A stretch of 64,000 bases of DNA from Synechococcus sp. PROS-U-1 (lineage in GTDB: Bacteria; Cyanobacteriota; Cyanobacteriia; PCC-6307; Cyanobiaceae). The notes under the pieces were generated by a model. It did no database searches. It saw only the letters and a program-made list of their open reading frames with translations, and was not told where the DNA came from. The stretch is taken from NCBI RefSeq assembly GCF_014279755.1, contig NZ_CP047951.1:1426001-1490000 (forward strand), in the 5' to 3' direction. Positions 1 to 64,000 of this stretch are shown one piece after another; the first letter of the stretch is position 1, and each line of letters begins with the position of its first letter. The translations under genes and the position numbers were made by a program.

Positions 1-1
1 A

Positions 2-511
2 TGGAACTATTCATCCGGCACCACCAACATCCTCAGCCGGATCCTCAGGCACGCGATCGACAACGATCGGCTCTATTGGAACTTTCCCGCACAACAGCTG
101 TTCAATCCGCTTGGTATGACGACGGCGGTTGTCGAAAGCGACAGCAGTGGAACATGGGTCGGTTCATCGCTGGTCTGGGCAAGCGGACGAGATTGGGCTC
201 GATTTGGTCAGCTTTACCTGGATAACGGGAGCTGGAATGGAGAACAGCTTTTACCAGTGGACTGGGTGAAGCACGCCCGAACCGCAACGCGAGGGTCAAA
301 AAAGGCATACGGAGCGCATTGGTGGCTGAACCGCCGCAAATCTCGACCAGATCTACCCAACGAAAGCTTTTCTGCGGAGGGGTACCAGGGACAACTGCTG
401 TTGGTGGCTCCATCGAAGCGCGCAGTCATCGTGCGCTTGGGACAGACGCCGAACAAGCCAGGATTTGATGCCAATTCTTTTGGGGCTGATGTTCTCTCAG
501 CCCTCCGATGA
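2..511 (+). CDS. Beta-lactamase-type serine hydrolase, 3' part
   Basis: Frame 2 is open from the first base, so the gene enters from upstream. Only the C-terminal ~169 residues are present. Near the visible start a YSSGT motif resembles the Tyr-containing second motif of class C beta-lactamase/PBP-like hydrolases, followed by a conserved-looking FNPLGM segment. Further on, YGAHWW and a GYQGQ segment sit where the family has its substrate-facing strand (HxG/KTG equivalent). The Ser-x-x-Lys nucleophile motif must lie outside the window. Known members are esterases or D-amino peptidases more often than true beta-lactamases; the substrate cannot be inferred. Confidence 0.8.
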   Translation, partial: WNYSSGTTNILSRILRHAIDNDRLYWNFPAQQLFNPLGMTTAVVESDSSGTWVGSSLVWASGRDWARFGQLYLDNGSWNGEQLLPVDWVKHARTATRGSKKAYGAHWWLNRRKSRPDLPNESFSAEGYQGQLLLVAPSKRAVIVRLGQTPNKPGFDANSFGADVLSALR

Positions 512-526
512 GTCAAGCCGCAAATA

Positions 527-745
527 TCAGTTCTGATCGTCGCCCTTGGGAACGAAGGCTTGAGATGCTGCAACAAGAAGCCCTGTGATCAACAGCGCCG
601 GGAGGATGACAGAAGGACCGCCTTGAGCTGTCTGAGAGGCGAACAACAGCATGGTCAGGCAACAAACACCAATGAACACACTGGCAGAACAGAGAGCAAA
701 GAGCGACTCCTGCAAACGTTTGTCGCAGAACCGATCGATCAACAC
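527..745 (-). CDS. Small two-helix membrane protein
   Basis: 72 codons with two clear hydrophobic segments (about residues 15-36 and 46-66) and a short charged C-terminus. The start is GTG, with a TTG immediately after it. It is convergent with the serine hydrolase. I recognise no family. The hydrophobic pattern and absence of a better frame on the other strand support a real gene; the function is unknown. Confidence 0.55.
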   Translation of the reverse strand: MLIDRFCDKRLQESLFALCSASVFIGVCCLTMLLFASQTAQGGPSVILPALLITGLLVAASQAFVPKGDDQN

Positions 746-1035
746 ATCACGACTGGAAAAAGAAACAGCTCACCTTGGACGGCATCGGAGCGTCGAGCGG
801 CGACCGAAGCTCGGGCAAGAGGCTTCGACACCCCTGAGGGCGTCGCTGGGAAGGCCTTACGAGGATGGATCAAGGAATGACGCATCCACTCGTCAGCACG
901 GAATGGGGCGTAAGGAGAACTCGCAGACATGAGCAACGGAGCAGTACACCTGTTTTAGTGCGCATGTACTAATGCGTCAACCCGTTCTGCTCTCAGCAAC
1001 AATTCAAGATCCATTCATTGCCCCGGGGCAGGCAG

Positions 1036-1323
1036 ATGACGCAACGGGACGACTTCATCGACAACCGCCTGAGCCGCATCGAAGCGCGACTGGCAAAAAT
1101 CGAGGAGGTTCTCTTCATGGCAACGGAAGAACAAGACAAAGACACCATTGCCACGTTTCTTGCGGATGCTGATTCCGTGATCGATCAAAGACAGGAGCAG
1201 TGCTACGACGCGTGGGTCGACTATCTGAACAAGAACCCAGAGGCCGTGGAATCCCACCTCAGCATCCATGAAACTGCTGCCCTGAAAGCCTCGATCAACG
1301 CCAAAGTACCGAGCCATTCCTAA
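1036..1323 (+). CDS. Conserved hypothetical, coiled-coil N-terminus
   Basis: 95 residues from ATG at 1036; the frame also has a TTG at 1018, but no better ribosome binding site there. Residues ~7-30 form an amphipathic charged helix (RLSRIEARLAKIEEVL) likely to be a short coiled coil; the rest is acidic and helical. No catalytic motif or signal peptide is visible. It is probably cytosolic, of unknown role. Confidence 0.6.
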   Translation: MTQRDDFIDNRLSRIEARLAKIEEVLFMATEEQDKDTIATFLADADSVIDQRQEQCYDAWVDYLNKNPEAVESHLSIHETAALKASINAKVPSHS

Positions 1324-1325
1324 AG

Positions 1326-1345
1326 TTATACACAGCTTTTCCACA
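1326..1345 (+). other. Pair of DnaA-box-like sites
   Basis: TTATACACA (1326-1334) and TTTTCCACA (1337-1345) lie just after the stop of the upstream gene. The second matches the cyanobacterial DnaA box exactly. CGTGGAAAA at 1393-1401 is one mismatch away on the other strand, and TGTGGAAAA at 1609-1617 is a perfect reverse-strand box inside the next gene. Four such sites in 300 bp is suggestive, but there is no dnaA/dnaN context. Confidence 0.3.
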
Positions 1346-1538
1346 GGGCTTCGAGAAGCAAGCTTGGCCAGAACAGCGGTTTCAAGCATCGGCGTGGAAA
1401 ACAGCTCGCAAGAGCCTGCAAACAACGACAGAATGCTCTCCACGGTTGTCAAAAATGCAGTCCTGGCAACTGATTTGCGCAGCAGTCAAGATCGAAACTT
1501 CTGAGCAATAACCGAATCACAAGCAAGCGATTGGTGCT

Positions 1539-1799
1539 GTGACCTACGAGACGAATGCTCAGCAAAAGCAACAAAACGACGATCTGAGCCGAAAACCCCC
1601 AGCTGAATTGTGGAAAAACCAACACTTTTGTTGTGATCTCTGCAGACAGCCAGGAAAGGTGCATTACCGAGTGAGCACCGCCCTACGGACGAGCTGGATC
1701 CTGGTGTGCGAATCATGTTGGCCAGACATTCGAAGCGAGTCTGGTTATCGCTACGGCGGAACACGCAAGGCCAATCGCCGCAAGCGGCGACGATCATGA
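1539..1799 (+). CDS. Small putative zinc-binding protein
   Basis: 86 residues from GTG. A CDLC pair and a CESC pair about 30 residues apart form a likely four-Cys zinc site, followed by a strongly basic tail (KANRRKRRRS) that suits nucleic-acid binding. No named family is recognised. Nucleic-acid association is inference from the zinc site and tail charge. Confidence 0.6.
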   Translation: MTYETNAQQKQQNDDLSRKPPAELWKNQHFCCDLCRQPGKVHYRVSTALRTSWILVCESCWPDIRSESGYRYGGTRKANRRKRRRS

Positions 1800-1813
1800 C
1801 CCTGGTTCAGTGC

Positions 1814-2182
1814 TCAGATCAGTTCACATTCATAACGAATCACCGAGCCGCGCCGTTCAAAGAATTCCGGCGAGGAAGCATCAACAACGCGCCACCACCA
1901 ACGGCCATCGGTGTAACTGGGTGATCCAGCGTTGTTGGTGCGCGGAAGCTGCAACGTCATGTCGCGCCATCGCACCAGAACTCCGTCACCAGGCAGGGTG
2001 CCCTCTGCAGAATTGGGAATGTCCTCCATCAGACCGGTGACATCGACAGCTCCACGCGTGATTTCGACGCTGAGCCGATCGCCATCGCAGATCCAGTCAG
2101 CCCAGGAAGGCTGGGGACCTACGAACAAGCAGCAGACCAGAACCAACGCCAGGCCAAGGCCCTTCGCGACAGAATTCAGCAA
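1814..2182 (-). CDS. Secreted hypothetical protein
   Basis: 122 residues with a typical signal peptide (hydrophobic LGLALVLVCCLFVG, cleavage likely after PSWA). The mature part is Trp-rich and has two cysteines that could form a disulfide. The best start is TTG at 2182; its first base overlaps the first base of the divergent DCC-family ATG, so the two genes share essentially no promoter space. Function is unknown; location is probably periplasmic. Confidence 0.65.
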   Translation of the reverse strand: MLNSVAKGLGLALVLVCCLFVGPQPSWADWICDGDRLSVEITRGAVDVTGLMEDIPNSAEGTLPGDGVLVRWRDMTLQLPRTNNAGSPSYTDGRWWWRVVDASSPEFFERRGSVIRYECELI

Positions 2183-2601
2183 TGCTGTTAACCCTCATTT
2201 ACGACGGCGGATGCCCATTCTGTCGGGAGTTCGCCTTACGCAGTGAACTCAAAGCGGGTGTTCCCGACCTTCGGATTGTTGACGGACGAGCAGATCACGC
2301 CACACGACAAGAGCTCAACGCCCTCGGGTTACCGCTCCGCAACGGTGCCGTTCTGATCGAAGGTGAGCAGCGATGGCATGGAAGTGAAGCCATTGCGGAA
2401 CTCAGTCGTCGGATGAAGCCCAGCGATCCATTGCTGAAACTTCTGGCAAGGCTGTTCTGCGACGACCAGCGATCAGCACGCGCCTACCCCGCCCTTTTGA
2501 TGGCCCGTCGCATCGCTCTGACAACACTTGGGCTCAGCGTTGACCCGGATGATGATCTCCATTACCAAAGAGATGGGTCAAACAACGGGTATCGCCATTG
2601 A
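2182..2601 (+). CDS. DCC-family thiol-disulfide oxidoreductase (DUF393)
   Basis: 139 residues. The N-terminal YDGGCPFCRE carries the DxxCxxC signature that defines the DCC/DUF393 thioredoxin-like family. The length and the later EGEQRWHGSEAI segment also fit. Members are thought to be small cytosolic or membrane-associated thiol oxidoreductases without a settled substrate. It is divergent from a secreted protein whose start overlaps it by one base. Confidence 0.85.
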   Translation: MLLTLIYDGGCPFCREFALRSELKAGVPDLRIVDGRADHATRQELNALGLPLRNGAVLIEGEQRWHGSEAIAELSRRMKPSDPLLKLLARLFCDDQRSARAYPALLMARRIALTTLGLSVDPDDDLHYQRDGSNNGYRH

Positions 2602-2676
2602 CGCCGCTGAACTACCGTCAAGGCATGCCTAAAGGTTTTCTTAAGTATCGACTCTGATCCCTTTGTTCCAGACGCG

Positions 2677-2937
2677 TTGAGCCATCAGCAACTCAGCGCA
2701 ATGCTGAGAGCAGCGATGGACCCATCCGCTATTCCTGAGGGACAACTCAGCGATGACGAACTGCTGCGAGCAGCACTCAGCGCATGGGCTGATCAAACTC
2801 AGGAATTGCTGCGTTGGATTGAAGGGCAGGGTGATGGCGTTAGCGATACGAGGACGCCCAAGCAAGTCATGGCGCTTGGAAGCTTTCGAACCCATCTGGT
2901 GATGGGTCTCAAAGCACTCCGCTACTCCGAGGGCTGA
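2677..2937 (+). CDS. Conserved hypothetical, helical
   Basis: 86 residues from a TTG followed by AGC CAT CAG, the same TTGAGCCA start context seen at 5558 and 25252. The protein is helical and acidic, with a conserved-looking ending (RTHLVMGLKALRY). No motif for a function. It overlaps the convergent gene by 16 bases at the 3' end. Confidence 0.6.
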   Translation: MSHQQLSAMLRAAMDPSAIPEGQLSDDELLRAALSAWADQTQELLRWIEGQGDGVSDTRTPKQVMALGSFRTHLVMGLKALRYSEG

Positions 2938-3215
2938 GACACCTGCTGCTCGCGTCGAGCATCACAACATTCTTCAAGAACAAAAAGAAACTGTTCGGGA
3001 TCCGGTTGATCATCGAGGTCGAACTGGGTGGCAGTCGCCACCGTGAAGTTGATCCAGGCCTCAACTTCCGGCCCGCCTGAGGCCATCACCATGTCGTAAC
3101 AGGCTTGAAAGTCTGAATCAGGTGCAAGATCACGCGCCGCATTGATCACGTCATAGAGCTGTTCCAAACCTTGTGTTTGGAACTCAGTAAAAACGGCACG
3201 AATGCGGCCCAACAT
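2922..3215 (-). CDS. Conserved hypothetical
   Basis: 97 residues from ATG at 3215. The ATG shares its A with the TGA stop of the small upstream ORF (TGATG), so the two are probably translationally coupled. The protein is acidic with two adjacent Cys near the C-terminus (EECCDARRE). No family recognised. Confidence 0.65.
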   Translation of the reverse strand: MLGRIRAVFTEFQTQGLEQLYDVINAARDLAPDSDFQACYDMVMASGGPEVEAWINFTVATATQFDLDDQPDPEQFLFVLEECCDARREQQVSQPSE

Positions 3216-3361
3216 CAAACAGCACTCTCAAGCTCAACAATTGAGCACTCAGCAGCGACATTGGACTCTTCTTCAGCAAGATCAAGCAATTCTGCATTGA
3301 GCTCAAGCAGCATGAGTGCCAGTGACGAAGCAAACTCAATGCAAAATGATTCTCCTTTCAC
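3215..3361 (-). CDS. Small acidic protein coupled to next gene
   Basis: The open frame ends in TGATG, fusing its stop with the start of the next gene. From the in-frame GTG at 3361 it gives 48 residues; from ATG at 3313 it gives 32. An AAAGGAG sits inside the longer version, so the true start is uncertain. The product is Leu/Glu-rich (LLELNAELLDLAEEE) and could form an amphipathic helix. The overlap is the main evidence that it is a gene. Confidence 0.45.
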   Translation of the reverse strand: MKGESFCIEFASSLALMLLELNAELLDLAEEESNVAAECSIVELESAV

Positions 3362-3526
3362 AACACCACAGCCTGTTTGAAGAAGGTCTAAACAATGGGT
3401 CGAACAGACTGTGGATCTCGCAATGCCGCTTTACATAAACAACAACAGTGTTCGAAGGATGGACGTGTATCAAAAGGTCCAAGCACTCGCGTCAGCTCTG
3501 CGAAATCGCTAATGCTTGATCCAGCT

Positions 3527-4387
3527 TCAGGCCGCCACAGGTTCAAGCATGGAGGGAATGCTGGGCTGGAATCCAATTTCACGCAGCCGGGCATTGCTGA
3601 CACGAGCGTTGAAGATGCGTGCCCCGGGGCGGTCGTGATTGTCCCAAATCACGGGGGGGAGACCGTGGTCATCACAGAGGGCATTCGACAGCTGACGACG
3701 GGTGAACTGAAGATCATCCACAAGGTTGTAAATCCCTTGAAGTCGTTTATCTAACGCAAACTCAACGCCACGAATGATGTCCTGGAGATGGACCCAGGCA
3801 TTGATGTGGTTGCCGTTCTTACGAACCGACTGACCAGCGGCGCTGCGGATAAAAGAGGGAATGTCTTTACCAGGGCCATAGATGCCACCAAGCCGAAGCA
3901 CACAGGCCTGGGTCGAAGCATCGTTCAATGCGAGAACAGCTGACTCCGCACTGGCGAGAAGAGCATTGGCACTGCTGGAACAGTCCGGGGGAGTCAACTC
4001 ATTGCAGATCGCACCTGATTGATCCCCATAGACACCTGCACTACTGAGATAAGAAACATGCAGCGGGTTTTGACCAGAACGGTGGCGGAGGGCATCAACG
4101 AGGGCGGGAACCGATTGTCCATACACCTTCTGGTACTGATCCTCTTCAAAAGTTGCGGTGGTTGGGGCCATGGCGATCAAAACACCATCGAGACGGTCCA
4201 AAAAGCTGACATCAGCCATGGGGTCGCCAGCGCTGTAGATGCGGGGATGGTCAACGACATCGCAGAGTTCACCAAGCCGGCCAGGACTGGTGGTGGTGCC
4301 AACAACCTCGTGGCCCAGACGCCTGAGATGGACAGCGACTGCAGATCCGACGTATCCACAACCAATAATCCCGAAGCGACCTGACAT
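3527..4387 (-). CDS. NAD(P)-dependent epimerase/dehydratase, SDR-type
   Basis: 286 residues. The N-terminal GIIGCGYVGSAVA is a glycine-rich Rossmann dinucleotide loop. SSAGVYG holds the Ser/Thr-x-x-Tyr region, but the usual YxxxK is poorly preserved, and RLGGIYGPG is the typical downstream motif of this branch. This matches atypical extended SDRs related to YeeZ, often annotated as nucleoside-diphosphate-sugar epimerases. The substrate is unknown and the catalytic set may be partial. Cytosolic; start ATG. Confidence 0.8.
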   Translation of the reverse strand: MSGRFGIIGCGYVGSAVAVHLRRLGHEVVGTTTSPGRLGELCDVVDHPRIYSAGDPMADVSFLDRLDGVLIAMAPTTATFEEDQYQKVYGQSVPALVDALRHRSGQNPLHVSYLSSAGVYGDQSGAICNELTPPDCSSSANALLASAESAVLALNDASTQACVLRLGGIYGPGKDIPSFIRSAAGQSVRKNGNHINAWVHLQDIIRGVEFALDKRLQGIYNLVDDLQFTRRQLSNALCDDHGLPPVIWDNHDRPGARIFNARVSNARLREIGFQPSIPSMLEPVAA

Positions 4388-4452
4388 GACTGGTCAAACA
4401 CCTTTTACAGAATTTAACGAATGACGATCGGCCTTGCCGTGACAATGGAGAC

Positions 4453-4863
4453 ATGATTTCTGTTGTGCTCAACCTCCTCTGGGTTGTCCTTGGCGGACTG
4501 CCCATGGCTCTGGCCTGGTGGCTTGCCGCGTTGATCTGTGCCATCACCATCGTCGGTCTTCCATGGGCACGGTCGTGTTGGGTGCTGGGGCTTTTCTCCC
4601 TGTGGCCCTTTGGTTCAGAAGCCATCAACCGCCGCCAAGTCAGGGGACAAGACGACCTGGGAACGGGTCCTTTGGGACTGATCGGCAACGTGATCTGGTT
4701 CCTCGTGGCCGGTTGGTGGTTAGCCCTCGGTCACCTCAGCAGTGCGTTGGCCTGTTTTGTCACGATCATCGGCATTCCTTTCGGCATCCAGCACATCAAA
4801 CTGGCGTTGATTGCTTTGGCCCCTGTCGGAATGACCGTTGTTAAGTCCAATGACTTGGACTGA
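4453..4863 (+). CDS. yccF: YccF-family inner membrane protein (DUF307)
   Basis: 136 residues with the characteristic repeated architecture: each half has a hydrophobic pair of helices and a conserved ITIVGLPWARSCW / VTIIGIPFGIQHIKL motif (IG[LI]P plus basic residues). Length and both repeats match YccF. E. coli YccF is an integral membrane protein of unknown activity. It is convergent with the next gene with no gap. Confidence 0.88.
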   Translation: MISVVLNLLWVVLGGLPMALAWWLAALICAITIVGLPWARSCWVLGLFSLWPFGSEAINRRQVRGQDDLGTGPLGLIGNVIWFLVAGWWLALGHLSSALACFVTIIGIPFGIQHIKLALIALAPVGMTVVKSNDLD

Positions 4864-5217
4864 TCAAAAAAGCAATTGAACCAGCCAAACCATGGCCAAC
4901 CCCAACACACCAGCCAGCAGTAATCCACCGACCAATAAGGCGACAGCAGCGGCCAGCCCGATCTTGCCCATGGTGTCGGGATAGAGGAGAAACAAGGTCA
5001 GCCCCAAGGCCAAGGGCCAAAGCGGCGGAATCAACAGACAAACCGCCGTCAGAACCACAAGCTTGCGTTGACGCCGCTTCCTGGCCTCCAGGCGTTCGGC
5101 CACGGCATCAGCCGCACGATCGAGCTCTGCCTGCTCATCGTCACTAAGCCAGCGCCCAAGCCCCTTGGCACGATCAAGCTCGTCCTCAAGCCGCTCAGTG
5201 GGATTCCGGTGGTTCAT
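4864..5217 (-). CDS. Membrane protein with charged N-terminal helix
   Basis: 117 residues. Residues 1-50 are a charged helix with a J-protein/SHOCT-like feel (LSDDEQAELDRAADAVAERL), followed by three hydrophobic segments from ~52 to the C-terminus. It abuts the stop of yccF. No family recognised; probably an inner or thylakoid membrane protein. Confidence 0.65.
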   Translation of the reverse strand: MNHRNPTERLEDELDRAKGLGRWLSDDEQAELDRAADAVAERLEARKRRQRKLVVLTAVCLLIPPLWPLALGLTLFLLYPDTMGKIGLAAAVALLVGGLLLAGVLGLAMVWLVQLLF

Positions 5218-5381
5218 CCCTTCATTTTAAAGAGCCCGAGCTTGCAAACCAAATCATTCTCGTCTCAGGCACAAGAACAAAAAGTGAATCTCGATATAGG
5301 TAATACTATCTAGGTATTTACCCGTCGCAATATTATCGTTGCCTCAAAAGAAAAATCAGCATAGTGTCGCCGAGCGAACCG

Positions 5382-5561
5382 ATGAAAGACATGCTGAGTA
5401 CAAATCTGGAATCACCAAATGCAGCCGATGCCTGCGTCACCGAATCTCAAGTGAATGCATACTTTGAGTGCTTAACGCTCTGCAATCTTGACGACGGAAG
5501 TTGTTACGAGCAATGCATTCTTGTGCATCTAAAAAACGAGGTGGAGGCTTGTAAACGTTGA
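5382..5561 (+). CDS. Small twin-CxxxC protein
   Basis: 59 residues from ATG 5382; a GTG at 5364 is an alternative. The second half reads CLTLCNLDDGSCYEQC, a C-x3-C-x6-C-x3-C pattern that could make two disulfides or a metal site, with another Cys near the end. There is no signal peptide. The stop overlaps the TTG start of a membrane peptide (TTGA), so the pair is likely co-translated. Confidence 0.55.
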   Translation: MKDMLSTNLESPNAADACVTESQVNAYFECLTLCNLDDGSCYEQCILVHLKNEVEACKR

Positions 5562-5671
5562 GCCATCAAACACAAATAAGCCTGGCATCGCTTGCCTCAA
5601 CAATTGCGGTTGCTCTGCTGGTCATTGGCTTTATGGGAATGGCACAGCACATCGACGCGAGCCTGCTATGA
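5558..5671 (+). CDS. 37-residue single-span membrane protein
   Basis: TTG at 5558 overlaps the previous stop as TTGA, with GGAGG 10 bases upstream. The product is a polar N-terminus, one hydrophobic span (residues ~8-29) and a short acidic/His tail. It is too short for routine ORF calling. The coupling to the twin-CxxxC protein suggests the two act together; function unknown. Confidence 0.55.
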   Translation: MSHQTQISLASLASTIAVALLVIGFMGMAQHIDASLL

Positions 5672-5680
5672 GCCAGCCGC

Positions 5681-5917
5681 TTACTTCTGACGCTTGAAGG
5701 TGTAGCAACCACCGTGATAACCGGTGAAAGGCTGGGCATAGGTCACCAATTCCCAGCCTTGCTCACCCAACTCATTCATGAGCCCTACGAGGGAGACATC
5801 ACGCTGCGGGTGGCTTCTGGAGATCAGCTGGCGATCATCCAACCAGAGCTCCTCGATTTCACCGGTCCACGACTTGCCACGGGGTACGAAGCGCAACTGG
5901 GTGTATTCCCACCGCAT
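5681..5917 (-). CDS. DUF4177-like protein
   Basis: 78 residues from ATG 5917. The start RWEYTQLRF and the end LGEQGWELVTYAQPF...GCYTFKR match the small beta-alpha-beta DUF4177 pattern (WEY at the start, GWELV near the end). The longer open frame upstream only reads antisense to sodC. Cytosolic; role of the family unknown. Confidence 0.75.
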   Translation of the reverse strand: MRWEYTQLRFVPRGKSWTGEIEELWLDDRQLISRSHPQRDVSLVGLMNELGEQGWELVTYAQPFTGYHGGCYTFKRQK

Positions 5918-6002
5918 CACCAAGCATTGATCGAACGACGCACCATCTTCACCGCAGAAGGCACCAACCGGAGGGCACAATTCAAGAACATGCTGTTCTG
6001 TG

Positions 6003-6539
6003 ATGCGTCGCCTGCTCGCCCAGCTCCTTCTGCTCGTCAGCCTGCTCATCGTCACACCCAGCTGGTGCGGAGCTCTGGAGGTGACGCTGCAACGCATCGA
6101 TACCAATGGACTTGGAGAGTCCATTGGCAGCATCACAGCGCAGGACACCGATCAGGGTCTGGTGATCTATCCCGATCTGTCGGGCCTGACACCAGGGGAG
6201 CATGGCTTCCATCTGCACAGCCTTGGCAGCTGTGAGGCGGGCCAGACAGCGGAGGGCACCGCAGTTGCCGGCCTTGCAGCAGGTGGACACTGGGATCCAG
6301 ACAAGTCCGGCCAGCACCTCGGCCCCTTTGGCAACGGCCACCGTGGCGATCTGAGCAAGCTGATTGTTGATGACAACGGCAAAACCAACACCAGCGTTGT
6401 TGCACCACGGCTCAGCACAACGGATCTCCGGGGCAAGGCACTGATTGTTCATGCAGGGGGGGATACGTACCGCGACGACCCTCCCCTCGGTGGAGGCGGT
6501 GCACGGGTTGCCTGTGGTGTGGTGCAGGACGATCGCTGA
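6003..6539 (+). CDS. sodC: Cu/Zn superoxide dismutase
   Basis: 178 residues from ATG 6003 (a GTG precedes it). An N-terminal signal peptide (LLLLVSLLIVTPSWCGA) exports the enzyme. GEHGFHLHSLGSC carries the first Cu ligands and the disulfide Cys, AGGHWDP the bridging His, and HAGGDTYRDDP plus the GGGGARVACGV terminus complete the metal site and second Cys. It dismutates superoxide in the periplasm. Marine picocyanobacteria often use Ni or Mn SOD instead, so a SodC is strain-variable. Confidence 0.93.
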   Translation: MRRLLAQLLLLVSLLIVTPSWCGALEVTLQRIDTNGLGESIGSITAQDTDQGLVIYPDLSGLTPGEHGFHLHSLGSCEAGQTAEGTAVAGLAAGGHWDPDKSGQHLGPFGNGHRGDLSKLIVDDNGKTNTSVVAPRLSTTDLRGKALIVHAGGDTYRDDPPLGGGGARVACGVVQDDR

Positions 6540-6562
6540 ACAATCAGCCCCCGCACCTCTCC

Positions 6563-6718
6563 TTAACGGTTGACCAAGCGCGAATGCAGGCGACATACCT
6601 TGACAGCCTGAATGGGAGGCTCCTGACAGAGCGCTCCAAGTTCGCTGTTCAGCTGACGAAACAGAGAAAGATCCGCCCCGGGGATCGACGGAAACATGAG
6701 GAACAAACCTGACGCCAT
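6563..6718 (-). CDS. Small protein with hydrophobic N-terminus
   Basis: 51 residues from ATG 6718; an in-frame GTG lies 12 bases further upstream. The N-terminus is hydrophobic (MASGLFLMFPSIPGA, possible signal), followed by a soluble part with two Cys (ALCQEPPIQ, KVCRLHSRL). It is convergent with sodC. Not in routine ORF lists because of its length. Confidence 0.45.
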   Translation of the reverse strand: MASGLFLMFPSIPGADLSLFRQLNSELGALCQEPPIQAVKVCRLHSRLVNR

Positions 6719-6771
6719 CAAGCCAACCACAGAATCGCTCCAATCCTTAAAAGAAGCTTAAACCCTGCTTT

Positions 6772-6930
6772 TCAACGGGTTTTGTGCTCCTCCCTACAGA
6801 CCACCGCCATGAGGGCATCAATGTGCAGCATCAGAGCGAGGCGCCAGGCAGCATCTTCATCACAGGCCTCAATGGTCTCCACCACAATGGCGCCTCCACG
6901 CTCAATGATCAGGTCATAGGCGGGTGGCAT
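6772..6930 (-). CDS. Small MPPxYDLI-family protein, copy 1
   Basis: 52 residues from the ATG of MPPAYDLIIERGG. It is paralogous to the gene at 23475-23660: both read MPPxYDLIxxRxG...ET[IV]x[AV]xDxxxAWRL. The shared pattern shows a real small family with a conserved Tyr-Asp-Leu start and an AWRL helix. Function unknown. Confidence 0.6.
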   Translation of the reverse strand: MPPAYDLIIERGGAIVVETIEACDEDAAWRLALMLHIDALMAVVCREEHKTR

Positions 6931-7043
6931 CAGTTCAAGGCATGGCCTCCCCATTCAGCTGGTCAATCGCGTCGGGCACATCCCCCAGCTGAGGGATTTC
7001 ATCAGCAAGTGAGCATGATGATCACCTCGGCCCTTTCAAAGCT

Positions 7044-7301
7044 TTGTTCAAGTCACCCGTGTTTCGACGCGTCGGGATTTACCTCGTGCTCAGCACAGCA
7101 GCCGTCACGGTTGTGAATCAGCTGCAGATTGAGCAACAGAGTGCATATCAGATCTACATCCCGATGTTCATCGGGATTTATGTGGTCTCACGTTGGCTGG
7201 ACAGCCGGTTCAACCAGGCATCTCAAAAGCAGCAGGCGAACGCGAACTCAACGCAAGACAAAGGCTCTCCATCAGCAACCGAGCGAGGCTTCGGAAGCTG
7301 A
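7044..7301 (+). CDS. Two-span membrane protein, GFG C-terminus
   Basis: 85 residues from TTG 7044 (GTG 7059 is an alternative). Two hydrophobic segments (residues ~9-25 and ~36-50) are followed by a polar Gln/Asn-rich tail ending GFGS. The gene at 40409 has the same layout and ends GFGAE, so the two look like distant paralogs. Function unknown. Confidence 0.55.
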   Translation: MFKSPVFRRVGIYLVLSTAAVTVVNQLQIEQQSAYQIYIPMFIGIYVVSRWLDSRFNQASQKQQANANSTQDKGSPSATERGFGS

Positions 7302-7398
7302 GGAGAGCAAACCTTGCAGCACAACTCAGGGGTGAACACAACATTGGATCTGCCGGTGAACGATCACCGGCAGATCTCCCGTTGGTTCGTCCCGCAAG

Positions 7399-7644
7399 TC
7401 AGCGTCGTGGTTCAGCCTTGCGAACCGAGATGGCACGCCCCATCCACTCAACGTTCTGGAGATCATCAATCGCCGACTGCTCATCGGCTTCGTTGCTGAG
7501 ATCCACAAAAGCGAAACCACGCTTGCGGCCCGTCTCCCGGTCGAGCGGCAGGGAGCATTTGCTCACTTCGCCGTACTGTCCGAAAAGGTGAATGAGATCC
7601 TCCCGCTCAGCGTCCCAGGAGAGATTTCCAATGAAGATCGTCAA
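7399..7644 (-). CDS. RRM-domain RNA-binding protein (Rbp type)
   Basis: 81 residues. The start is probably the TTG that gives M-TIFIGNLSW. RNP2 is IFIGNL and RNP1 is RKRGFAFVDL, with the LPLDRETGRKRG loop characteristic of cyanobacterial Rbp proteins. It is a single-RRM protein without the long Gly-rich tail of some members. Family members bind RNA and are often cold-responsive or locate thylakoid mRNAs. No strong ribosome binding site precedes the TTG; a T-rich run does. Confidence 0.88.
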   Translation of the reverse strand: MTIFIGNLSWDAEREDLIHLFGQYGEVSKCSLPLDRETGRKRGFAFVDLSNEADEQSAIDDLQNVEWMGRAISVRKAEPRR

Positions 7645-7891
7645 AAAAAAGACTGGCTCAAGACTGTTTACCTTCGCACACAGGCGGACAGCAGCCATTC
7701 AGCTTTCACCATTTCTATGGGATGGACTCGCCTCAGCCAAGTTCCAGCAGTCGCTTCGGCGGTTTTAACCAACGGGTGTGAGCCAGGCAGATCATCAAGC
7801 AACCATTCAAGGGTGAATTCGATAGAAGGCCTTTTATTCGAGCCAAGTTGACCCTTAAAGCGATCAGGCTTGAGCTAGCTAAGGACTTGAG

Positions 7892-8065
7892 ATGAGTGGA
7901 CTCAGCGGTACCAAATCAGACGATTTCATCAACGCGGCCAAAGCACGGGGTGAAGCTGCCTTACAGGAAAATCAGCCTCGATTGACCAAACTTGAAAAAG
8001 CATTCCGTCATGCTGCGCTCAGGCGTCGGGCTGAAGATGCACGCAAACAGGCGCACCACCGGTGA
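7892..8065 (+). CDS. Small basic helical protein
   Basis: 57 residues from ATG 7892 with a weak AAGGAC upstream. The sequence is Ala/Arg/Lys-rich and helical (LTKLEKAFRHAALRRRAEDARK). No motif recognised. It converges on the glycosyltransferase. Confidence 0.5.
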   Translation: MSGLSGTKSDDFINAAKARGEAALQENQPRLTKLEKAFRHAALRRRAEDARKQAHHR

Positions 8066-8088
8066 TCGTCTGATTTGAGCCAACAAGC

Positions 8089-9282
8089 TCAGCCGAGAGC
8101 GCGTCCTTTCCAGGTCCAGCCGCGACCGGTGCGTGTGCGCCAGATCGACACGGGGCCGATTGCACCCACCAACAACCCGCCGACGCCCATCAGCCACCAG
8201 TAGCTGAGGGGTACATCGAAGTTGCTGCGCGTCCACAGCCTCAGCAGCAGCTGTTGAAGGATGGCCACACCAGCCATTGCCATCAGCAACCACCAAACCG
8301 ATGACAGCAGGGGCTGAAGCCAGAGGAGCATGAGGGAGGCAGGCAACAACAGCCAGGGCACTGTGAACATCAAGACCACCACCAAGGCGGCACCGAGGGC
8401 TTTGACGGGGTCCCGGTCCAAGCCCAGAAACCAGTTCTTGGTCCACCCCTCCCAAAGAGCAGCGAGGTCGGTGTACATCCGCAGGTCAACCGCATCAACC
8501 CCCAGCAGATAGCGAAGGCGATGGCCACCGGACTTGATGGCGCGGGCGAGGGCGAGATCTTCCACCACCTCGCCAGCCAGGGCCCGGTGACCACCGATGC
8601 AGGCGTAGGTGGATGCCTTGAACAACATGAACGGACCCGCTGCAAACGCCACCGGCGATTCCGGATCATTGGTTTCAAGGATGGGGAAGCCAAGGCCCAG
8701 CAGGCTGGCCATGATCGGCTGCACCATCCATTCCGCCAGGCATCCGCAACTGAGCCGCGGTGCCAGGCTCAGCAAATCGGCATCCTCAGCCACCGCCTGA
8801 GCCAGAGCCCGACGAAGTGCATCGGGCTTGAGTCGCACATCGGCATCGATGAACAACAACCAATCGCTGGAGACCTCCTCAACGGCCTTGCTGCAGGCCC
8901 AGTTCTTGCCGACCCAGCGCTCTTTAACGGGCCTGGGGCCCGCCTGGATCAGGCGGAACTGCGCCGCTCCAGACCCAGCGCGGATGGCGTTCTCGACCGT
9001 TGCATCCGTTGAATCGTCGTCCACCACCAGCACCGACCAGTCCCGGCAGGGAGGCGCACTCGCCAGCACGCTGCTCAGACAGGCTTCGATGTTGTGGGCT
9101 TCATTGAAGGCGGGAATCACCACAGTCAGAGACGTGTCTTGGGCGAGAGCCTCCTGGGCCGGCTTCAATCGGGGTGCAACAGCAAACACCCGTCGCAGAC
9201 CCAACTGGAGAATCAACAATCCCGCCGAAGCCGCTAAAGCAGCAGCAAGAAACAGCAAAGGCTCAAGCAAGGCAAGCGTCAA
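8089..9282 (-). CDS. Membrane-anchored GT2 glycosyltransferase
   Basis: 397 residues. One N-terminal membrane helix is followed by a GT-A domain: LTVVIPAFNEAHNI, VVDDDSTDAT, and the DADVRL metal-binding motif near residue 145. EVVEDLALARAI provides the ED acceptor-side motif and W-x-KNW follows. Three or four membrane helices close the protein. The layout resembles the HpnB/CrtQ-like branch of GT2 that glycosylates lipids such as hopanoids or carotenoids. The acceptor cannot be told from sequence. The neighbouring small genes give no pathway clue. Confidence 0.82.
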   Translation of the reverse strand: MTLALLEPLLFLAAALAASAGLLILQLGLRRVFAVAPRLKPAQEALAQDTSLTVVIPAFNEAHNIEACLSSVLASAPPCRDWSVLVVDDDSTDATVENAIRAGSGAAQFRLIQAGPRPVKERWVGKNWACSKAVEEVSSDWLLFIDADVRLKPDALRRALAQAVAEDADLLSLAPRLSCGCLAEWMVQPIMASLLGLGFPILETNDPESPVAFAAGPFMLFKASTYACIGGHRALAGEVVEDLALARAIKSGGHRLRYLLGVDAVDLRMYTDLAALWEGWTKNWFLGLDRDPVKALGAALVVVLMFTVPWLLLPASLMLLWLQPLLSSVWWLLMAMAGVAILQQLLLRLWTRSNFDVPLSYWWLMGVGGLLVGAIGPVSIWRTRTGRGWTWKGRALG

Positions 9283-9312
9283 GGCCGGGCAATGGTCTGA
9301 GGGTCAGCCGTC

Positions 9313-9663
9313 TCAGTCGACGGATGCTGCAGCTTCCACCATCGGCCACATTGCAGCAAATTCGGCATCCGAGACCACGGCCGTCACCTCGAACTGAATA
9401 CCGAAATCCTTGATCCAGGGTCCGAGATGCGCCCACACTTTGCCGATGTCACTGGCAACGGCAATCGCTACACCACTCCCGCTAATCGGTTCGCAGACGC
9501 GGTATTTGAGTGCGAAGCCGTCGAAGGCATCTCCAGGTGCACCGGAATTGATGTAGTCCGCAAAACCAGGGCATGACTCCCAGGCCCCCTCAACGGTCGG
9601 GAATGTCCAGACAATCAGATAGTGCTGCAAGGTGAAGGGGGCAACTGCATGATTCGTAGCCAC
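9313..9663 (-). CDS. DUF3303-like protein
   Basis: Up to 116 residues from GTG 9663, which has GGATGG just upstream; a TTG at 9630 would give a start (M-QHYLIVWTF) closer to the family norm. The YLIVWTFP opening, a mid-domain Y-RVCEP and repeated aromatic strands fit the DUF3303 ferredoxin-like fold. Function unknown. Confidence 0.6.
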   Translation of the reverse strand: MATNHAVAPFTLQHYLIVWTFPTVEGAWESCPGFADYINSGAPGDAFDGFALKYRVCEPISGSGVAIAVASDIGKVWAHLGPWIKDFGIQFEVTAVVSDAEFAAMWPMVEAAASVD

Positions 9664-9768
9664 GATCCACCATCCAGGCTGAATCGCAACTGAATTCAGC
9701 AGTCATTCAGCAGGAGCCTCAGGCAAAGCTGGCAGCGGGCTACAGCTGAAATAGGACACAGCGCAGCC

Positions 9769-9942
9769 ATGGCTCTCCACGTCGCCAATGAAATGGATGA
9801 AGTCGAAGTGGCCGTCTGGTGGGATCTGTCGCGCATCGTCCGCCACTTCGAACGGCAAGGACTGGAGCGACGTGAAGTGAAGGTGGCAGTGATGAATGCG
9901 GCACTGCGGTTGATGGCGGATGAAGCCGAACAGCACCAATAA
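9769..9942 (+). CDS. Small helical protein
   Basis: 57 residues from ATG 9769. It is acidic at the start and helical throughout, with a WW pair (VAVWWDLSRIVRHFERQG). The pattern of helix, Gly turn and helix ending in a basic/amphipathic segment resembles the gene at 14549. No known family. Confidence 0.5.
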   Translation: MALHVANEMDEVEVAVWWDLSRIVRHFERQGLERREVKVAVMNAALRLMADEAEQHQ

Positions 9943-9967
9943 ACACCAAGCGAAAAATTCAACCTGC

Positions 9968-10678
9968 TATGAGCCAGGGAAATAATTGCGTTGGTATGAA
10001 TTCACCAAAACACCTTTATTATTACGCCCACCTGGAACCGTGGCCAAAGAATTCACGCGACCGACAACGGTTCTCTCAAGCAATTGGCTCCTGAAACTAT
10101 CAGCGTGATCGACGCATAATTTCGCAAAACTTTCAGAAATTAAATTAACGACAACAGGAATTTTTTTTCAAGCCAATCAGCTGCGCCAGAACCAAGCGGT
10201 GTCGACCATCAATCAACAGCACTTCGCCATTCGCATCCAGCGCAACTTCGATATTTTCCTCAATCGACGCTGATTGCTTATACCCGCCGAGCTTGATGTC
10301 TTCATAAATAGCATCATACTTTTTAAGCTTTTTCTTGGTAAAAACATTAAAGCTGCCATCTTCTCCACCATGACGTTCCATTTTTCGGTATTTTTTCTCA
10401 TACAATTTTGAATATTCCGTCTGATTCCAGTCCAAACCATCCACAAATCGCTGATGCATCGCCTGAACGTGCTTGCATTTTTCCAGAGGCTTGCCAGGTT
10501 TGAGAGCCTCGTCGGCAATCACCATGCCGAAATAACGCTTGTTTCGAAAGGTACGGGCCGTCATGGCCTTTGGAGCTCCTGGAAGCCTTCGCGACTCGAT
10601 GAGAAGAAAGTGAGTCACGACTGCTGGATCAATCTCGAGAAGCAAGCCACCGACCGAAGACTCTCTCAAATTTAACAC
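9968..10678 (-). pseudogene. ParB-like domain protein split by a frameshift in A8
   Basis: The intact frame reads 177 residues and ends abruptly in KKNSCCR. Just before, IDGRHRLVLAQLIGLKK is the core of ParB-like/glycan-cluster proteins, which normally continue with IPV. At 10161-10168 the minus strand has eight A; with seven the frame continues KKIPVVVNLISES... for ~65 more residues to TAG at 9968, filling the otherwise empty gap. So a one-base expansion broke the gene, or it is read by slippage. Such proteins often sit in surface polysaccharide clusters. The start may be ATG 10564 rather than TTG 10678. Confidence 0.7.
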
Positions 10679-10975
10679 GCATTTAACTCATTTTTAACAA
10701 AAAGACCAGGCAAGGGTGATGCAAGAAAACTGAGATCATTTCTGCATCGTCTTTATTCCTTGAAGTCAACTGCTTTGTTCCATCACTTGCTGAACTGAAA
10801 TTCGATCCAGACCATCCCCCTCCACCGGTGCATCCAAGCCTGTCGAAATGCACGAAAAAATTGCCAAGAAGATTCTGCTCCTGATGAACCCTCAGGAACA
10901 CACCGACCAAGCAGCACCCGCATGGATGAGCCCACCGATGAGCCTGCCGATGTCGATGGGGCTCTTAACACCGCA

Positions 10976-11512
10976 TCAGTGGAAAAATTGCTGCAGAAAC
11001 AACACTTCCTCCCGTGAACTCACGCGCCCGAGAGCTGCATTGCGCTGGGGGTAACGGCCGAAGCGCTGCAGCTGGATGAGATTGCGACGGGCAACATCAG
11101 CTGTGGCGGAATCTGCAAATTGCTCCAGCAGGGGAACGGCCTGAGTAACAACCATCGGGGCTTCACTGTGCAACAGAGGCATCAGCCAGAACTGCCGACG
11201 TGGCCGCTGCCGTTCGGTCGCCACCCATCCCTTTTGGAGGGCCATCAGGGCGAGGGCCAAAGCCTGTCGGTCGCCTGCAAAAGCCCTGGCCTCACCTCGC
11301 CAGATCTGGCGACTGAATTGATCCAGGAGCAGCACAAGAGCCAGACCGCTTTTGGCGTTGTCAGCCCAATCCTGAAGATCGCCGGCATGGCCACGCTCCA
11401 CCAGAGCAGCAAAACGATCCCGCACAAGTGCATCAAAAGAGTCGCGGCGACGAAACCACTGCCAGGGTCGGCACTGCTGAAACCAGAAGTGCAGAACGTC
11501 GTCAGGGTTCAT
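10976..11512 (-). CDS. DUF924 family protein
   Basis: 178 residues from ATG 11512. VLHFWF at the start, LLLDQFSRQIWRG in the middle, and WLMPLLHSE plus a late RFGRYPQRNAALGR segment are the standard DUF924 signatures. This all-helical cytosolic family has no assigned activity. It overlaps nothing and reads in the same direction as selO, 28 bases after its stop. Confidence 0.9.
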   Translation of the reverse strand: MNPDDVLHFWFQQCRPWQWFRRRDSFDALVRDRFAALVERGHAGDLQDWADNAKSGLALVLLLDQFSRQIWRGEARAFAGDRQALALALMALQKGWVATERQRPRRQFWLMPLLHSEAPMVVTQAVPLLEQFADSATADVARRNLIQLQRFGRYPQRNAALGRVSSREEVLFLQQFFH

Positions 11513-11540
11513 GCATCTGTTGTCGTCCCCCAGAAAGCGA

Positions 11541-13214
11541 TCAGGAGGAACAGCTGTAGTGAGACACTCCGCCTGCGCTGAAGAACTCACGCGGTTTCAA
11601 CCGGTCGTAACGCACCGCAAGCTCAGTGGAGGGGGTGTCGTAAGGCGCGCTGAACAGTTGTTGCAGTTCAGCCATCAAGGTCGTGTCGCCACGTTCTGCC
11701 TGCTGGTACGCCGGAGCAATCAACCACTCACGCCAGGTGATCGCAGGATTGACCTGCTGCATGGCTGCGGAGATCTGGACTCGATCAACGCCGCTGGGTA
11801 GGAAGGAATTCCAGCGCACCAACCAGCCCTGCCACTGACGTTCAAGAGACGTGGACAGGGGGAGATAGAAACACTCCCGCAGCGAATCGATCTGCTCTGG
11901 CAGATCAGACAATCGGCGGAACAGCATCGAATAATCGGCACTGGAGTCCACCAGAAGCTGCAACAGCTCTTGCACCAGTGCCTCGTCGTAGCCCGGCAAG
12001 CCGAGTTTGCTGCTCCACATGCGTTCCATCGCCTCCCGCATGGCATCGGGAAAGTCCTCCAGAAGCTGGTCGAGTTGGGCCTGGGCCTCCGCCTGACCCT
12101 CCATCAGCGTGCGCAGGGATTTCCAGAACATGCGGTAGTTGGCCTCAGCTGCCACCGGCTGATTGAAAAAGCAGAAGTGAGCGCCACCGCCGGTCCAGGG
12201 CTGAAAGCGCGGATCAAACAACTCGCAGAATCCGAACGGGCCGTAATCGAGGGTGAAGCCACCGGCTGCGCAGTTGTCACTGTTGAAATTGCCCTGGCAA
12301 TAGCCAACGCGGATCCAGTTGGCCACCAGGGCCGTGAGGCGATCACGGAACAATTGCGCCAACAGCACGACCTGGTCGGTGAATGGCAGGGAGGAATCGA
12401 TCTCCTCGCGGTAATTGCGTTCGATCAGGTGAGCCACGATCAAGTGCAGCTCCTTTTGCGCCCGAGGGTGGGCTTCGCTGCGTGCACGGCGGGCGAACAA
12501 CTCCAGCTGACCCACCCGCAGAAACGATGGCGCCACTCGGGTGCTGATCGCCGCCGGGTTGTCGACCATCACGTCCGGGTCCATCGAGCGTGAATTCTCC
12601 GAATACCAGGGGCGACGGACCGTCTCAGCATGGGAGACGTAGAGCGTCAACGAACGCGAGGTGGGCACACCAAGGGCATGCATGAAATCCTGAGCGAGGA
12701 ATTCACGGACGCTGGAACGGAGCACCGCTCGACCATCGGCACCACGGCAGTAGGGCGTCGGCCCGCCCCCCTTGAGCTGCATCTCCCAGCGGCGCCCCTC
12801 AAACAGCCCTTCAAACACCGACATGGCACGGCCATCGCCGTAGCCATTGCCATTTCCAAAGGGGCACTGCTGGGTGTATTCGGTGCCGTAGATCGAGAGG
12901 GCATAACCCGTCGCCCAACCCCAGGGCCGCATCGGACCAGTGGCGACACCGAGATCTCCGGAGAACATCCGACGAAACTGGCTGTCCTGGGCCAGGTCGT
13001 CACTCAGGCCAAGCTCGCGGAACAACATTCGGCTATGCGCCAGGTATTGGGGCTCCGGCAACGGGGTGGGCGTCACCGGCACGTAATGACCTGAAAGCAC
13101 CTGGCGGGGACGGTGGTCCTCTCCATCTGCTGTCGCCTCCGGATCAGGAGTGAGGGCTTCCAGCAGGGAGTAGTCAGCCCGTTCGGCGAACTCAGCAAAC
13201 GTGGCGGTGTTCAT
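11541..13214 (-). CDS. selO: SelO/YdiU protein AMPylase homologue
   Basis: 557 residues, full length. The pseudokinase fold signatures are present: [22 protein letters not shown] (ATP-binding region, residues ~147-168), a GNFNSDN catalytic loop and DYGPFGF (DFG equivalent). SelO enzymes transfer AMP to Ser/Thr/Tyr of redox proteins. The C-terminus SHYSCSS places Cys where animal SelO has selenocysteine. The residue before the catalytic loop is Gln (QGNFNSDN) where most homologues have HG.MN.DN. Start ATG. Confidence 0.92.
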
Positions 13215-13322
13215 CGGGCCTTGAAGCTGTCTCCATCATCGCCAGAGCTGCGGCCCGGTGTTTTGACCGATGGCCAATGCTGAGCCGAGGCCTTACACCG
13301 AGGGAAGCATCCAAGGGGAACC

Positions 13323-13469
13323 GTGGGCAAAGCCAAAAAACTTCGCTCGGACAACCGGCAGGAGGAGTTGATCACCAGCCTGATCGGTCTCACCGCCATC
13401 TTTGTGGCCACAGCCATCTGGTGGAGCGTGGCTCCCCAGTGGCTCACCAGCAGCTGGCAAACCTTCTAG
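13323..13469 (+). CDS. 48-residue membrane protein
   Basis: GTG start with AAGGGGA upstream. A basic N-terminus (GKAKKLRSDNRQEE) precedes one long hydrophobic span rich in Trp. It ends in TAG inside a CTAG that also supplies the stop of the convergent zinc-ribbon gene. Not in routine ORF lists because of its length. Confidence 0.6.
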   Translation: MGKAKKLRSDNRQEELITSLIGLTAIFVATAIWWSVAPQWLTSSWQTF

Positions 13470-13642
13470 TAGTCGGGCATGGACGCCTCAGCCCGCAGCG
13501 TGCACCAGGGCTCAAGCAGGGTGGGGCGACCGCAATGGGGACAATCCTGCCCCCGCTTCTCCACCCGCACAAAGGGGATCCAACGGGAGTTGGCCTGCCC
13601 CTCATAGCCGCAGTGCTTGCAGTGAATCCTGTACTCCGCCAT
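13466..13642 (-). CDS. 58-residue zinc-ribbon protein
   Basis: ATG 13642 follows the upstream gene's stop by three bases. CKHCG at residues ~8-12 and CPHCG at ~34-38 form a rubredoxin-like/zinc-ribbon knuckle pair. No further domain. It probably binds Zn and forms a two-gene unit with the gene at 13646. Confidence 0.65.
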   Translation of the reverse strand: MAEYRIHCKHCGYEGQANSRWIPFVRVEKRGQDCPHCGRPTLLEPWCTLRAEASMPDY

Positions 13643-13645
13643 GGC

Positions 13646-13807
13646 TCAGAGCGCGGACTTCTCCTGACGTTGCACGGCCTCATGGGCCTGACGGAGGCCG
13701 TGCACCATGAAGCAGTAGGCCGGATTGCAGACCAGATAACGCCCTTCACCGATGGCGTCGATGGTGGACCCACGCGAGGTGGCAAAAATGCGGCTTTTGA
13801 ACTCCAT
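13646..13807 (-). CDS. Small conserved hypothetical
   Basis: 53 residues from ATG 13807. A compact beta/alpha sequence (FATSRGSTIDAIGEGRYLVCNPAYCF) with two Cys. It is the first gene of a tight pair with the zinc-ribbon protein. Function unknown. Confidence 0.6.
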   Translation of the reverse strand: MEFKSRIFATSRGSTIDAIGEGRYLVCNPAYCFMVHGLRQAHEAVQRQEKSAL

Positions 13808-13961
13808 CTCATCTCCAGTGCTGTCCTCACTGTTGTGGAGACACTGAGGGACGGCAACCCGTGTAAAGGCCCATTGCTGCAGGGGTCAAAACCCTTAAAA
13901 GTTGGCGGTGTGCGCCTTGTTGTGCTGATTGGATAAGCCGCCGGCTCAGTGTCGATTGGAC

Positions 13962-14114
13962 TCAGTCCATCCGTTCGCAATGGTTGCCATCGCACTGAAG
14001 CCCGCATTGAGGCTGCTTGGTGCCGTACTGCCAGGGTCGACGCATGGCCCAATACTCATCCACCAAACCGAGCAGGTAGGTGCCGACGCGTCGGAGAAGG
14101 GAGGACTGTTTCAT
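13962..14114 (-). CDS. 50-residue Cys-containing protein
   Basis: ATG 14114. A basic start, an aromatic middle (YLLGLVDEYWAMRRPWQYG) and a closing CGLQCDGNHCER cluster (CxxxC plus C). It may bind a metal. No family known to me. Confidence 0.5.
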   Translation of the reverse strand: MKQSSLLRRVGTYLLGLVDEYWAMRRPWQYGTKQPQCGLQCDGNHCERMD

Positions 14115-14171
14115 ACCCTCAAGCTGGCAACGGCGGCTTAACCCTGCAAGCAGACCTGAAGAAGGTCTGAT

Positions 14172-14428
14172 TCAGACCTTGGCGTTAACGGCTTTCGAAC
14201 AGCTGCGTGTGGCATCAGCAACCTGAGGATCCGTGGCAAGGGCATTCATCACGCAGTCGCAGTAGTAGGCCGCCATTCCCGCCTCTGCCGGTCTGCTGGC
14301 CTGGCTCAGATAAGACGCATCGAAGTAAGCGCGGCAAGCTGTGCTGGTGTCCTCAGTCCAGGGTTGAACCTCCTAGGGGCAACAGGCAGCGCGGCCATCA
14401 GCACCAGACCACAGACAGCCCAACGCAT
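14172..14428 (-). pseudogene. Secreted small protein with a frameshift after its signal peptide
   Basis: ATG 14428 opens a good signal peptide (MRWAVCGLVLMAALPVA), but that frame then turns to nonsense. A second frame, starting in the CCTAGGAGG stretch at about 14370-14385, reads a plausible mature domain with Cys pairs (TACRAYFD, YYCDCVMNAL, TRSCSKA) to TGA at 14172. The interval is 257 bases, one short of a multiple of three, so a single-base deletion separates export signal from domain. A sequencing error is the alternative. Confidence 0.55.
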
Positions 14429-14548
14429 AACAGAGGTCAACACGTGACCTCACCCCCAAGGAGATTGAGGAACCGAGCTTGATGCCACAGATTCAATGTG
14501 GCGCGACGCAGCCTGGATGGGTTAGCCCCGAAGCAGTGGAATCGACTC

Positions 14549-14710
14549 ATGACCACCACGCAACACTCCAACCATCTGCTTGAAGAGCTCGTCGCGGAGG
14601 AGATCGTTTATCAGATTGATCAGATCGCTGAAGAACTGCAGCGGGAAGGATGGCCGATCGCCATGGTGAAACGGTTCATGCATGTCGCCGTGGAGCGACT
14701 TCCTGAATGA
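14549..14710 (+). CDS. 53-residue helical protein
   Basis: ATG 14549 is preferred over the GTG 51 bases upstream because the N-terminal extension has no coding character. The sequence is two amphipathic helices separated by EGWP (LVAEEIVYQIDQIAEEL / MVKRFMHVAVERL). No known family. Confidence 0.55.
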   Translation: MTTTQHSNHLLEELVAEEIVYQIDQIAEELQREGWPIAMVKRFMHVAVERLPE

Positions 14711-14816
14711 GGCCAAGCCGGTAGGGCATTCGACTCATCTGGGACGCTCTGTTGCGCTTTTAACAACAAAGATCCGGGGAGTCCGTTGAAAGTTGGTCAA
14801 CGCTGCGTCATTCCTG

Positions 14817-15260
14817 ATGAATGTCGTCACTGCCTTTGCAGCCGTTGGCCTTACCGCGGTGTCGTGGGACGACACCCTCAGTCGCGCCGGGGCTCGGGCC
14901 TTTCGGCACGCCCTCGACTACCGGGAGCCTTACTGCCGGATGAGCGACAACGAGCTGGTGTTGCTGATGGATGCCGTGCTCGCCCTCCGGCTGGAACGAG
15001 GAAACAAGGCTCTGATGCTCGAGGCGGCGAAGGTCCTCAGCACAGATCAAGCCCTCACGGCCTACGCCATGGCCTCAGAACTGATGCGCTCCGATGGGCC
15101 CTATTCAGCGAAAGAACGTCGTCATCTCGACCTGCTGGCCCTGATGCTTTCGATTTCACAGGTTGAAGCCGAGCGCATCGATTCAGTCTTTGAATTGCTG
15201 CATGCCCCGCTGGAAGCGGCCCGCAGTGCAACGGCAGCCGTCCCGTCAGCTGTCAGCTGA
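14817..15260 (+). CDS. TerB-like tellurite-resistance domain protein
   Basis: 147 residues from ATG 14817 (a TTG lies 24 bases upstream). The second half, LTAYAMASELMRSDGPYSAKERRHLDLLALML, matches the TerB helical motif with its acidic SDG..S..E segment that binds a metal ion in known members. Likely cytosolic; involvement in stress signalling is family-level knowledge only. Confidence 0.72.
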   Translation: MNVVTAFAAVGLTAVSWDDTLSRAGARAFRHALDYREPYCRMSDNELVLLMDAVLALRLERGNKALMLEAAKVLSTDQALTAYAMASELMRSDGPYSAKERRHLDLLALMLSISQVEAERIDSVFELLHAPLEAARSATAAVPSAVS

Positions 15261-15548
15261 GGGCTGAATCTCAATCCAGAGCAACCAGATGAAGCCGATG
15301 AACGGGAGAAGAGCGATGAAAATCCACGTCCAGGAACGCCCGGTGTCGCGGATGCGCCGAATGTTCATCGCCAACCCCGGACAGATCGAGGCCACTGCAA
15401 AAAAGACGTAGACGGCTGACGGCGCAAGCCGTGACAACAGCAGCCCAAGGATCAGATTGACGGCAAAGATCTTCCAGTAGTCGATTCGGGACGTGCGGCC
15501 CTCGAAGTCGAAGGCACGGGTCCAAAACTGGGGATAGAAGCTCAACAT
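15246..15548 (-). CDS. DUF805 membrane protein
   Basis: 100 residues. It opens with FWTRAFDFEGRTSRIDYW, the DUF805 signature, then hydrophobic helices and the family's RRIRDTGRSW loop, ending in a third helix. The family is an inner membrane protein group of unknown activity. Its end overlaps the convergent TerB gene by 15 bases. Confidence 0.88.
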   Translation of the reverse strand: MLSFYPQFWTRAFDFEGRTSRIDYWKIFAVNLILGLLLSRLAPSAVYVFFAVASICPGLAMNIRRIRDTGRSWTWIFIALLPFIGFIWLLWIEIQPSADS

Positions 15549-15560
15549 AAAATCGAGAAA

Positions 15561-15710
15561 TCAGGCAGCACGCTTGTCATCACCGAACCAGATGCCCCTG
15601 CGGCTGTCGGGCAGACGGACCACAGCGCGCTCGTAGCGCTGTCGGCAGCTGCGGGAACGGAGATGTTCTTCAGCTTCCTGAAGCAGCAGTTGCAGCCTGA
15701 CGTCATCCAT
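15561..15710 (-). CDS. 49-residue charged protein
   Basis: ATG 15710. A helical start (MDDVRLQLLLQEAEEHL) then an Arg-rich segment (RSRSCRQRYERAVVRL) and a tail ending GDDKRAA. The overlapping longer frame lacks coding character. Function unknown. Confidence 0.5.
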   Translation of the reverse strand: MDDVRLQLLLQEAEEHLRSRSCRQRYERAVVRLPDSRRGIWFGDDKRAA

Positions 15711-15787
15711 GGAATTGCCTTGATGCCAACCCATTCAGGCCACGATCCGAGCAGCGTCAAGGGTCCTGGCGAAAGCCACTGTTGAAG

Positions 15788-15976
15788 TCAGCCTGAGTAA
15801 GCCACGTTCAACTCCTCCGCCCCGTAACGGAGCAGAAAGTCTGCTTCAGATTGCTCGGAGAGCAGCAGGCAGGTGTGGTGGTTGTAGCCCGTTCGATAGC
15901 AGTAGACATCAAGCTCCGCAGGGTTGCGATTGGAGAGGATGATCTCCCCGGTCCGAAGCACGTAGCGCGTCGACAT
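15788..15976 (-). CDS. 62-residue hypothetical protein
   Basis: ATG 15976 gives MSTRYVLRTGE; the 17 upstream codons to a possible earlier start look non-coding. Tyr-rich beta-type sequence with two Cys (DVYCYRTGYNHHTCLLLSE). No family recognised. Confidence 0.6.
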   Translation of the reverse strand: MSTRYVLRTGEIILSNRNPAELDVYCYRTGYNHHTCLLLSEQSEADFLLRYGAEELNVAYSG

Positions 15977-16057
15977 CACGTTTAACCAACTGATGTCTTT
16001 GCAATAGCGCTGATCAAAGCAAACCAATCAGCTCTGTGCTGAGCTGCTCACCGGACG

Positions 16058-16225
16058 TCATTCGGAATCGACACGGATGAAAAACAGACTTTCCACATCC
16101 ATCTCGCCCTGATCATCGGTCTCTGGATCACCCTCCACCAACTCAACGGCGAAATCCTTGTCGTCCAGTTCATGCACAACGCTTTGACCATTCACAAGGT
16201 TGTGGACGAGCAGGAGTCGAGTCAT
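16058..16225 (-). CDS. 55-residue acidic protein
   Basis: ATG 16225. The sequence alternates hydrophobic strands and acidic turns (TRLLLVHNLVNG, FAVELVEGDPETDDQGE) and ends SLFFIRVDSE, a small beta protein. No family recognised. Confidence 0.5.
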   Translation of the reverse strand: MTRLLLVHNLVNGQSVVHELDDKDFAVELVEGDPETDDQGEMDVESLFFIRVDSE

Positions 16226-16288
16226 CGCGGCAAAGAGACGTCGTTCATCCGGTTGGTAGCAACATCCACTCCGCCATCCCCTCCAGAT

Positions 16289-16480
16289 TCAGCGAAAACC
16301 GAAACCGTCACGAGTCGGCTGCTTTGCCGAATACTCCCGAGACAACGCATCGAGCATCAAGGCGATGTACCGATCATCCACACCGATGTCCTGCTTCAGC
16401 TGACGCATCAGGTTGTTGATGTTCTTGAAAGTGTCTGGAATGTGATGATCCAAATGCTCCTTGGTGGGTTGGTAGGGCAT
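16289..16480 (-). CDS. 63-residue hypothetical protein
   Basis: ATG 16480 (MPYQPTKEHL). The 13 codons upstream overlap the terminator of the AbrB gene and are not counted. Helical, with a paired pattern INNLMRQLKQDIGVDDRYIALMLDALSREY. Function unknown. Confidence 0.6.
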   Translation of the reverse strand: MPYQPTKEHLDHHIPDTFKNINNLMRQLKQDIGVDDRYIALMLDALSREYSAKQPTRDGFGFR

Positions 16481-16486
16481 TGGAGC

Positions 16487-16523
16487 AAAAAAATTCCCCG
16501 TGGAACCTAAAGGAACCACGGGG
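16487..16523 (-). terminator. Rho-independent terminator of cyAbrB gene
   Basis: CCCCGTGG (16496-16503) pairs with CCACGGGG (16516-16523); read on the minus strand it is followed by a run of seven T (16487-16493). It lies 28 bases after the cyAbrB stop. Confidence 0.85.
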
Positions 16524-16550
16524 TGAAAGTTGTTTCTGCTGAACTAGAGA

Positions 16551-16916
16551 TCAATCCTCTTCTTCAGAACCACCCACGGGAATCAGGCGGATCTGCTTGC
16601 GTCCAAGCTTGATCTCGTATTCATCACCGGGCTGAAGCTCAAGGATGGCGGTGTAGGCCTTGCCGATCAGAAGATTGCCATTGCCTTGCACCACAGCTTT
16701 GTAAGAGAGCTTGCGACCACCTTTGCCGACACCTGATCCGCCCGTGGAGAAGGAGAGACCCTTGGCTTCCAGCAACGCCTCATAGAACGCCGTGAATTTG
16801 ACCTGTTCAGAGCCGTCTTTCTTGGTGACGACGTAACCACAACCTTTGGCCAGATCAGTCTTGGCGCAATCGCCAAGTTCCTTGACGCGGTTGAGCAATT
16901 CAGCTCCGGTAAGCAT
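16551..16916 (-). CDS. cyAbrB transcriptional regulator
   Basis: 121 residues from ATG 16916 (MLTGAELLNRVKEL). The cyanobacterial AbrB pattern is clear: GDCAKTDLAKGCGYV, then FYEALLEAKG, and a C-terminal AbrB DNA-binding segment (YTAILELQPGDEYEIKLGRKQIRLI). cyAbrB proteins act as global regulators of nitrogen and carbon metabolism. A further 34 codons upstream are open but non-typical. A strong terminator follows. Confidence 0.9.
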   Translation of the reverse strand: MLTGAELLNRVKELGDCAKTDLAKGCGYVVTKKDGSEQVKFTAFYEALLEAKGLSFSTGGSGVGKGGRKLSYKAVVQGNGNLLIGKAYTAILELQPGDEYEIKLGRKQIRLIPVGGSEEED

Positions 16917-17138
16917 GGGTCTGTGAGAACGAGACCCTGTTATTAGAACCCATATTTTCAAGATCACAAGGGGAAAAAGAGTGGACATCAGTTGATTTGT
17001 CGCGATGACTTTCAACACCCCAGGCGCAATCGATCAAAGGCATAGCAACCAAGAATCAAGCGACATCCTCGAACGGCATGTGTGGATGGTTTGACACAGC
17101 CATCAAAGACGAACAGTCGGTACCGAAAATGCAGCGAA

Positions 17139-17408
17139 ATGACCGACAACGATCCCCAGTTCCAATCACATCCTGAACAGGGGTGCATCGGCTGGTTGGT
17201 CAACACGAACCGACATCAGGTTGTGCATTACAGACCCGATCCAGCTCCAGAAAATGCTGGGTGGGTATTGATCAGGACCTATCACTACAACCCACCACGT
17301 CCACCTGAACCGCTCAACCATCGACGTGTTCCATACGAAGACGCCATCCAAACCTGGACAATGATGCTGAAAAGTGGCTGGCGGCCCTGCCGCGCTCCGG
17401 CCCGTTGA
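17139..17408 (+). CDS. DUF1651 protein, copy 1
   Basis: 89 residues from ATG 17139. GWLVN...VVHYRPDPAP...GWV.IRTY.Y.PPRPPEP..HRR and W..MLKSGWRPC match the copy at 29867-30136 almost motif for motif. DUF1651 is confined mostly to marine picocyanobacteria, where many paralogs per genome occur; function unknown. Confidence 0.8.
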   Translation: MTDNDPQFQSHPEQGCIGWLVNTNRHQVVHYRPDPAPENAGWVLIRTYHYNPPRPPEPLNHRRVPYEDAIQTWTMMLKSGWRPCRAPAR

Positions 17409-17531
17409 TCACTTTCGTTGTTGTTGTTACGGGATCCGCAATCCATGGCATCAATTGCCCAAAATCTCGATACCCAAGCTGCTGAAGCTGGATGACGATC
17501 GATAGGTTGCCGTTCAGGAACAGTTTCAGTT

Positions 17532-17987
17532 GTGAGCGTCAGTTCGGTTCAACCCTCCCAAGCCATCACGTCACCCACAGTTCATGGCGCCTGGCAGCTA
17601 TTGAGCTACAGCGTTGAGCAGCAATCCAACGGCGACACCTTTGCGCCGATGGGCGACACCCCAAGCGGATATGTGATTTTCACGCCAGAAGGACGACTCT
17701 CCTTCATGCTCTCGGCCGAAGGACGCCGGCCGGGCGAAAGTGCCGAGGAGCGTTCGGCGCTACTGAGCAGCATGATCGCTTACACCGGCACCTACCGATT
17801 GGAGGGTGACCGCTGGATCACGCAAGTGGATGTGGCCTGGAACCCCGAGTGGGTTGGCACGGAACAGACCCGATTTTTCACGATCGACGGCGATGTGCTC
17901 ACTGTGCACACCCCCTGGCGGGTGATGCCCAACTGGCCCGAAAAGGGTCTGACCCGCAGCATCGTTCGCTTTCAACGCTGCCGCTGA
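17532..17987 (+). CDS. Lipocalin-like domain protein
   Basis: 151 residues from GTG. VHGAWQLLSYSVEQ, the GYVIFTPEGRLSFML strand, and YTGTYRLEGDRWITQVDVAWNPEWVG are characteristic of lipocalin-like (Lipocalin_5) proteins, a cytosolic small-barrel family. No ligand known. No signal peptide. Confidence 0.78.
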   Translation: MSVSSVQPSQAITSPTVHGAWQLLSYSVEQQSNGDTFAPMGDTPSGYVIFTPEGRLSFMLSAEGRRPGESAEERSALLSSMIAYTGTYRLEGDRWITQVDVAWNPEWVGTEQTRFFTIDGDVLTVHTPWRVMPNWPEKGLTRSIVRFQRCR

Positions 17988-18006
17988 CGCCCTTAAGCCA
18001 CAGCCT

Positions 18007-18243
18007 TCAAGCCTCCGAATCGCCCTTCTGCCCGCCACAGGCATGACGAGGTTGGTAGCCCTGCTGTTCGGCCAGATAGCGGAGGTAAACGATCTGATGA
18101 CGATCCGGCATCCCGACAGCGGCGATCAGACCCAACGGCCCGAACAACAGGCCAGCCAGCAACCAGCGGTTGCTGTTTCGCGCCTTCTGGGCCGCAACGG
18201 TCTTGGACAGTCCTGCGCTGATCAGATGGGAGACCAGCACCAT
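18007..18243 (-). CDS. Small membrane protein
   Basis: 78 residues from ATG 18243. Two short hydrophobic stretches, with ARNSNRWLLAGLLFGPLGLIAAVGMPDR resembling the Trp-Gly membrane hairpin found in many small bacterial integral proteins. It is divergent from the P450 gene. Function unknown. Confidence 0.6.
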   Translation of the reverse strand: MVLVSHLISAGLSKTVAAQKARNSNRWLLAGLLFGPLGLIAAVGMPDRHQIVYLRYLAEQQGYQPRHACGGQKGDSEA

Positions 18244-18346
18244 GACCAGGAACTTGAAATCCACGGAGAACGCACAGCACACCCTTGGAGGTAGCCAGCA
18301 CCTGAAGCACTGTCAGCCCTAGAACAGCGCCTGCCCCCCAGCTGCA

Positions 18347-19585
18347 ATGACCACCACTCCCCTCCCCAGCACGGGCGCCGTGAGCGGACTGGGGGAAACC
18401 CTGGCCTTCTTCACCCAGGCCGACTTCGCCCAACGGCGCTTCCAGGCCTACGGGGATGTGTTCGAAACCAAGCTGCTGGCCCAGCGCATGGTGTTCATCC
18501 GTGGTGAACAGGCCATCGCCGATCTGATGGACCAGGGTGAGGCCCTGGAGGGTTGGTGGCCCGACAGTGTTCGGAAACTGCTGGGCAGCAAGTCGCTGGC
18601 CAACCGCAGTGGCTCCGGCCACAAAGCGCGCCGGCGGGTGGTGGGGCAACTGTTCTCCAGCGCAGCTCTGGCGCGCTACTCCCCATCGATTCAGCAATTG
18701 GTGGAGGAGCTGTGCCAGGAGCTGGTCACCGCCGAGAAACCTTTGCCGCTGGCGGCACGGATGCGCCGCTTCGCCTTTGCGGTGATTGCCACCACGGTGC
18801 TGGGGCTGGATGGCGCCAGCCGCGATGCCCTGTTCGCCGACTTCGAGATCTGGACCCGGGCCTTGTTCTCGATACCGCTGGCGATCCCGGGAACACCCTT
18901 CGCCAAAGCCATGGCCGCACGCCAACGTCTGTTGCAGCGGATCAAGGCTGAGCTGCAACGGGGCAGCAAGGCAGGGGGCCTTGATCTCCTGAGTGGCGGA
19001 CTGGACGAAGCCGGCATCCCCCTGGACGATGACGACCTGGCCGAGCAATTACTGCTGCTGCTGTTCGCCGGCTACGAAACCACCGCTTCATCACTCAGCT
19101 GCCTGTTTCGGGCCCTGCTGCTGAACCCGGAGATCGAGACCTGGTTACGGGAGGGACTGGCTGAAAGCGTGACGTCGCCGCGGCTGGATGCCACGGTGTT
19201 GGAAGTGATGCGGCTGACGCCTCCGGTGGGAGGGTTCTTCCGGCGCAGCCTTGAACCGATCAACTTGGCGGGCGTGGCCATTCCGCAGGGCAGCGTGGTT
19301 CAGGTGGTGCTGAGCCCGGCATCCGACAACGACGACGCCGACCTTGCGGCATTCCGGCCGCAACGGCACCTGGATGGATCCTTCGGGCAAACGTTGTTGC
19401 CCTTCGGCGGCGGCGAGCGGGTCTGCCTTGGCAAGGCCCTCGCGGAACTGGAGATCCGCCTAATGGCGGTTGGCGTGCTCCAGGCGGTGGAGCTGCAGCT
19501 GCAGCCAGATCAAGACCTGGCGCTGCAGCTGATTCCCAGCCCCAGCCCGAAGGACGGCCTGCTGGTTCAGGCGGCTGCGCGGTGA
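18347..19585 (+). CDS. Cytochrome P450, CYP120-like
   Basis: 412 residues, full length. The I-helix LFAGYETTASSL holds the oxygen-activating Ala-Gly-x-x-Thr, EVMRLTPP the K-helix ExxR, and PFGGGERVCLGKALAELE the heme Cys. The family layout is closest to cyanobacterial CYP120, which hydroxylates retinoids. Soluble, with redox partner probably ferredoxin. Substrate specificity is inferred from family only. It is a strain-variable gene in marine Synechococcus. Confidence 0.9.
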   Translation: MTTTPLPSTGAVSGLGETLAFFTQADFAQRRFQAYGDVFETKLLAQRMVFIRGEQAIADLMDQGEALEGWWPDSVRKLLGSKSLANRSGSGHKARRRVVGQLFSSAALARYSPSIQQLVEELCQELVTAEKPLPLAARMRRFAFAVIATTVLGLDGASRDALFADFEIWTRALFSIPLAIPGTPFAKAMAARQRLLQRIKAELQRGSKAGGLDLLSGGLDEAGIPLDDDDLAEQLLLLLFAGYETTASSLSCLFRALLLNPEIETWLREGLAESVTSPRLDATVLEVMRLTPPVGGFFRRSLEPINLAGVAIPQGSVVQVVLSPASDNDDADLAAFRPQRHLDGSFGQTLLPFGGGERVCLGKALAELEIRLMAVGVLQAVELQLQPDQDLALQLIPSPSPKDGLLVQAAAR

Positions 19586-19821
19586 CGACGGCGGCCCAGA
19601 GGTTCGATCCAATCCACCAACACCTCCTGGTGGCGCAGCATCGGTTCCGGCAGACGGCAACCGAGGTTGATCTCTCCTTGGTCCATCAGGCGACCCAGCC
19701 GAATGGCAGCGGCCTCCTCCGGACGGTCAAAACTGGTTTGGTGCGAAGTGAGCCAGCTCACCTCATGCTCGGTGATCACTCCAGTGGACAGGCTCTCGAG
19801 GAAGATTTCTCCGACAGTCAT
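19567..19821 (-). CDS. Small hypothetical protein
   Basis: 84 residues; ATG 19821. The central segment TEHEVSWLTSHQTSFDRPEEAAAIRLGRLMDQG is helical with an acidic character. Its end overlaps the P450 gene by 19 bases in convergent orientation. No family recognised. Confidence 0.6.
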   Translation of the reverse strand: MTVGEIFLESLSTGVITEHEVSWLTSHQTSFDRPEEAAAIRLGRLMDQGEINLGCRLPEPMLRHQEVLVDWIEPLGRRRHRAAA

Positions 19822-19886
19822 GAGAGTCGTGTAACGAATTCGTTACATCCTGGCGCGCCCGGCCAGCAGTCGCGACTCCGATCAGC

Positions 19887-20111
19887 TCAAGCCAGCCACT
19901 GGTCAGCATCCATCACCTTCTTGATCAGGAGACCGAGGCGCTTGAACTCAGCGAAGTTCACATCCTTCACCGCCTGATCGAGGCCGCAGTCGACCCAGGC
20001 ACCATTGCGCTTTTCCTCAATGGTGAAGTCCTGCTCGAGGTTGTCGCGGCGGATTCGATAGATGATGCCGTCTTCGTGGAGGTAATCGGCGGAAACCAGC
20101 TGAAGACCCAT
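19887..20111 (-). CDS. Conserved hypothetical protein
   Basis: 74 residues from ATG 20111 (GLQLVSADYLHEDGIIYRIRR). Mixed beta then helix, 12 bases after the stop of the upstream 202-residue gene, so probably one transcript. Function unknown. Confidence 0.65.
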   Translation of the reverse strand: MGLQLVSADYLHEDGIIYRIRRDNLEQDFTIEEKRNGAWVDCGLDQAVKDVNFAEFKRLGLLIKKVMDADQWLA

Positions 20112-20123
20112 CAATCGCTCGCG

Positions 20124-20732
20124 TTAATCCAGCGATGGTGCCGCGAAAGTGTCAGCCACCGCAACAATCCAACGGGCCGCAGCAGCTGTCACCTGCTCCT
20201 TGGTGACGTTGAACTCAAGATCGTTCCCCTGCTCGAGCAGATCGGGAATGATCGTTTGCCAGGCCATACCAGCAGCACTGGCATTGAGATCGCCGATCAG
20301 CACAAAAGCCTTGGCTGCCCCGGTGACGGCATCGGTGTACTCAGGATTGGCACTCACCTTGCTGCGGTACCAGTCACCCACCTGATCACGCTGGGCCTTG
20401 CTGAGGAACGGCGGAGCACCGACGAGATAGGCATCGAGCACGAGCATCGGGCTGGGCACACTTCTGCCGGGATGCTTGAGCTCGAACCAGGCCTGGCCGA
20501 TGGAAGCGGCATCGGGCCAATGGCAGAGGATCGCGGCGTCCTGACTGTCGAGAGTCCGCTGGGCTGCCAACTGATCAATGCGCTCCAACAGGGCAGGCCC
20601 AGTGAGCGGCGGTTCACTTCGGGCGTGCTCGGCCCGCACTTCATTGATGGCCTCGGCTACCGCAGCCTCATTGCCGCTGAGCTGCTCAAGAGCCCGCTTG
20701 AGATTGGCGTCGGCGTCGGCGGGTCTGGCCAA
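20124..20732 (-). CDS. Conserved hypothetical protein, all-helical
   Basis: 202 residues from TTG 20732. Ala-rich and helical, with recognisable repeats of acidic and aromatic residues (IGQAWFELKHPGRSVPSPMLVLDAYL). No signal peptide, metal site or known family. It heads a two-gene unit with the gene at 19887. Confidence 0.65.
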   Translation of the reverse strand: MARPADADANLKRALEQLSGNEAAVAEAINEVRAEHARSEPPLTGPALLERIDQLAAQRTLDSQDAAILCHWPDAASIGQAWFELKHPGRSVPSPMLVLDAYLVGAPPFLSKAQRDQVGDWYRSKVSANPEYTDAVTGAAKAFVLIGDLNASAAGMAWQTIIPDLLEQGNDLEFNVTKEQVTAAAARWIVAVADTFAAPSLD

Positions 20733-20912
20733 GGAACATCAGGCAGGGGCACTAACCAAGATCTCATCTCCGCTTCACGCGCTGACGGAAATAAGAAAGG
20801 GAGCGGCTGCCGAAAGCAAGCCTGGCCAAGAGATCTACTCAAGAATCAAGCAACAGCCAAACATCACTAACTCCGATGACGAACGCATCCCATCGCAGCA
20901 AGAACAGATCCA

Positions 20913-21164
20913 CTACTGATAATTTTCTACTTGCAAATTATATCCAGAAACCAAAAGACTTTTATCAAGACAGGTCTCAAATGGAAATTTTGGCGACGAA
21001 TACTTGATCAATCGCAGATGAACATCAACAGGCGCATAGCCATTCTGCAGGCATTGTTGAAAAAATTTCGTCACCGCAACTTCGAGCACTTGAGTTTCAA
21101 AGAGAGCAGTCACCTGGCCACTCTCGTGCACCAAGAGCCCGAAGTAATGCATCAAACGATTCAA
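20913..21164 (-). CDS. Hypothetical protein
   Basis: 83 residues on the minus strand (MNRLMHYFGLLVHESG...), possibly starting at the internal ATG of MHYFGLL. An overlapping 102-codon frame exists on the plus strand. I prefer the minus frame for its regular hydrophobic spacing (VLEVAVTKFFQQCL), but the choice is not certain. Confidence 0.4.
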   Translation of the reverse strand: MNRLMHYFGLLVHESGQVTALFETQVLEVAVTKFFQQCLQNGYAPVDVHLRLIKYSSPKFPFETCLDKSLLVSGYNLQVENYQ

Positions 21165-21271
21165 GAGCGACGAGATCTTACGGAAGCGTGGATCATTTTC
21201 AATGAGTATTCATACCCAGGAGCGGCCCAAGGGGCCTGAGGCCACGCCAGCGGCTCAGCAGCGCCGCCATT

Positions 21272-21304
21272 AAAAAAGGGCAAGAGAGTTAGCTCTCCTG
21301 CCCT
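21272..21304 (-). terminator. Terminator of the phycobilisome linker gene
   Basis: On the minus strand GGGCAGGAGAGC, a TAA loop, and CTCTCTTGCCC are followed by six T. It lies about 35 bases after the linker stop. Confidence 0.88.
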
Positions 21305-21338
21305 TATTTCTCAGCTCAGTGCTGCAAGCAGCAATGAA

Positions 21339-22211
21339 TCAGAAGCGGCCGTAGTTGAACTTGCCGCCATACATCCGACGGTAAGCAGCGTTGCGGGGGT
21401 TGCTGACTGCATTCGTGTAGGAGAAGCCACCACGATCGCTGTCGTCTGAGTAGACGGCAGCAGCAGCAAAGGAACCGAGATCCATGCTGAAACGCTTCAC
21501 CAAAGAAGGACCGGTGTACATGGCGTTTTCAGAGCTGGCATTTGCCGGAGTGATTTCGGCCATGCCAACAAAGGTGGAGCAGGAAGCCCGTGCTTCCGAC
21601 TTAAAACCACGCAGGTAGGGAACCGTGTCAGTTCCGAAGGTTTCGAGATACTCCTCAGAGCGGACGAGGCTGTCGACGAAAGCGTCGAAGCCCTCCTCAG
21701 CGATCAGCTGAATGCCAGCACTCACTTCCTTCTGATTGATGGGAGGACGCCCCAGCAGGTGCTTGGTGGTGAGCTCGATGCCGCGCATGGGAGACACGGC
21801 GTGGAAAAACTTCTGCTTGTAGAGCTCAGATTTGACCAGGCCGGCCATGAAGCCCTGCACATTGATGCGGCCATCACAAAGGAAGGCCTCCAGTGAGACG
21901 AGACGCTGGTTGGAGGAGATGCCGATGTTGCCGAACACCTGCTTATAACCCGCGGTGATGGCAGCTTCCAGAGCCTGGCTGCCCGTTGAGGCATAGGAGT
22001 GGTTAATCGCTGAGAAGGGGCACTCCTCATGGATCCGAGGGCCCATGCCAATGCCCATGGCGGCGCATTGGTTTTGCTTGTACTCAGCAGGTGTGGATGC
22101 CGCCTTGCCCTTGTTGGAGCTGGCACTTTTGGCTGCGTCCACGGAGTTCGCAAAGGCGAAGGACACCCGCTGTTCGTGGGTGAAATCCCGCTTGTACTTC
22201 AGGGCTGGCAT
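21339..22211 (-). CDS. Phycobilisome rod linker, phycoerythrin-associated
   Basis: 290 residues. The PBS-linker domain runs from about residue 50 to 195: NQRLVSLEAFLCDGRINVQ, VSPMRGIELTTKHLLGRPP and ...AFVDSLVRSEEYLETFG are standard. The protein lacks a CpcD C-terminal domain. Two Cys near residues 49 and 64 (KQNQCAAMG, IHEECPF) sit where gamma-type linkers of marine Synechococcus (MpeC/D/E group) carry phycourobilin. I assign it to that group but not to a specific member. It lies far from any phycobilisome rod cluster in this window. Confidence 0.88.
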   Translation of the reverse strand: MPALKYKRDFTHEQRVSFAFANSVDAAKSASSNKGKAASTPAEYKQNQCAAMGIGMGPRIHEECPFSAINHSYASTGSQALEAAITAGYKQVFGNIGISSNQRLVSLEAFLCDGRINVQGFMAGLVKSELYKQKFFHAVSPMRGIELTTKHLLGRPPINQKEVSAGIQLIAEEGFDAFVDSLVRSEEYLETFGTDTVPYLRGFKSEARASCSTFVGMAEITPANASSENAMYTGPSLVKRFSMDLGSFAAAAVYSDDSDRGGFSYTNAVSNPRNAAYRRMYGGKFNYGRF

Positions 22212-22408
22212 CCGAGGAAACAGTGAAATCAGATCAAAGATATGGCGATCTCTTAATTGTTGGAGATGAACTTAGTAATAGTTAAAAGCTGGGTTGCTCG
22301 CCCCAATGGCGTTGGCTGACTCACCCCACAACGAAGGCCTGGCCTCGCTCAAAACGCAGCGTCGCCAAGGGCTCTTGATCAACCGCAGACAACGGTTGAA
22401 ATTGAATC

Positions 22409-22642
22409 TCAACCGCCGTTGCAATAACGAACAGCTTCGGACTGAGACCTGCCCTCAGCCACGACAGCCTCAACGCAGCCATTGAAAAGCTTGCTCTCCT
22501 GCTTCACGGCACACAAACCGAAGGCAATGGCCGCCAACGACAAGGCAGAAACGACCGTCGCTGAAATCTGAATCACGCCATAGGCGAGCATCGCCCGCTT
22601 CTTGCCGCCGCAGGACTGCTGGTTGCTGGATTCGTCGGCCAT
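22409..22642 (-). CDS. Small single-span membrane protein
   Basis: 77 residues from ATG 22642. Polar N-terminus with Lys/Arg, one hydrophobic helix (AYGVIQISATVVSALSLAAIAFGLC), then a soluble end with two Cys (LFNGCVEAVV, AVRYCNGG). No family known. Confidence 0.6.
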   Translation of the reverse strand: MADESSNQQSCGGKKRAMLAYGVIQISATVVSALSLAAIAFGLCAVKQESKLFNGCVEAVVAEGRSQSEAVRYCNGG

Positions 22643-22738
22643 GAAACAAAGCTCGTTGACGGGAGCTTATGGATCAGGCAATGGCGTCTGGGGAGCCATC
22701 GCGGACGTGATCACCGAACAAGGATTCGGCCTTGTGGT

Positions 22739-23449
22739 TCAGCCGAGGGGATCGATCAGCCCATAGAGCAGGGCCATCACCGCAAGCTGGGTGCGATCAG
22801 CAGCACCAAGTTTGTCTTTGGCATTCATCACATGGGTCTTCACCGTTTCCACCGAGATGCCAAGGCTGCTGCCGATCCCCTGGTTGGTGAGACCTCGGGC
22901 CACCCCCGCCACCACCTGCAGCTCCCGCTCGGTGAGGTCTTCAATCAACGCGGGCAGATTCGGGTTCGGCGCCTGGGCCGCGCCAAGGCTGCGAATCTCC
23001 TCGGGGAAATACACGCCTCCTTCAGCGAGGGTGTGGAGGGCCTGAACGAAATCACCCTTGCCCGTGCCGAGGCTTGATTTGAAGATCACGGCGTCGGCAT
23101 AGGCCTCCATCGCCTCCTGCACCACAGCCTGGGTTTCGCGCACCAGCACGATCAGCAGCTGACAGGTGGGTAGCTCCGCCTTCACGCGCCGCAGCAGGTT
23201 CATGCCGTAGCCGGTTTCGAGATCCGCACTGCAGATCAGCAGGCTTGGACGGTTGCGCAGCACCAGCTCGAAGCCCTCCTCCTCGGTGGTGGCGGCGCCC
23301 ACCACGGCACGGCGAATCGGCTCCGCCAGGCAGAGACAGGTGAGGGTGAGACGGTCACCGCAGCAGACCACCACCCGCTGGTTCTGAAAGAACTGCGCCG
23401 TCGCTTCGATGGCTTCATGCAACGCACGCGACTCAAGCCGCAGCTCCAT
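22739..23449 (-). CDS. LuxR-family response regulator
   Basis: 236 residues from ATG 23449; 47 more open codons upstream are not typical. The receiver-like half has VVVCCGDRLTLT and LLICSADLETGYGMNLLRR, but the canonical DD pair and Lys are only partly visible (phospho-Asp region is CSADLETG). The HTH half LTERELQVVAGVARGLTNQGIGSSLGISVETVKTHVMNAKDKLGAADRTQ is a clear GerE/LuxR domain. It resembles the NarL-type regulators of marine picocyanobacteria. Targets unknown. Confidence 0.85.
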   Translation of the reverse strand: MELRLESRALHEAIEATAQFFQNQRVVVCCGDRLTLTCLCLAEPIRRAVVGAATTEEEGFELVLRNRPSLLICSADLETGYGMNLLRRVKAELPTCQLLIVLVRETQAVVQEAMEAYADAVIFKSSLGTGKGDFVQALHTLAEGGVYFPEEIRSLGAAQAPNPNLPALIEDLTERELQVVAGVARGLTNQGIGSSLGISVETVKTHVMNAKDKLGAADRTQLAVMALLYGLIDPLG

Positions 23450-23474
23450 TCCAAGACCTTCAGATGCCCTCCTT

Positions 23475-23660
23475 TTAGCGGCGTTTGGATGGCTCAGCTG
23501 CAGAGCCATCACTGCAGCTATCCCGACGGACAACGCCACGAATGCAGTGGGGATAGCGCTCACGCCCCAATCGCCAGGCCTGGGCGGCATCGGCCACCTG
23601 CACCGTTTCGGTCTGCAGCTCGCCCTTGCGCTGAAGGATCAAGTCGTAAACCGGGGGCAT
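23475..23660 (-). CDS. Small MPPxYDLI-family protein, copy 2
   Basis: 61 residues from MPPVYDLILQRKG. Paralog of 6772-6930. The motif set YDLI...R.G....ETV.VADAAQAWRL is shared; the C-terminus is longer and basic. It lies directly upstream of the LuxR gene in the same direction. Confidence 0.6.
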   Translation of the reverse strand: MPPVYDLILQRKGELQTETVQVADAAQAWRLGRERYPHCIRGVVRRDSCSDGSAAEPSKRR

Positions 23661-23838
23661 AGGAAGCAATGGCGCGCTTCTTTATTGAGCCCCAACAGCA
23701 GAAGAATCACATCCCTCACTTGAGGGAGACGTTGCGGCGAGACATTCCCCCAGACGAGGGATACTCCAGCAGGCACAGTGGCTGGGTGATACGAGCGCTC
23801 TAGCTGCCAAAACTCCTGCCAGGTTGTGAGGGGATGGA

Positions 23839-24645
23839 GTGCACAAGGCATCGGCAACCTCAAGGGCTGAATCGCGCATAGCGACCATCCTTGAGGAAGC
23901 TCCATCGCGGTGGTCCATGCCCTCCCTTGATTTCGATGGCGAGTACGGCCGCACCTATCGCAAGAGCATTCAAGACTCGATCCCCGGCCACGACGTTCTG
24001 CACGAGATCGCCAGAGCGGCGATCCAAGCCAACTCAAGCGATGCCAAGCAAGTGCTGGTGGTGGGGCCCGGCCCCGGCGATGAACTTCCACACCTTCTCA
24101 ACACCTGTGCTGATGCTGAGCTGACGGTGCTCGAGCCCAGTGAGCTGATGCTGGAGCAATGCCGCAAAACCGTTGCGGATCACCCCGGCCGCAGCCGCTG
24201 CCGGTTGCTGCCCTGCACACTGAAGGCAGCGCTCGAAGGGGAACTGAAGGGCGCCCGGTTTGATCTGGTGGTGTGCCACAACGTGCTGCACCTGCTGCCC
24301 TGTGAGGAGCAGAACGCGATGTTGCGCGACTTGACGCAGTGCACGGCTGATGGCGGCGTGTTGTTGCTGAGCGCCTACAGCGAAGCGGAGGACGGCGAGA
24401 GCCAACGCGAAGTGTTCGATGTGGCGTGGCAACGGCTTGTCGACCGGGGCGTTCCAGACGACAGGCTTGAAAAAATCAGGGACAGCCGCAACAAGGTGGT
24501 GTTCTCCCTTGATGCCAGCCGGGTCGCGGCTGTGCTGGAGCAAGCCGGTTGGCGGGCACCTCTGCAGCTCTATCAGGGATTGTTCATCCGCCTCTGGCTC
24601 TGCCGAGCCGGTGGTCAGGCTGAAGCCGCTCAGTTGGAGACGTAG
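23839..24645 (+). CDS. SAM-dependent methyltransferase
   Basis: 268 residues from GTG 23839; ATG 23917 (MPSLDFDGEYG) is an alternative. VLVVGPGPGDELPHL is motif I, LTVLEPSELMLEQC motif post-I, and FDLVVCHNVLHLLP motif II/III of class I methyltransferases. The substrate is not evident. Cytosolic. Confidence 0.82.
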   Translation: MHKASATSRAESRIATILEEAPSRWSMPSLDFDGEYGRTYRKSIQDSIPGHDVLHEIARAAIQANSSDAKQVLVVGPGPGDELPHLLNTCADAELTVLEPSELMLEQCRKTVADHPGRSRCRLLPCTLKAALEGELKGARFDLVVCHNVLHLLPCEEQNAMLRDLTQCTADGGVLLLSAYSEAEDGESQREVFDVAWQRLVDRGVPDDRLEKIRDSRNKVVFSLDASRVAAVLEQAGWRAPLQLYQGLFIRLWLCRAGGQAEAAQLET

Positions 24646-24653
24646 GCCTGTAG

Positions 24654-24959
24654 ATGCCAACCCGCCTTCGTGTCAATTGGCACAACACCATTGAGTTGCA
24701 AGCAGCAGATTGGTGCTGTTGCTTCAGAGCTGTGGCCAGCCGGCTGCGTCAATCCCTGCTTCAACTTGGTGACCGAGTCACCCGTCGCGTGCCGCGATGG
24801 CCGGAAGGATCCTGGCCCGACGCCATGCAGCGCAGCCCCCGACGGGTTCGAAGCTCGGCCAAGGATTTGATCAAAAGCAGCGCCAAAGCAGCGATTGATC
24901 TGGGCCGCCAGGCAGCACGCCTGGGGATGGAATCGATCAAAAGAGCAAGCAACCGATGA
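24654..24959 (+). CDS. Basic hypothetical protein
   Basis: 101 residues from ATG 24654. Arg/Lys-rich with an unusual CCC near residue 22 and a helical basic tail (KDLIKSSAKAAIDLGRQAARLG). The stop overlaps the ATG of the next tiny gene (ATGA). It starts 8 bases after the methyltransferase stop, so it is likely in the same transcript. Confidence 0.5.
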   Translation: MPTRLRVNWHNTIELQAADWCCCFRAVASRLRQSLLQLGDRVTRRVPRWPEGSWPDAMQRSPRRVRSSAKDLIKSSAKAAIDLGRQAARLGMESIKRASNR

Positions 24960-25027
24960 ATGGAAGCTTGTTGGTGCTGTCTGTTCTGCTGTTGATTGCA
25001 GGCGTGGCCTTGATCAGCCTGGGCTGA
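24956..25027 (+). CDS. 23-residue membrane peptide
   Basis: ATG at 24956 overlaps the previous stop as ATGA. The product is almost entirely hydrophobic (LLVLSVLLLIAGVALISLG) and would form one membrane helix. The overlap is the evidence for translation. Confidence 0.45.
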   Translation: MNGSLLVLSVLLLIAGVALISLG

Positions 25028-25153
25028 CTAAGCACAATCACTCAACAAGACAAAACGGATCAATCGACGACCAAAATCAGAAAAAACGAGATCAGTTGAT
25101 ACAGATCACCATCCAATTTTGCTTGATCGTTGATCTAGAACTTCATGGCTTAG

Positions 25154-25255
25154 ATGGAAATTCTGATTGCTAGTTGCTTCATCTTTCCGCTATCGGCGCT
25201 GTGGATCCAATCCCAGGAAGACGAGAACAACGAAGACGAGATGGACTTTCTTTGA
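25154..25255 (+). CDS. 33-residue membrane-acidic peptide
   Basis: ATG 25154: a hydrophobic N-terminal half (ILIASCFIFPLSALWI) followed by an acidic tail (QEDENNEDEMDFL). Its stop overlaps the TTG start of the next gene as TTGA. No strong ribosome binding site is seen. Confidence 0.45.
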   Translation: MEILIASCFIFPLSALWIQSQEDENNEDEMDFL

Positions 25256-25383
25256 GCCAACGACTTGGCCTTCTGGCTCAAGACCTGGAGGACGGCAAGG
25301 CCGAAGTCTTCAACTCATGGGTCAGAAGATCTGTGGCCAGCATGGTGAGAGCAACACCCATCAAAGCCAGAGCCATGCCCTGA
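25252..25383 (+). CDS. 43-residue basic helical protein
   Basis: TTG 25252 sits in the TTGAGCCA context overlapping the upstream stop. The product is helical and basic (LLAQDLEDGKAEVFNSWVRR). It is likely translated by coupling. Function unknown. Confidence 0.45.
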   Translation: MSQRLGLLAQDLEDGKAEVFNSWVRRSVASMVRATPIKARAMP

Positions 25384-25645
25384 TTTTCGTCTGAGGCAAC
25401 AGCTACATTCCTGGACAATTCCAGATGTTTTTCCCAGGAGAAATGCATCAGCTCCAGGCCTATACATGCTTTCTAAGGCCATAAGCCTTTGCGATCCGAA
25501 TGATCAGCGGCATTCAGAAATGTTCTGTAATGACAGCAATGCATTGAGATGAGCATTCTTTCCTGAAATCGGTTGCAAGCACTACGTTTTCAATTTGCAG
25601 CACAAAAAATTTTCGGGTACGTTCCGCTCACCAAGCCAAAAGCCA

Positions 25646-25822
25646 ATGGAACCGATCGCGTTGACTCTGGGCCAGAAATTTGAAATTGAGAAATTTTCAC
25701 GCGAGATCGACAACTCAAAGGATCTTCAGGCCCTCCGCAGTATTGCGAAAGACCTTTTGGTGGCCTGGAAACAACAGCAAGCTGCCTCGGACTGGATCAT
25801 GCGCCAACCGAGAGATCTCTGA
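25646..25822 (+). CDS. 58-residue helical protein
   Basis: ATG 25646 (MEPIALTLGQKFEIEKF). The 17 upstream codons lack coding character. The middle (LRSIAKDLLVAWKQQQAASDWIM) is one long helix with an aromatic face. Similar small proteins occur in other picocyanobacteria. Function unknown. Confidence 0.6.
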   Translation: MEPIALTLGQKFEIEKFSREIDNSKDLQALRSIAKDLLVAWKQQQAASDWIMRQPRDL

Positions 25823-25862
25823 GGTCAGCTTGTTTCGCTCAAAGCAAATGGAGGGCAACCAA

Positions 25863-26039
25863 ATGATCACAACGATCGCGGTGGAAAGAGACGCTCTGCG
25901 CCTTTTGCACAAGGCGATTGCTGAGGCCTACGTCAGCTGGCCTGGGGGCGATGCCAACGAACAAGCCCTCCTGTTGGACATGAAGACCAAACTCTATGCA
26001 GCCTTAATGGACCACCTGTTCGAGTCTAATTCCAATTAA
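25863..26039 (+). CDS. 58-residue hypothetical protein
   Basis: ATG 25863 has GGAGG at 25850-25854 (8-base spacing), which decides the start over longer frames. Helical with an aromatic centre (LLHKAIAEAYVSWPGGDANEQ). Function unknown. Confidence 0.6.
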   Translation: MITTIAVERDALRLLHKAIAEAYVSWPGGDANEQALLLDMKTKLYAALMDHLFESNSN

Positions 26040-26180
26040 GCCTTGCCCAGCTGAAGCTGTTCATCCAGTCGATGTTGTATCGGCATGGACTGCAGTCACT
26101 TCTTTTCTGCGAAGCGGTAAAAAAACTCATGTTGAACACGGCGAAATGGCAACAGACTGAAGCCGCCTGCGGAGCTCGAC

Positions 26181-26336
26181 ATGCAAACCGATCGCTCCCG
26201 CCTACGTGAACTCGAGATTCGTGTCGCCAACCCGCAGCACTGGAGTGCGGGCGAAAACGAGATCAATGTTGAAAATCTGAGGCAGTTGCGCTTTCAGATC
26301 GACGATCAACTCAAGAAACTGCGCCGGCATTCATAG
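26181..26336 (+). CDS. 51-residue charged helical protein
   Basis: ATG 26181. Sequence alternates Arg/Glu in a coiled-coil-like pattern (RSRLRELEIRVANPQHW, LRQLRFQIDDQLKKL). No family recognised. Confidence 0.5.
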   Translation: MQTDRSRLRELEIRVANPQHWSAGENEINVENLRQLRFQIDDQLKKLRRHS

Positions 26337-26547
26337 GCCTGCGCCTCAAAGTAATCAGACAAGAGCCGATCAACACCCCGGAGCCAACGGAACCGGCAGA
26401 CCCGCTCTTGTTTCAAGCCCTACCAAAAGGCGATCACCCTCACGGACTGGACGACGACGACTCGACTCCTCATCAGCCACCGTGATTCGGAGCAAAACCT
26501 TGCCAGACCAATTGTTCACTAACGAACAGGAGGCCAGACGGAGCGCA

Positions 26548-26586
26548 TGTTTACACAAAGAAACATAGTGTTACAGTCTGTAAACA
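26548..26586 (+). promoter_or_regulatory. Inverted repeat in the ocp promoter region
   Basis: TGTTTACA (26548-26555) and TGTAAACA (26579-26586) form a perfect inverted repeat spaced by 23 bases, ending 16 bases before the ocp start codon. A GTGTTACAG lies inside. It could be an operator for a dimeric regulator; the regulator is unknown. Confidence 0.4.
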
Positions 26587-26602
26587 CCTTCTTACGTCCT
26601 GG

Positions 26603-27559
26603 ATGTTCACGCTCGATAAGGCTCGTCAGATCTTCCCGGAAACTCTTACTGCTGATGCCGTTCCGGCCATCACAGCCCGCTTCCAACTGCTTTCCGCAGA
26701 AGACCAGCTGGCACTGATCTGGTTCGCCTACCTCGAGATGGGGCAGACCATCACCATCGCCGCCCCCGGCGCTGCACGCATACAGTTGGCTCGTCTGACT
26801 CTTGACCAGATCTTGGCCATGAGTTTCGACGAACAGACAAAGGTCATGTGTGACCTCGCGGGCAAGATCAACAGCCCGATCTCCAATACCTATGCCTACT
26901 GGTCGGTGAACGTAAAGCTCTGCTTCTGGTACGAGCTGGGCGAATTCATGCGCCAGGGCAAAGTCGCCCCCATTCCCCAGGGTTACAAACTTTCAGCCAA
27001 CGCCAATTCGGTGCTGGAAGCGGTGAAGAAGGTCGAGCAAGGCCAGCAGATCACCCTGCTGCGCAACTTCGTTGTCGACATGGGATTTGATCCCAACATT
27101 GACGACAACAAGATCGTTACGGAGCCGATCGTCGCCCCCACACCGGTGAATGAGCGCGAAGAGATCTTCATTCCTGGCGTTCTCAACCAGACGATCCTCA
27201 GCTACATGCAGCTGTTGAACGCCAACGATTTCGATCAGCTCATTGATCTGTTTCTCGACGATGGCGCTCTCCAGCCCCCCTTCCAGCGTCCGATTGTGGG
27301 CCGTGAAGCGATCCTGAAATTCTTCAAGCGAGATTGTCAGAACCTGAAGCTGATGCCCCAAGGCGGCTTCGGTGAACCGACTGAAGGTGGTTTCAACCAG
27401 ATCAAAGTCACCGGCAAGGTGCAAACCCCCTGGTTTGGCCGCGAAGTGGGCATGAATGTCGCCTGGCGCTTCCTGCTCGACGAAAACGACAAGATCTACT
27501 TCGTCGCGATCGACCTTCTCGCCTCACCCGCTGAACTGCTGAAACTTGGTGCCAAATGA
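26603..27559 (+). CDS. ocp: Orange carotenoid protein
   Basis: 318 residues, full length. The N-terminal helical domain contains the WFAYLEMG carotenoid contacts and YWSVNVKLCFWYELGEFM; the NTF2-like C-terminal domain holds the conserved Tyr in ILSYMQLLNA and Trp in VAWRFLLD that hydrogen-bond the ketocarotenoid carbonyl. Light converts OCP to its red form, which binds the phycobilisome core and quenches excitation. It is the first gene of ocp-crtW-frp, so the pigment-modifying enzyme and the resetting protein are co-encoded. Confidence 0.97.
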   Translation: MFTLDKARQIFPETLTADAVPAITARFQLLSAEDQLALIWFAYLEMGQTITIAAPGAARIQLARLTLDQILAMSFDEQTKVMCDLAGKINSPISNTYAYWSVNVKLCFWYELGEFMRQGKVAPIPQGYKLSANANSVLEAVKKVEQGQQITLLRNFVVDMGFDPNIDDNKIVTEPIVAPTPVNEREEIFIPGVLNQTILSYMQLLNANDFDQLIDLFLDDGALQPPFQRPIVGREAILKFFKRDCQNLKLMPQGGFGEPTEGGFNQIKVTGKVQTPWFGREVGMNVAWRFLLDENDKIYFVAIDLLASPAELLKLGAK

Positions 27560-28292
27560 CGGACTGAAGCCCTCTGCTCAGCGAGGCCTACAACTAGGAG
27601 CACTGATCTCAGTCTCCTGGCTGGTCACGCTGATCATTGGTCTACGTATTGAGCTGAATCAGCTGCATCCCCTGCTGATCACCAGCTGGATTCTGTGTCG
27701 CAGCTTCCTGCACACCGGACTATTCATCCTTGCCCACGACGCCATGCACAACAGCTTGGCGCCTGGTCATGCCCTGATCAATCAGAGAATTGGCCGGGTG
27801 TGTTTGTGGATGTACGCGGGTCTGAATTACGACGTCTGCAGATCGAATCACCGCCGGCATCACCTGATGCCGGAATCGGAAGCCGATCCAGACTTCTGCC
27901 CAACCAACAACCGCTCCGTTGTGGCCTGGCTGACTCGCTTTCTGAGAAATTACCTCAATCCGGCGCAACTCAGCAGGCTAATCCTGGTTGTGATGGTTCT
28001 TTTGTTGGCAACCTCCAGCGATCAAAACCATCCATGGATCACAGTTTCCGTTACATATCTACTTCCCTTGCTGATCAGCACCGGACAGCTTTTCTTTGTT
28101 GGCACCTACTTGCCCCATCGCAAAGAAAACCCTAAAGAGAGCCATGAAGTTTCAATTAAAAGCCTGAATCTTCATCCTTTTGTATCTCTTCTCGCTTGTT
28201 ACCATTTTGGCTATCATCGCGAGCATCACAACAACCCGAATGCTCCCTGGTTCCTGTTGCCAGAACTGCGCACGGGTCAATGTATTCACTGA
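27546..28292 (+). CDS. crtW: Beta-carotene ketolase
   Basis: ~248 residues. Start TTG 27546 or GTG 27549 inside the end of ocp (14-base overlap). Membrane di-iron histidine motifs are intact: HDAMH, HRRHH and HREHH. CrtW adds a keto group to beta-carotene rings, giving echinenone or canthaxanthin, the ligands OCP needs. Placement between ocp and frp supports that role. At least four membrane helices. Confidence 0.92.
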   Translation: MVPNDGLKPSAQRGLQLGALISVSWLVTLIIGLRIELNQLHPLLITSWILCRSFLHTGLFILAHDAMHNSLAPGHALINQRIGRVCLWMYAGLNYDVCRSNHRRHHLMPESEADPDFCPTNNRSVVAWLTRFLRNYLNPAQLSRLILVVMVLLLATSSDQNHPWITVSVTYLLPLLISTGQLFFVGTYLPHRKENPKESHEVSIKSLNLHPFVSLLACYHFGYHREHHNNPNAPWFLLPELRTGQCIH

Positions 28293-28340
28293 GGTCTGGC
28301 TCAATCCAGACGCTCGACGTTATCCCTCCTCACCCACCAC

Positions 28341-28661
28341 ATGTCTGCGACCGACTGGACCTCTGAAGAAGAAGCGGTGGCGCGGCATGCCTTCGCATTG
28401 GGCAAGCAACGATCCGTGGTGACCTTGATTGAAACTCTCAAGGACCAGAGCGCCAAACTTGACACACCAGAATCGATCTGGAGCCTGCACGATTTTTTAA
28501 GCACCGAGCGCTATCAATACGAAGGAAGAATGGAATTTGATTTCAGCAATATTCTGTTCACACTGGCCGACATGATCAAGCAAGATTTGATCAAATACGA
28601 CGATCTAAACGGACTCAATCAACTCAAACTGAGCAAAATCAAAGCCATGTCGATGTTCTGA
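28341..28661 (+). CDS. frp: Fluorescence recovery protein
   Basis: 106 residues. SEEEAVARHAFALGKQRSV at the start and SIWSLHDFLSTER with the conserved Trp, Asp/His and Arg of the FRP active surface are present, followed by the C-terminal helical pair. FRP dimers bind the OCP C-terminal domain and speed its return to the orange state. Third gene of the ocp operon, 48 bases after crtW. Confidence 0.93.
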   Translation: MSATDWTSEEEAVARHAFALGKQRSVVTLIETLKDQSAKLDTPESIWSLHDFLSTERYQYEGRMEFDFSNILFTLADMIKQDLIKYDDLNGLNQLKLSKIKAMSMF

Positions 28662-28854
28662 AAACTGCATATCTCTTCAGAATTAATACTCCTGCATGGA
28701 TAAAAGTATTCATAAGTCTTCACCGAAACTCCCCTACATGAGCACGGCTAGAAGTACAGGCGTCATCAGCGCTAAACCAGAGATATCGTCACAGGCCTGA
28801 TCAAGCAAGCACCCAAGAAATTGTTCAGAGATCAAATTGCGCTGTATTTTGAAT

Positions 28855-29109
28855 TCAAGGATTGCTGTTGAGCTGGCTCTTCAGCTTGGCAAGACGATTC
28901 ATAAGTTGCTTATAGCGTCGACTCGGCATCTTATCTTTGCCATCCTTCAGTGCCGATGAAAGTACGGCAATTTCCTTCTCAACTTTTCGTCTCCTGGTCT
29001 CCTTGATCGCTTCTTCCGCTAGGCCCATCAAAAAGTCTCCTCGCGGGGCATAGCCCGGAGGGTCGTCACTTGGCTGGCTTGGATCATGCAAACCGCCAGG
29101 ATCAATCAT
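28855..29109 (-). CDS. Charged hypothetical protein
   Basis: 84 residues from ATG 29109 (MIDPGGLHDPSQ), which overlaps the end of the upstream gene by 8 bases. Proline-rich start, then a Lys/Arg helix (KETRRRKVEKEIAVL). Forms a two-gene unit with 29102-29389. AT-richer than its surroundings. Confidence 0.6.
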   Translation of the reverse strand: MIDPGGLHDPSQPSDDPPGYAPRGDFLMGLAEEAIKETRRRKVEKEIAVLSSALKDGKDKMPSRRYKQLMNRLAKLKSQLNSNP

Positions 29110-29389
29110 CGTCGAGGGCTTTTTCGGCAACGTCAGCCGCCACTAGAAAAACATAAGAAAGTGCATTCATACGACTTGCAAGATCCCTGATCGACTCAAT
29201 AATTTCTCTTCTCGACAGACCACTTTCTCGCTGGAGGCGAATAATTTCATGCGTCAAACGAGTCTCATTATCTCGACCGTAGCTGTACGCAGTTCCAAAA
29301 CAATCCTCACTTTTCTCATCATTCCTGCAGGCTTGCGCGAAGTCCGAGGCTATTTTTTGGGAAAAATCTTCAACCTGACGGCTTTCCAT
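29102..29389 (-). CDS. Helical hypothetical protein
   Basis: 95 residues from ATG 29389. Acidic/basic helices with two Cys (QACRNDEKSEDCFG) and a hydrophobic last helix (ALSYVFLVAADVAEKAL). No family recognised. Transcribed with the next gene. Confidence 0.6.
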   Translation of the reverse strand: MESRQVEDFSQKIASDFAQACRNDEKSEDCFGTAYSYGRDNETRLTHEIIRLQRESGLSRREIIESIRDLASRMNALSYVFLVAADVAEKALDDD

Positions 29390-29866
29390 TATTACTAAAC
29401 TGGATTACTTGAATATAAGCGACAAGGGCATGAACCAGCATTAATTTATCAATCCAATAATTCAAGCTTCTCACACTTTCTTATAGGTCGATAGAAAAAC
29501 TTTATGTTTTTTCGTTGAGAATCGAAAAGATCTTCATTACCTGTCCTCTAAATACAGGACAGCGCAAAACTCCCTCGCCTTAGTCGGACATTGATTGCAA
29601 TCAAGGCCTTCGCAAGCTTGTCTGATGCGTCTTTTTGACTGAGAAGAGCTTCTTATTTTTGAGCATCAAAAAAGTGTGAATCGATGTCTCTGAACTGAGA
29701 TTGCCATCACCATCCAGGACACTCTGTTCATTCCCTGGCAATCCCAACGGGGGCGCGCTCGATTTGGCCCACCAGCCACGATCAAGTACGCCATCGTGAT
29801 CCAGGGGCATAGCTCCGGCAGCACGTACTTGGCAGGGCTGTCTTCTCTTGCCGTCGCCCCACCCCC
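29390..29866 (+). other. Intergenic stretch without a supported gene
   Basis: AT-rich between 29400 and 29560, then GC-rich. Several frames are open on the minus strand, but they read antisense to the DUF1651 gene or lack start signals. I see no terminator or RNA signature that I could support. Confidence 0.4.
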
Positions 29867-30136
29867 TTGCCTCGATACCGCGCCACCCACGAACCAACGG
29901 AACAGCCAGGCGGTGAGGGCTGGCTGGTGAGCCCTGAGCAACAGAAGGTGGTGCAGTTCAAACCAGATGCAGCCACCGTGCATGCCGAGTGGGTTGCGGT
30001 GCACACCTACTGCTGGGTTCCGCCTCGACCACCGATGCCACAGACCCGGCGGCGGATGCTCCGCCACAACGCCATCGAAGCGTGGAACACGATGCTCAAG
30101 ACAGGCTGGCGGCGCTGCTCTCCCCCCGTGCGCTGA
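29867..30136 (+). CDS. DUF1651 protein, copy 2
   Basis: 89 residues from TTG 29867. Paralog of 17139-17408: EGWLVSPEQQKVVQFKPDA, HTYCWVPPRPP and WNTMLKTGWRRC align in order. The two share length and motif spacing, but the N-terminus diverges. Confidence 0.78.
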   Translation: MPRYRATHEPTEQPGGEGWLVSPEQQKVVQFKPDAATVHAEWVAVHTYCWVPPRPPMPQTRRRMLRHNAIEAWNTMLKTGWRRCSPPVR

Positions 30137-30206
30137 TGAATGTCAATGACAAATACTGGACCAAAACAACAGCTTCCGCCAAGGTTGCCAAAGTCACAAT
30201 GAATTG

Positions 30207-30386
30207 ATGACCAACGGATCCGGCACGTGGGTTAACAATCAGCCCCCAGCAGCATTTGAGAAGCTCTGGAGAGGCTTGGCACTGGTTGGAGCCATCCACA
30301 TTGGAGGGATGCTGATCAACGTCATCTTCCAAATGATGGGAAACAGCAGCTTGGATGGCATTCCTGCAAAATTCCTTGGTCTTTGA
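30207..30386 (+). CDS. Small membrane protein
   Basis: 59 residues from ATG 30207. A polar start, then one hydrophobic helix (LALVGAIHIGGMLINVIFQMM) and a short tail. A strong terminator follows. Function unknown. Confidence 0.55.
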   Translation: MTNGSGTWVNNQPPAAFEKLWRGLALVGAIHIGGMLINVIFQMMGNSSLDGIPAKFLGL

Positions 30387-30420
30387 TCAATCCCAGCGCG
30401 ACAACGCCATAGAAACGCAG

Positions 30421-30447
30421 CCCCCGCCTGGACGGGGGTTTCTTTTT
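30421..30447 (+). terminator. Rho-independent terminator
   Basis: CCCCCG (30421-30426), a six-base loop, CGGGGG (30433-30438), then TTTCTTTTT. It ends the transcript of the small membrane gene. Confidence 0.88.
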
Positions 30448-30643
30448 GCCCAGTTGAAACGAGATGCCAGAGGGAACAGCAATCAGCAATTCCACGCAAA
30501 GACCAAGCCCTCTCATGCTGAGCAAATTTACTCATTGTTAAGGGAGATTGAGCAGCATTAAGTTCTGACCGCATGCACGAGTTGTTCCTAAGGAGTGGAC
30601 TCTTTTGGAACCCTTTTTCGGTAAGTTCTCCATCAGGACTGCG

Positions 30644-30754
30644 ATGTATCCCGTAGGTGGGCCTGCGGATACATCTCTTCCTACACAAAGGCCTCTTGTC
30701 GTTGAATGCCGAGATGGGGAGAGCCGGCGAGAGAACCTGCTCCCCATTGCCTGA
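30644..30754 (+). CDS. 36-residue hypothetical protein
   Basis: ATG 30644 with AGGA eight bases upstream. The product ends in VVECRDGESRRENLLPIA. Weak evidence: the only support is the ribosome binding site and amino acid composition. Confidence 0.3.
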   Translation: MYPVGGPADTSLPTQRPLVVECRDGESRRENLLPIA

Positions 30755-30896
30755 ACAGCATTTGCGTCGGTGATCATCCCGGCACGATCATCCACCAATC
30801 AGGAATGATTGAAGGCGGAGGGATCGGATCCTTTTAGACCGCAAGGCTTCCAGCACCTTCGCCAGCCGCAAGACTGAGAGAAGTCGAGACCTCACC

Positions 30897-31415
30897 GTGC
30901 TCCCCCTTCTGGCTGCCAGCCTGATCGCCGTCGAAGCACCGAGGCAGCAATCACTGCATGGCCTGGCCTGTCCAGAGGCTGTGCGACAGCAGCTCGATGA
31001 GCTCTACCGCTGGCAGGTGCAGCGCATGGACCAGCCCGAGCCCCCCGCTACGCAGTTCACCAGCCAGCGCGATCGCTTCACGCCAGCGCTGTTCAACCTG
31101 CTGCTGCAGGCCCGGGAACTCACCCCGAAGAGGGATGGTCGCCACCTCGATTTCGACGTCTTCAGCAACACCCAGGCGCGAACCTTCGGAGCTGTGGTCA
31201 CCGGCTGCAGCGCAGCCCAGGGCAACAGCATCGAGGCAGCGGTGGACGTTCAGTTCGGCCTCGGCAGCCGAGCCAGCGACATCCCACGACAGTTGCTTTA
31301 CACGCTCAAGTGCGACAGCGCAGGCCACTGGCAGATCGCTGAAATCACGTATCGCAATGAGCGGGAGTTTCAGCTCACGGCTTACCTCGAGAGCCTCTTG
31401 AATCCAACGCCCTGA
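30897..31415 (+). CDS. Secreted DUF3828-like protein
   Basis: 172 residues from GTG. Short signal peptide (MLPLLAASLIAVEA), then an NTF2-like pattern (DELYRWQVQRM...FTPALFNLLLQARELT...DFDVFSNTQ) and an ending WQIAEITYRNERE that fits DUF3828. Two Cys could form a disulfide in the periplasm. Likely separately transcribed from ggt, 39 bases downstream. Confidence 0.68.
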   Translation: MLPLLAASLIAVEAPRQQSLHGLACPEAVRQQLDELYRWQVQRMDQPEPPATQFTSQRDRFTPALFNLLLQARELTPKRDGRHLDFDVFSNTQARTFGAVVTGCSAAQGNSIEAAVDVQFGLGSRASDIPRQLLYTLKCDSAGHWQIAEITYRNEREFQLTAYLESLLNPTP

Positions 31416-31454
31416 TCCAACGCCACTCACCGTTCTTCGGCAACGGCCAAGCTG

Positions 31455-33272
31455 ATGAAGGTCACCAACATCTCTGCAACGACTCTGGAAGGTCTTCGCC
31501 TGCGTCGCCATTCGCCGATGCTCAGCACGCTGCTGCTGGTGCTGAGTTTCTGGGGTTGCGTTCCAGCGGGCTCGGCACCGATCAGCCGCAATGACCCGGA
31601 ATCCACCGACCCTGGCCGCAAGGGCATCTCCAACGCCAGGGGATCAGCCGTGGTGGTCACCGCCAACCCCCTGGCCAGTACAGCTGCACTGGCGGTTCTC
31701 AAGGAAGGCGGCACCGCCGTCGATGCCCTGGTCACGGCGCAGGCGGTGCTGGCCGTGGTGGAACCACAAAGTTCCGGACTTGCTGGCGGCGGTTTCCTCC
31801 TCCACTGGGATGCAGAGCAGCGCCGCCTGGAGGTTCTCGATGGCCGAGAAGTGGCCCCCCAACGCAGCCGACCGGACGACCTGCTCAGCTCCTCCGGTGC
31901 ACCCCTGCCCTGGCGAGAGGCCACGGCCAAGGCCAACGCCATCGGCATTCCAGGCACTGTGGCCTTGCTCTGGGACGCCCACCGAAATCACGGACGCCTC
32001 GCCTGGGCCCGAACCCTGCAACCGGCAATTCGCCTCGCCACTTCAGGGTTTCAACCGAGCCCGCGGCTTCTCCGCTCCCTGCGGCTGGTCCGGCGGTTCG
32101 GTGTGGCCCACAGCCCTACCTTTCAAGCGCTGTATCTCCCTGGCGGCAAGCCACCACCAGCGGATCAACCCTTCCGCAATCCCGCTCTGGCCCAGACCCT
32201 GATGCTGCTGGCCCGGGACGGTGGCCCAGCCTTCTATCAAGGGCCACTGGCAACGCGAATCCTCCACGGGGTCAACGCCCTGCAAGCCAGCGAAGCTGAC
32301 TTCCGCGGCTGGAGGCCAGCCGATCTGAGCCGCTATGCCGTGCTGCAGCGCACACCCCTTTGCAGCCAGCAGTTGCAGCATCGGATCTGCACCATGCCGC
32401 CCCCCAGCAGCGGTGGCCTGGCCCTGCTGCAAACCCTGGCGCTGCTGAACCACAGCACCGATCTAGCTGGGTCCAGCGCCGCCGAACCGCTGATCTGGCA
32501 GCAATTGGCCCGCGCCCAGGCCTGGGCCGATGCCGACCGCCTCTACTGGGTGAATGACCCGCGCGATGGCGCAATTCCCACCGCAGGCCTGCTGGATCCG
32601 GCTTACATCGCGATCCGTGCCAACGCCATGGAGCACGCCAACGCAGCGGAGCCCACACCGGGTCTCCCACCGGGGATCGAGCGCTATCCCTACGGTCGAC
32701 CTGATCGGGGCCGTGAACAGGGCACAACACAGATCACGATCGTTGATGGCTCCGGCAACATCGCCACCTACACCTCCTCAGTGGAGACGATCTTCGGGAG
32801 TCGGCACCTGGTGGCCGGCATGGTGATGAACAATCAGCTCACCGACTTCGCCTTCAGCCCCACACGCGGCGGTCAACCGGTGGCCAACCGTCGCCTGCCG
32901 GGACGTCGGCCGATGTCATCAATGGCGCCCACGCTGGTGTTCCGCAACGGCCAACCGGTGCTGGCCCTCGGCAGCCCCGGAGGGCGCAGCATTCCGCATC
33001 TGCTCAGCCGCGTGCTGCTGGCATCACTGGTCTGGAAGGAGCCGGCAGCGCAGGCTGTAGCCCTTCCCCATCTCTCCCGCCGAGGCAACACGCTGGTGAT
33101 GGAAGACAATCCGCCGCTTCCCTGGCCGTTCCCGCCGGAGCTTCTGGCATCCGAAGGACGCCTGCGTCGTCAGCCCATCGGCAGTGGCACCGCCCTGGTG
33201 CAGTGGATGGAGGGCAGCTGGCAGGGAGCAGCAGACCCTCGCCGGGAAGGAACGGCCCTGGCTCTTCCGTAA
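31455..33272 (+). CDS. ggt: Gamma-glutamyltransferase
   Basis: 605 residues. An N-terminal hydrophobic segment with a possible lipobox (LSFWGC) exports it. VVEPQSSGLAGGGFLL and the substrate-binding GREVAP region mark the large subunit. The autocleavage/nucleophile Thr is in EQGTTQITIVDGSGN (about residue 418), and GSPGGRSIP is the oxyanion motif of the small subunit. It hydrolyses or transfers gamma-glutamyl groups, for example from glutathione, in the periplasm. The usual EGTTH is changed to QGTTQ. Confidence 0.93.
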   Translation: MKVTNISATTLEGLRLRRHSPMLSTLLLVLSFWGCVPAGSAPISRNDPESTDPGRKGISNARGSAVVVTANPLASTAALAVLKEGGTAVDALVTAQAVLAVVEPQSSGLAGGGFLLHWDAEQRRLEVLDGREVAPQRSRPDDLLSSSGAPLPWREATAKANAIGIPGTVALLWDAHRNHGRLAWARTLQPAIRLATSGFQPSPRLLRSLRLVRRFGVAHSPTFQALYLPGGKPPPADQPFRNPALAQTLMLLARDGGPAFYQGPLATRILHGVNALQASEADFRGWRPADLSRYAVLQRTPLCSQQLQHRICTMPPPSSGGLALLQTLALLNHSTDLAGSSAAEPLIWQQLARAQAWADADRLYWVNDPRDGAIPTAGLLDPAYIAIRANAMEHANAAEPTPGLPPGIERYPYGRPDRGREQGTTQITIVDGSGNIATYTSSVETIFGSRHLVAGMVMNNQLTDFAFSPTRGGQPVANRRLPGRRPMSSMAPTLVFRNGQPVLALGSPGGRSIPHLLSRVLLASLVWKEPAAQAVALPHLSRRGNTLVMEDNPPLPWPFPPELLASEGRLRRQPIGSGTALVQWMEGSWQGAADPRREGTALALP

Positions 33273-33396
33273 GCAACCCCACACCGCGTCGTGAGCCAGC
33301 GCACAGCACCGGCTCAGCAAACGAGCAATCCTGAAACCACGGTGAACGACACGACATCAGCCTCGTCACCGCCTAGCGAGCGATCGCGATATCCAG

Positions 33397-33421
33397 ACAG
33401 CCCCGCCCCATGGGGGGCTGT
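33397..33421. terminator. Hairpin between convergent ggt and doxX
   Basis: ACAGCCCC (33397-33404) pairs with GGGGCTGT (33414-33421). There is no T tract on either side, so its efficiency is unclear. A GCGATCGC (HIP1 octamer) sits at 33380-33387. Confidence 0.5.
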
Positions 33422-33445
33422 CCCATGCTCAGGGCGAAAGGCTGT

Positions 33446-33838
33446 TCAGCCCTTCGAGCGGATGTTCGTGAAGCTGGGCACCCCATTGCCCCAGGCGCGG
33501 GTGATGGCCAGGATCAAAGCACCGATCAGGGCCAGGTTGGTGAAGAAGCTGCCGTCAATCGGCACGGTGTGAAAAATCAGTGTGGTGGGAACCAGGAACA
33601 GCAGCAGTAGGGAGGCCCCCAGCACTGTGTTGCTGCCGAACACCAGCAGAATCGATCCCGCGATCAGCAACACAATCGCCGCCGCCAGAAGAACTGATGC
33701 CAGCGGCTCAGGAATGCCCTTGGAGGCAATGAAGCCCGCCGTTTCAGCGAAGTTGCTGAACTTGCCCGGCAGAGCAGCCACAAACAGTGCCGCCATCAGC
33801 ACCCGGCCGAGGAAGTCGAACAGCTTCGAAGCAGTCAT
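33446..33838 (-). CDS. DoxX-family membrane protein
   Basis: 130 residues from ATG 33838; 25 more codons upstream are non-typical. FDFLGRVLMAALFVAALPGKFSNF is the DoxX opening, with four hydrophobic helices and the HTVPIDGSFFTNLALIGALI ending. DoxX proteins are small quinone-linked membrane proteins in redox stress complexes; the partner is unknown here. Confidence 0.88.
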   Translation of the reverse strand: MTASKLFDFLGRVLMAALFVAALPGKFSNFAETAGFIASKGIPEPLASVLLAAAIVLLIAGSILLVFGSNTVLGASLLLLFLVPTTLIFHTVPIDGSFFTNLALIGALILAITRAWGNGVPSFTNIRSKG

Positions 33839-33911
33839 CGTGAGAAAAACCCGCAGGGGCACGTGAGTCGTGACCTGCACCCTAGAGAGCAACTGTTCAT
33901 GGAGAACAACC

Positions 33912-33945
33912 ATAAAAAACCCCTGAGGGGAAAGCCTCAGGGGTT
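33912..33945 (-). terminator. Strong minus-strand terminator
   Basis: AACCCCTGAGG pairs with CCTCAGGGGTT (33918-33945) and is followed on the minus strand by TTTTTT. No protein gene reads into it from the right, which implies a small RNA transcript. Confidence 0.85.
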
Positions 33946-34100
33946 GGTCCCCTCACGAACATCCGTCCGGCATCAGCGTCGCCCGGGAGGCTGCCACGCA
34001 GGGAGAGGAGAACCGGCCGCAGCGGTTCGGATCCCCCCTTTCCAAGGCTGAAAGCGCCAGCCGAGATCACATCACCCCGAGATCGGCGACCTGCTGATAG
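33917..34100 (-). ncRNA. Candidate rod-shaped ncRNA, 6S RNA-like
   Basis: A minus-strand transcript of about 180 nt is implied by the terminator at 33912-33945 and a TATATC -10-like element at 34107-34102. The region folds on itself in nested arms: 33974-33983 with 34085-34096 (GTCGCC/GGCGAC plus CAGC/GCTG), GGCTG 33989-33993 with CAGCC 34058-34062, CGC/GCG just inside, and an apical GAACCG/CGGTTC (34010-34015 and 34023-34028). A single long hairpin with internal bulges is the architecture of 6S RNA. The identity is inference; the nested pairing is seen. Confidence 0.45.
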
Positions 34101-34182
34101 CGATATAGGTAGACATATCAACAAATGGGGGATGGAGATCCGGTTGCAGAGGCAGTAAGACGGGTGCATTCGAAGCCCAGCC

Positions 34183-34317
34183 ATGAAGCTCGACCTAGCT
34201 CACGCACAACCGATGGGACATCTCATCGTTGAAGGAACCCACCGACCGTTCCACGCCCTTGCCTGCGCTCTCCGTCCAACAACAGTGCGGATCGGGCGCA
34301 AGATCTCAGACCGATGA
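34183..34317 (+). CDS. 44-residue hypothetical protein
   Basis: ATG 34183 (MKLDLAHAQPMGHLIVEG). His- and Arg-rich. The stop overlaps the next ATG (ATGA), so the two small genes are coupled. Function unknown. Confidence 0.45.
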   Translation: MKLDLAHAQPMGHLIVEGTHRPFHALACALRPTTVRIGRKISDR

Positions 34318-34487
34318 CAGCCAATCCGCAACGTTTTCTTGTTCGATACAAGAAAAACGACGGCAGCCGACACATGCTGCAACTCCATGCCTCCAATCGG
34401 CAGGAGGCACGAATCGTCGCCATGGAAACCAACGCCTACGTGCGCCGTTATCCAACCAGTGTGGAGTCGATTCTCCTGGCTGCCTGA
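34314..34487 (+). CDS. 57-residue basic protein
   Basis: ATG 34314 in an ATGA overlap. NPQRFLVRYKKNDGSRHMLQLHASNRQEARIVAMETN has the look of a small beta-alpha basic fold. It precedes the GNAT gene by 56 bases. Function unknown. Confidence 0.6.
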   Translation: MTANPQRFLVRYKKNDGSRHMLQLHASNRQEARIVAMETNAYVRRYPTSVESILLAA

Positions 34488-34543
34488 AGCCGCCCAAAGA
34501 TGAATCGAACGCTCAGGTTGCTGAATTCCTTGCCTGACTGTCG

Positions 34544-35425
34544 ATGCTGGAGATCAAACCGTTCACGCCATCTGACCTCGACATCGTCACAGGTCTGGCC
34601 CGCGAACAGGATTTCGCCCCCGGAGTGGGCGATATCGAAATTTATGCCAACACCGATCGCCAGGGGATCTGGTTGGCATGGCACCACAACAAGCCTGTGG
34701 GCTGTATTGCCGCGGTGACCTACAACCCCGGCTACGCCTTCATCGGCCTGTTTGTCGTGAAGCCAGAGCATCGCGGCCAGGGAATCGGCCGTCGTCTGTG
34801 GCAACACGCCTTGAAGACCCTGAACAGCGTGGAGTGCATCGGCCTGGAAGCCGCAGTTCAAATGGTGGGCTTCTACGAAAAAGCCGGTTTTCAAAAGGAC
34901 TGCGTCACCACTCGCCGACAGATGTTGTGCCGGAGCGACCAATCGCAACACCCGAAAACAAAACTGCTCAACCGCAGCGACATCAACGTCGTCTCATTGC
35001 GCGACATCTCGCTGGAGGCGATTCAGCGTTACGACGAACGCCATGAAATAAGCCCGCGGCCCCACTTCCTTGAACTCTGGCTGCGCCACAGGGCTGGAGA
35101 TGTCTTTGTGGCCATGGATGCCAAGGGGGAATGCCATGGCTATGTGCGCATTCGCCCCTGCCTGCTCCCGATTGGCGACGGTTGGCGGGTGGGTCCCTGG
35201 CTGGCGGAAGATGCTGGCATGGCCTCGCTGTTGCTCAACAACGCCATGGACCGTCACAAGGGAGTTGTTCTGATCGACACCCCGGGGCACAACCCCTCCG
35301 CCAAGACGATCACGATGGCGAAGGGCTTCAAACCCATGGGCTCAACGGTGCGGATGTACAAAGGCGTGATGCCCAAAGGCCACGATCGCAACGTTTATGG
35401 CCTGGCCTGCCTCGAGTTGGGTTGA
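34544..35425 (+). CDS. Two-domain GNAT N-acetyltransferase
   Basis: 293 residues. The first domain has YAFIGLFVVKPEHRGQGIGRRLWQHAL, the acetyl-CoA pyrophosphate loop (Q/RxxGxG/A), and VGFYEKAGFQK. The second half (SLRDISLEAIQRYDERHEISPRPHFLELW..., ending in a VRMYKG motif) matches the Acetyltransf_18/DUF1248 domain that follows GNAT in YitH-like enzymes. Substrate unknown. Cytosolic. Confidence 0.88.
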   Translation: MLEIKPFTPSDLDIVTGLAREQDFAPGVGDIEIYANTDRQGIWLAWHHNKPVGCIAAVTYNPGYAFIGLFVVKPEHRGQGIGRRLWQHALKTLNSVECIGLEAAVQMVGFYEKAGFQKDCVTTRRQMLCRSDQSQHPKTKLLNRSDINVVSLRDISLEAIQRYDERHEISPRPHFLELWLRHRAGDVFVAMDAKGECHGYVRIRPCLLPIGDGWRVGPWLAEDAGMASLLLNNAMDRHKGVVLIDTPGHNPSAKTITMAKGFKPMGSTVRMYKGVMPKGHDRNVYGLACLELG

Positions 35426-35454
35426 TCTACCCGAGAAGACCTGAACGACAAGGA

Positions 35455-35622
35455 TCACTCCACGAGGAATTCACTGCGCAAGGCCCGCGCATCCTGTATC
35501 CGTTGCCCCATAGCGAGCTCACGCAGACGTGTGTTCAACCAGGCGCGCAGTCGGGTGGATGACACCGACTTGTTCAGCAGACCGTCCGAGAACTCAGGCG
35601 TGCCAAAGGGGATGGTCATCAA
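35455..35622 (-). CDS. Small hypothetical protein, start uncertain
   Basis: 55 residues from TTG 35622 (ATG 35619 next). TIPFGTPEFSDGLLNKSVSSTRLRAWLNTRLRELAMGQRI reads as a genuine small protein. The frame stays open upstream for another ~17 codons with a CRGC pair and only ends at a TGA at 35674, so the native start may be lost. It is convergent with the GNAT gene. Confidence 0.5.
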   Translation of the reverse strand: MMTIPFGTPEFSDGLLNKSVSSTRLRAWLNTRLRELAMGQRIQDARALRSEFLVE

Positions 35623-35739
35623 CCACGAACGGTGGTTCAGGTTAATCAGATCGCAGCCACGGCATTTCCACTGTCAGCCAATTCACCCCATCAAGGCAAT
35701 GCGTGTTCGTGCTGATTGCAAGGGCACGACCCACCCCCA

Positions 35740-36140
35740 AGAATGTGTCCATCGAGATCGGAGGGGTCCATGCGCGACGACGGTCCAACCGAGCAGACGT
35801 CAGAAGCAAGCTGACTTTCAGGCCCCTGCTCCAACAGTTTTCACACCTCTTGTCGGGTTAGCCCTTCGACAGACCTGTGCGAAAGGCCAGGCCGATCGGC
35901 ATTCCATCTGCACCGTGCCAGGTGCCCTAAGGATCCCCATTGCCCGACCCCTTGGAACATGGCCCCAGGCGCCACGAGCCAGACGCTTCGACCTTCCTTC
36001 AGCCCACGATCTGATGGATGACGTCATGCACAAACGAGCGATCTAGGCCGCCTGTTCATCGGAACGGGACGGTCGCTCCAACCCTGAACAACACCGTTCA
36101 GACGAAGCCCTCCGATCCCCTCCGTCAAAGGGATCGGGGG
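35740..36140 (+). repeat. Duplicated intergenic unit, copy A
   Basis: This unit is a diverged copy of 43030-43515. Shared blocks in the same order are: GCTGATTGC, TGTGT[CT]CATCGAGATCGGAGG, a 14-codon ORF (35770-35814), GGCCCCTGCTCCAAC, GCACCGTG..AGGTGCC, AGCCAGACGCTTCGACC, and ATGCACAAACGAGCG, then a terminal GC-rich hairpin (CCGATCCC/GGGATCGG at 36112-36137 with TTTCTG). It is too short on open frames for a normal protein gene. It may be a structured RNA with a leader peptide. Confidence 0.65.
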
Positions 36141-36166
36141 GTTTCTGCTGGGGAGGCTTGTGTGAA

Positions 36167-36586
36167 TCAGGCGTTCGGCTTTCGATCTGCCTGTCGCAGT
36201 TGCTCCCGCAGGATGATCGGATCATCACAGTGGGATCGCCGATACAACGCCTTGATTTTTCGCGATTCCTCATCCAGCAACTCCAATTCGACCGCATCGG
36301 CCATCCCGACCGTGAAATCTTCGATCTGGCGGTCTTCAAACTGATTTTCCAGAGCCATTAACTCCTTCAAGGAATCGCTCATGTAGAGACAACTGGACGC
36401 CATCAATTTGAGATTGTCCTGGATCTTGATATCCGCCTTCTCCCTCATGTCCCTTGCCTTTTCAAGGGTGGCAATAAGGTCGCCGCTGGCGGACTCTTCG
36501 ATCGTTGCGGCGAAGACCGATGGAGTTATTGCACAACCCAGCACCAGCACCAGCAGCAACGCCAGAACGGATTGCAGAACCTTCAT
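36167..36586 (-). CDS. Secreted helical protein
   Basis: 139 residues from ATG 36586 (MKVLQSVLALLLVLVLGC). The signal peptide cleaves near FAA. The mature part is charged and helical (ATLEKARDMREKADIKIQDNLKLM) with two Cys. No family recognised. Probably periplasmic. Confidence 0.65.
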   Translation of the reverse strand: MKVLQSVLALLLVLVLGCAITPSVFAATIEESASGDLIATLEKARDMREKADIKIQDNLKLMASSCLYMSDSLKELMALENQFEDRQIEDFTVGMADAVELELLDEESRKIKALYRRSHCDDPIILREQLRQADRKPNA

Positions 36587-36699
36587 CCGAGCTTCAACAG
36601 ACACATCACGTTAAGGGGGCTCTCCGTTGGAACAAGTGTTGACATCGCGGTTCAACGGAAGACATCGCCTGCGATGAGACCAGTCCACAACACAAGACC

Positions 36700-36876
36700 A
36701 TGGCAACTACAACTGCCAAAACCCAACTGCTCGACCTGCTCACCGAACCCCTCAAGGGTTGCAAAGGTCTCCACGTCGACCAACAGCATCCGATGCGACG
36801 CGTGATGCGCATGCCCGATAGGAAGGTGCGGGATCACCTTGATCAACTCAAGGCAAGTCATTGCTCGAGAACATGA
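36700..36876 (+). CDS. Small EPLxGCKGL-family protein, copy 1
   Basis: 58 residues from ATG 36700. The core EPLKGCKGLHVDQQHPMRR is matched by the gene at 45538-45672 (EPLRGCKGLNVYRHSLMKR) and by following M[RS]MPD..VR..L..L, so the two define a small paralogous family. Function unknown. Confidence 0.6.
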   Translation: MATTTAKTQLLDLLTEPLKGCKGLHVDQQHPMRRVMRMPDRKVRDHLDQLKASHCSRT

Positions 36877-37007
36877 GGCGCCCCGGAACAACGAACGCAA
36901 TCCCTAAAAAAGACTGAGAGATGCAAAGAAAAGCGAACCCGTATCAAATGTCTCAGTCAAGTCCAGCCCCGTTTCCGTAGGACGATGTCGCCTTCAAGCG
37001 TCAACCT

Positions 37008-37190
37008 ATGGCTGAGTCCCTGCATCTGCCGTACTCCGTTCAGGGCAGCGGAACCGTCGAATCCATAGGGCATCATTTCTATCGGGTCTGCGGCCCAGCC
37101 GGATGCACCGTCGTGATGGGCCTCAGCAATGCCCTGTACCTGAGCCGAAACATTCCTGAGGCGAACCAACACAACCGCTCGCGCCGATAA
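37008..37190 (+). CDS. 60-residue hypothetical protein
   Basis: ATG 37008. Beta-type sequence with two nearby Cys (YRVCGPAGCTVVMG) and a basic end. The minus strand carries an overlapping frame of 85 codons; the plus frame looks better. Function unknown. Confidence 0.45.
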   Translation: MAESLHLPYSVQGSGTVESIGHHFYRVCGPAGCTVVMGLSNALYLSRNIPEANQHNRSRR

Positions 37191-37330
37191 GGCAGGCGCA
37201 GCCACCGCTGGCAAGGCCAGTGCATGTCAGTTCAAGAGGTGAGCAGAGCACTGGAAAGTCGCCTTGCTCACACCAGCACCAACGGTATAAATCGCAGGGT
37301 GCAGACAAACATTCGCTGCAGCAATCCCCA

Positions 37331-37471
37331 TCACCCGACGGTCTGCACCAGCTCTTGGCGCAAGGCGTAAATAACACTCACCATTCCCTGGTTGTGGTGC
37401 ACCACAACATTCACAAACAGGCTTTTCATTGCCTGCTGAGCGACAGCTTCAAGAACGAGCAAACGCTGCAT
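37331..37471 (-). CDS. 46-residue hypothetical protein
   Basis: ATG 37471 (MQRLLVLEAVAQQAMKSLF). Helical and hydrophobic with a His pair (VVVHHNQG). The open frame extends upstream through the hairpin cluster, which is non-coding in character. Weak support. Confidence 0.35.
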   Translation of the reverse strand: MQRLLVLEAVAQQAMKSLFVNVVVHHNQGMVSVIYALRQELVQTVG

Positions 37472-37514
37472 GTAGCGCCAGTGAGCGTTATGTTGGAAAA
37501 CCCCATCACCCGGC

Positions 37515-37616
37515 CCGCCCCAAAAGCGGTTTTTTTTGTGACTACCCCCAGATACAGCGTTCTGGGGCAAAGACGGAGCGCGGTCACAAAAAAGGGAGGG
37601 TTCCCTAGTCCCTCCC
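37515..37616. terminator. Cluster of three hairpins
   Basis: A perfect 11-bp inverted repeat, TTTTTTGTGAC (37532-37542) with GTCACAAAAAA (37583-37593), encloses CCCCAGA/TCTGGGG (37546-37567). Directly next to it GGGAGGG (37594-37600) pairs with CCCTCCC (37610-37616), giving a minus-strand terminator with six T. A weaker CCGC/GCGG plus T8 lies at 37515-37537 for the plus strand. Confidence 0.7.
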
Positions 37617-37779
37617 CTTGTCTGACGCATATTCCCCCTGTTCTGAGCTAGGGGTCACCCTCTCATTGTGTATCGATAAGAACCAAACGGCATCGGTGAT
37701 TCCACCTAGGGGCAGACAAGCAGACCTAGGGCACCGATCGAAACAGCGCACGGTTGATGAACCAATAGACCAAGTCGAC

Positions 37780-37956
37780 TCAAGGATCCAAAACACTGGC
37801 ATCAAGTTGGCAATCGGGATTGAGCTTGATCAACATCCAGAGCAACATGGCCGAACAATCACGGTCGCTGACGCCGTAGTCGTATTTCCAATCAGTCACC
37901 ATAGAAGTGAGCTCATCTTGAGCCTGGCTGACAAATTCATCGCTCCATTCCTGCAC
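37780..37956 (-). CDS. 58-residue hypothetical protein
   Basis: GTG 37956 with GGGGGG just upstream. The sequence MQEWSDEFVSQAQDELTS...WKYDYGVSDRDCSAMLLWML has clear amphipathic spacing. Not in routine ORF lists. It lies 36 bases after the next gene's stop in the same direction. Confidence 0.55.
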   Translation of the reverse strand: MQEWSDEFVSQAQDELTSMVTDWKYDYGVSDRDCSAMLLWMLIKLNPDCQLDASVLDP

Positions 37957-37992
37957 GAATCACCCCCCAGAAACCCAGCCCAGACGTTGACC

Positions 37993-38262
37993 TCACTCCT
38001 CTTCGAAATCCTCTTCTCTGACGTAAAAAGGTTCATCCACACCGGGTTCATCATTTTCCAGAACGAGAACTTTTAAGGAGTCATCACTTTCAAAAACAAA
38101 AAGACCATCTTCGTCGGGATGCACCCCCTTCATTTCGGGATGCTGATTGACGAGGCGCTTCAGACGCCGGTTCTCCTTCCAGAAGTTGAAGCCCTTTTCA
38201 AACAGGTAAACAATCAGTGCCAAGTTCACCAGCGCAAGGGCAAGGAACTCCAAGGCCTGCAT
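37993..38262 (-). CDS. Single-span membrane protein with acidic tail
   Basis: 89 residues from ATG 38262. One hydrophobic N-terminal helix (LEFLALALVNLALIVYLFEKG), a basic linker (KENRRLKRLVNQHP), then an acidic soluble end (SDDSLKVLVLENDEPGVDEPF). Divergent from the zinc-regulated cobW-like operon. Function unknown. Confidence 0.65.
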   Translation of the reverse strand: MQALEFLALALVNLALIVYLFEKGFNFWKENRRLKRLVNQHPEMKGVHPDEDGLFVFESDDSLKVLVLENDEPGVDEPFYVREEDFEEE

Positions 38263-38391
38263 AGGTCAAAACCGAGTTCTGATGACCTTAGCGAGAGATG
38301 CAAGCAGGGCCAATAGCAATGGATACCAACCTCCTCGCCATTTCCGCGCCATGGAACCGAAGCGCGACAAGGCCGCGACAACTGAGCATAA

Positions 38392-38406
38392 TGAGAATGA
38401 TTCTCG
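38392..38406 (+). promoter_or_regulatory. Zur-type box of the cobW-like operon
   Basis: TGAGAATGATTCTCG, a 7-1-7 palindrome, lies 17 bases before the preferred cobW-like start. The same 15 bases recur exactly at 47245-47259, and a near copy precedes bmtA. Fur and Zur boxes share this architecture; the target genes favour Zur. Confidence 0.72.
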
Positions 38407-38423
38407 AGCTTGTGGAGGCTGCG

Positions 38424-39209
38424 ATGGGTCATGTGGTCCTGATTTCAGGCCCCCCCGGGTGCGGAAAAACATCCTGGGCACTCCAAACGCTCCAGGACCA
38501 CGTCGGCCCCTGCGCTTACCTGCGACTGGAGGAAGAACAGGAAGCGGGGCTCGAGCAGGGCGAAGACAGCGGGATCGACCTGAGCTGGCTCAAAGACCAG
38601 ATCCCCAGGCTGGAAGAGGTGACGCCATCCAACGCAGCAGCGCTGAAGCACAGGAACGATGCACTCACCTTGATCGAAGTTCAGAGGTTCCACACGCCCA
38701 GCCATGGAGGAATCAATGGCTACGGGATCAACGTCCGCTCGAAGCTGGACGCATTGGAACTTCAACCTGACCAAGTCATGCACTTTGGGCGAGACCCAGA
38801 GTTGCCTTCGAATGACACCTTGGAGTTCAGCAAGCTGGAGGCCTGGCATGCATCCCTCTCAGGTTGTGTCTGGGACCCAGACAGCCTCAGCAGCTTCTGG
38901 TTTGAACTCGTCAATGGCGCCTATGGCGATGTGTACCGCGCCAAAGGGCTGATCAATCTCCCCGATGGGCGTTCATTTTTCTGCAATTGGATGGTGAGTC
39001 AGCAGGGATCTCAGTTTCTGCCACTGGACACCACAGCTCCACCCCAGGGACGCCCCAGTCGCACCTCAGAACTCGTTGTACAAGGCAAGGCACTCAACCC
39101 AGAAGGGATCCAAACAACCATCAACGACTGCCTGCTTGCAGATGACGTGCTCGCCATGCAGCAACAACAGCTCCGGCAACAACAACCAACACCTTTATCT
39201 GAAGGCTGA
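38424..39209 (+). CDS. CobW-like GTPase (COG0523-related)
   Basis: 261 residues from ATG 38424, which has GGAGG five bases upstream. A longer frame from 38298 would place the regulatory box inside the coding region, so the later start is preferred. GPPGCGKTS is a Walker A. GDVYRAKGLINLPDGRSFF is the CobW C-terminal signature. The CxCC zinc motif typical of COG0523 chaperones is absent and the GTPase domain is shortened. Such proteins deliver metals to client enzymes under scarcity. It is followed in 5 bases by a metallophosphoesterase, so the two form an operon. Confidence 0.8.
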   Translation: MGHVVLISGPPGCGKTSWALQTLQDHVGPCAYLRLEEEQEAGLEQGEDSGIDLSWLKDQIPRLEEVTPSNAAALKHRNDALTLIEVQRFHTPSHGGINGYGINVRSKLDALELQPDQVMHFGRDPELPSNDTLEFSKLEAWHASLSGCVWDPDSLSSFWFELVNGAYGDVYRAKGLINLPDGRSFFCNWMVSQQGSQFLPLDTTAPPQGRPSRTSELVVQGKALNPEGIQTTINDCLLADDVLAMQQQQLRQQQPTPLSEG

Positions 39210-39214
39210 TCGAC

Positions 39215-40030
39215 ATGAAGCATGCCGTTATCTCCTGTTTGCACGCCAACCTGGCAGCGGTTGAAGCCGTTCTCGACGACATTGATCGTCAAGGCATCAA
39301 AACCATCACCTGTCTTGGCGACCTTGTTGGTTACGGACCTCAGCCCAATGAGGTGGTGGAGCTGGTGCGTCAGCGCGAAATTCCTACCTGCCAGGGGTGC
39401 TGGGATGAAGACATTATTGACGGATTGAACGCCTGTGAATGCAGTTATCCCTCCCAGCTAGCGGAACGGCGAGGCCATCGTGCCCACCACTGGACAGCCG
39501 CAACACTCACTGAGGAGAACAAAGCCTTTCTGGCGCAACTTCCCATGACATTGCGCCGAGACAAGCTGCTGTTTGTTCATGGCAGTCCGAACAGTCAACA
39601 CGAATACCTGTTGCCTGACATGAATGCATTTGCGGCCCTTGAGCGAGTGGAAACAGCTGGAGCGGAAACCTTGTTCTGCGGTCATACGCATCAGCCGTAT
39701 GTGCGTGAACTACGTGAGGGCTCCATTCGCATGAAGGTGCAACAACGCGATCAGGGCACACCGACGGAACATGAGCTGGACCTGCCGATGCGAAGGATCG
39801 TCAATGCAGGTTCAGTAGGAGAACCTCGTCACGGGAGCACAAAGGCGACCTACGTGGTTCATGACGACAGCGATGGAGACGTGAGCATTCGAGAGGTCGA
39901 CTACGACGTCGCCAAAACCTGTCAGACCATCGTGGATGTGGGTTTACCAGAGGTGTTTGCCTGGAGGCTCAGCCACGGCTTCGAATATGCCGAACGGGCT
40001 GAAGATGCCAGCCACGTGTGTGAGCGCTGA
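39215..40030 (+). CDS. Calcineurin-like metallophosphoesterase, Cys-substituted ligands
   Basis: 271 residues. Fold motifs are present in order: SCLHAN (usually SDIHGN), GDLVGYGP, QGCWDEDI (usually GNHD), VHGSP and FCGHTHQPY. The first Asp ligand is Cys, and the Asn and His of GNHD are Cys and Trp, while GD and the later His set are kept. The enzyme is likely to hydrolyse phosphoesters or phosphoproteins if still active, but its metal site is remodelled. Second gene of the Zur-boxed operon. The paralog is 47403-48113. Confidence 0.85.
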   Translation: MKHAVISCLHANLAAVEAVLDDIDRQGIKTITCLGDLVGYGPQPNEVVELVRQREIPTCQGCWDEDIIDGLNACECSYPSQLAERRGHRAHHWTAATLTEENKAFLAQLPMTLRRDKLLFVHGSPNSQHEYLLPDMNAFAALERVETAGAETLFCGHTHQPYVRELREGSIRMKVQQRDQGTPTEHELDLPMRRIVNAGSVGEPRHGSTKATYVVHDDSDGDVSIREVDYDVAKTCQTIVDVGLPEVFAWRLSHGFEYAERAEDASHVCER

Positions 40031-40408
40031 ACAACCAAGCCAAATCACAAGCAATCCATGGCTTCTCAGTCACACCTACGGCGCAGCACCAGCAACAGCG
40101 ATCTGCGCAGAACCAGGGAGCAAGACCAGAAGGGTCGATCGCGGACAGCTCCTCAGGGGTGGGTCCACTTGAGCCATGAGCTGCTGCCTACAGGTTCTTG
40201 CTGTTGGGTAAGGCCTGGGCGAGATCTGTCATCCGGCTTCGGCTTGAGCATCATGTTCCGCTCATCGCAACCATGCGGCAAATGAGCGTGAACTTGCATC
40301 GTTCCGGAAGGATCAGGCCATCGTTAATCAGTCTTTTCTATAGTTATAAAACCGTCTCAATTCATTAAAAGCACTTGCAAGTATCCTGATGAGAATCAAA
40401 AGGAAAAG
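40031..40408 (+). other. Intergenic stretch, no supported gene
   Basis: A basic 75-codon frame at 40058 and a 33-codon minus frame near 40160-40258 are open, but neither has a good ribosome binding site or family signal. The last 80 bases are AT-rich and probably carry the promoter for the next gene. Confidence 0.4.
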
Positions 40409-40663
40409 TTGAACCCCGGAACAATCCGTCGATTAATCCTCACGCTAGCCACTGGATATTTAACGATATTCGGAGTCAGGCAAATTCCTTATGAGTTCGA
40501 GAATGAATGGCTCGTCATCATCCCAGCTTTGGTGCTGGTCTATGCCCTAACGGTGTGGGTCGAGGGCTTGATCTTCAAAGAAGATGCACCTGCTGTAGAA
40601 GCAAAGAAGAAGCCCAAAGCAAAGCTGCCAAACAAATCAACACAAGGCTTTGGAGCCGAGTGA
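40409..40663 (+). CDS. Two-span membrane protein, GFG C-terminus (copy 2)
   Basis: 84 residues from TTG 40409, preceded by AAAAGGAAAAG. Two hydrophobic segments with an acidic turn (LATGYLTIFGVRQ / WLVIIPALVLVYALTV), then a Lys-rich tail ending GFGAE. Same layout as 7044-7301. Function unknown. Confidence 0.65.
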   Translation: MNPGTIRRLILTLATGYLTIFGVRQIPYEFENEWLVIIPALVLVYALTVWVEGLIFKEDAPAVEAKKKPKAKLPNKSTQGFGAE

Positions 40664-40712
40664 CATTGAAGGTCTGCTCAATTTTTTAAGATCTCCAAGG
40701 CAATCCGTATGT

Positions 40713-40856
40713 TCAAGCAAGGCCACCAATCAAGTTCGGTTCTTGATCACAGAGAGAATTGATCATCGAAATGGTGTCGTTCAGCAGCCAACCCTTGTGC
40801 TGTTCACTTGGGCCTGAATGTTCATGATCATCGTCGAAAGGCTCATTGGCTGCCAA
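40713..40856 (-). CDS. 47-residue hypothetical protein
   Basis: TTG 40856. The sequence (NEPFDDDHEHSGPSEQHKGWLLNDTISMINSLCDQE) is acidic and His-containing. The start is poorly supported because AAGGGA lies only one base away. The frame is open far upstream without coding character. Confidence 0.35.
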   Translation of the reverse strand: MAANEPFDDDHEHSGPSEQHKGWLLNDTISMINSLCDQEPNLIGGLA

Positions 40857-41204
40857 TCCCTTGTGGAGAACGCAGCGACCTGATCGACGATCCCAGCCAC
40901 CTCCAGCAGGGAACAACGGCCTCCTGCTCAACGCCGTCAGGGGGAAGCGTGAAGGCGTCAGCGTCTTGTTGCTGAGGCTTCAGACAGCTTTGTCCGTTTT
41001 GGTTCAATCGACCACAGCTGTGGGTTTTGCCATGGACAAGGCTCCTGAGCCGGGCCCACCCCCTGTGTTGCAAAGTGCTGACGTAAGTAATTTTGCTCCC
41101 TGGACGCAGGCTGCTGGGTGTCTAGGTTTCGTCAGTCTCTATTCCGTAGGCCCCCTCTCGAACGCAAAAGGCCCTGTGTCTGTCGCAGTCGGGAACGCCA
41201 ATTG

Positions 41205-41351
41205 ATGACTGACCTCACCCTCAGGATGTCTCACGCACTGCGCGAAGCGCAGCTGCTGCGTTTGGAAGCCTCCTTGGCCTCCAAGGCAACCGGTAAGCCT
41301 CAGGCCAAAACGGAAGCTTCCAAAGACAAGAACGTGAACGGACGCGACTGA
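41205..41351 (+). CDS. 48-residue helical basic protein
   Basis: ATG 41205 (MTDLTLRMSHALREAQLLRLEASLASK). One long amphipathic helix and a Lys-rich tail (KDKNVNGRD). No family known. A 15-bp hairpin follows 40 bases after the stop. Confidence 0.55.
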   Translation: MTDLTLRMSHALREAQLLRLEASLASKATGKPQAKTEASKDKNVNGRD

Positions 41352-41391
41352 TCGCAACAGTCCGAACGCATCTCTTGATCAGATCGCCATA

Positions 41392-41427
41392 TTGAGAAGC
41401 ATCCGGTACCTGCCGGATGCTTCTCAA
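41392..41427 (+). terminator. 15-bp perfect hairpin
   Basis: TTGAGAAGCATCCGG (41392-41406) pairs fully with CCGGATGCTTCTCAA (41413-41427) across a six-base loop. No T tract. The right arm contains an in-frame ATG of the following small gene, so it may act as a translational hairpin rather than a terminator. Confidence 0.65.
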
Positions 41428-41437
41428 TAGTTGTGCT

Positions 41438-41551
41438 GTGGAGCCACTGCTCTCGATCGTCTTGGGTGTCGTGCTGGCGTGGGGGATCACGCGGGTGATC
41501 ATCGGGCTGAGCGACCGTGCCCGCCGTCGCAGTCGTTCTGGAGACGATTGA
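41438..41551 (+). CDS. 37-residue single-span membrane protein
   Basis: GTG 41438; the ATG at 41417 in the same frame lies inside the hairpin stem. EPLLSIVLGVVLAWGITRVIIGLSD is one membrane helix, then an Arg-rich tail (RARRRSRSGDD). Not in routine ORF lists. Confidence 0.5.
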   Translation: MEPLLSIVLGVVLAWGITRVIIGLSDRARRRSRSGDD

Positions 41552-42169
41552 GGTTCAGCCCCGGCGCGGCTGGCTCCTGACACAACATGGCTGCCGTTCA
41601 TTTGGTCAACGCCATCGCCTCATCTGAACGGCACCGCACCACGGGCCGGGCTGAAGGTGGCTGTGGACGTTTCAGTCGCATGGGACCTCCATCCAATGGT
41701 CAACTACAGCCATTGGGCGCCGAAGCGAAAGCTGACTCCTCTTCTGAACGGGGGGAGTCAGATTGGCGTTTCACACCGGTGGAGAGCACAACCTTCCGCG
41801 CAGGCATGCCGTCGCCACAATCGGTCGATTGGCCTCAGCAATCGGACCAATAAAAAAGGCAAGGTCCCACCCCTGCCTCTCCTTATTCACGACGATCAGG
41901 CAGACCTGTGAGCCGCCTCGCTTCAGTGTGTAGTCATTGGCTACAGAGGATCATCAGTAATTCCACCTACCCAGGGACAAGCCCCAATCCACAGAGGGAC
42001 CAGCAGCCCACTTGAGGCAAGACAGGCCAGGTGGCCAGATGAAGTGTGGGATAACCAGCTCTGCAGCCTGTGGATGTAAAGCAGCTGTTGAGGCAAAGCT
42101 CTCCGTTGATTCGCGGAGCAACGACCAAAGTGTGTGTCTTGTTAGGTACCGAACTGATTGGGTCTCGTT
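41552..42169 (+). other. Intergenic stretch with terminator and repeated unit
   Basis: No supported protein gene, although two plus-strand frames are open near 41590-41910. On the minus strand a terminator is seen at 41852-41877: GGCAGGGG, TGGGA, CCTTGCC and six T. The sequence on its 5' side resembles 37618-37740 (shared TAGGTGGAAT[CT]AC[CT]GATG block). Confidence 0.5.
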
Positions 42170-42673
42170 TCAGCCACGCACAATCCGGCCGCCAAGACAT
42201 CGGTCAGAGATGGTCCAGAAACCTGCTGCTGCTTTCAGGAGGTCAATGTTCCCCCTGAAGTGATCAGGTGCATAAGGGTTGTTCCAATACCAGAGGTCAG
42301 ACGCAAGTCCCACGAAAAGAACCCTGTTCGTTTCTGATGGACGTGGAATGCGTCGGTGAGGGTTCCAATGCTGATCGCCCTTGAAGAGCACGGAGGTTCC
42401 GTCACTGTTGTCGTGCTGGTCATTGAACGACCACCAGACACTCCCGTAGCCATTGGATTGACCCGTCAGGAATGTTCCCAGCGTTTCCCTGCCCTGAACC
42501 AACTCGCCCTTGAGGGAAAGAGCAGTTCGTTCAGTCAGCAAAATCTTGATCGAAGGCACCTCTTCACTGGTGAGTTCGCAAACCAGGGGGAGCGGCACTG
42601 CACGTGCGGGTAGCGCAGCCACCAGCAAGAGGAGCAATGGCCTTACCAGCGCCCTCATCGACGCCATTCTCAT
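42170..42673 (-). CDS. Secreted hypothetical protein
   Basis: 167 residues; ATG 42673, with alternative ATGs at codons 3 and 6. Signal peptide (RPLLLLLVAALPARA). The mature part is Trp/Asn-rich and ends with a Cys (SDRCLGGRIVRG). Its ATG overlaps the stop of the gene at 42670, so the two are coupled. Function unknown; periplasmic or outer-membrane associated. Confidence 0.65.
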   Translation of the reverse strand: MRMASMRALVRPLLLLLVAALPARAVPLPLVCELTSEEVPSIKILLTERTALSLKGELVQGRETLGTFLTGQSNGYGSVWWSFNDQHDNSDGTSVLFKGDQHWNPHRRIPRPSETNRVLFVGLASDLWYWNNPYAPDHFRGNIDLLKAAAGFWTISDRCLGGRIVRG

Positions 42674-42855
42674 GGATCCACCTCAGTCAGAACGGCTCCC
42701 TCCTCGTTCAGCACTCTGGTTTTCCTTCCGATCATCCTGGCAATCCGCTTTGCTGATTCAGAGGCAACCGCCAGCGACGCTTCAGTCGTGTGAAGGTGCC
42801 ATTCCATGAAAGGGTTCAGTTCTTCGACTCGGAACTGCCCACCTGCCACACCCAT
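42670..42855 (-). CDS. 61-residue hypothetical protein
   Basis: ATG 42855 has GAGGGCG seven bases upstream and overlaps the stop of a short preceding frame (TGATG). Its own stop overlaps the next ATG. EWHLHTTEASLAVASESAKRIARMIGRK is helical. Function unknown. Confidence 0.55.
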   Translation of the reverse strand: MGVAGGQFRVEELNPFMEWHLHTTEASLAVASESAKRIARMIGRKTRVLNEEGAVLTEVDP

Positions 42856-43029
42856 CAGTCGCCCTCAAAGACTTTGGTGACTCGCTCTTGGAGTGTCATG
42901 ACCTCGACGCCAGGCGCAGATGCATGGCCCATGGGTGAGTGTCTCGCTTCGTCAGAACAGACCAGAGACTTGGCACGGCACGCCGTTCCCACGATCGGTC
43001 GGTCGGCCCCAAAAGGCAATGAGCACGAC

Positions 43030-43515
43030 AGCTGATTGCCTGGTGCTCCGCCACTGACGAGAGTGTGTTCATCGAGATCGGAGGAGCCCATGACGGCCGA
43101 CACTCCACCTGAGCACATCGCAGAAGCAGCCTGACTTTTTTGGCCCCTGCTCCAACTTTTCAACCCAACCGTGAGCACTTCGTCTGTGACGACACTGATG
43201 TGCGTCTGATCAGTCGACACTCCTCTGCACCGTGATTAGGTGCCCCTTAGGAGTTCTGTTTCACACCTGGTCCCAATGGCCCCAGGGTTGCCACAAGCCA
43301 GACGCTTCGACCTTTTTCTTTCAGTTCACTGTTCTTCGATAAAGCATTTCGCTTCACGAAACCAGCTTCACTGATTAGGTCGACTGCAATGCACAAACGA
43401 GCGAGTTAGGCCGTCTTTCCATCGGGGAGGAACGGCCAAGCAAATCTGAACATCCCTGTTCAAGACTTATCCCCTCAGATCCCTGTCGTCTCAGTGGGTT
43501 TGGGGGGTAGTTCTT
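43030..43515 (+). repeat. Duplicated intergenic unit, copy B
   Basis: Homologue of 35740-36140 with the same block order. The 14-codon ORF is at 43090-43134, preceded by GGAGGAGCCC, and encodes the pattern M-x-x-D-x-x-P-x-E-x-x-x-E-A-[SA]. ATGCACAAACGAGCG recurs at 43388-43402. The terminal hairpin is weaker here. The wider interval from 42856 to 43887 holds no other gene I can support. Confidence 0.6.
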
Positions 43516-43887
43516 GTCAACGATATAAACAACTGTAAATAGTTTCCTCAAGGAGTCCCTAAGGAAGAGAAGGGGTGTCTTGAGGGTATCCAAGGCCTCT
43601 AAATCCACACATCAGGAGAGGTCGACGGGCTGCACCAGGGTCCGCTGACCAGCCCAGAACCTCCTGGAACACCCCAGGAGCGACCTCTGGAAGGGAGACC
43701 AATACCGTTTGGGAACTAAATACTAAGATCAAACATAAGAGGAAATTTTGCTGAGAATTCAATTGAAAACCATCACGCGCCAGATACCATTTTTGACCTT
43801 TTTCCGTATATTGCGTCAACCCTTGAACTGAACACAAGGTTGATACAAGGTCGTTGATACAAATACCCATAACAACGATCACGGAAT

Positions 43888-44013
43888 ATGGAACAATCCT
43901 TTGTTCGGTTTCAACCTAGACCTAAGGCAGACATCAGGATCGGTGCATCAGTGCCAGCTGAGTTCCACGAGAGGATCCAGAAGTATTGCGAGGAGAACCA
44001 CCTACCCATCTAA
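43888..44013 (+). CDS. Ribbon-helix-helix-like fragment
   Basis: 41 residues from ATG 43888. ADIRIGASVPAEFHERIQ then KYCEENHLPI resembles an RHH DNA-binding domain that stops early at TAA. With a +1 shift after LPI the frame continues KRGEVCNCQFMREV, so this may be a frameshifted remnant. Confidence 0.45.
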   Translation: MEQSFVRFQPRPKADIRIGASVPAEFHERIQKYCEENHLPI

Positions 44014-44208
44014 ACGTGGTGAGGTTTGCAATTGCCAGTTCATGAGAGAGGTCTGACGGCTCTCTCAGTAATGGAATAAGGCTCACAGAGGAGAGTGTGT
44101 ATATATCGTTCAGTGTTATGAGAAAGAGACCAAAAATACTAGAATCATTTCTATTCATTGCTCTATTAGCCATCACCCTTCTATAGATGATTGGGTTGAT
44201 GATTGATC

Positions 44209-44229
44209 AAGGGGCTTTGGGGTAAAGAG
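44209..44229 (+). repeat. 21-bp repeat, copy 1
   Basis: AAGGGGCTTTGGGGTAAAGAG; the second copy at 45328-45348 differs at one base. The 15 bases downstream are also alike. The role is unknown. Confidence 0.7.
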
Positions 44230-44296
44230 CTATCAGCAATACAAGGGCAATTGGAAGTGGTTCTGGCGACCAAGGGAAAGATGTCTGAAACAAACT

Positions 44297-44584
44297 TTAG
44301 AAAGAATAATTTTCTCTGCATTCAGAGTCTCTATCAATCTTTTCGACATTAAGTCGGGATAATAACTTTGTGCGGTCATCTATTTGTTCGGGAGTAACAT
44401 TATCCCAATCAATAAGCCGGTACGTCCTCATTGCTTCGTCGTTCAGTATCTTCGCTGATTCTGCTATGCATGCTCTGATCTTGACCCAGTCTTTTTTGAC
44501 AGCAGCCTTCTTTGCGCTCAAGCTTGCCAAATAAACACAAGCAGCAATCAGCAAAAGAATGATTGGCCCTGTAAGTGATTTCAT
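44297..44584 (-). CDS. Small protein with N-terminal membrane anchor
   Basis: 95 residues from ATG 44584. One helix (GPIILLLIAACVYLASL) followed by a charged helical part with two Cys (RACIAESAKIL, DSECRENYSF). AT-rich. Its start overlaps the stop of the upstream membrane peptide (ATGA). Confidence 0.6.
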   Translation of the reverse strand: MKSLTGPIILLLIAACVYLASLSAKKAAVKKDWVKIRACIAESAKILNDEAMRTYRLIDWDNVTPEQIDDRTKLLSRLNVEKIDRDSECRENYSF

Positions 44585-44718
44585 CGTATCCGATTCATCA
44601 CAAAGGAAATCACAATAGATAGAACGACGCTGCCAATGATCGAGACATGCAGGTCAAGAAAGAAGTTAAGAGCCAGAAGGATTACTACAAATATGACGAG
44701 TTGTTTAAGATAAGTCAT
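44581..44718 (-). CDS. 45-residue two-span membrane protein
   Basis: ATG 44718. MTYLKQLVIFVVILLALNFFLDLHV and SIIGSVVLSIVISFVMNRIR are two hydrophobic segments. The stop overlaps the next start (ATGA). The layout matches small membrane proteins common in these genomes. Function unknown. Confidence 0.55.
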   Translation of the reverse strand: MTYLKQLVIFVVILLALNFFLDLHVSIIGSVVLSIVISFVMNRIR

Positions 44719-44916
44719 GAAGACAGATGATTTAATTGCACTTTAGCGATTGATCATCATATTGCAATCAACAGATAGACGGGAGGCAATCAAATGCATC
44801 CGAGAGTCGACAAAGTTGCGGGAACAGATGACTGGCTACTCAGAACTACGCTAGAAAGGATTAGATGCCTGTTCGCATGAATCCCTATTTCTTAACTAAT
44901 TATCTTACTCACTTGC

Positions 44917-45027
44917 TTGGTCGCCTGCAAGGTTATTGTATCAGCATTCAATAAAACATTACTAACTGGAATGGATCTTGTGGTTCTGTTGATAGCAGCA
45001 TTGATAATACTGACTGTTGGCAGTTAG
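44917..45027 (+). CDS. 36-residue membrane peptide
   Basis: TTG 44917. Hydrophobic (LVVLLIAALIILTVGS). The TAG stop abuts the ATG of the next gene. Weak start support. Confidence 0.3.
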   Translation: MVACKVIVSAFNKTLLTGMDLVVLLIAALIILTVGS

Positions 45028-45312
45028 ATGAAATCAACTTCAGATGCCAAGCGATCCATGAAATTCATAACCTTCCTCAAGCTCTCAGTTCTTGTCGCTT
45101 CTCAGCTGTTCAGCATATTCATTCTCCTTAGCGGAATGGTATGGATAGATTTGGGATGTAAGGGTTCCTACGAAATGTGCGAGAACATAGAATTTTTTTG
45201 GTTATACGGTGGTGTACTAACGACGATTGTGCTTCACACATACTTGGCATTTAGAGTCGGCACAAGTAGAAGACGCAACCGTCAGTCAAGGCGGACCTGG
45301 GAACAAAAGTAG
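45028..45312 (+). CDS. Membrane protein with basic tail
   Basis: 94 residues from ATG 45028 (ATG at codon 11 is an alternative). Two hydrophobic segments flank a Cys-containing loop (LGCKGSYEMCENIEF), and the tail is Arg-rich (SRRRNRQSRRTWEQK). AT-rich. Function unknown. Confidence 0.6.
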   Translation: MKSTSDAKRSMKFITFLKLSVLVASQLFSIFILLSGMVWIDLGCKGSYEMCENIEFFWLYGGVLTTIVLHTYLAFRVGTSRRRNRQSRRTWEQK

Positions 45313-45327
45313 TGATCGTATCTATCT

Positions 45328-45348
45328 AAGGGGCTTTGGGGTGAAGAG
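45328..45348 (+). repeat. 21-bp repeat, copy 2
   Basis: AAGGGGCTTTGGGGTGAAGAG, one mismatch to 44209-44229, about 1.1 kb away in the same orientation. Confidence 0.7.
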
Positions 45349-45386
45349 TTATTGCCAGTAACCCTTGTCAGATTCATCTGATCGAC

Positions 45387-45519
45387 CTAGACCAATTTCA
45401 CACGACATTCCTGAATAGCTTCCTCAGTGATCTGACCGCGTTCAGACGAGTATTCACCATCATATATGAGGTGATCATTTGTCTCGAAGGCTGGCTGCCT
45501 TTCAGGTGAAACCCGTCAT
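45387..45519 (-). pseudogene. Frameshifted small ORF remnant
   Basis: ATG 45519 starts MTGFT and then stops, but in the next frame a coding-like run (NDHLIYDGEYSSERGQITEEAIQEC) reaches TAG at 45387. The interval is one base longer than a multiple of three. Low confidence; no family known. Confidence 0.3.
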
Positions 45520-45537
45520 TACTGGCGGTCAATCTGG

Positions 45538-45672
45538 TCATTGAGTCGGTTGATGGAGAAGTTCCAGATGCTCAAGTCGCTCTCGAACCTCCAGGTCTGG
45601 CATCGACATCACCCGCTTCATCAGGCTGTGCCTGTAAACGTTGAGCCCTTTGCAGCCCCTGAGGGGTTCCAT
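45538..45672 (-). CDS. Small EPLxGCKGL-family protein, copy 2
   Basis: 44 residues from ATG 45672 (MEPLRGCKGLNVYRHSLMKRV). Clear paralog of 36700-36876, sharing GCKGL, a short basic linker, M.SMPDLEVR and a Leu-rich helix. The overlapping plus-strand frame is its shadow. Confidence 0.6.
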   Translation of the reverse strand: MEPLRGCKGLNVYRHSLMKRVMSMPDLEVRERLEHLELLHQPTQ

Positions 45673-45679
45673 CAGTCGA

Positions 45680-45799
45680 TCATAAAGATGGGCTTTTGCA
45701 CTGGTTCCTGTCATTTTTGTTTCGGTGGTAGCGATCTAAAAATTCGAAAAGCATCTCTGTGGTCCCAATCGCTGCTGCAATAACGGCAATGGAAATCAT
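45680..45799 (-). CDS. 39-residue membrane protein
   Basis: ATG 45799; a TTG at 45847 would add 16 codons including more hydrophobic residues. MISIAVIAAAIGTTEMLFEFLDRYHR is one helix then a basic Asn-rich tail. A competing frame exists on the same strand. Function unknown. Confidence 0.45.
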   Translation of the reverse strand: MISIAVIAAAIGTTEMLFEFLDRYHRNKNDRNQCKSPSL

Positions 45800-45847
45800 G
45801 ACGATCAAGATAGTGGAGAAGGTTGTAACGGGAGCTGGATAACGCAA

Positions 45848-46128
45848 ATGATGACGCCTTCATGTCCCTTGCATGTCTTGGCTTAGATTAAAAACAAATC
45901 AGAATTTTTTCAAGGCAAAACCAGCATCAATCTGAATGCATAACAGAGCCAATGGATGGATGAATGGGAACCAATAATTCTCCCTTTAACATATCTCACC
46001 TGATTCTTTTAACTTCAACATTGAAAACGACTCTTTTTTTATTCCGAAGCTGGTCTAAATGGACAGATTCGCCCCATTAGACGTCAGGACTCTGATGCAA
46101 GAGTTAACAGCCGCAAGCATGCCTCAAC
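45848..46128 (+). other. AT-rich intergenic stretch
   Basis: About 280 bases without a convincing frame; the region is AT-rich with short T tracts. I see no hairpin I would call. Confidence 0.4.
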
Positions 46129-46296
46129 GTGACCAAGCTCTTGCCTCATGAGGTTGCAGCCAGGCGAATGATGCAGCATGAACAGCGGGAGCAGCAATTG
46201 TGTTTTGACGTTGCATTTGATCTCTCTGATGTGTGGGGCTCACACCCCGTAAACACACCATCGCTGTTCCGGGGAGAAATCACGTCCCCCATCTGA
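46129..46296 (+). CDS. 55-residue hypothetical protein
   Basis: GTG 46129 (MTKLLPHEVAARRMMQHEQR). Helical start, then an acidic strand (LCFDVAFDLSDVWGS) and a Pro-rich end. No family recognised. Confidence 0.45.
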   Translation: MTKLLPHEVAARRMMQHEQREQQLCFDVAFDLSDVWGSHPVNTPSLFRGEITSPI

Positions 46297-46385
46297 GGGA
46301 TTGAGACCCGAGGCAAGCTCCCCCATTCCGGGGATGTCGGCCAATGAAGCTCGGGGAAGACTGGTGTTCAATCAACAGCAGGCTC

Positions 46386-46562
46386 ATGATTCAACTACCG
46401 AACCTGGAACTGAAACCAGAACGAGACGAACTGGTGAAACTGATGAGTGCTCACTTCAAGCGAACGCCCGGGTACCTCAAGACCAAGGCTGAATTCACTC
46501 AGTTTGTAAATCGCATGGGGAATCGGAATGTCCTTGACTGTCTTGCCGTCATCAGGCAGTAA
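46386..46562 (+). CDS. 58-residue hypothetical protein
   Basis: ATG 46386 (MIQLPNLELKPERDEL). Helical, with LVKLMSAHFKRTPGYLKTKAEFTQF and a late Cys. The 14 upstream codons lack coding character. Function unknown. Confidence 0.55.
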   Translation: MIQLPNLELKPERDELVKLMSAHFKRTPGYLKTKAEFTQFVNRMGNRNVLDCLAVIRQ

Positions 46563-46582
46563 TCACAGCCCCATAGGAGGGG

Positions 46583-46759
46583 TCAATCCTGTCGATCCGA
46601 GGCGTCTTCTTCAGATCGCAGATAACGTTTGCGTTGAGCCGACTCAAGCCCCGAGGTCTCTACTTTGTCGCTGTCTTGCGTGTTGGGAATGGCGTCCTCT
46701 GCTGGATCCTCAGGCTTATCTAGCCCCATCAGCAAGGGGTGAATTCCTCTTCTGCTCAT
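46583..46759 (-). CDS. 58-residue acidic hypothetical protein
   Basis: ATG 46759. SRRGIHPLLMGLDKPEDPAEDA then a Ser/Glu/Arg-rich tail (KRYLRSEEDASDRQD). It is intrinsically disordered in look. The longer plus-strand frame here is its shadow. Confidence 0.5.
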   Translation of the reverse strand: MSRRGIHPLLMGLDKPEDPAEDAIPNTQDSDKVETSGLESAQRKRYLRSEEDASDRQD

Positions 46760-46935
46760 TGGTCGGTGACGTTATTTGGTTCGCGCGTGCTGGCATTTCA
46801 GCCCAACCGCGTTGTGGATCAATGTTATCGATGATTGCCCGGGGCCGCGATGCCAGCACGAGCGGAACCGTTCAGCAAGTCAACCTCTGCCAAGCAGCGG
46901 AATCCTTTAGCTTGCATCTTTCAACAGCCATTCCG

Positions 46936-47037
46936 ATGATTCCCGAGCCTTACGAACCCTTTGACTCCAACAGGAAAGAGGACACAATTTTTTTGCTGGG
47001 ATCAATGTTTATTGTCACTTTCCTGTTTCTCCTGTGA
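46936..47037 (+). CDS. 33-residue membrane peptide
   Basis: ATG 46936: an acidic N-terminus (MIPEPYEPFDSNRKED) then one hydrophobic helix (IFLLGSMFIVTFLFLL). A common layout for tail-anchored small proteins. Not in routine ORF lists. Confidence 0.5.
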   Translation: MIPEPYEPFDSNRKEDTIFLLGSMFIVTFLFLL

Positions 47038-47050
47038 AACAAACCTCGGT

Positions 47051-47197
47051 TCAGAAAGCAGCCTGACTCAGGAATGGAAAGACTGACACAAGTCCGTCGA
47101 CGAGCATCTGAACAGCAATAGCAGTCAACATCAACCCCATCACTTTTGCGAGTGCTTGCAACGCTGATGCTGCTGGCGAAACGTTCGCCAGCAGCAT
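47051..47197 (-). pseudogene. C-terminal fragment of a MarC-type membrane protein
   Basis: 48 residues from ATG 47197, just after a TGA. ALQALAKVMGLMLTAIAVQMLVDGL matches the last helix of MarC-family proteins. The five other helices are absent, so this is a remnant of a deleted gene. Confidence 0.5.
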
Positions 47198-47244
47198 TCG
47201 TCAAGATCGGCTGTCGAATCGCAGAGGCAGGGCTATAAGACTAG

Positions 47245-47259
47245 TGAGAATGATTCTCG
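47245..47259 (+). promoter_or_regulatory. Zur-type box upstream of the second phosphoesterase
   Basis: TGAGAATGATTCTCG, identical to 38392-38406. It lies 144 bases before the phosphoesterase ATG, and 6 bases before the TTG of a short His/Cys-rich frame. Confidence 0.72.
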
Positions 47260-47265
47260 GTTGGA

Positions 47266-47403
47266 TTGAAGCACCCAGCAAAAGAAGCACGACGCAGGCG
47301 CAACAGCAGGCACAACACCGCCCACGTCGGCATCAAGAAGCATTGGCATGAATGCAGTCTTGAAGTTTGCCCCATCAACAACGACACACGGAAAGAGCGC
47401 TGA
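47266..47403 (+). CDS. 45-residue His/Cys-rich ORF
   Basis: TTG 47266. The product is Arg-rich then carries HWHECSLEVC, a cluster of possible zinc ligands. Its TGA overlaps the next ATG (TGATG). No good ribosome binding site. It may be a leader or a zinc-binding peptide; support is the overlap and the composition. Confidence 0.35.
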   Translation: MKHPAKEARRRRNSRHNTAHVGIKKHWHECSLEVCPINNDTRKER

Positions 47404-48113
47404 TGGAACGCTGGGCCCTGGTGAGTGGTCTCCATGGAGACCTGGATCTCTACGAACAGATCCAAACAGAGTTGAAGCAACAACGAGGTGTTGCGAATCT
47501 CTTTGTTCTCGGCGATCTGATCGGATCACAACGCAACTGCAATTCACTTCTTGAGCGTCTGAGACATCCAAGACGCACGGATCTGCAGCCCGAATGCATC
47601 TATGGATGGTGGGAGGAGCAGCTGCTCGCTGAGTGCGGCTACAGAGGAGACCGAAAAGCAGAAAGTCTCAGAGAAGAGCACGGCGAGGCTGGTGTCAGTG
47701 AGCTGCTTGCTGCCGTGGATGCAGACCATCTCAACTGGCTGGCATCGCTGCAATTCGGATTCATCGAACTCGACTGCGCTCTGATTCATGGCAGCTCGGC
47801 TGATGTTGGTGATCGGCTGACGGAAGACACATCAGCACTGGTACTGCTGGATCGCCTGACTCGGCTGGATGTCAATCGGCTCTTCACAGCGCGGTGTCAG
47901 CGTCAATTCCGGCTTGAGCTCTCCGCTGGGAGCATCCAATCACTTGTGAAGGACCATGCCGGTGAACTGCAAAGCCAACAGGACGTGCCCAAGCGAAGCG
48001 TGATTGGAATTGGCGAAGGCAAGAACTACACCCTCTATGACCCCGCAACGGATCACATCGAGTTTCGAAGTGCTGGAAATCCATCCCAGGCATCAGGCCG
48101 TGGGTTTGGCTGA
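47403..48113 (+). CDS. Phosphoesterase-fold protein with lost metal ligands
   Basis: 236 residues from ATG 47403. Distant paralog of 39215-40030. The fold is recognisable: SGLHGDLDLYEQI (normally SDIHGN), FVLGDLIGS, YGWWEEQ (normally GNHD), LIHGSS, then ARCQRQ where GHTH is expected. The Asp, Asn, and His ligands are mostly gone, so catalysis is unlikely; a binding or regulatory role is possible. Expression is probably under the zinc box at 47245. Confidence 0.72.
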   Translation: MERWALVSGLHGDLDLYEQIQTELKQQRGVANLFVLGDLIGSQRNCNSLLERLRHPRRTDLQPECIYGWWEEQLLAECGYRGDRKAESLREEHGEAGVSELLAAVDADHLNWLASLQFGFIELDCALIHGSSADVGDRLTEDTSALVLLDRLTRLDVNRLFTARCQRQFRLELSAGSIQSLVKDHAGELQSQQDVPKRSVIGIGEGKNYTLYDPATDHIEFRSAGNPSQASGRGFG

Positions 48114-48181
48114 TTCCTCAGCGATCCAAGGCGGCCCAACACACCGAGGGTTTATACGCTGGGATCAATTGAAAACGGTGC

Positions 48182-48439
48182 ATGGATGCTCACAGCGAAC
48201 AGCAGCTAACGGTTCGCGAAATGGTGCGAGCTCATGCTTACCCCGTGCTTGCCGCCATCAGCAGCCTCAGTCTGCTCTGCATTGCTGTTCTGTTGATTCC
48301 GCAGGCCATCAAAACCGATCGCTACAACCGCTGCATCGATGCGCAGATCGCGATGCGGGCCAGCATCAACCCCAAGGGAGAAACAGCCCCCGGCAAGATG
48401 AACTACCTGAAAGCCGTCGAACACTGCGAAGGCTTCTAA
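48182..48439 (+). CDS. Small membrane-anchored protein
   Basis: 85 residues from ATG 48182. A helix (LAAISSLSLLCIAVLLIPQAI) then a soluble part with two Cys (NRCIDAQIAM, VEHCEGF). It lies 68 bases after the phosphoesterase-like gene and 4 bases before the next gene, so it may belong to the same zinc-controlled unit. Confidence 0.6.
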   Translation: MDAHSEQQLTVREMVRAHAYPVLAAISSLSLLCIAVLLIPQAIKTDRYNRCIDAQIAMRASINPKGETAPGKMNYLKAVEHCEGF

Positions 48440-48443
48440 ACCA

Positions 48444-48665
48444 ATGCGCGCTATCCAACCATTAACGGCACTTGCCCTCGGCCTCTTGCCCCTCTTGGTG
48501 GAGCAAACCCCAGCCTTGGGCCACGGCAAAGGCCTCTACGCCACCGAGGCCGAAGCCCAGGAGCGGGCCGCTGAAATCGGATGCGCCAGTGTTCACGAGA
48601 ACAACGGACGCTGGATGCCCTGCGCTGATGAACGGGAGCTCCACAGACAGTTGCGCAAGCAATGA
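48444..48665 (+). CDS. DUF3721 protein, secreted
   Basis: 73 residues from ATG 48444. Signal peptide (LTALALGLLPLLVEQTPALG), then HGKGLYATEAEAQERAAEIGC and GRWMPCADE, the DUF3721 pattern with its two Cys. Members are small periplasmic proteins of marine cyanobacteria, of unknown function. The stop overlaps the next start (ATGA). Confidence 0.8.
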   Translation: MRAIQPLTALALGLLPLLVEQTPALGHGKGLYATEAEAQERAAEIGCASVHENNGRWMPCADERELHRQLRKQ

Positions 48666-48934
48666 AACCGAGCATCAAAACCAGCCGTCGAGCGCGACGC
48701 ATCCATCGCTGGCTGGTGCCAATCGCGGCTGCACCTCTGTTGATCACAGCCGGAACCGGCTCCCTTTACAGCCTGCTGCTGGAGAAGAACATTGATGCCT
48801 TCTGGCTGCTCAAGTTGCACACAGGCCAGTTCGGCTGGCTGAACCTGCAGCCCGTCTACCCCATCCTGCTGGGAGGGCTCACGATTGTTGTGACCGTGTC
48901 TGGGCTAACGATGCTGCTGAGGCCAAGCCGTTGA
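48662..48934 (+). CDS. PepSY-associated-like two-helix membrane protein
   Basis: 90 residues from ATG 48662. RIHRWLVPIAAAPLLITAGTGSLYSLL and LGGLTIVVTVSGLTMLL are two membrane helices, with a basic N-terminus; RRIHRW...TG is reminiscent of PepSY_TM proteins. Third gene of a tight run (48182-48934). Role unknown, maybe metal uptake or respiration. Confidence 0.6.
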   Translation: MKPSIKTSRRARRIHRWLVPIAAAPLLITAGTGSLYSLLLEKNIDAFWLLKLHTGQFGWLNLQPVYPILLGGLTIVVTVSGLTMLLRPSR

Positions 48935-48963
48935 TGGGAGCAACTCCCCATCAGCCCTGAGCA

Positions 48964-49137
48964 TCAATCAGCACAAGTGCAGCCACAGGAACCAGTGCCA
49001 TGGCAAGGCTCGTGATTGGGGTGTCCAGTGGCACAGGCATCGGAGCAGTAACTCTGACCGTTGAGCAACACGGCCTTCGACTCCTGGACCTCGCATGTGC
49101 AGCGCTCGCAAGCACAACGAAGCATGGTGGAGGGCAT
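48964..49137 (-). CDS. bmtA: Bacterial metallothionein
   Basis: 57 residues from ATG 49137 (ATG 49125 is an alternative), missed by standard length cut-offs. The sequence matches SmtA/BmtA: RCACERCTC, SYCSDACATGH, CHGTGSCGCTCAD. Ten Cys and three His are arranged to bind about four Zn in the GATA-like zinc-finger fold. It stores zinc and buffers excess. A Zur-type box lies 92 bases upstream. In marine Synechococcus Zur is known to control bmtA. Confidence 0.93.
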   Translation of the reverse strand: MPSTMLRCACERCTCEVQESKAVLLNGQSYCSDACATGHPNHEPCHGTGSCGCTCAD

Positions 49138-49228
49138 AGCAGAGAATTTATCTTTCGATACCTATAGAGCTTTAAAGCCAGAGAAGGAAACAACAAGCTC
49201 AAACAAACACAAAGAGAGAACAATCAAG

Positions 49229-49243
49229 CGAGAATGATTATCA
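49229..49243 (-). promoter_or_regulatory. Zur-type box upstream of bmtA
   Basis: Read on the minus strand, TGATAATCATTCTCG; this is the 7-1-7 palindrome seen at 38392 and 47245 with two changes. It lies in the bmtA leader, 92-106 bases before the start. Confidence 0.7.
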
Positions 49244-49474
49244 CTTTAAGCCAATACGCCGCCCCACGAAAGCAACGACGCATATACAGAAATGGCGAAG
49301 AGAGGGATTGCATGCACCAAAGGGGAATGTCACAAAAAGCCTCAGGAAGCAAACACAAACGATCAGAAAAAGTGCAAACTACACAAGATGCAACCATTTA
49401 CTACGCGCAGAGGTACATAAAAATGCGAACAAGGAACTAAGTACGAAAGAATATGCTGACTGATCATCGAAGAC

Positions 49475-49666
49475 ATGCAATCAGAAAACAAGACCAAAAA
49501 GATTCATAGAGCCAACACCCTGAACGAAATCAAAGATTGGTGTTTTCGACGCGCATCCCACCTATCGCTTGAAGGCCAGCATCAAGCTGCTCAGGCACTG
49601 ACCAATGAGCACATGGAGACCCTGAAGAAGATCAGGCCGGAAAAAATGCTTTGGTTGAAGCGTTAA
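49475..49666 (+). CDS. 63-residue hypothetical protein
   Basis: ATG 49475. Basic start (SENKTKKIHRANTL), then a helical part with one Cys (IKDWCFRRASHLSLEGQHQAAQAL). AT-rich region. No family recognised. Confidence 0.55.
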   Translation: MQSENKTKKIHRANTLNEIKDWCFRRASHLSLEGQHQAAQALTNEHMETLKKIRPEKMLWLKR

Positions 49667-49884
49667 CAGACGGGGAACTACTATCTCGACGACGAAGCGT
49701 GTCGTATCGCAACTCAAAAAGAGCAAATATCACAAGAAAAAGCAATACAAACGATCCGATACGTGCTATAAAAACCACTAAATGAAAAAAACATTTTGAG
49801 CAAATATTTCATACCTAATAAAAAAACACAGGACTGCATAGAAGCTACTTTAACAAGCAACAAAAGCTACAAGGCCGCACGTCA

Positions 49885-50499
49885 ATGAGCACGTCGCGTA
49901 GCCATGGCTCCATCCAAGCCAGAAAAATAACGCTGAGTGCCTCAGAAACAGTGATTCTTGAGAAGCCAAGAAATGGAATGCATGTGGAGATTGAAGTAAT
50001 TCACGGAATCACCAGGCTGGGAACTCACGATGAAAGCAACAAAAACGATTTAACTCTTGCTTTTGCAAGCAGATCTGAACCATGCAAATTCAACTATCCA
50101 GATGAATTGCTAATCATTGTAGAAGCAATAACCGAAACAAGTTACTGGTTGAAATACGAAAAATCAACAGAGGAATATATCAACGACAGCATCATGGACT
50201 GGATCCTAGAGCTACATATCGTGAGACACGAATCAAATATTGAAAGGCGAATTATAAAATTATTTCAACTACTGACAACAAGGTTGGGCAGGCGAACGAC
50301 AGACGGTTATCTCCTGGAACACACCCTATCTCACGCACGCATTGCTGAAATCATTGGGTCTTCAAGGTCTACAGTATCAAGAAGCATAAGCTCTCTGAGA
50401 AAAACAGATAAGATCTACATCGATGAATTAAAAAAACAATTGATATTGCCCGCAGAGAACATCAGTGACCACAGCGACACGTTCCACCCTTCCATTTAG
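49885..50499 (+). CDS. Crp/Fnr-family regulator
   Basis: 204 residues from ATG 49885. The N-terminal half is a cNMP-like beta region without obvious ligand residues. HTLSHARIAEIIGSSRSTVSRSISSLRK is a Crp winged-helix. It resembles the PtrA-like gene at 59698 in size and place in the same island. AT-rich, unlike the core genome. Targets unknown; metal or phosphate stress are candidates. Confidence 0.78.
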   Translation: MSTSRSHGSIQARKITLSASETVILEKPRNGMHVEIEVIHGITRLGTHDESNKNDLTLAFASRSEPCKFNYPDELLIIVEAITETSYWLKYEKSTEEYINDSIMDWILELHIVRHESNIERRIIKLFQLLTTRLGRRTTDGYLLEHTLSHARIAEIIGSSRSTVSRSISSLRKTDKIYIDELKKQLILPAENISDHSDTFHPSI

Positions 50500-50859
50500 A
50501 GCACTTAGACTTCTTACACCCCTTTTTTTTGCTTTGCCGCAAAGCATTCTCGGAAGAATCAGCCATGATCCGACAAAAGTCAGTCTCTGAACTTTAATCC
50601 CATGTGCAGACTTGAGACCAGGGGAAGAGTAAAAAAAAGCACAAAAAAGCATGTCTTCTGATCCAGACCATAAAAGCCTGTCGAAGACTTAGATCACATG
50701 AAACACGCTGGGAGAGGTGCCTGGGGCAAGACACCGATCCCAACGAACAACGCAACGTATAAAAAGCTACCTTGAAGTGCGCAAAACGAGTAACAGCGAA
50801 TACAGCGCAGCGACATTATGGGCATGCCCATTTTGGGCTTTCCTGTGTGAGGAATTCAA
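50500..50859 (+). other. Intergenic stretch before the first porin
   Basis: No supported gene. It should hold the porin promoter, but I see no clean -35/-10 pair or metal box. A T8 tract follows a C-rich stretch at about 50518-50529. Confidence 0.4.
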
Positions 50860-52440
50860 ATGAAGCTTTTCCAGCAACTGCTGGTGGCTCCTGCTGCCCT
50901 TGGCCTTCTGGCCAGTGGCGCTAATGCCGCCGAGCTCAACATCAACGGCGTCTCTGATTACGCCTCGTCTGCTGATCAGGTGACAAGCGTCACCCAGTTC
51001 TCTGACGTCTACCCCACCGACTGGGCCTATCAGGCTCTGGCCAACCTGGTGGAGCAGTACGGCTGTGTGGCCGGCTACCCCAACGGCACTTTCCGTGGCA
51101 ACCGGGCCATGACCCGCTACGAAGCGGCTGCCCTGCTGAACGCCTGCCTCGACCGGATCACTGAAGTGACCGACGAGCTGCGTCGCCTGCTCAAGGAATT
51201 CGAAACCGAGCTGGCCATCCTCAAGGGTCGCGTTGACGGCCTCGAGGCCCGCGTTGGCGAACTGGAAGCAACCCAGTTCTCCACCACCACCAAGCTTCGT
51301 GGTCAGGCTGACTTCTTCACTGGCGCAGTGAAGTATGACGATCGCGATGAGTGCAACAAGAAGGGTGGTGACTGCAACAGCGATGGATTCAGCTTCTCCT
51401 ATCGCTACACACTGAACCTCGACACCTCCTTCACTGGCAAGGATCGCTTGTACACCCGTCTGCGCACGGGCAACATGAAGAACGTCTGGACCCAGTCCGA
51501 CTCCTATCTGGCTGATGCCAAGAGCGGCGACAACACCATCAAGGTGGACAAGCTCTGGTATAGCTTCCCGATCGGTAACGAGTTCAAGGTCACCGTTGGT
51601 GCGTTGATCGAGAACTACTACATGATCGAAACACCCACCCGTTACAAGCCGATCCTTAAGGCATTCAAGCTGGGTGGTTACGGTGCTGTTCTGGGTGCCA
51701 GCACGGGTCAAGGCTTTGGTGTGCAGTGGCGTCAGGATGTCGATCCTGGTGATGCAGCCTTCAACATTGCTGTGAACTACGTTGCCGACGGTGGTGACGG
51801 TGCGAAGAGCGGTTCCAAAAAGCAAATGTTCGGTGAAGACACCGATGCTTACCTGCTCAGCCAAGTTGGCTACGGCAACCGCAAATGGCATGTTTCAGCG
51901 CTCTACGCTCTGAAGAATGCTCAGCAGGACAAGGTTTGTGTAACTGACGAGCTGGGTGTGAAAACCTGCACGATCAACACAGAAGCCAAGGCGGCCATGG
52001 GTTACTCCACACCCACGGCAAAGAATCTGGCTCACCCTCTCCACGCCGTTGGCCTTCGCGGCTACTGGTCACCTGAAGACAGCGGATTCATTCCTACCAT
52101 CAGTGCAGGTATTGATTTCGGATGGTCTGATAGTGAATACCGCGGCAACTCTGAAGCCGTTAAGGGCTGGATGGTTGGTCTCAACTGGCCTGATGCCTTC
52201 ATGGAAGGCAACAAACTGGGGCTTGGCTTCGGTTCCTACTCCAGCTATGCCACTGAAGTTCAAGGCAATGGAGGGCCTGGCGATGAAAACTTTGCCATCG
52301 AAGGTTATTACGATTTCCGTGTAACCGACAACATCACCATTACACCTGCTGTGTTCTGGGTTGATGATGCAAAGGGCAAAGATCAAGTTGATGGTGCCAA
52401 CAAATTTGGCGGTCTCGTCAAGACGACCTTCAAATTCTGA
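50860..52440 (+). CDS. som: SLH-domain outer membrane porin (Som type), first copy
   Basis: 526 residues. Signal peptide ends ANA/AEL. An S-layer homology domain follows (FSDVYPTDWAYQALANLVEQ ... GNRAMTRYEAAALLNACLDRI), then a coiled coil (residues ~105-140) and an OprB-like beta-barrel ending in the aromatic TTFKF terminus. Such porins link outer membrane to peptidoglycan and pass small solutes. The first ~150 residues after the signal are nearly identical to those of 60593-62164. Placed in a metal-related island. Confidence 0.93.
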   Translation: MKLFQQLLVAPAALGLLASGANAAELNINGVSDYASSADQVTSVTQFSDVYPTDWAYQALANLVEQYGCVAGYPNGTFRGNRAMTRYEAAALLNACLDRITEVTDELRRLLKEFETELAILKGRVDGLEARVGELEATQFSTTTKLRGQADFFTGAVKYDDRDECNKKGGDCNSDGFSFSYRYTLNLDTSFTGKDRLYTRLRTGNMKNVWTQSDSYLADAKSGDNTIKVDKLWYSFPIGNEFKVTVGALIENYYMIETPTRYKPILKAFKLGGYGAVLGASTGQGFGVQWRQDVDPGDAAFNIAVNYVADGGDGAKSGSKKQMFGEDTDAYLLSQVGYGNRKWHVSALYALKNAQQDKVCVTDELGVKTCTINTEAKAAMGYSTPTAKNLAHPLHAVGLRGYWSPEDSGFIPTISAGIDFGWSDSEYRGNSEAVKGWMVGLNWPDAFMEGNKLGLGFGSYSSYATEVQGNGGPGDENFAIEGYYDFRVTDNITITPAVFWVDDAKGKDQVDGANKFGGLVKTTFKF

Positions 52441-52462
52441 TCCTGATTTGGTCAACAAAAGG

Positions 52463-52486
52463 GCGCCCCACGGGGCGCTTTTTTTT
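52463..52486 (+). terminator. Porin terminator
   Basis: GCGCC...GGCGC stem (52463-52478) with eight T (52479-52486), 22 bases after the porin stop. Confidence 0.92.
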
Positions 52487-52535
52487 GCCAAAAAAAAGAG
52501 GGGCAAACGCCCCTCCAAGAATCAGGTAAACAGAT

Positions 52536-52766
52536 TTACCAGCAGTTCTCACCCTCACCAATGGGTACACAAACATCCTCTTGCTCTGCCTTTTTCTTTA
52601 AGGCAGCTGCATCGGAGTCCATCACGCTTTCTTCGTCAACACCCTGGTCGGTGTTCCATTCTTGAAGTCCACCAGCATTCTGAGAATGGGCAACTGGAAC
52701 AGCCGCAGAGGCGACGAGAAGCGAAGTGGCAGCAACAAAAACAGAAATTGCGGATGGCCTGGACAT
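52536..52766 (-). CDS. Secreted small acidic protein
   Basis: 76 residues from ATG 52766 (MSRPSAISVFVAATSLLV). Signal peptide cleaves near AHS. The mature protein is acidic and ends in a Cys pair motif (EDVCVPIGEGENCW). Convergent with the porin. Function unknown. Confidence 0.62.
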   Translation of the reverse strand: MSRPSAISVFVAATSLLVASAAVPVAHSQNAGGLQEWNTDQGVDEESVMDSDAAALKKKAEQEDVCVPIGEGENCW

Positions 52767-52849
52767 AACAAGACGCAAATTTCTATTATGCCAAACATCA
52801 AGCTTAACGAGGCTTGAAGGACGCAATAAGAAGCATCAAAAGCTACAAA

Positions 52850-53518
52850 TCAGGACGATAAACGTCGAACAGCATTGGTGTAACTTTGAAAAATCAGATC
52901 CAATTCATCGGATCGACCATAACGGGCAAGCATTCCGCGAGCCCCGGCATCAAGATTAAATAGCAGGGAACGATCTTCCAAGGACTTCACATAGCTTTCA
53001 ATCCAACCAACGCAAACAAATCGTGTTCCACTTTCTACAGGTTGAACACAATGCAGCGTGGAGGAAGGATAAACAACAACTTGACCAGCAGCCAATCGAA
53101 ATTCAGTCGTCGTCTCTCCACCACTTTGAATCGACAACGAGCCACCCTGATAGGAATCATGATCACTCAAGAAAACTGTAAATGAAAGATCACGGCGTCC
53201 ATACCGAGAGAAAGGATTATCGACATGCCAACCATAGCTATCACCAGAGCTAGATCTAGAAATCAACAGGCTATGAACCTTCCGAATAAGTGAAAAACTC
53301 TTAATCAGTGGATCGTTGGTCAGCGCATATGAAATTCGCTTCGTGATCGAAATGGTGAGCTCCGAATCAGGGGCAAGTTGATGATTCTGTTTAACTAACG
53401 CCGCCTGATCACCTGCAGTTAGACGACCATCACGCCAAGGCAGGTCAGGAGCCAAGAGTCGCTGTTGAATATCTTTGATTTCGTCATCAGGCAACAACGT
53501 ATGGGTAAGAAATTCCAT
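52850..53518 (-). CDS. piuC: PiuC-like Fe(II)/2OG dioxygenase (PKHD)
   Basis: 222 residues from ATG 53518. YGWHVDNPF carries the HxD pair, STLHCVQPV the distal His and the following GTRFVCVGWIES the 2OG-binding Arg. PiuC proteins are iron-starvation-induced hydroxylases found beside iron transporters; the substrate is unknown. It is divergent from futA. Confidence 0.9.
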   Translation of the reverse strand: MEFLTHTLLPDDEIKDIQQRLLAPDLPWRDGRLTAGDQAALVKQNHQLAPDSELTISITKRISYALTNDPLIKSFSLIRKVHSLLISRSSSGDSYGWHVDNPFSRYGRRDLSFTVFLSDHDSYQGGSLSIQSGGETTTEFRLAAGQVVVYPSSTLHCVQPVESGTRFVCVGWIESYVKSLEDRSLLFNLDAGARGMLARYGRSDELDLIFQSYTNAVRRLSS

Positions 53519-53634
53519 GGTTCACAAAGAAGAAGGCATTGAACAGCTCTTAGCATTTGCTACATAAACTACGTTCATATAAAGCTGACAACGCACTTAA
53601 GCGAAGTAAGGTGGGTTGGTATGTGATTCTAGAC

Positions 53635-54639
53635 ATGCTCAGATTCTTTGCGCCCTTGCTTCTAGCCGCCCCACTCATCGCTATACCCTCAGTGGAGGCA
53701 AAGGAAGTAAGGGTTTACTCGGGCCGTCATTATAATACTGATAGGAAAGCGTTCAAACAATTTAGCCAGCAAACCGGAATCAAAGTAAGGCTGATCGAGG
53801 CAACAGGCATCTCACTTGTCGAACGGCTTAAACGAGAAGGAAGCAATTCAAAGGCAGATGTCATCTTGTTGGTCGACTCGGCAAGAATTAACAACGCAGC
53901 ACAAGCGGGACTCCTGCAACCAGTCAAAACACAAAAGCTGATAGAAAACATTCCTGCGCGGTATCGAGATCCCTCCAATCGATGGTTTGGATTCACAAGG
54001 CGCGTCAGAGCAATCATCGTAAATCCAAAAATCATTGATCCAAATACAATTAAGACCTATGCAGATTTATCCAAGCCAAGTTTGAAAGGCAAGCTTTGCC
54101 TGCGCAAAAGAAAAAACGTCTACAACCAATCGCTTGTTGCCGACCAAATCGTTCTGAAAGGCAAAGCGAAAGCGAGTGCATGGGTCAAACAGATGGTGGG
54201 CAACGTAAACCAACCATACTTCTCTGGTGACGTTTCACTGATTCGTGCAGTGGGACAAGGAAAATGTGGCGTTGCACTGGTCAATCATTATTACTTGGCG
54301 AGAATGCAGGCAGGAGCAAGCGGAAAGAATGATCAAAAAATCACGTCAAACATAAAACTGATTATGCCTAACCCAGCACATGTAAATATTAGTGCGGCTG
54401 GTGTTGCGAAATCAGCCAAGAATAAAAAAGAGGCAATTCAGTTTATAGAATTTCTTTCATCACCACAGGGAACACGATTAATTGCCGGCCCAACATATGA
54501 GTACCCATTAAAAGGGCTTGGAACAGCAAAAGAGTTGAAAAGATTTGGAGAATTCACTCCTGACAATGTTGCAATAAGCACCCTTGGTTCCACACAAAAA
54601 ACTGCAATACAGGTGATGGCAAATGCAGGTTGGCGTTGA
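53635..54639 (+). CDS. futA: Iron(III) ABC transporter binding protein (FutA/IdiA)
   Basis: 334 residues from ATG 53635. A signal peptide (LLLAAPLIAIPSVEA) leads into KEVRVYSGRHYNTDRKAF, the YSxRHY iron-binding opening of FutA1/IdiA. The two late Tyr of NHYYLARMQ complete the usual Tyr set. It captures Fe(III) in the periplasm. A tandem Fur-like box follows its stop. FutB/C are not in the window. Confidence 0.92.
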   Translation: MLRFFAPLLLAAPLIAIPSVEAKEVRVYSGRHYNTDRKAFKQFSQQTGIKVRLIEATGISLVERLKREGSNSKADVILLVDSARINNAAQAGLLQPVKTQKLIENIPARYRDPSNRWFGFTRRVRAIIVNPKIIDPNTIKTYADLSKPSLKGKLCLRKRKNVYNQSLVADQIVLKGKAKASAWVKQMVGNVNQPYFSGDVSLIRAVGQGKCGVALVNHYYLARMQAGASGKNDQKITSNIKLIMPNPAHVNISAAGVAKSAKNKKEAIQFIEFLSSPQGTRLIAGPTYEYPLKGLGTAKELKRFGEFTPDNVAISTLGSTQKTAIQVMANAGWR

Positions 54640-54668
54640 CTCAGCACCAAAAGAAGTAGAAATACACA

Positions 54669-54700
54669 TGAGAGTTATTCTCTCTTGATAATGACTCTCA
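54669..54700. promoter_or_regulatory. Tandem Fur-like boxes upstream of ferritin
   Basis: TGAGAGTTATTCTCT (54669-54683) and TGATAATGACTCTCA (54686-54700) are two 7-1-7 boxes three bases apart. Together they form an inverted repeat (ATGAGAGT...ACTCTCAT) that could also end the futA transcript. Ferritin starts 80 bases downstream. Confidence 0.65.
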
Positions 54701-54779
54701 TTTAACTTGGTGCATACGACACGCAAGGGCTGCAATTCGATTCACAAGTGCGTATCATTTGGTCACTGACAAAAAGAGT

Positions 54780-55364
54780 ATGCTTTCAACTTCGACGTCT
54801 AGGGCCTCTGCATCTATTGAGCGTGGTCCCTCAGGTCGTGCAGTAGCGGAAGTTATTGCTCCTGATCTGTTGAATGCCATCCAAGACCATCTCAACATGG
54901 AAAGGCAGGCACACGCCTCCTACTTTGCAGCAGCGATATGGTTTGCCGAACGAGAACTGAGAGGATTTTCTCGGTTTTTTCGTGATGAATCAAGCAGTGA
55001 ACACGAACATGCAGCAAAGTTTGCAGAGTACATTATTGCTCGTGGGCAGAGTGTGTCATTGAAGGCAGTTGAAGCTCCCTTGCAGATCTGGGAATCGCCA
55101 GCAGATGTCATGGCATCTGCATTTCAAATGGAAGTTGACGTAACATCATCGCTACAGCAGCTTTACTCCATGGCAGAGCGGGTAACTGATACACGCACAA
55201 CGGTATTTCTAGACCCAATGGTAGAGATGCAAACACAGTCTGAACACGAGTTTGCACACCTCCTCGGACGCGTGAAGTTCGCCGACAATCAGGCAGCAGC
55301 CTTATTGCTGATCGACAATGAACTCGATCAAGGCAACAACAAGCCCGCATCACTACAAGGGTGA
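54780..55364 (+). CDS. ftn: Ferritin
   Basis: 194 residues from ATG 54780. A ~28-residue N-terminal extension precedes the four-helix bundle. MERQAHASYFAAAIWFAERELRGF and SSEHEHAAKFAEYI hold ferroxidase ligands, and MQTQSEHEFAHLLGRV the C-helix set. It stores iron as ferrihydrite. Marine Synechococcus ferritin has a Tyr near the site and oxidises Fe slowly; that trait is family knowledge. Between futA and ferredoxin. Confidence 0.92.
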   Translation: MLSTSTSRASASIERGPSGRAVAEVIAPDLLNAIQDHLNMERQAHASYFAAAIWFAERELRGFSRFFRDESSSEHEHAAKFAEYIIARGQSVSLKAVEAPLQIWESPADVMASAFQMEVDVTSSLQQLYSMAERVTDTRTTVFLDPMVEMQTQSEHEFAHLLGRVKFADNQAAALLLIDNELDQGNNKPASLQG

Positions 55365-55401
55365 AAGAACACTGATGATTTAAAATTAAAAGAAAAATAA
55401 C

Positions 55402-55611
55402 TTAAGGGGAAGCATTCAAGCCCTGAGGATCAATGACAAAACATTTAATGTCACGCATCAGTGATTTAGGTGAGACTTCTAAATATTCAGCAATGAGTTG
55501 ATGACTCCATCCTTGGTTTCTCAACGCCATAGCGATCCTTAATCGCTTTTTACGCCATCCAGATGCAGTACCTAGATAGTGGGAGACCTTTGATGGAGAT
55601 TGTTTGTTCAT
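55402..55611 (-). CDS. Small HTH-like protein
   Basis: 69 residues from ATG 55611 (MNKQSPSKVSHYLG). RLRIAMALRNQGWSHQLIAEYLEVSPKSLMRDIK has the spacing of a helix-turn-helix. Possibly a regulator of neighbouring genes; the target is unknown. Confidence 0.6.
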   Translation of the reverse strand: MNKQSPSKVSHYLGTASGWRKKRLRIAMALRNQGWSHQLIAEYLEVSPKSLMRDIKCFVIDPQGLNASP

Positions 55612-55820
55612 TAATCGAGGAACTTTTTTTAAGAATACGGTGAAACCTTTGCATTCGCTTCCATAAATTACGATCAAGAGTAACCCAGGGTTCATTCAAA
55701 TAAACAAAAGTGCATGCAAACAAAGGTTGATCCCAGAAGTAGCCAATGAAACACCTGGAAGATAAATAAAAGGCAGATACACGCCTAGCATTGCGTAGTA
55801 TATTTTTTTTATTTTATCAA

Positions 55821-56114
55821 ATGTCGACGTTCAAAATTGAATTAAGGCTCCCTGATGGAATCAAATACTTTGATTGTCCCGATGATGAATATATACTTGA
55901 AGCAGCAGAACAAGCTGGAATTGATATGAGCTATTCCTGTAGAGCGGGAGCATGCAGCACCTGTGTTGGCAAAATAATTAAAGGTACAATTGATCAATCA
56001 GATCAGAGCTTTCTTGACGATGATCAAATGGAGAATGGTTATACGCTGCTATGCGTAGCTTATGCAACATCCGATTTGATCGTAAAAACGGATTGTGAAG
56101 ATGAGCTTTGGTGA
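55821..56114 (+). CDS. petF: Plant-type [2Fe-2S] ferredoxin
   Basis: 97 residues from ATG 55821. [14 protein letters not shown] and a later [10 protein letters not shown] place the four Cys ligands. It carries electrons in the cytosol, probably to the flavoprotein two genes downstream. Its N-terminus ([16 protein letters not shown]) is unlike the main photosynthetic PetF, so this is likely an accessory isoform. Iron-rich ferredoxin beside flavodoxin fits iron-dependent switching. Confidence 0.92.
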
Positions 56115-56146
56115 TAATAACAAGACTCATTGAATGGACTTGGAAA

Positions 56147-56425
56147 ATGAACGAAGTGAGCAAAAGTGAATCAAATCTCGTAGATCAATATTTACAGATC
56201 ACATGCTTTCAACAAATCAATGAAAAGATCTTTAAAGATATACTGGAGTACGAGCCACAAGCTGATCCCATTGGAAAGAAGTTGATAAAGCGAATAAAGC
56301 ATCAAGTCAAACAGGGGAAAATCATGCTTTGTACTGCAGATCCCAAAGCCAATGAGCATTCAAGTTGTGATAAAAAACACAATGGTTTGTTTGCTCTGAG
56401 AAGAGCATCAAGCGAAGTCATATGA
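56147..56425 (+). CDS. Hypothetical protein
   Basis: 92 residues from ATG 56147 (MNEVSKSESNLVDQYL). Helical and Lys-rich with three Cys. Sits between petF and the hydrolase in the same direction. No family recognised. Confidence 0.6.
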   Translation: MNEVSKSESNLVDQYLQITCFQQINEKIFKDILEYEPQADPIGKKLIKRIKHQVKQGKIMLCTADPKANEHSSCDKKHNGLFALRRASSEVI

Positions 56426-56446
56426 AAATATTAAAAATATGAACGC

Positions 56447-57214
56447 ATGAAAAAAAGAAAAATACTTTGGATTGATCTCCAACCATCTCTCTATTGCCTC
56501 TTCAAACGAACGGCACAAAGCTTAGGTCAAAGATATGATGTAAAACGATGGTCATTCGAACATGACCCAGATGAATCCTGCGATATTGATATTGTTCATG
56601 CACTGTTAAAGCAAACGATTGAAAAAACTATTGTCCCCGTTCACTTGGTAGGGCATGGGATAAGTGGCACAATAGCTTATCTTTATGCCAAAAAATATCC
56701 AAAGAACATCTCCTCGGTGTCATTATTATCAGTCGACAGCAATTCAAACAATCAATGGACCGCACATTACCAGAGCATGCGAAGCCAACTACCATGCTCT
56801 AGATATCACATTTTAAGCCACTTAAGCCGTCTTCTTATAGACACTCATGCCGACCATGTTCATACGATAATATCAAGATTATTGGCGAAATGCTTAGATA
56901 GTGACTTCGTCAATGGATCGATTATTGGGAACACAAAGATAGAAAATCTCAGTAAATCTGAAATTCCAACACTTGTGATCAATGGAGGCAAAGATTTTGT
57001 TGTTGATCCATGTAGTTTTAATCGATGGAAAGAAAATTTAAAACCAGGCGACTGCTATCAACAAATCGTTGGTGGTCGACATTTTTTTCCATTCAACGAG
57101 TGGAATCAAACCTCAAAAATGATTGAGTCTTTCATCGATATGATACCCAATGAAAGTACTGCCTTAGCTTGTGAAAAGTTTCAAGATCTGAGCATTATCA
57201 AGAGGAACTCATGA
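56447..57214 (+). CDS. Alpha/beta hydrolase-fold protein, altered nucleophile
   Basis: 255 residues from ATG 56447. PVHLVGHGISGTIAYLYAKKYP is the nucleophile elbow; the usual GxSxG reads GHGIS, so the catalytic Ser is displaced. LVINGGKDFVV and GGRHFFPF supply the Asp and His. If the Ser really is missing the enzyme may be inactive, or the downstream Ser may act. ATGA overlap with the next gene. Confidence 0.75.
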   Translation: MKKRKILWIDLQPSLYCLFKRTAQSLGQRYDVKRWSFEHDPDESCDIDIVHALLKQTIEKTIVPVHLVGHGISGTIAYLYAKKYPKNISSVSLLSVDSNSNNQWTAHYQSMRSQLPCSRYHILSHLSRLLIDTHADHVHTIISRLLAKCLDSDFVNGSIIGNTKIENLSKSEIPTLVINGGKDFVVDPCSFNRWKENLKPGDCYQQIVGGRHFFPFNEWNQTSKMIESFIDMIPNESTALACEKFQDLSIIKRNS

Positions 57215-58170
57215 CAAACATGAAAAGAGCGGATGTTGTAATTATCGGTGGGGGGCCGGCAGGCTGTTCTTGTGCCTTGTATACAGCGAGATCAAATCTA
57301 TCAACAATCATCCTTGATAAAAATCAAGCGGTGGGAGCATTGGCGATCACTCACAAGATTGCTAACTACCCAGGAGTAGCTGGTGACGTCTCTGGAGAGG
57401 AACTGCTGAACATCATGAGAACACAAGCTATCAATTATGGAGCAGAATATAAACAAGCTCAGGTGTATGGTATTAGTATCTCTGATACGGAAAGAATCGT
57501 TTATACACCAGAAGGAACCTTTATCGGTAAAACTTTAGTTTTGGCAACAGGGGCGATGGGTCGGGCGTCGACACTTCCTGGTGAGAATGAGTTTCTTGGC
57601 AGAGGTGTGAGTTACTGCGCGACCTGTGATGCGGCTTTCTACAAAAATCAGGAGGTTGTGGTCTATGGATCCAATCAAGAAGCAATCGATGAAGCTCTTG
57701 TTCTCACAAAATTCGCGTCAACTGTCCATTGGATTACTAACAACAAACCGAACATGAATTCAATTGGAATTCAATTATTACTTGATTCTAGCAATGTCAA
57801 GCATTGGAAGAGAACACGGTTGACATCTATTGAGGGAGACGAGAATGGAGTGACCAGCGTCAAAGTACAATCATTTGGGCAAAATGATGCACAGGAAATC
57901 GTTGTCCAAGGTGCATTTGTTTACTCAACTGGTTCCCTACCCATTACCGACTACCTCCAAGGCCTAATACCTATCAATGCCAATGGTGGAGTTCGTATCA
58001 ACGACGACATGATGACGGATATTGAAGGGGTTTGGGCAATCGGCGATATTCGCAATACTCCTTTCAAACAGGCTGTTGTTGCTTGTTCAGATGGGTGCAT
58101 TGCAGCGATGGCAATTGATAAATACCTCAACCAGCGCAAGGACGTTCGTGTGGACTGGGTACACCGCTAA
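57211..58170 (+). CDS. Thioredoxin-reductase-like flavoprotein
   Basis: 319 residues. GGGPAGCSCALYTARS is the FAD Rossmann loop and SYCATCDAAF the redox CATC. GVWAIGDIRN binds FAD. The second Rossmann motif is degenerate (VYGSNQEAID) and the HRRxxxR NADPH clamp is missing, as in the deep-branching DTR/ferredoxin-dependent types. It may take electrons from the ferredoxin three genes upstream rather than NADPH; that is inference. ATGA overlap with the hydrolase. Confidence 0.85.
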   Translation: MTNMKRADVVIIGGGPAGCSCALYTARSNLSTIILDKNQAVGALAITHKIANYPGVAGDVSGEELLNIMRTQAINYGAEYKQAQVYGISISDTERIVYTPEGTFIGKTLVLATGAMGRASTLPGENEFLGRGVSYCATCDAAFYKNQEVVVYGSNQEAIDEALVLTKFASTVHWITNNKPNMNSIGIQLLLDSSNVKHWKRTRLTSIEGDENGVTSVKVQSFGQNDAQEIVVQGAFVYSTGSLPITDYLQGLIPINANGGVRINDDMMTDIEGVWAIGDIRNTPFKQAVVACSDGCIAAMAIDKYLNQRKDVRVDWVHR

Positions 58171-58191
58171 AAAAAGCGCCCTTATGGGCGC
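58171..58191 (-). terminator. Flavodoxin terminator
   Basis: GCGCCC/GGGCGC stem (58176-58191), followed on the minus strand by a T run (58171-58175). It sits between the convergent flavoprotein and isiB. Confidence 0.85.
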
Positions 58192-58215
58192 TTCAGTGGG
58201 ATTCAAGAAGAGAGC

Positions 58216-58725
58216 TTATGACTCAGCGTTGATTTGTTGAACCCACGCTTGTAGTCGTTGGTCAGTAAGCTCCGACTCATTGTCTTCATCAATTGCCAAA
58301 CCACAAAACTTACCATCAATCACACTTTTAGAATCATCATAGGTATAACCTTCAGTCGACACTTTACCAATCAACTTGGCACCAGATTGAAGGAAAGCTG
58401 TATATAGTTCTTCCATGGCATCACAGAAGAAATCAGAATAGCCAGAGGAGTCTCCAAGGCCGACAATGGCTACAGATTTTCCAGCGAAGTCTTTGTCTGG
58501 AATTTCCTGAACCAGGTCATCCCATGCCGTTCCAGATCGTGCCTCATCAGCACCCGTATTCCAAGTCGGAACACAGCAAATTAAAGACTCGGCAGAGACC
58601 AACTCATCAATTGAATCAATGTTGTCGACATCCTTTGCCTCTGTTCCGGGCAGAAGCTCTTTAAGTCGATCAGCCACGTCTTCAGTTTTACCCGTTGACG
58701 TTGCAAAGAAAATGGTGAAAGCCAT
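58216..58725 (-). CDS. isiB: Flavodoxin
   Basis: 169 residues from ATG 58725. FFATSTGKTEDVADRL is the FMN phosphate loop, VPTWNTGADEARSG the 60s loop, and GLGDSSGYSDFFCDAM the 90s loop. It replaces ferredoxin as electron carrier when iron is scarce. Its placement near futA, ferritin and petF supports iron control, though I see no Fur box in the short upstream region. Confidence 0.95.
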   Translation of the reverse strand: MAFTIFFATSTGKTEDVADRLKELLPGTEAKDVDNIDSIDELVSAESLICCVPTWNTGADEARSGTAWDDLVQEIPDKDFAGKSVAIVGLGDSSGYSDFFCDAMEELYTAFLQSGAKLIGKVSTEGYTYDDSKSVIDGKFCGLAIDEDNESELTDQRLQAWVQQINAES

Positions 58726-58819
58726 GCAATTGATATCACTCCATCATGTTCTCAAAATTTCTGTCATCGAGTTTGAAGCTTGTTTCAGATCCAAGTGCTA
58801 TCAGATACATTCAAGCTAA

Positions 58820-59008
58820 TCATTGACTTTGATCGATACGACAAATGTTGGTCTGATGCGTTTCTAAATCCATCAGAGTCTCTCTGTACTCCGACAGTGC
58901 TTGATCAAAGCCTGATTGTCGAATGCGTTTGAGCCATCGCAAACGAACAAAGTCATCACGTTCAATATGATCGATGAATTCTTCTAAAACTTTAGAACCA
59001 ATAAGCAT
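58820..59008 (-). CDS. 62-residue hypothetical protein
   Basis: ATG 59008. Helical acidic/basic sequence (VLEEFIDHIERDDFVRLRWLKRI) with one Cys. Upstream of isiB in the same direction. Function unknown. Confidence 0.6.
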   Translation of the reverse strand: MLIGSKVLEEFIDHIERDDFVRLRWLKRIRQSGFDQALSEYRETLMDLETHQTNICRIDQSQ

Positions 59009-59125
59009 AGTAGATTAGTGTGAGTATCTTTTAATTTAAGGAACCGTTCTCACACTGATCCAACAAATGATTGTTTAGCATTGATCTAAAGGCAATCAAC
59101 ATCCACTCAAACGAATCCAAACAAT

Positions 59126-59240
59126 AAAAAGCCCAGCCGAAAAGGCTAGGCATATCCAATGAACCTCTCCAATTTTGTCGATTCACCAGCGACAAATTGG
59201 ATTGAAATGAGGCTGTCGATCCCGTCCAAGGAAGACTCTT
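59126..59240 (-). ncRNA. Candidate sRNA in the iron island
   Basis: A minus-strand unit with a -10-like TAATAT near 59246-59241, a strong internal stem (CCAATTTGTCG with CGACAAAATTGG), and a terminator (GCCTAGCC/GGCTGGGC plus TTTTT, 59126-59151). No frame fits. It may be an iron-responsive sRNA; identity is not established. Confidence 0.45.
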
Positions 59241-59353
59241 ATATTATGCCTAACCCAGATGTTCACTCATGAACAATGAATGCTTACCGTAGTGTCAAAT
59301 GTAGCTTAACTGAATCACCATTTTTCATTTTCGATCTTCCAAACATTGCAAAC

Positions 59354-59385
59354 AAAAATGAGGCCAACACCTTGTGCCAGCCTCA
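59354..59385 (-). terminator. Terminator of 59405-59701
   Basis: TGAGGC (59359-59364) pairs with GCCTCA (59380-59385); five T follow on the minus strand. It ends the ptrA-like operon. Confidence 0.8.
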
Positions 59386-59404
59386 AGGAAGATTAAGGTT
59401 TTAT

Positions 59405-59701
59405 TCAATACATTTTATTAACTGACAGCTTATTTGATAAACATCGATGGAGCAACTCTTCCAGCAAATGCTTTTGCGCTGACTGAGGATCAAGATGATG
59501 TTTGATCTGTGTCAAGGAATCCTTTATTGCCAGACATCGATTGCGATGAAGGCATATCTCTGCGATAAGCCGCTCTTCAAGGCGTGGATGCTGACAGCGT
59601 TGAACGGCGCGATTGGCTGACTGCATACGATGCCATATCCACTCAGCCTCTTTGCAGAGGTCACCAAGAACACCGAATGTATTCACATTCACGGCATTCA
59701 A
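59405..59701 (-). CDS. Hypothetical protein coupled to ptrA-like gene
   Basis: 98 residues from TTG 59701, which overlaps the ptrA-like stop as TTGA. His- and Cys-rich in the middle (VQRCQHPRLEERLIAEICLHRNRC), helical. May bind metal. Function unknown. Confidence 0.6.
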   Translation of the reverse strand: MNAVNVNTFGVLGDLCKEAEWIWHRMQSANRAVQRCQHPRLEERLIAEICLHRNRCLAIKDSLTQIKHHLDPQSAQKHLLEELLHRCLSNKLSVNKMY

Positions 59702-60300
59702 AATTGCAGTGGTGATGAGCTGATGAGGTCAGGAGACAATCGCATCGTGACATCACCAGGTGCCATGGCAACCAAATCAGCTTGACGCCATTTCGAAAGA
59801 AGGCGCGTTGTGGTGACGCGTGTTGCTCCAATTAGCTCACCAAAGCGATCGTGGGTGAGACGAAAGGGGAGCTGATAGGAGTCGCTGCAGCGGAGACCCA
59901 GTCGGTTCACCAAAAGAGCCAGAAGAGCATGAAGACGCTGTTCTGCCTGACCGAGATGACGGACACGCAGGAGCTGCAAGGTCCATTCATTCACGGCATC
60001 GATACCCATTTCGTCCGTGGAGACGGAATCACGGCGAAACTTCAATGCCGTAAGTGCTTCAACACAAGCACCTTCGCTGCACATGCGGTCAGTGCGGAGC
60101 CTGTCACCTGACTGCAAGAACGCCAACGTCATGCCCTCGGTCTCTTCGCAAGGGCAATACACCCGACAGACGCCTTCCAAGACTTCAAGAACAGTGGCCT
60201 GATCTCGGCCAGCAGGATCCAACAAGACGGTCTGCAGCCTTGGCATCGACAAGGGTGCCGCCGGATCGTCCGGAAGGAAGCGGTAAGCGGAGGTCGTCAC
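59698..60300 (-). CDS. ptrA: Crp-family regulator, PtrA-like
   Basis: 200 residues from ATG 60300. The N-terminal half has two CxC/Cys sites (VYCPCEETEG, RMCSEGACVEA). LPFRLTHDRFGELIGATRVTTTRLLSKWR is the HTH. PtrA in Synechococcus controls genes under phosphate and metal stress and occurs beside porins. Two Fur-like boxes are in its promoter. The neighbouring porin is the likely target. Confidence 0.78.
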   Translation of the reverse strand: MTTSAYRFLPDDPAAPLSMPRLQTVLLDPAGRDQATVLEVLEGVCRVYCPCEETEGMTLAFLQSGDRLRTDRMCSEGACVEALTALKFRRDSVSTDEMGIDAVNEWTLQLLRVRHLGQAEQRLHALLALLVNRLGLRCSDSYQLPFRLTHDRFGELIGATRVTTTRLLSKWRQADLVAMAPGDVTMRLSPDLISSSPLQF

Positions 60301-60313
60301 GAACTAACGCGAA

Positions 60314-60368
60314 TGAGAATTACTCGCAAGAGTACAGAGACCTTGTCGATATTGCAAGTCATTCTCAA
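60314..60368. promoter_or_regulatory. Two Fur-like boxes upstream of ptrA-like gene
   Basis: TGAGAATTACTCGCA (60314-60328) and, on the minus strand, TGAGAATGACTTGCA (60368-60354). They face each other across about 25 bases, a spacing that could embrace a promoter. Confidence 0.6.
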
Positions 60369-60592
60369 TAAGGGGCTCGGATTGAGATCTTTTCTCAATA
60401 CGCTCTGAGCAGGCCCTATCCGCATGAAGCAGCAATGAGCGGAGCAGCTGCGCATCCCCCTGAATCCGAAGCATTGGCGTGAGGTCGGGTCTGTGCACCA
60501 ACTACAACGCGATCTTTGACCGGAGGTGAATCGGTTTCAACGGTGAGACGTCGTTATTGAGCGATTCCTCTGTATTTCCTTGTCATCAGAGC

Positions 60593-62164
60593 TCAGAACA
60601 CAAAGGTGGTTTTGATCAAGCCGCCCAGTTGTTGAAACGTTGAGCCATTGGGTGTGAGCTCACCCATGGGTCGTGAGAGATAGAACAGCGCAGGCGTGAC
60701 GCTGATGTTGTCGGTGACCTGGAACTGATACCACCACTCCCAGATGAACTGACCATCGGCAGGGGTGTCACCTCCACGAAGATCCGTCGCGAAGACGGGT
60801 TGGCCTACCGCCATGCCGGCGTTATTACCCTCCATCAAGACGTCATTCCACTCCAGCCCCACCGTCCAGGACTGACTCGTGCTCACCTGGCCTTTGCGCT
60901 GGGTCTCGGATTGATTGATGCCCCAGCCCAGCGACAGCGACGGAAGCCAGCCGCTCTGCAGCGGCTGCCAGAAACCACCAAGGGCAGAGGCATGGGTCAC
61001 ACCCCGGGCACTGAAGTGATCCTTGGCGAAGGGTGTGGCGTAAACGATCAGGTCTTGACCGTTCTGAACCTTGGAATAGAGCGCAGCCACACCCCAGTTG
61101 TCACCTTCCCAACCCAGCTGGAGGGTGCCGGTGCCCCCTGCCTGATCGGTGGCGAAACCTCCAGCGAGGGTGTCGCTCGATGCACCATTGGCAGCGACGT
61201 AATTGGCGGATGCGCGGGCTCCGCTTTCCGGGGCCCAGCTGACGCCCACGCCCGCACCTTTGTTTTTGTTGTAAGCCCCCGGAGCTCCATTCACCGTGAG
61301 CACATCGAGAATTGGATCACTGGGATAGACGCTCGGCCAGACCGCGAGCATGTCTTCCTGGCCAACAATCGGGCCCGTTGTGATGGTGATGTCATCACCC
61401 AACGGGAAGGAATAAAAGAGTTTGTCAATCGCCACCAGATTGGGGCGATCGCCCTCCTGAAATGCTGTTTCCAGCTTGGCCAGACCCGACGGTCCACCAC
61501 TGCCGAAAACGTTGCCGTCTCCGTCGAAATTGCCGCCACGCAAGACCGTGGTCAACAAATCCTTGCCGGTGAAGGAGGTCGCCAACCCCAGCTGTAGGTC
61601 GTAATTGAACGTCGTGCCGCCATACAACTTGTTGCTCTCAGAACGACGCTGCGAGGCGGATCCCTTGAAGCGGTTAGCTCCGACCACCCAGGTGGCTTGG
61701 CCTTTCAGCTTGGTGGTGGTGGAGAACTGGGTTGCTTCCAGTTCGCCAACACGGGCCTCGAGGCCGTCAACGCGACCCTTGAGGATGGCCAGCTCGGTTT
61801 CGAATTCCTTGAGCAGGCGACGCAGCTCGTCGGTCACTTCAGTGATCCGGTCGAGGCAGGCGTTCAGCAGGGCAGCCGCTTCGTAGCGGGTCATCGCCCG
61901 GTTGCCACGGAAGGTGCCGTTGGGGTAGCCGGCCACACAGCCGACCTGCTCCACCAGGTTGGCCAGAGCCTGATAGGCCCAGTCGGTGGGGTAGACGTCG
62001 GAGAACTGGGTGACGCTGGTCACCTGATCAGCAGACGAGGCGTAATCAGAGACGCCGTTGATGTTGAGCTCGGCGGCATTGGCTGCTGGGCTGTTGACAA
62101 CAGCCAAAGGGGCCAGAAGGCCAAGGGCGGCAGGAGCCCACAACAGTTGCCGAACGAGCGTCAT
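60593..62164 (-). CDS. som: SLH-domain outer membrane porin (Som type), second copy
   Basis: 523 residues. Signal peptide (LLAPLAVVNSPAANA), SLH domain, coiled coil and OprB-like barrel ending TTFVF. Residues from AELNINGV to TTTKL are almost identical to the first porin, at DNA level too, whereas the barrels share little. This suggests domain exchange or gene conversion. Stands next to the ptrA-like gene. Confidence 0.93.
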   Translation of the reverse strand: MTLVRQLLWAPAALGLLAPLAVVNSPAANAAELNINGVSDYASSADQVTSVTQFSDVYPTDWAYQALANLVEQVGCVAGYPNGTFRGNRAMTRYEAAALLNACLDRITEVTDELRRLLKEFETELAILKGRVDGLEARVGELEATQFSTTTKLKGQATWVVGANRFKGSASQRRSESNKLYGGTTFNYDLQLGLATSFTGKDLLTTVLRGGNFDGDGNVFGSGGPSGLAKLETAFQEGDRPNLVAIDKLFYSFPLGDDITITTGPIVGQEDMLAVWPSVYPSDPILDVLTVNGAPGAYNKNKGAGVGVSWAPESGARASANYVAANGASSDTLAGGFATDQAGGTGTLQLGWEGDNWGVAALYSKVQNGQDLIVYATPFAKDHFSARGVTHASALGGFWQPLQSGWLPSLSLGWGINQSETQRKGQVSTSQSWTVGLEWNDVLMEGNNAGMAVGQPVFATDLRGGDTPADGQFIWEWWYQFQVTDNISVTPALFYLSRPMGELTPNGSTFQQLGGLIKTTFVF

Positions 62165-62242
62165 GAATCAAGGGCGATGTGCCCATGACGCAACACCAAT
62201 CTCTTGGAGTCAAGCCATGGCGGCAAGACTCAACAAGGGGTT

Positions 62243-62875
62243 TCAGTCGATCAGGGCCACCCAAGCAAAGGCCATGCCGATCCCCATCCAGATCCCAGCA
62301 CCCAGCCGCTGGCCTTGGGAGCCAAGACGCTCCAACAGCCCTTTGGACCATGCCGCCACCAGCAGAAGCAACGCTCCCTGCCCTAACAGCAGGCCAAGGA
62401 AATACGTCAGTAGAGGCGTGGCTTCAGCCCCAACGATCGTGCTGCCCAGTAGAAAGCCATGGAGGGCGATCAACGGGCACAACCAGAACGGTGACAGCAC
62501 GGTGAGGGCAATCAATCCCTCCGCAACAAGGCTGAGAGACACCAGAGCTTCTGCCCAAGGCGCAATCGCATCAGGCAGCGGAATGAACTGCGAAAGCACA
62601 CTGCCACCGAGGCCAAGGGCCAGAAGCGGTACCACCCAGGCCAGAGGGCGTTTCAGCCCGATCAAGGCGATCGCCAACAGGAACAACAGATGGTCAGGAC
62701 CCAGCAGCGGGTGCCCGATGCCACTGATCAAGCCCTGCCAAGCAGTCAGTGCAGAGCTGTCACCCATGCCGAAAGGATGGTGTGCAAACGCCGGACTGGC
62801 GATCAAGACAACTGCCATCAGTGAGGCGGCAGCAATCTGAAATGGCCTACGAAAGGCCAAGGGCAAAAAATTCAA
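62243..62875 (-). CDS. hupE: HupE/UreJ-family metal transporter
   Basis: 210 residues from TTG 62875, with GAGGATC upstream. Signal-like helix (PFQIAAASLMAVVLIASPAFA), then HHPFGMGD, a His-rich periplasmic motif, and GIGHPLLGPDHLLFLLA with conserved His-Asp-His of HupE/UreJ. Six membrane helices follow. The family imports Ni or Co. Under a cobalamin riboswitch it is most likely a cobalt transporter for B12 synthesis. Confidence 0.88.
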   Translation of the reverse strand: MNFLPLAFRRPFQIAAASLMAVVLIASPAFAHHPFGMGDSSALTAWQGLISGIGHPLLGPDHLLFLLAIALIGLKRPLAWVVPLLALGLGGSVLSQFIPLPDAIAPWAEALVSLSLVAEGLIALTVLSPFWLCPLIALHGFLLGSTIVGAEATPLLTYFLGLLLGQGALLLLVAAWSKGLLERLGSQGQRLGAGIWMGIGMAFAWVALID

Positions 62876-62889
62876 AGTCGATCCTCGTC

Positions 62890-63022
62890 GGTGTTGTCCT
62901 GGCGGGCGTTCTGACTGACGTCGGCAGAGCCGGCGTTTCACAGCTGCGGGACAGCGACGGATTTACACCGCTCTTTCCCCGTTTCCATCAGCGGCTGATT
63001 CCCGCTGATACCAGCATTTCAC
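62890..63022 (-). promoter_or_regulatory. Cobalamin riboswitch
   Basis: On the minus strand the conserved elements appear in order: GGGAAAGAGCGGTG, AAATCCGTCGCTGTCCCGC, AGCTGTGA, and GCCGACGTCAGTCAGAACGC. These are the core B12-box sequences. The TATAGTG near 63020-63026 is a probable -10. It controls hupE, which follows directly. Confidence 0.9.
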
Positions 63023-63050
63023 TATAGGAGTGAGATTCGTGCTCAATACA

Positions 63051-63083
63051 AAAATCCCCTGACCGGTGACCCAGCCAGGGGAT
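63051..63083 (-). terminator. Cytochrome c6 terminator
   Basis: CCCCTG (63057-63062) pairs with CAGGGG (63077-63082), then ATTTTTG on the minus strand. Between petJ and the riboswitch. Confidence 0.8.
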
Positions 63084-63134
63084 GGACTGGAGATGATCGT
63101 GCTCAGCTTTGCGAAGAGCTGAACATCCGGTGCG

Positions 63135-63476
63135 TTAGGACCAACCTTTGACTGACTGGGATTCGACATAGGCGGCGACATCCGCAATCTCAGCTGCGCT
63201 CAGATTTGAGCCAAAAGCAGGCATGCCGTTCTTGCCATTGGTCACCTGATAGGTGATGGCCTCTTCATGCCCCTCGTTGTAGTTGGCGAGATAAGCCTTG
63301 AGGTCATCCTGTTGGAGGGTGCGCTGACCATTCACGACGTTGCCGCCACCGATATGACAGGCCGCGCAATTGGCGGAGAACACTTGCTCGCCGTGGGCAA
63401 CATCTGCAGCGCAAACCACGGATGGCGAAATCAGCGCGATCAAAGCTGCCAGGGCTATGGAAAGAAAGTGACGCAT
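63135..63476 (-). CDS. petJ: Cytochrome c6
   Basis: 113 residues from ATG 63476. Signal peptide ([19 protein letters not shown]), heme motif CAACH and Met ligand in GKNGMPAFG. Soluble lumenal carrier between cytochrome b6f and photosystem I, or to cytochrome oxidase. The 24 upstream codons are non-typical. Confidence 0.95.
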
Positions 63477-63584
63477 GAATGGGTGTTTTGACTCAGGCAC
63501 CTTCGGCGGACTCCTCCCCTTGAGAGTCAGAAAAAGATCGTTCTTCATTTTTGTTTGATGGGATACAAAGGCAAACTCTGCACA

Positions 63585-64000
63585 ATGGATTCAACGTGTC
63601 ATGGGGCCATCAAGCCATTGAGAGCACTCCTGATTGGCCTAATGGCAGTGTTTGTGGTGATCCTTCCTGGGCACCCGGCCTCAGCCTGTGTGGAGGGCTT
63701 GGCCTGGGGAATGCCTTTGGAGCAGGTGGATGCTCATTTGGGCCAGGCCAAACCCATCGGAGATGGTCCTCAGGAAAGATTTGAAGTTCAAGATGTGCTG
63801 CTTGATCGGCTGCCTGTCTCCCGCGTCACGTTTGAGTTGAGTCAGTCCCAGGGCTTGCAGTGGCTGGCCTATGAGTTCTCGATCGATGACATGACGGAAG
63901 TCCTGGCCGGATTGCGAGCACGCCATGGGTCACCACTCAGCACGAGTGTTGAAGAAGCAAACCACAACGATCAGATTTGGGTCTGGAACACAGGGGAAGA
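63585..64000 (+). CDS. Secreted hypothetical protein, 5' part
   Basis: 138 residues seen from ATG 63585; the frame runs off the right edge. Signal peptide ([20 protein letters not shown]). The mature start [14 protein letters not shown] is typical of small lipoprotein-like periplasmic proteins with the WGM...V motif. Function unknown. Confidence 0.7.

Follow-up and report, generated by a model that had tools for sequence, protein, structure and literature searches.

The open reading frame at positions 57211..58170 (forward strand, 319 aa) of Synechococcus sp. PROS-U-1 raises the question of which electron donor serves a protein with the fold of a thioredoxin reductase that has lost its NADPH motifs. 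The window is the whole stretch of 64,000 nucleotides that was analysed, and all positions refer to it; papers given by PMC number are cited from excerpts of their text. The FAD loop GGGPAG (residues 13-18, 57247..57264) and the redox-active CATC (residues 136-139 with C136 and C139, 57616..57627) are intact. In the alignment, GSNQEA (residues 153-158, 57667..57684) replaces the NADPH loop, and the Arg-clamp stretch of the NADPH-type enzymes (residues 172-184, 57724..57762), which reads HRRD..RA in their rows, is VHWITNNKPNMNS here, with zero Arg. The initial annotation had reported the two intact motifs, the changed loop and the missing clamp, and all were recovered; these features lie on the forward strand. 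The NADPH loop GxGxxA/G and the HRRxxxR clamp of NTR are thus both missing, which rules out a plain NADPH thioredoxin reductase. The protein matched PF07992 at 9.2e-33; its TIGR01292 score was 286 bits, under the cut-off of 343.

A phmmer search of the PDB sequences placed the Gloeobacter FFTR (5J60/6XTF) at the top (E 1.4e-131, 441 bits), with residues 7-318 aligned and the DW-H tail covered; the runner-up reductase was 5uth (179 bits, E 1.3e-51). The entry 6gna, which we take to be a clostridial FFTR, scored 114 bits, and 5n0j/5ode and 5jri/5k0a, presumably DDOR structures, scored 60-67 bits. The Foldseek alignment showed 61% identity to the Gloeobacter FFTR. Judged by sequence, the protein belongs to FFTR (ferredoxin-dependent flavin thioredoxin reductase, once called DTR), a family already described, and not to a new kind of enzyme; the earlier suggestion of a possible ferredoxin-dependent reductase gains support from this membership. 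Published work already covers this family, the ferredoxin that serves as its donor, and its occurrence alongside the [4Fe-4S] ferredoxin-thioredoxin reductase FTR in some Synechococcus (PMC9025218). The Gloeobacter enzyme was crystallised with its ferredoxin donor (6XTF), and biochemically it prefers ferredoxin over NADPH (PMC12796991).

The Trp316 of the C-terminal tail (58156..58158, forward strand) aligns with the Gloeobacter tail and is kept in 28 of 28 aligned sequences. In the Gloeobacter FFTR the corresponding W315 stacks on the FAD of the partner (PMC12796991); stacking is predicted here by alignment. The diflavin-linked disulfide oxidoreductases (DDOR) likewise lack the NADPH site: they belong to the same superfamily, keep the CxxC and the FAD loop, have lost the NADPH loop and occur in cyanobacteria (PMC9025218). 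However, DDOR are described without thioredoxin-binding motifs (PMC9025218), yet GRG (residues 130-132) is present here and the second motif reads FY, not FF; the Gloeobacter row shares this FY, and so do 27 of the 28 aligned sequences. Together with the Trp tail and the 60-67 bits against 441, this argues against a DDOR, which is considered extremely improbable.

The missing NADPH motifs might also mark an NADPH thioredoxin reductase that is decaying and about to be lost. However, the frame is open in 28/28 aligned sequences (part of the 39 FFTR-type hits with E < 1e-100, the present protein included), the mean column identity is 76%, and the Trp tail is kept. The CxxC is found in all 28, as are G153, N155, E157 and A158 of the altered loop; the HRR pair is absent from all 28, with a lone Arg at column 181 in three rows (L014-L016). 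The change of the NADPH loop is no chance decay, since those four residues are invariant. The decaying enzyme is therefore ruled out by the conservation, and its probability is negligible.

In a quick tree of 101 rows (SH-aLRT support only), the protein fell within a cyanobacterial clade of 36 rows (SH-aLRT 100), inside a clade of 49 rows (SH-aLRT 100) apart from the NADPH-type enzymes; among six long branches, L076 is the one inside the 49-row clade. The NADPH-less relatives outside cyanobacteria form the 13 other rows of this clade (L072-L081, L083, L084 and L087), among the best 80 of the 595 matched stretches in the scan of named genomes. They come from Omnitrophota, Bacillota (including Bacillaceae; Neobacillus, Cytobacillus and Schinkia) and Chloroflexota, and in 12 of the 13 the C-terminus is a tail carrying an aromatic residue, for example PDWH in the Chloroflexota and PQYS in the Bacillaceae; L076 lacks it. 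The Trp tail has been called a unique feature of the cyanobacterial FFTR (PMC12796991). In one Thermoflexales (Chloroflexota) locus (L074:5213-8011), the FFTR-like gene has a gene for a thioredoxin-like protein (PF13192, 235 aa) downstream of it and a glutaredoxin-like ORF upstream, each separated from it by one ORF. In Crocosphaera watsonii WH 8501 (L070), the FFTR frame as read loses its C-terminal part (261 aa), which is either a pseudogene or an assembly error.

The single-chain AlphaFold2 model of the FFTR had a pLDDT of 78.8 with a low-confidence tail. By E-value, Foldseek ranked 6XTF and 5J60 first. The superposition on 6XTF/5J60 was poor (13.5-14.8 Å over five chains; 14.7-14.8 Å to 5J60_A and 6XTF_A), the domain orientation of the model being unreliable; several NADPH enzymes were closer, at about 4 Å (including the FO form 5mjk, 4.0 Å), and the FR form 5mh4 was at 8.9 Å. 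The AlphaFold monomer departs from 5J60 in its domain arrangement, and its two domains look as if they were turned relative to the crystal form.

The genes around the FFTR point to iron. Upstream is a plant-type [2Fe-2S] ferredoxin (55821..56114, forward strand, ATG at 55821 and stop ending at 56114; TIGR02008 above cut-off), whose closest PDB entry is 3p63 and second 6xtf_C, the ferredoxin of the Gloeobacter complex. The ferredoxin route is plausible because this ferredoxin matches the Gloeobacter donor as its second-best PDB entry. An alpha/beta hydrolase follows (56447..57214, forward strand), and its stop overlaps the FFTR start by ATGA at 57211-57214. The initial annotation had set ferredoxin, hydrolase and reductase in series with this overlap; the overlap was confirmed and the three genes share one strand, with a small ORF of 92 aa, unmentioned earlier, between ferredoxin and hydrolase (56147..56425, forward strand; no Pfam match). 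Facing the FFTR is a long-chain flavodoxin, isiB (58216..58725, reverse strand; NCBIfam NF006738 and TIGR01752 above cut-offs). This convergent flavodoxin, the iron-stress setting and the family name were absent from the initial annotation. Divergent from the ferredoxin is a 97-aa ORF (55402..55695, reverse strand; no Pfam match, helix-turn-helix-like by eye), which 12 of the 18 fetched loci with the block carry and all five empty sites lack; it is a possible local regulator. A ferritin-like protein (54759..55364, forward strand) and a CRP-type regulator (59698..60300, reverse strand) flank the block on the left and right, respectively. A solute-binding protein in the same island (53557..54639, forward strand) is presumably FutA-like.

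In freshwater cyanobacteria, isiA is cotranscribed with isiB, isiC and isiD, of which isiC and isiD are of unknown function (review, PMC8635728). The hydrolase is called isiC-like here by analogy, from its nearness to isiB as for isiC in the isi operon; of the 13 non-genus genomes having both genes, 9 have them no more than 3 kb apart (hydrolase E < 1e-5). The FFTR was searched in 98 genomes (34 of the genus, 26 further genomes of the family and 38 outside the family) and the ferredoxin in 59. The FFTR was found in 20 of the 34 genus genomes, and the isiB (82-100% identity) and the hydrolase were found in the same 20, so that isiB with the isiC-like gene accompanies every FFTR found in these genus genomes. 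No flavodoxin or hydrolase match of any kind was obtained in the 14 FFTR-negative genus genomes, seven of which are less than 90% complete. We are fairly confident of the assignment to FFTR, of a mechanism without NADPH and of the iron-stress context, taken jointly.

The search for the gene set elsewhere, proposed with the initial annotation, showed the order hydrolase > FFTR > < isiB in these 20 genomes: it is contiguous in PROS-U-1 and in 18/18 fetched genus loci, and G012 agrees by coordinates only. The ferredoxin belongs to the block in 15 of the 20: in 12 the distance upstream is about 1.7 kb (for G012 by coordinates), and in three it is about 3.5 kb. In the other five it is outside the block: G006, G014 and G027 have one of 73-74% identity elsewhere, and the best ferredoxin matches are 66% in G008 and 62% in G011, whose locus starts at a contig end. 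The most constant partners of the FFTR are therefore isiB and the hydrolase (20/20 each); the ferredoxin is the variable partner. In L046 the gap between ferredoxin and hydrolase is longer and contains a CP43-family antenna ORF (PF00421, 8.7e-54) and a small ORF weakly similar to that at 56147..56425.

These observations bear on an alternative reading of the locus, that this is an ordinary FFTR with ferredoxin as its sole donor, which adds capacity to FTR and lies near isiB by passive linkage in a variable island of low G+C. The Gloeobacter FFTR works with Fdx1 (PMC12796991), and the plant-type ferredoxin that 15 of the 20 genomes have within the block fits such a role; however, it is isiB and the hydrolase that are constant, and a flavodoxin match is missing from all 14 FFTR-negative genomes, seven of them less than 90% complete. 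Because the three genes are linked, a single deletion in each case may explain why they are missing together, and not a working partnership. The co-occurrence Fisher test ignores linkage and ancestry, and it is not counted as evidence.

All five fetched empty sites (G009, G021, G026, G028 and G033) have the ferritin and then the CRP-type gene, with no block-gene homologue between them; in L161, the empty site whose ORFs were examined, a single small ORF occupies this interval. In two further block-negative genomes (G007 and G032) the CRP gene matches were weak only, and the other seven are 57-87% complete, G017 having just a CRP fragment on a small contig. On an rpoB DNA tree of 26 genomes, which mixes complete and incomplete genomes and leaves 8 of 23 inner branches open, block presence changed at least 9 times, a variability that favours passive linkage. 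The tree includes 26 of the 27 genomes with an rpoB match, the G012 fragment being left out; G027 had no match. Gains and losses could not be placed on an NTRC protein tree, whose resolution was too low, and rpoB DNA was used instead. The better-supported contrasts are G009 (block absent) with G019/G031 (present; 100/99) and G021 (absent) with G029 (present; 97/85). G016 may be chimeric, its FFTR resembling one clade and its rpoB another. The G+C content is 37-45% per block gene versus 54% over the window; the composition alone does not show transfer, because the adjacent FutA and 2OG-oxygenase genes are equally low (44-45%).

Outside the genus, linkage of FFTR and isiB is rare, which favours ferredoxin as sole donor: the two genes are unlinked in 9 of 10 family genomes with both, and G040 and G044 have isiB without FFTR. 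These indicate that neither gene needs the other. The exception among the ten is G057, of another genus of the family (95% complete; L049:6123-8666), where the FFTR is convergent with isiB and there is no hydrolase match; this adjoining pair argues against the ferredoxin-only reading. The same locus has a small 2Fe-2S ferredoxin-like ORF upstream and no FTR match. On balance, ferredoxin as the sole donor is a tentative alternative, and we judge it less likely than not.

The distribution of FTR suggests where the FFTR is an addition and where it is a substitute. An FTR match was obtained in 27/34 genus genomes. When the count is restricted to the 19 of them with a completeness of 90% or more, the FFTR is present in 12 and absent in 7, whereas the FTR catalytic gene is present in 19/19. 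Of the 26 other family genomes, 15 have the FFTR without an FTR match, six have FTR without FFTR, and five (62-89% complete) have neither; the FFTR is probably the sole enzyme in those 15 (64-100% complete), since FTR was not found there. Beyond the family, the FFTR was found in 4 of 38 genomes (G061, G071, G090 and G094), with FTR also in G061 and G094; G071 and G090 are presumably Gloeobacter. The distribution across the 98 genomes indicates that one lineage has the FFTR in place of FTR and that in the genus of PROS-U-1 the two occur side by side. The PROS-U-1 genome itself (2.58 Mb, one contig) contains one FFTR, one NTRC-like gene (a 486-codon open frame with a thioredoxin domain, 32% identity), the catalytic and variable subunits of FTR, four thioredoxin-domain hits (that of NTRC included), five ferredoxin hits and two flavodoxins. 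The FFTR coexists with FTR and NTRC there and is an accessory enzyme.

The preferred reading is that the FFTR would be an accessory, iron-sparing thioredoxin reductase kept within an iron-stress (isi) block. If the Gloeobacter cycle is carried over, two reduced ferredoxins would each pass one electron to the FAD via the semiquinone; the domain would then swing, the FAD hydroquinone would reduce the CxxC disulfide, and the dithiol would reduce thioredoxin. At low iron, the FAD enzyme might take over from the [4Fe-4S] FTR, with the donor shifting from ferredoxin to the adjoining flavodoxin; the route from photosystem I to thioredoxin could then dispense with iron-sulfur proteins beyond the photosystem. 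This takeover with a change of donor is a possibility that we judge slightly short of even. An equally cautious estimate, just under an even chance, applies to the block as a complete iron-free light-to-thioredoxin shuttle, gained and lost as a unit, in which flavodoxin (FMN) stands in for ferredoxin and FFTR (FAD) for FTR.

The semiquinone/hydroquinone couple of flavodoxin lies near the range of the Gloeobacter potentials, so that flavodoxin could serve as a donor. The potentials determined in Gloeobacter are -448 mV for FAD (ox/hq), -424 mV for Fdx1, -356 mV for the disulfide and -320 mV for NADPH (PMC12796991). If the proposal is true, thioredoxin control of carbon fixation would survive iron starvation and the FFTR would be flavodoxin-dependent in vivo. 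The gene arrangement suggests that the FFTR beside flavodoxin is a spare way to sustain light-driven redox control at low iron.

The upstream regions were scanned for Fur boxes (nine regions, an E. coli consensus, 200 mononucleotide shuffles, uncorrected). No convincing box was found before the ferredoxin (197/200 shuffles as good), in the ferredoxin-hydrolase gap (21/200) or before isiB (58/200), and upstream alignments of the block loci showed no clear conserved operator. Fur-box-like sites were seen before the ferritin (54687) and before the CRP-type gene (60348), each with 5 mismatches of 19 and matched by 2 of 200 shuffles in this uncorrected scan; they are the best of the nine regions. 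Published data link genes of this kind to iron. For example, trxB, ferredoxin and isiB rise with the iron chelator DFB in Synechococcus metatranscriptomes (PMC9723758); the enzyme type of this trxB is not specified in the excerpts, and it could be another enzyme than the FFTR. Four marine Synechococcus strains have isiA and isiB and share a specific ferredoxin (Dufresne 2008, PMC2441476), and a gene group of flavodoxin and a 'thioredoxin reductase' is carried by a large share of the Synechococcus living where iron is low (PMC10119275). In the excerpts of PMC2441476, PMC9723758 and PMC10119275, the FFTR is not named and flavodoxin is not proposed as its donor; those of PMC8469568 do not mention flavodoxin as an FFTR donor, and in those of PMC12796991 it appears in a reference title only. 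Among the open-licence papers listed by the survey, none made such a proposal in its title or abstract opening. The proposal of iron-free thioredoxin reduction is specific and partly anticipated in print.

Compared with known systems, the PROS-U-1 protein resembles the Gloeobacter violaceus FFTR (5J60; 6XTF with Fdx1) over the whole length (61% identity), in the FAD loop, the CATC and the stacking-Trp tail, and in the loss of the NADPH loop and Arg clamp in both. Unlike PROS-U-1, the two genomes G071 and G090 have no FTR match and no block-gene homologue within the 12 kb read around the FFTR; PROS-U-1 keeps FTR and has its FFTR in an iron-stress block. The clostridial FFTR (6GNA and others) are also ferredoxin-dependent and NADPH-independent (PMC12796991); their similarity is lower (114 versus 441 bits), and they have no C-terminal tail over the FAD. 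The isiABC(D) operon of freshwater cyanobacteria shares the flavodoxin, the isiC-like hydrolase and, in L046, the CP43-family antenna ORF, but the operon as described in the excerpts of PMC8635728 has no thioredoxin reductase, and in PROS-U-1 isiB is convergent with the FFTR inserted.

Syn-eCAG_011 (PMC10119275) similarly pairs a flavodoxin with a thioredoxin reductase in marine Synechococcus from areas poor in iron; it is very probably the same FFTR/flavodoxin gene pair, although the excerpts of its main text do not identify the enzyme as FFTR and offer no mechanism. The 'thioredoxin reductase' of that low-iron group would thus probably be the FFTR, tied to flavodoxin and isiC, and this identification lets the correlation be tested as the replacement of an iron-sulfur enzyme by a flavin enzyme. 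The Prochlorococcus FFTR belongs to the same clade (61-64% identity among the matches listed), but it is described as the sole enzyme there (PMC9025218), whereas in PROS-U-1 it is accessory. If the proposal is true, the FTR-free Prochlorococcus would be the end point of an FTR to FFTR swap by a step-wise path, in which the FFTR was acquired or kept beside FTR for low iron and FTR was lost later.
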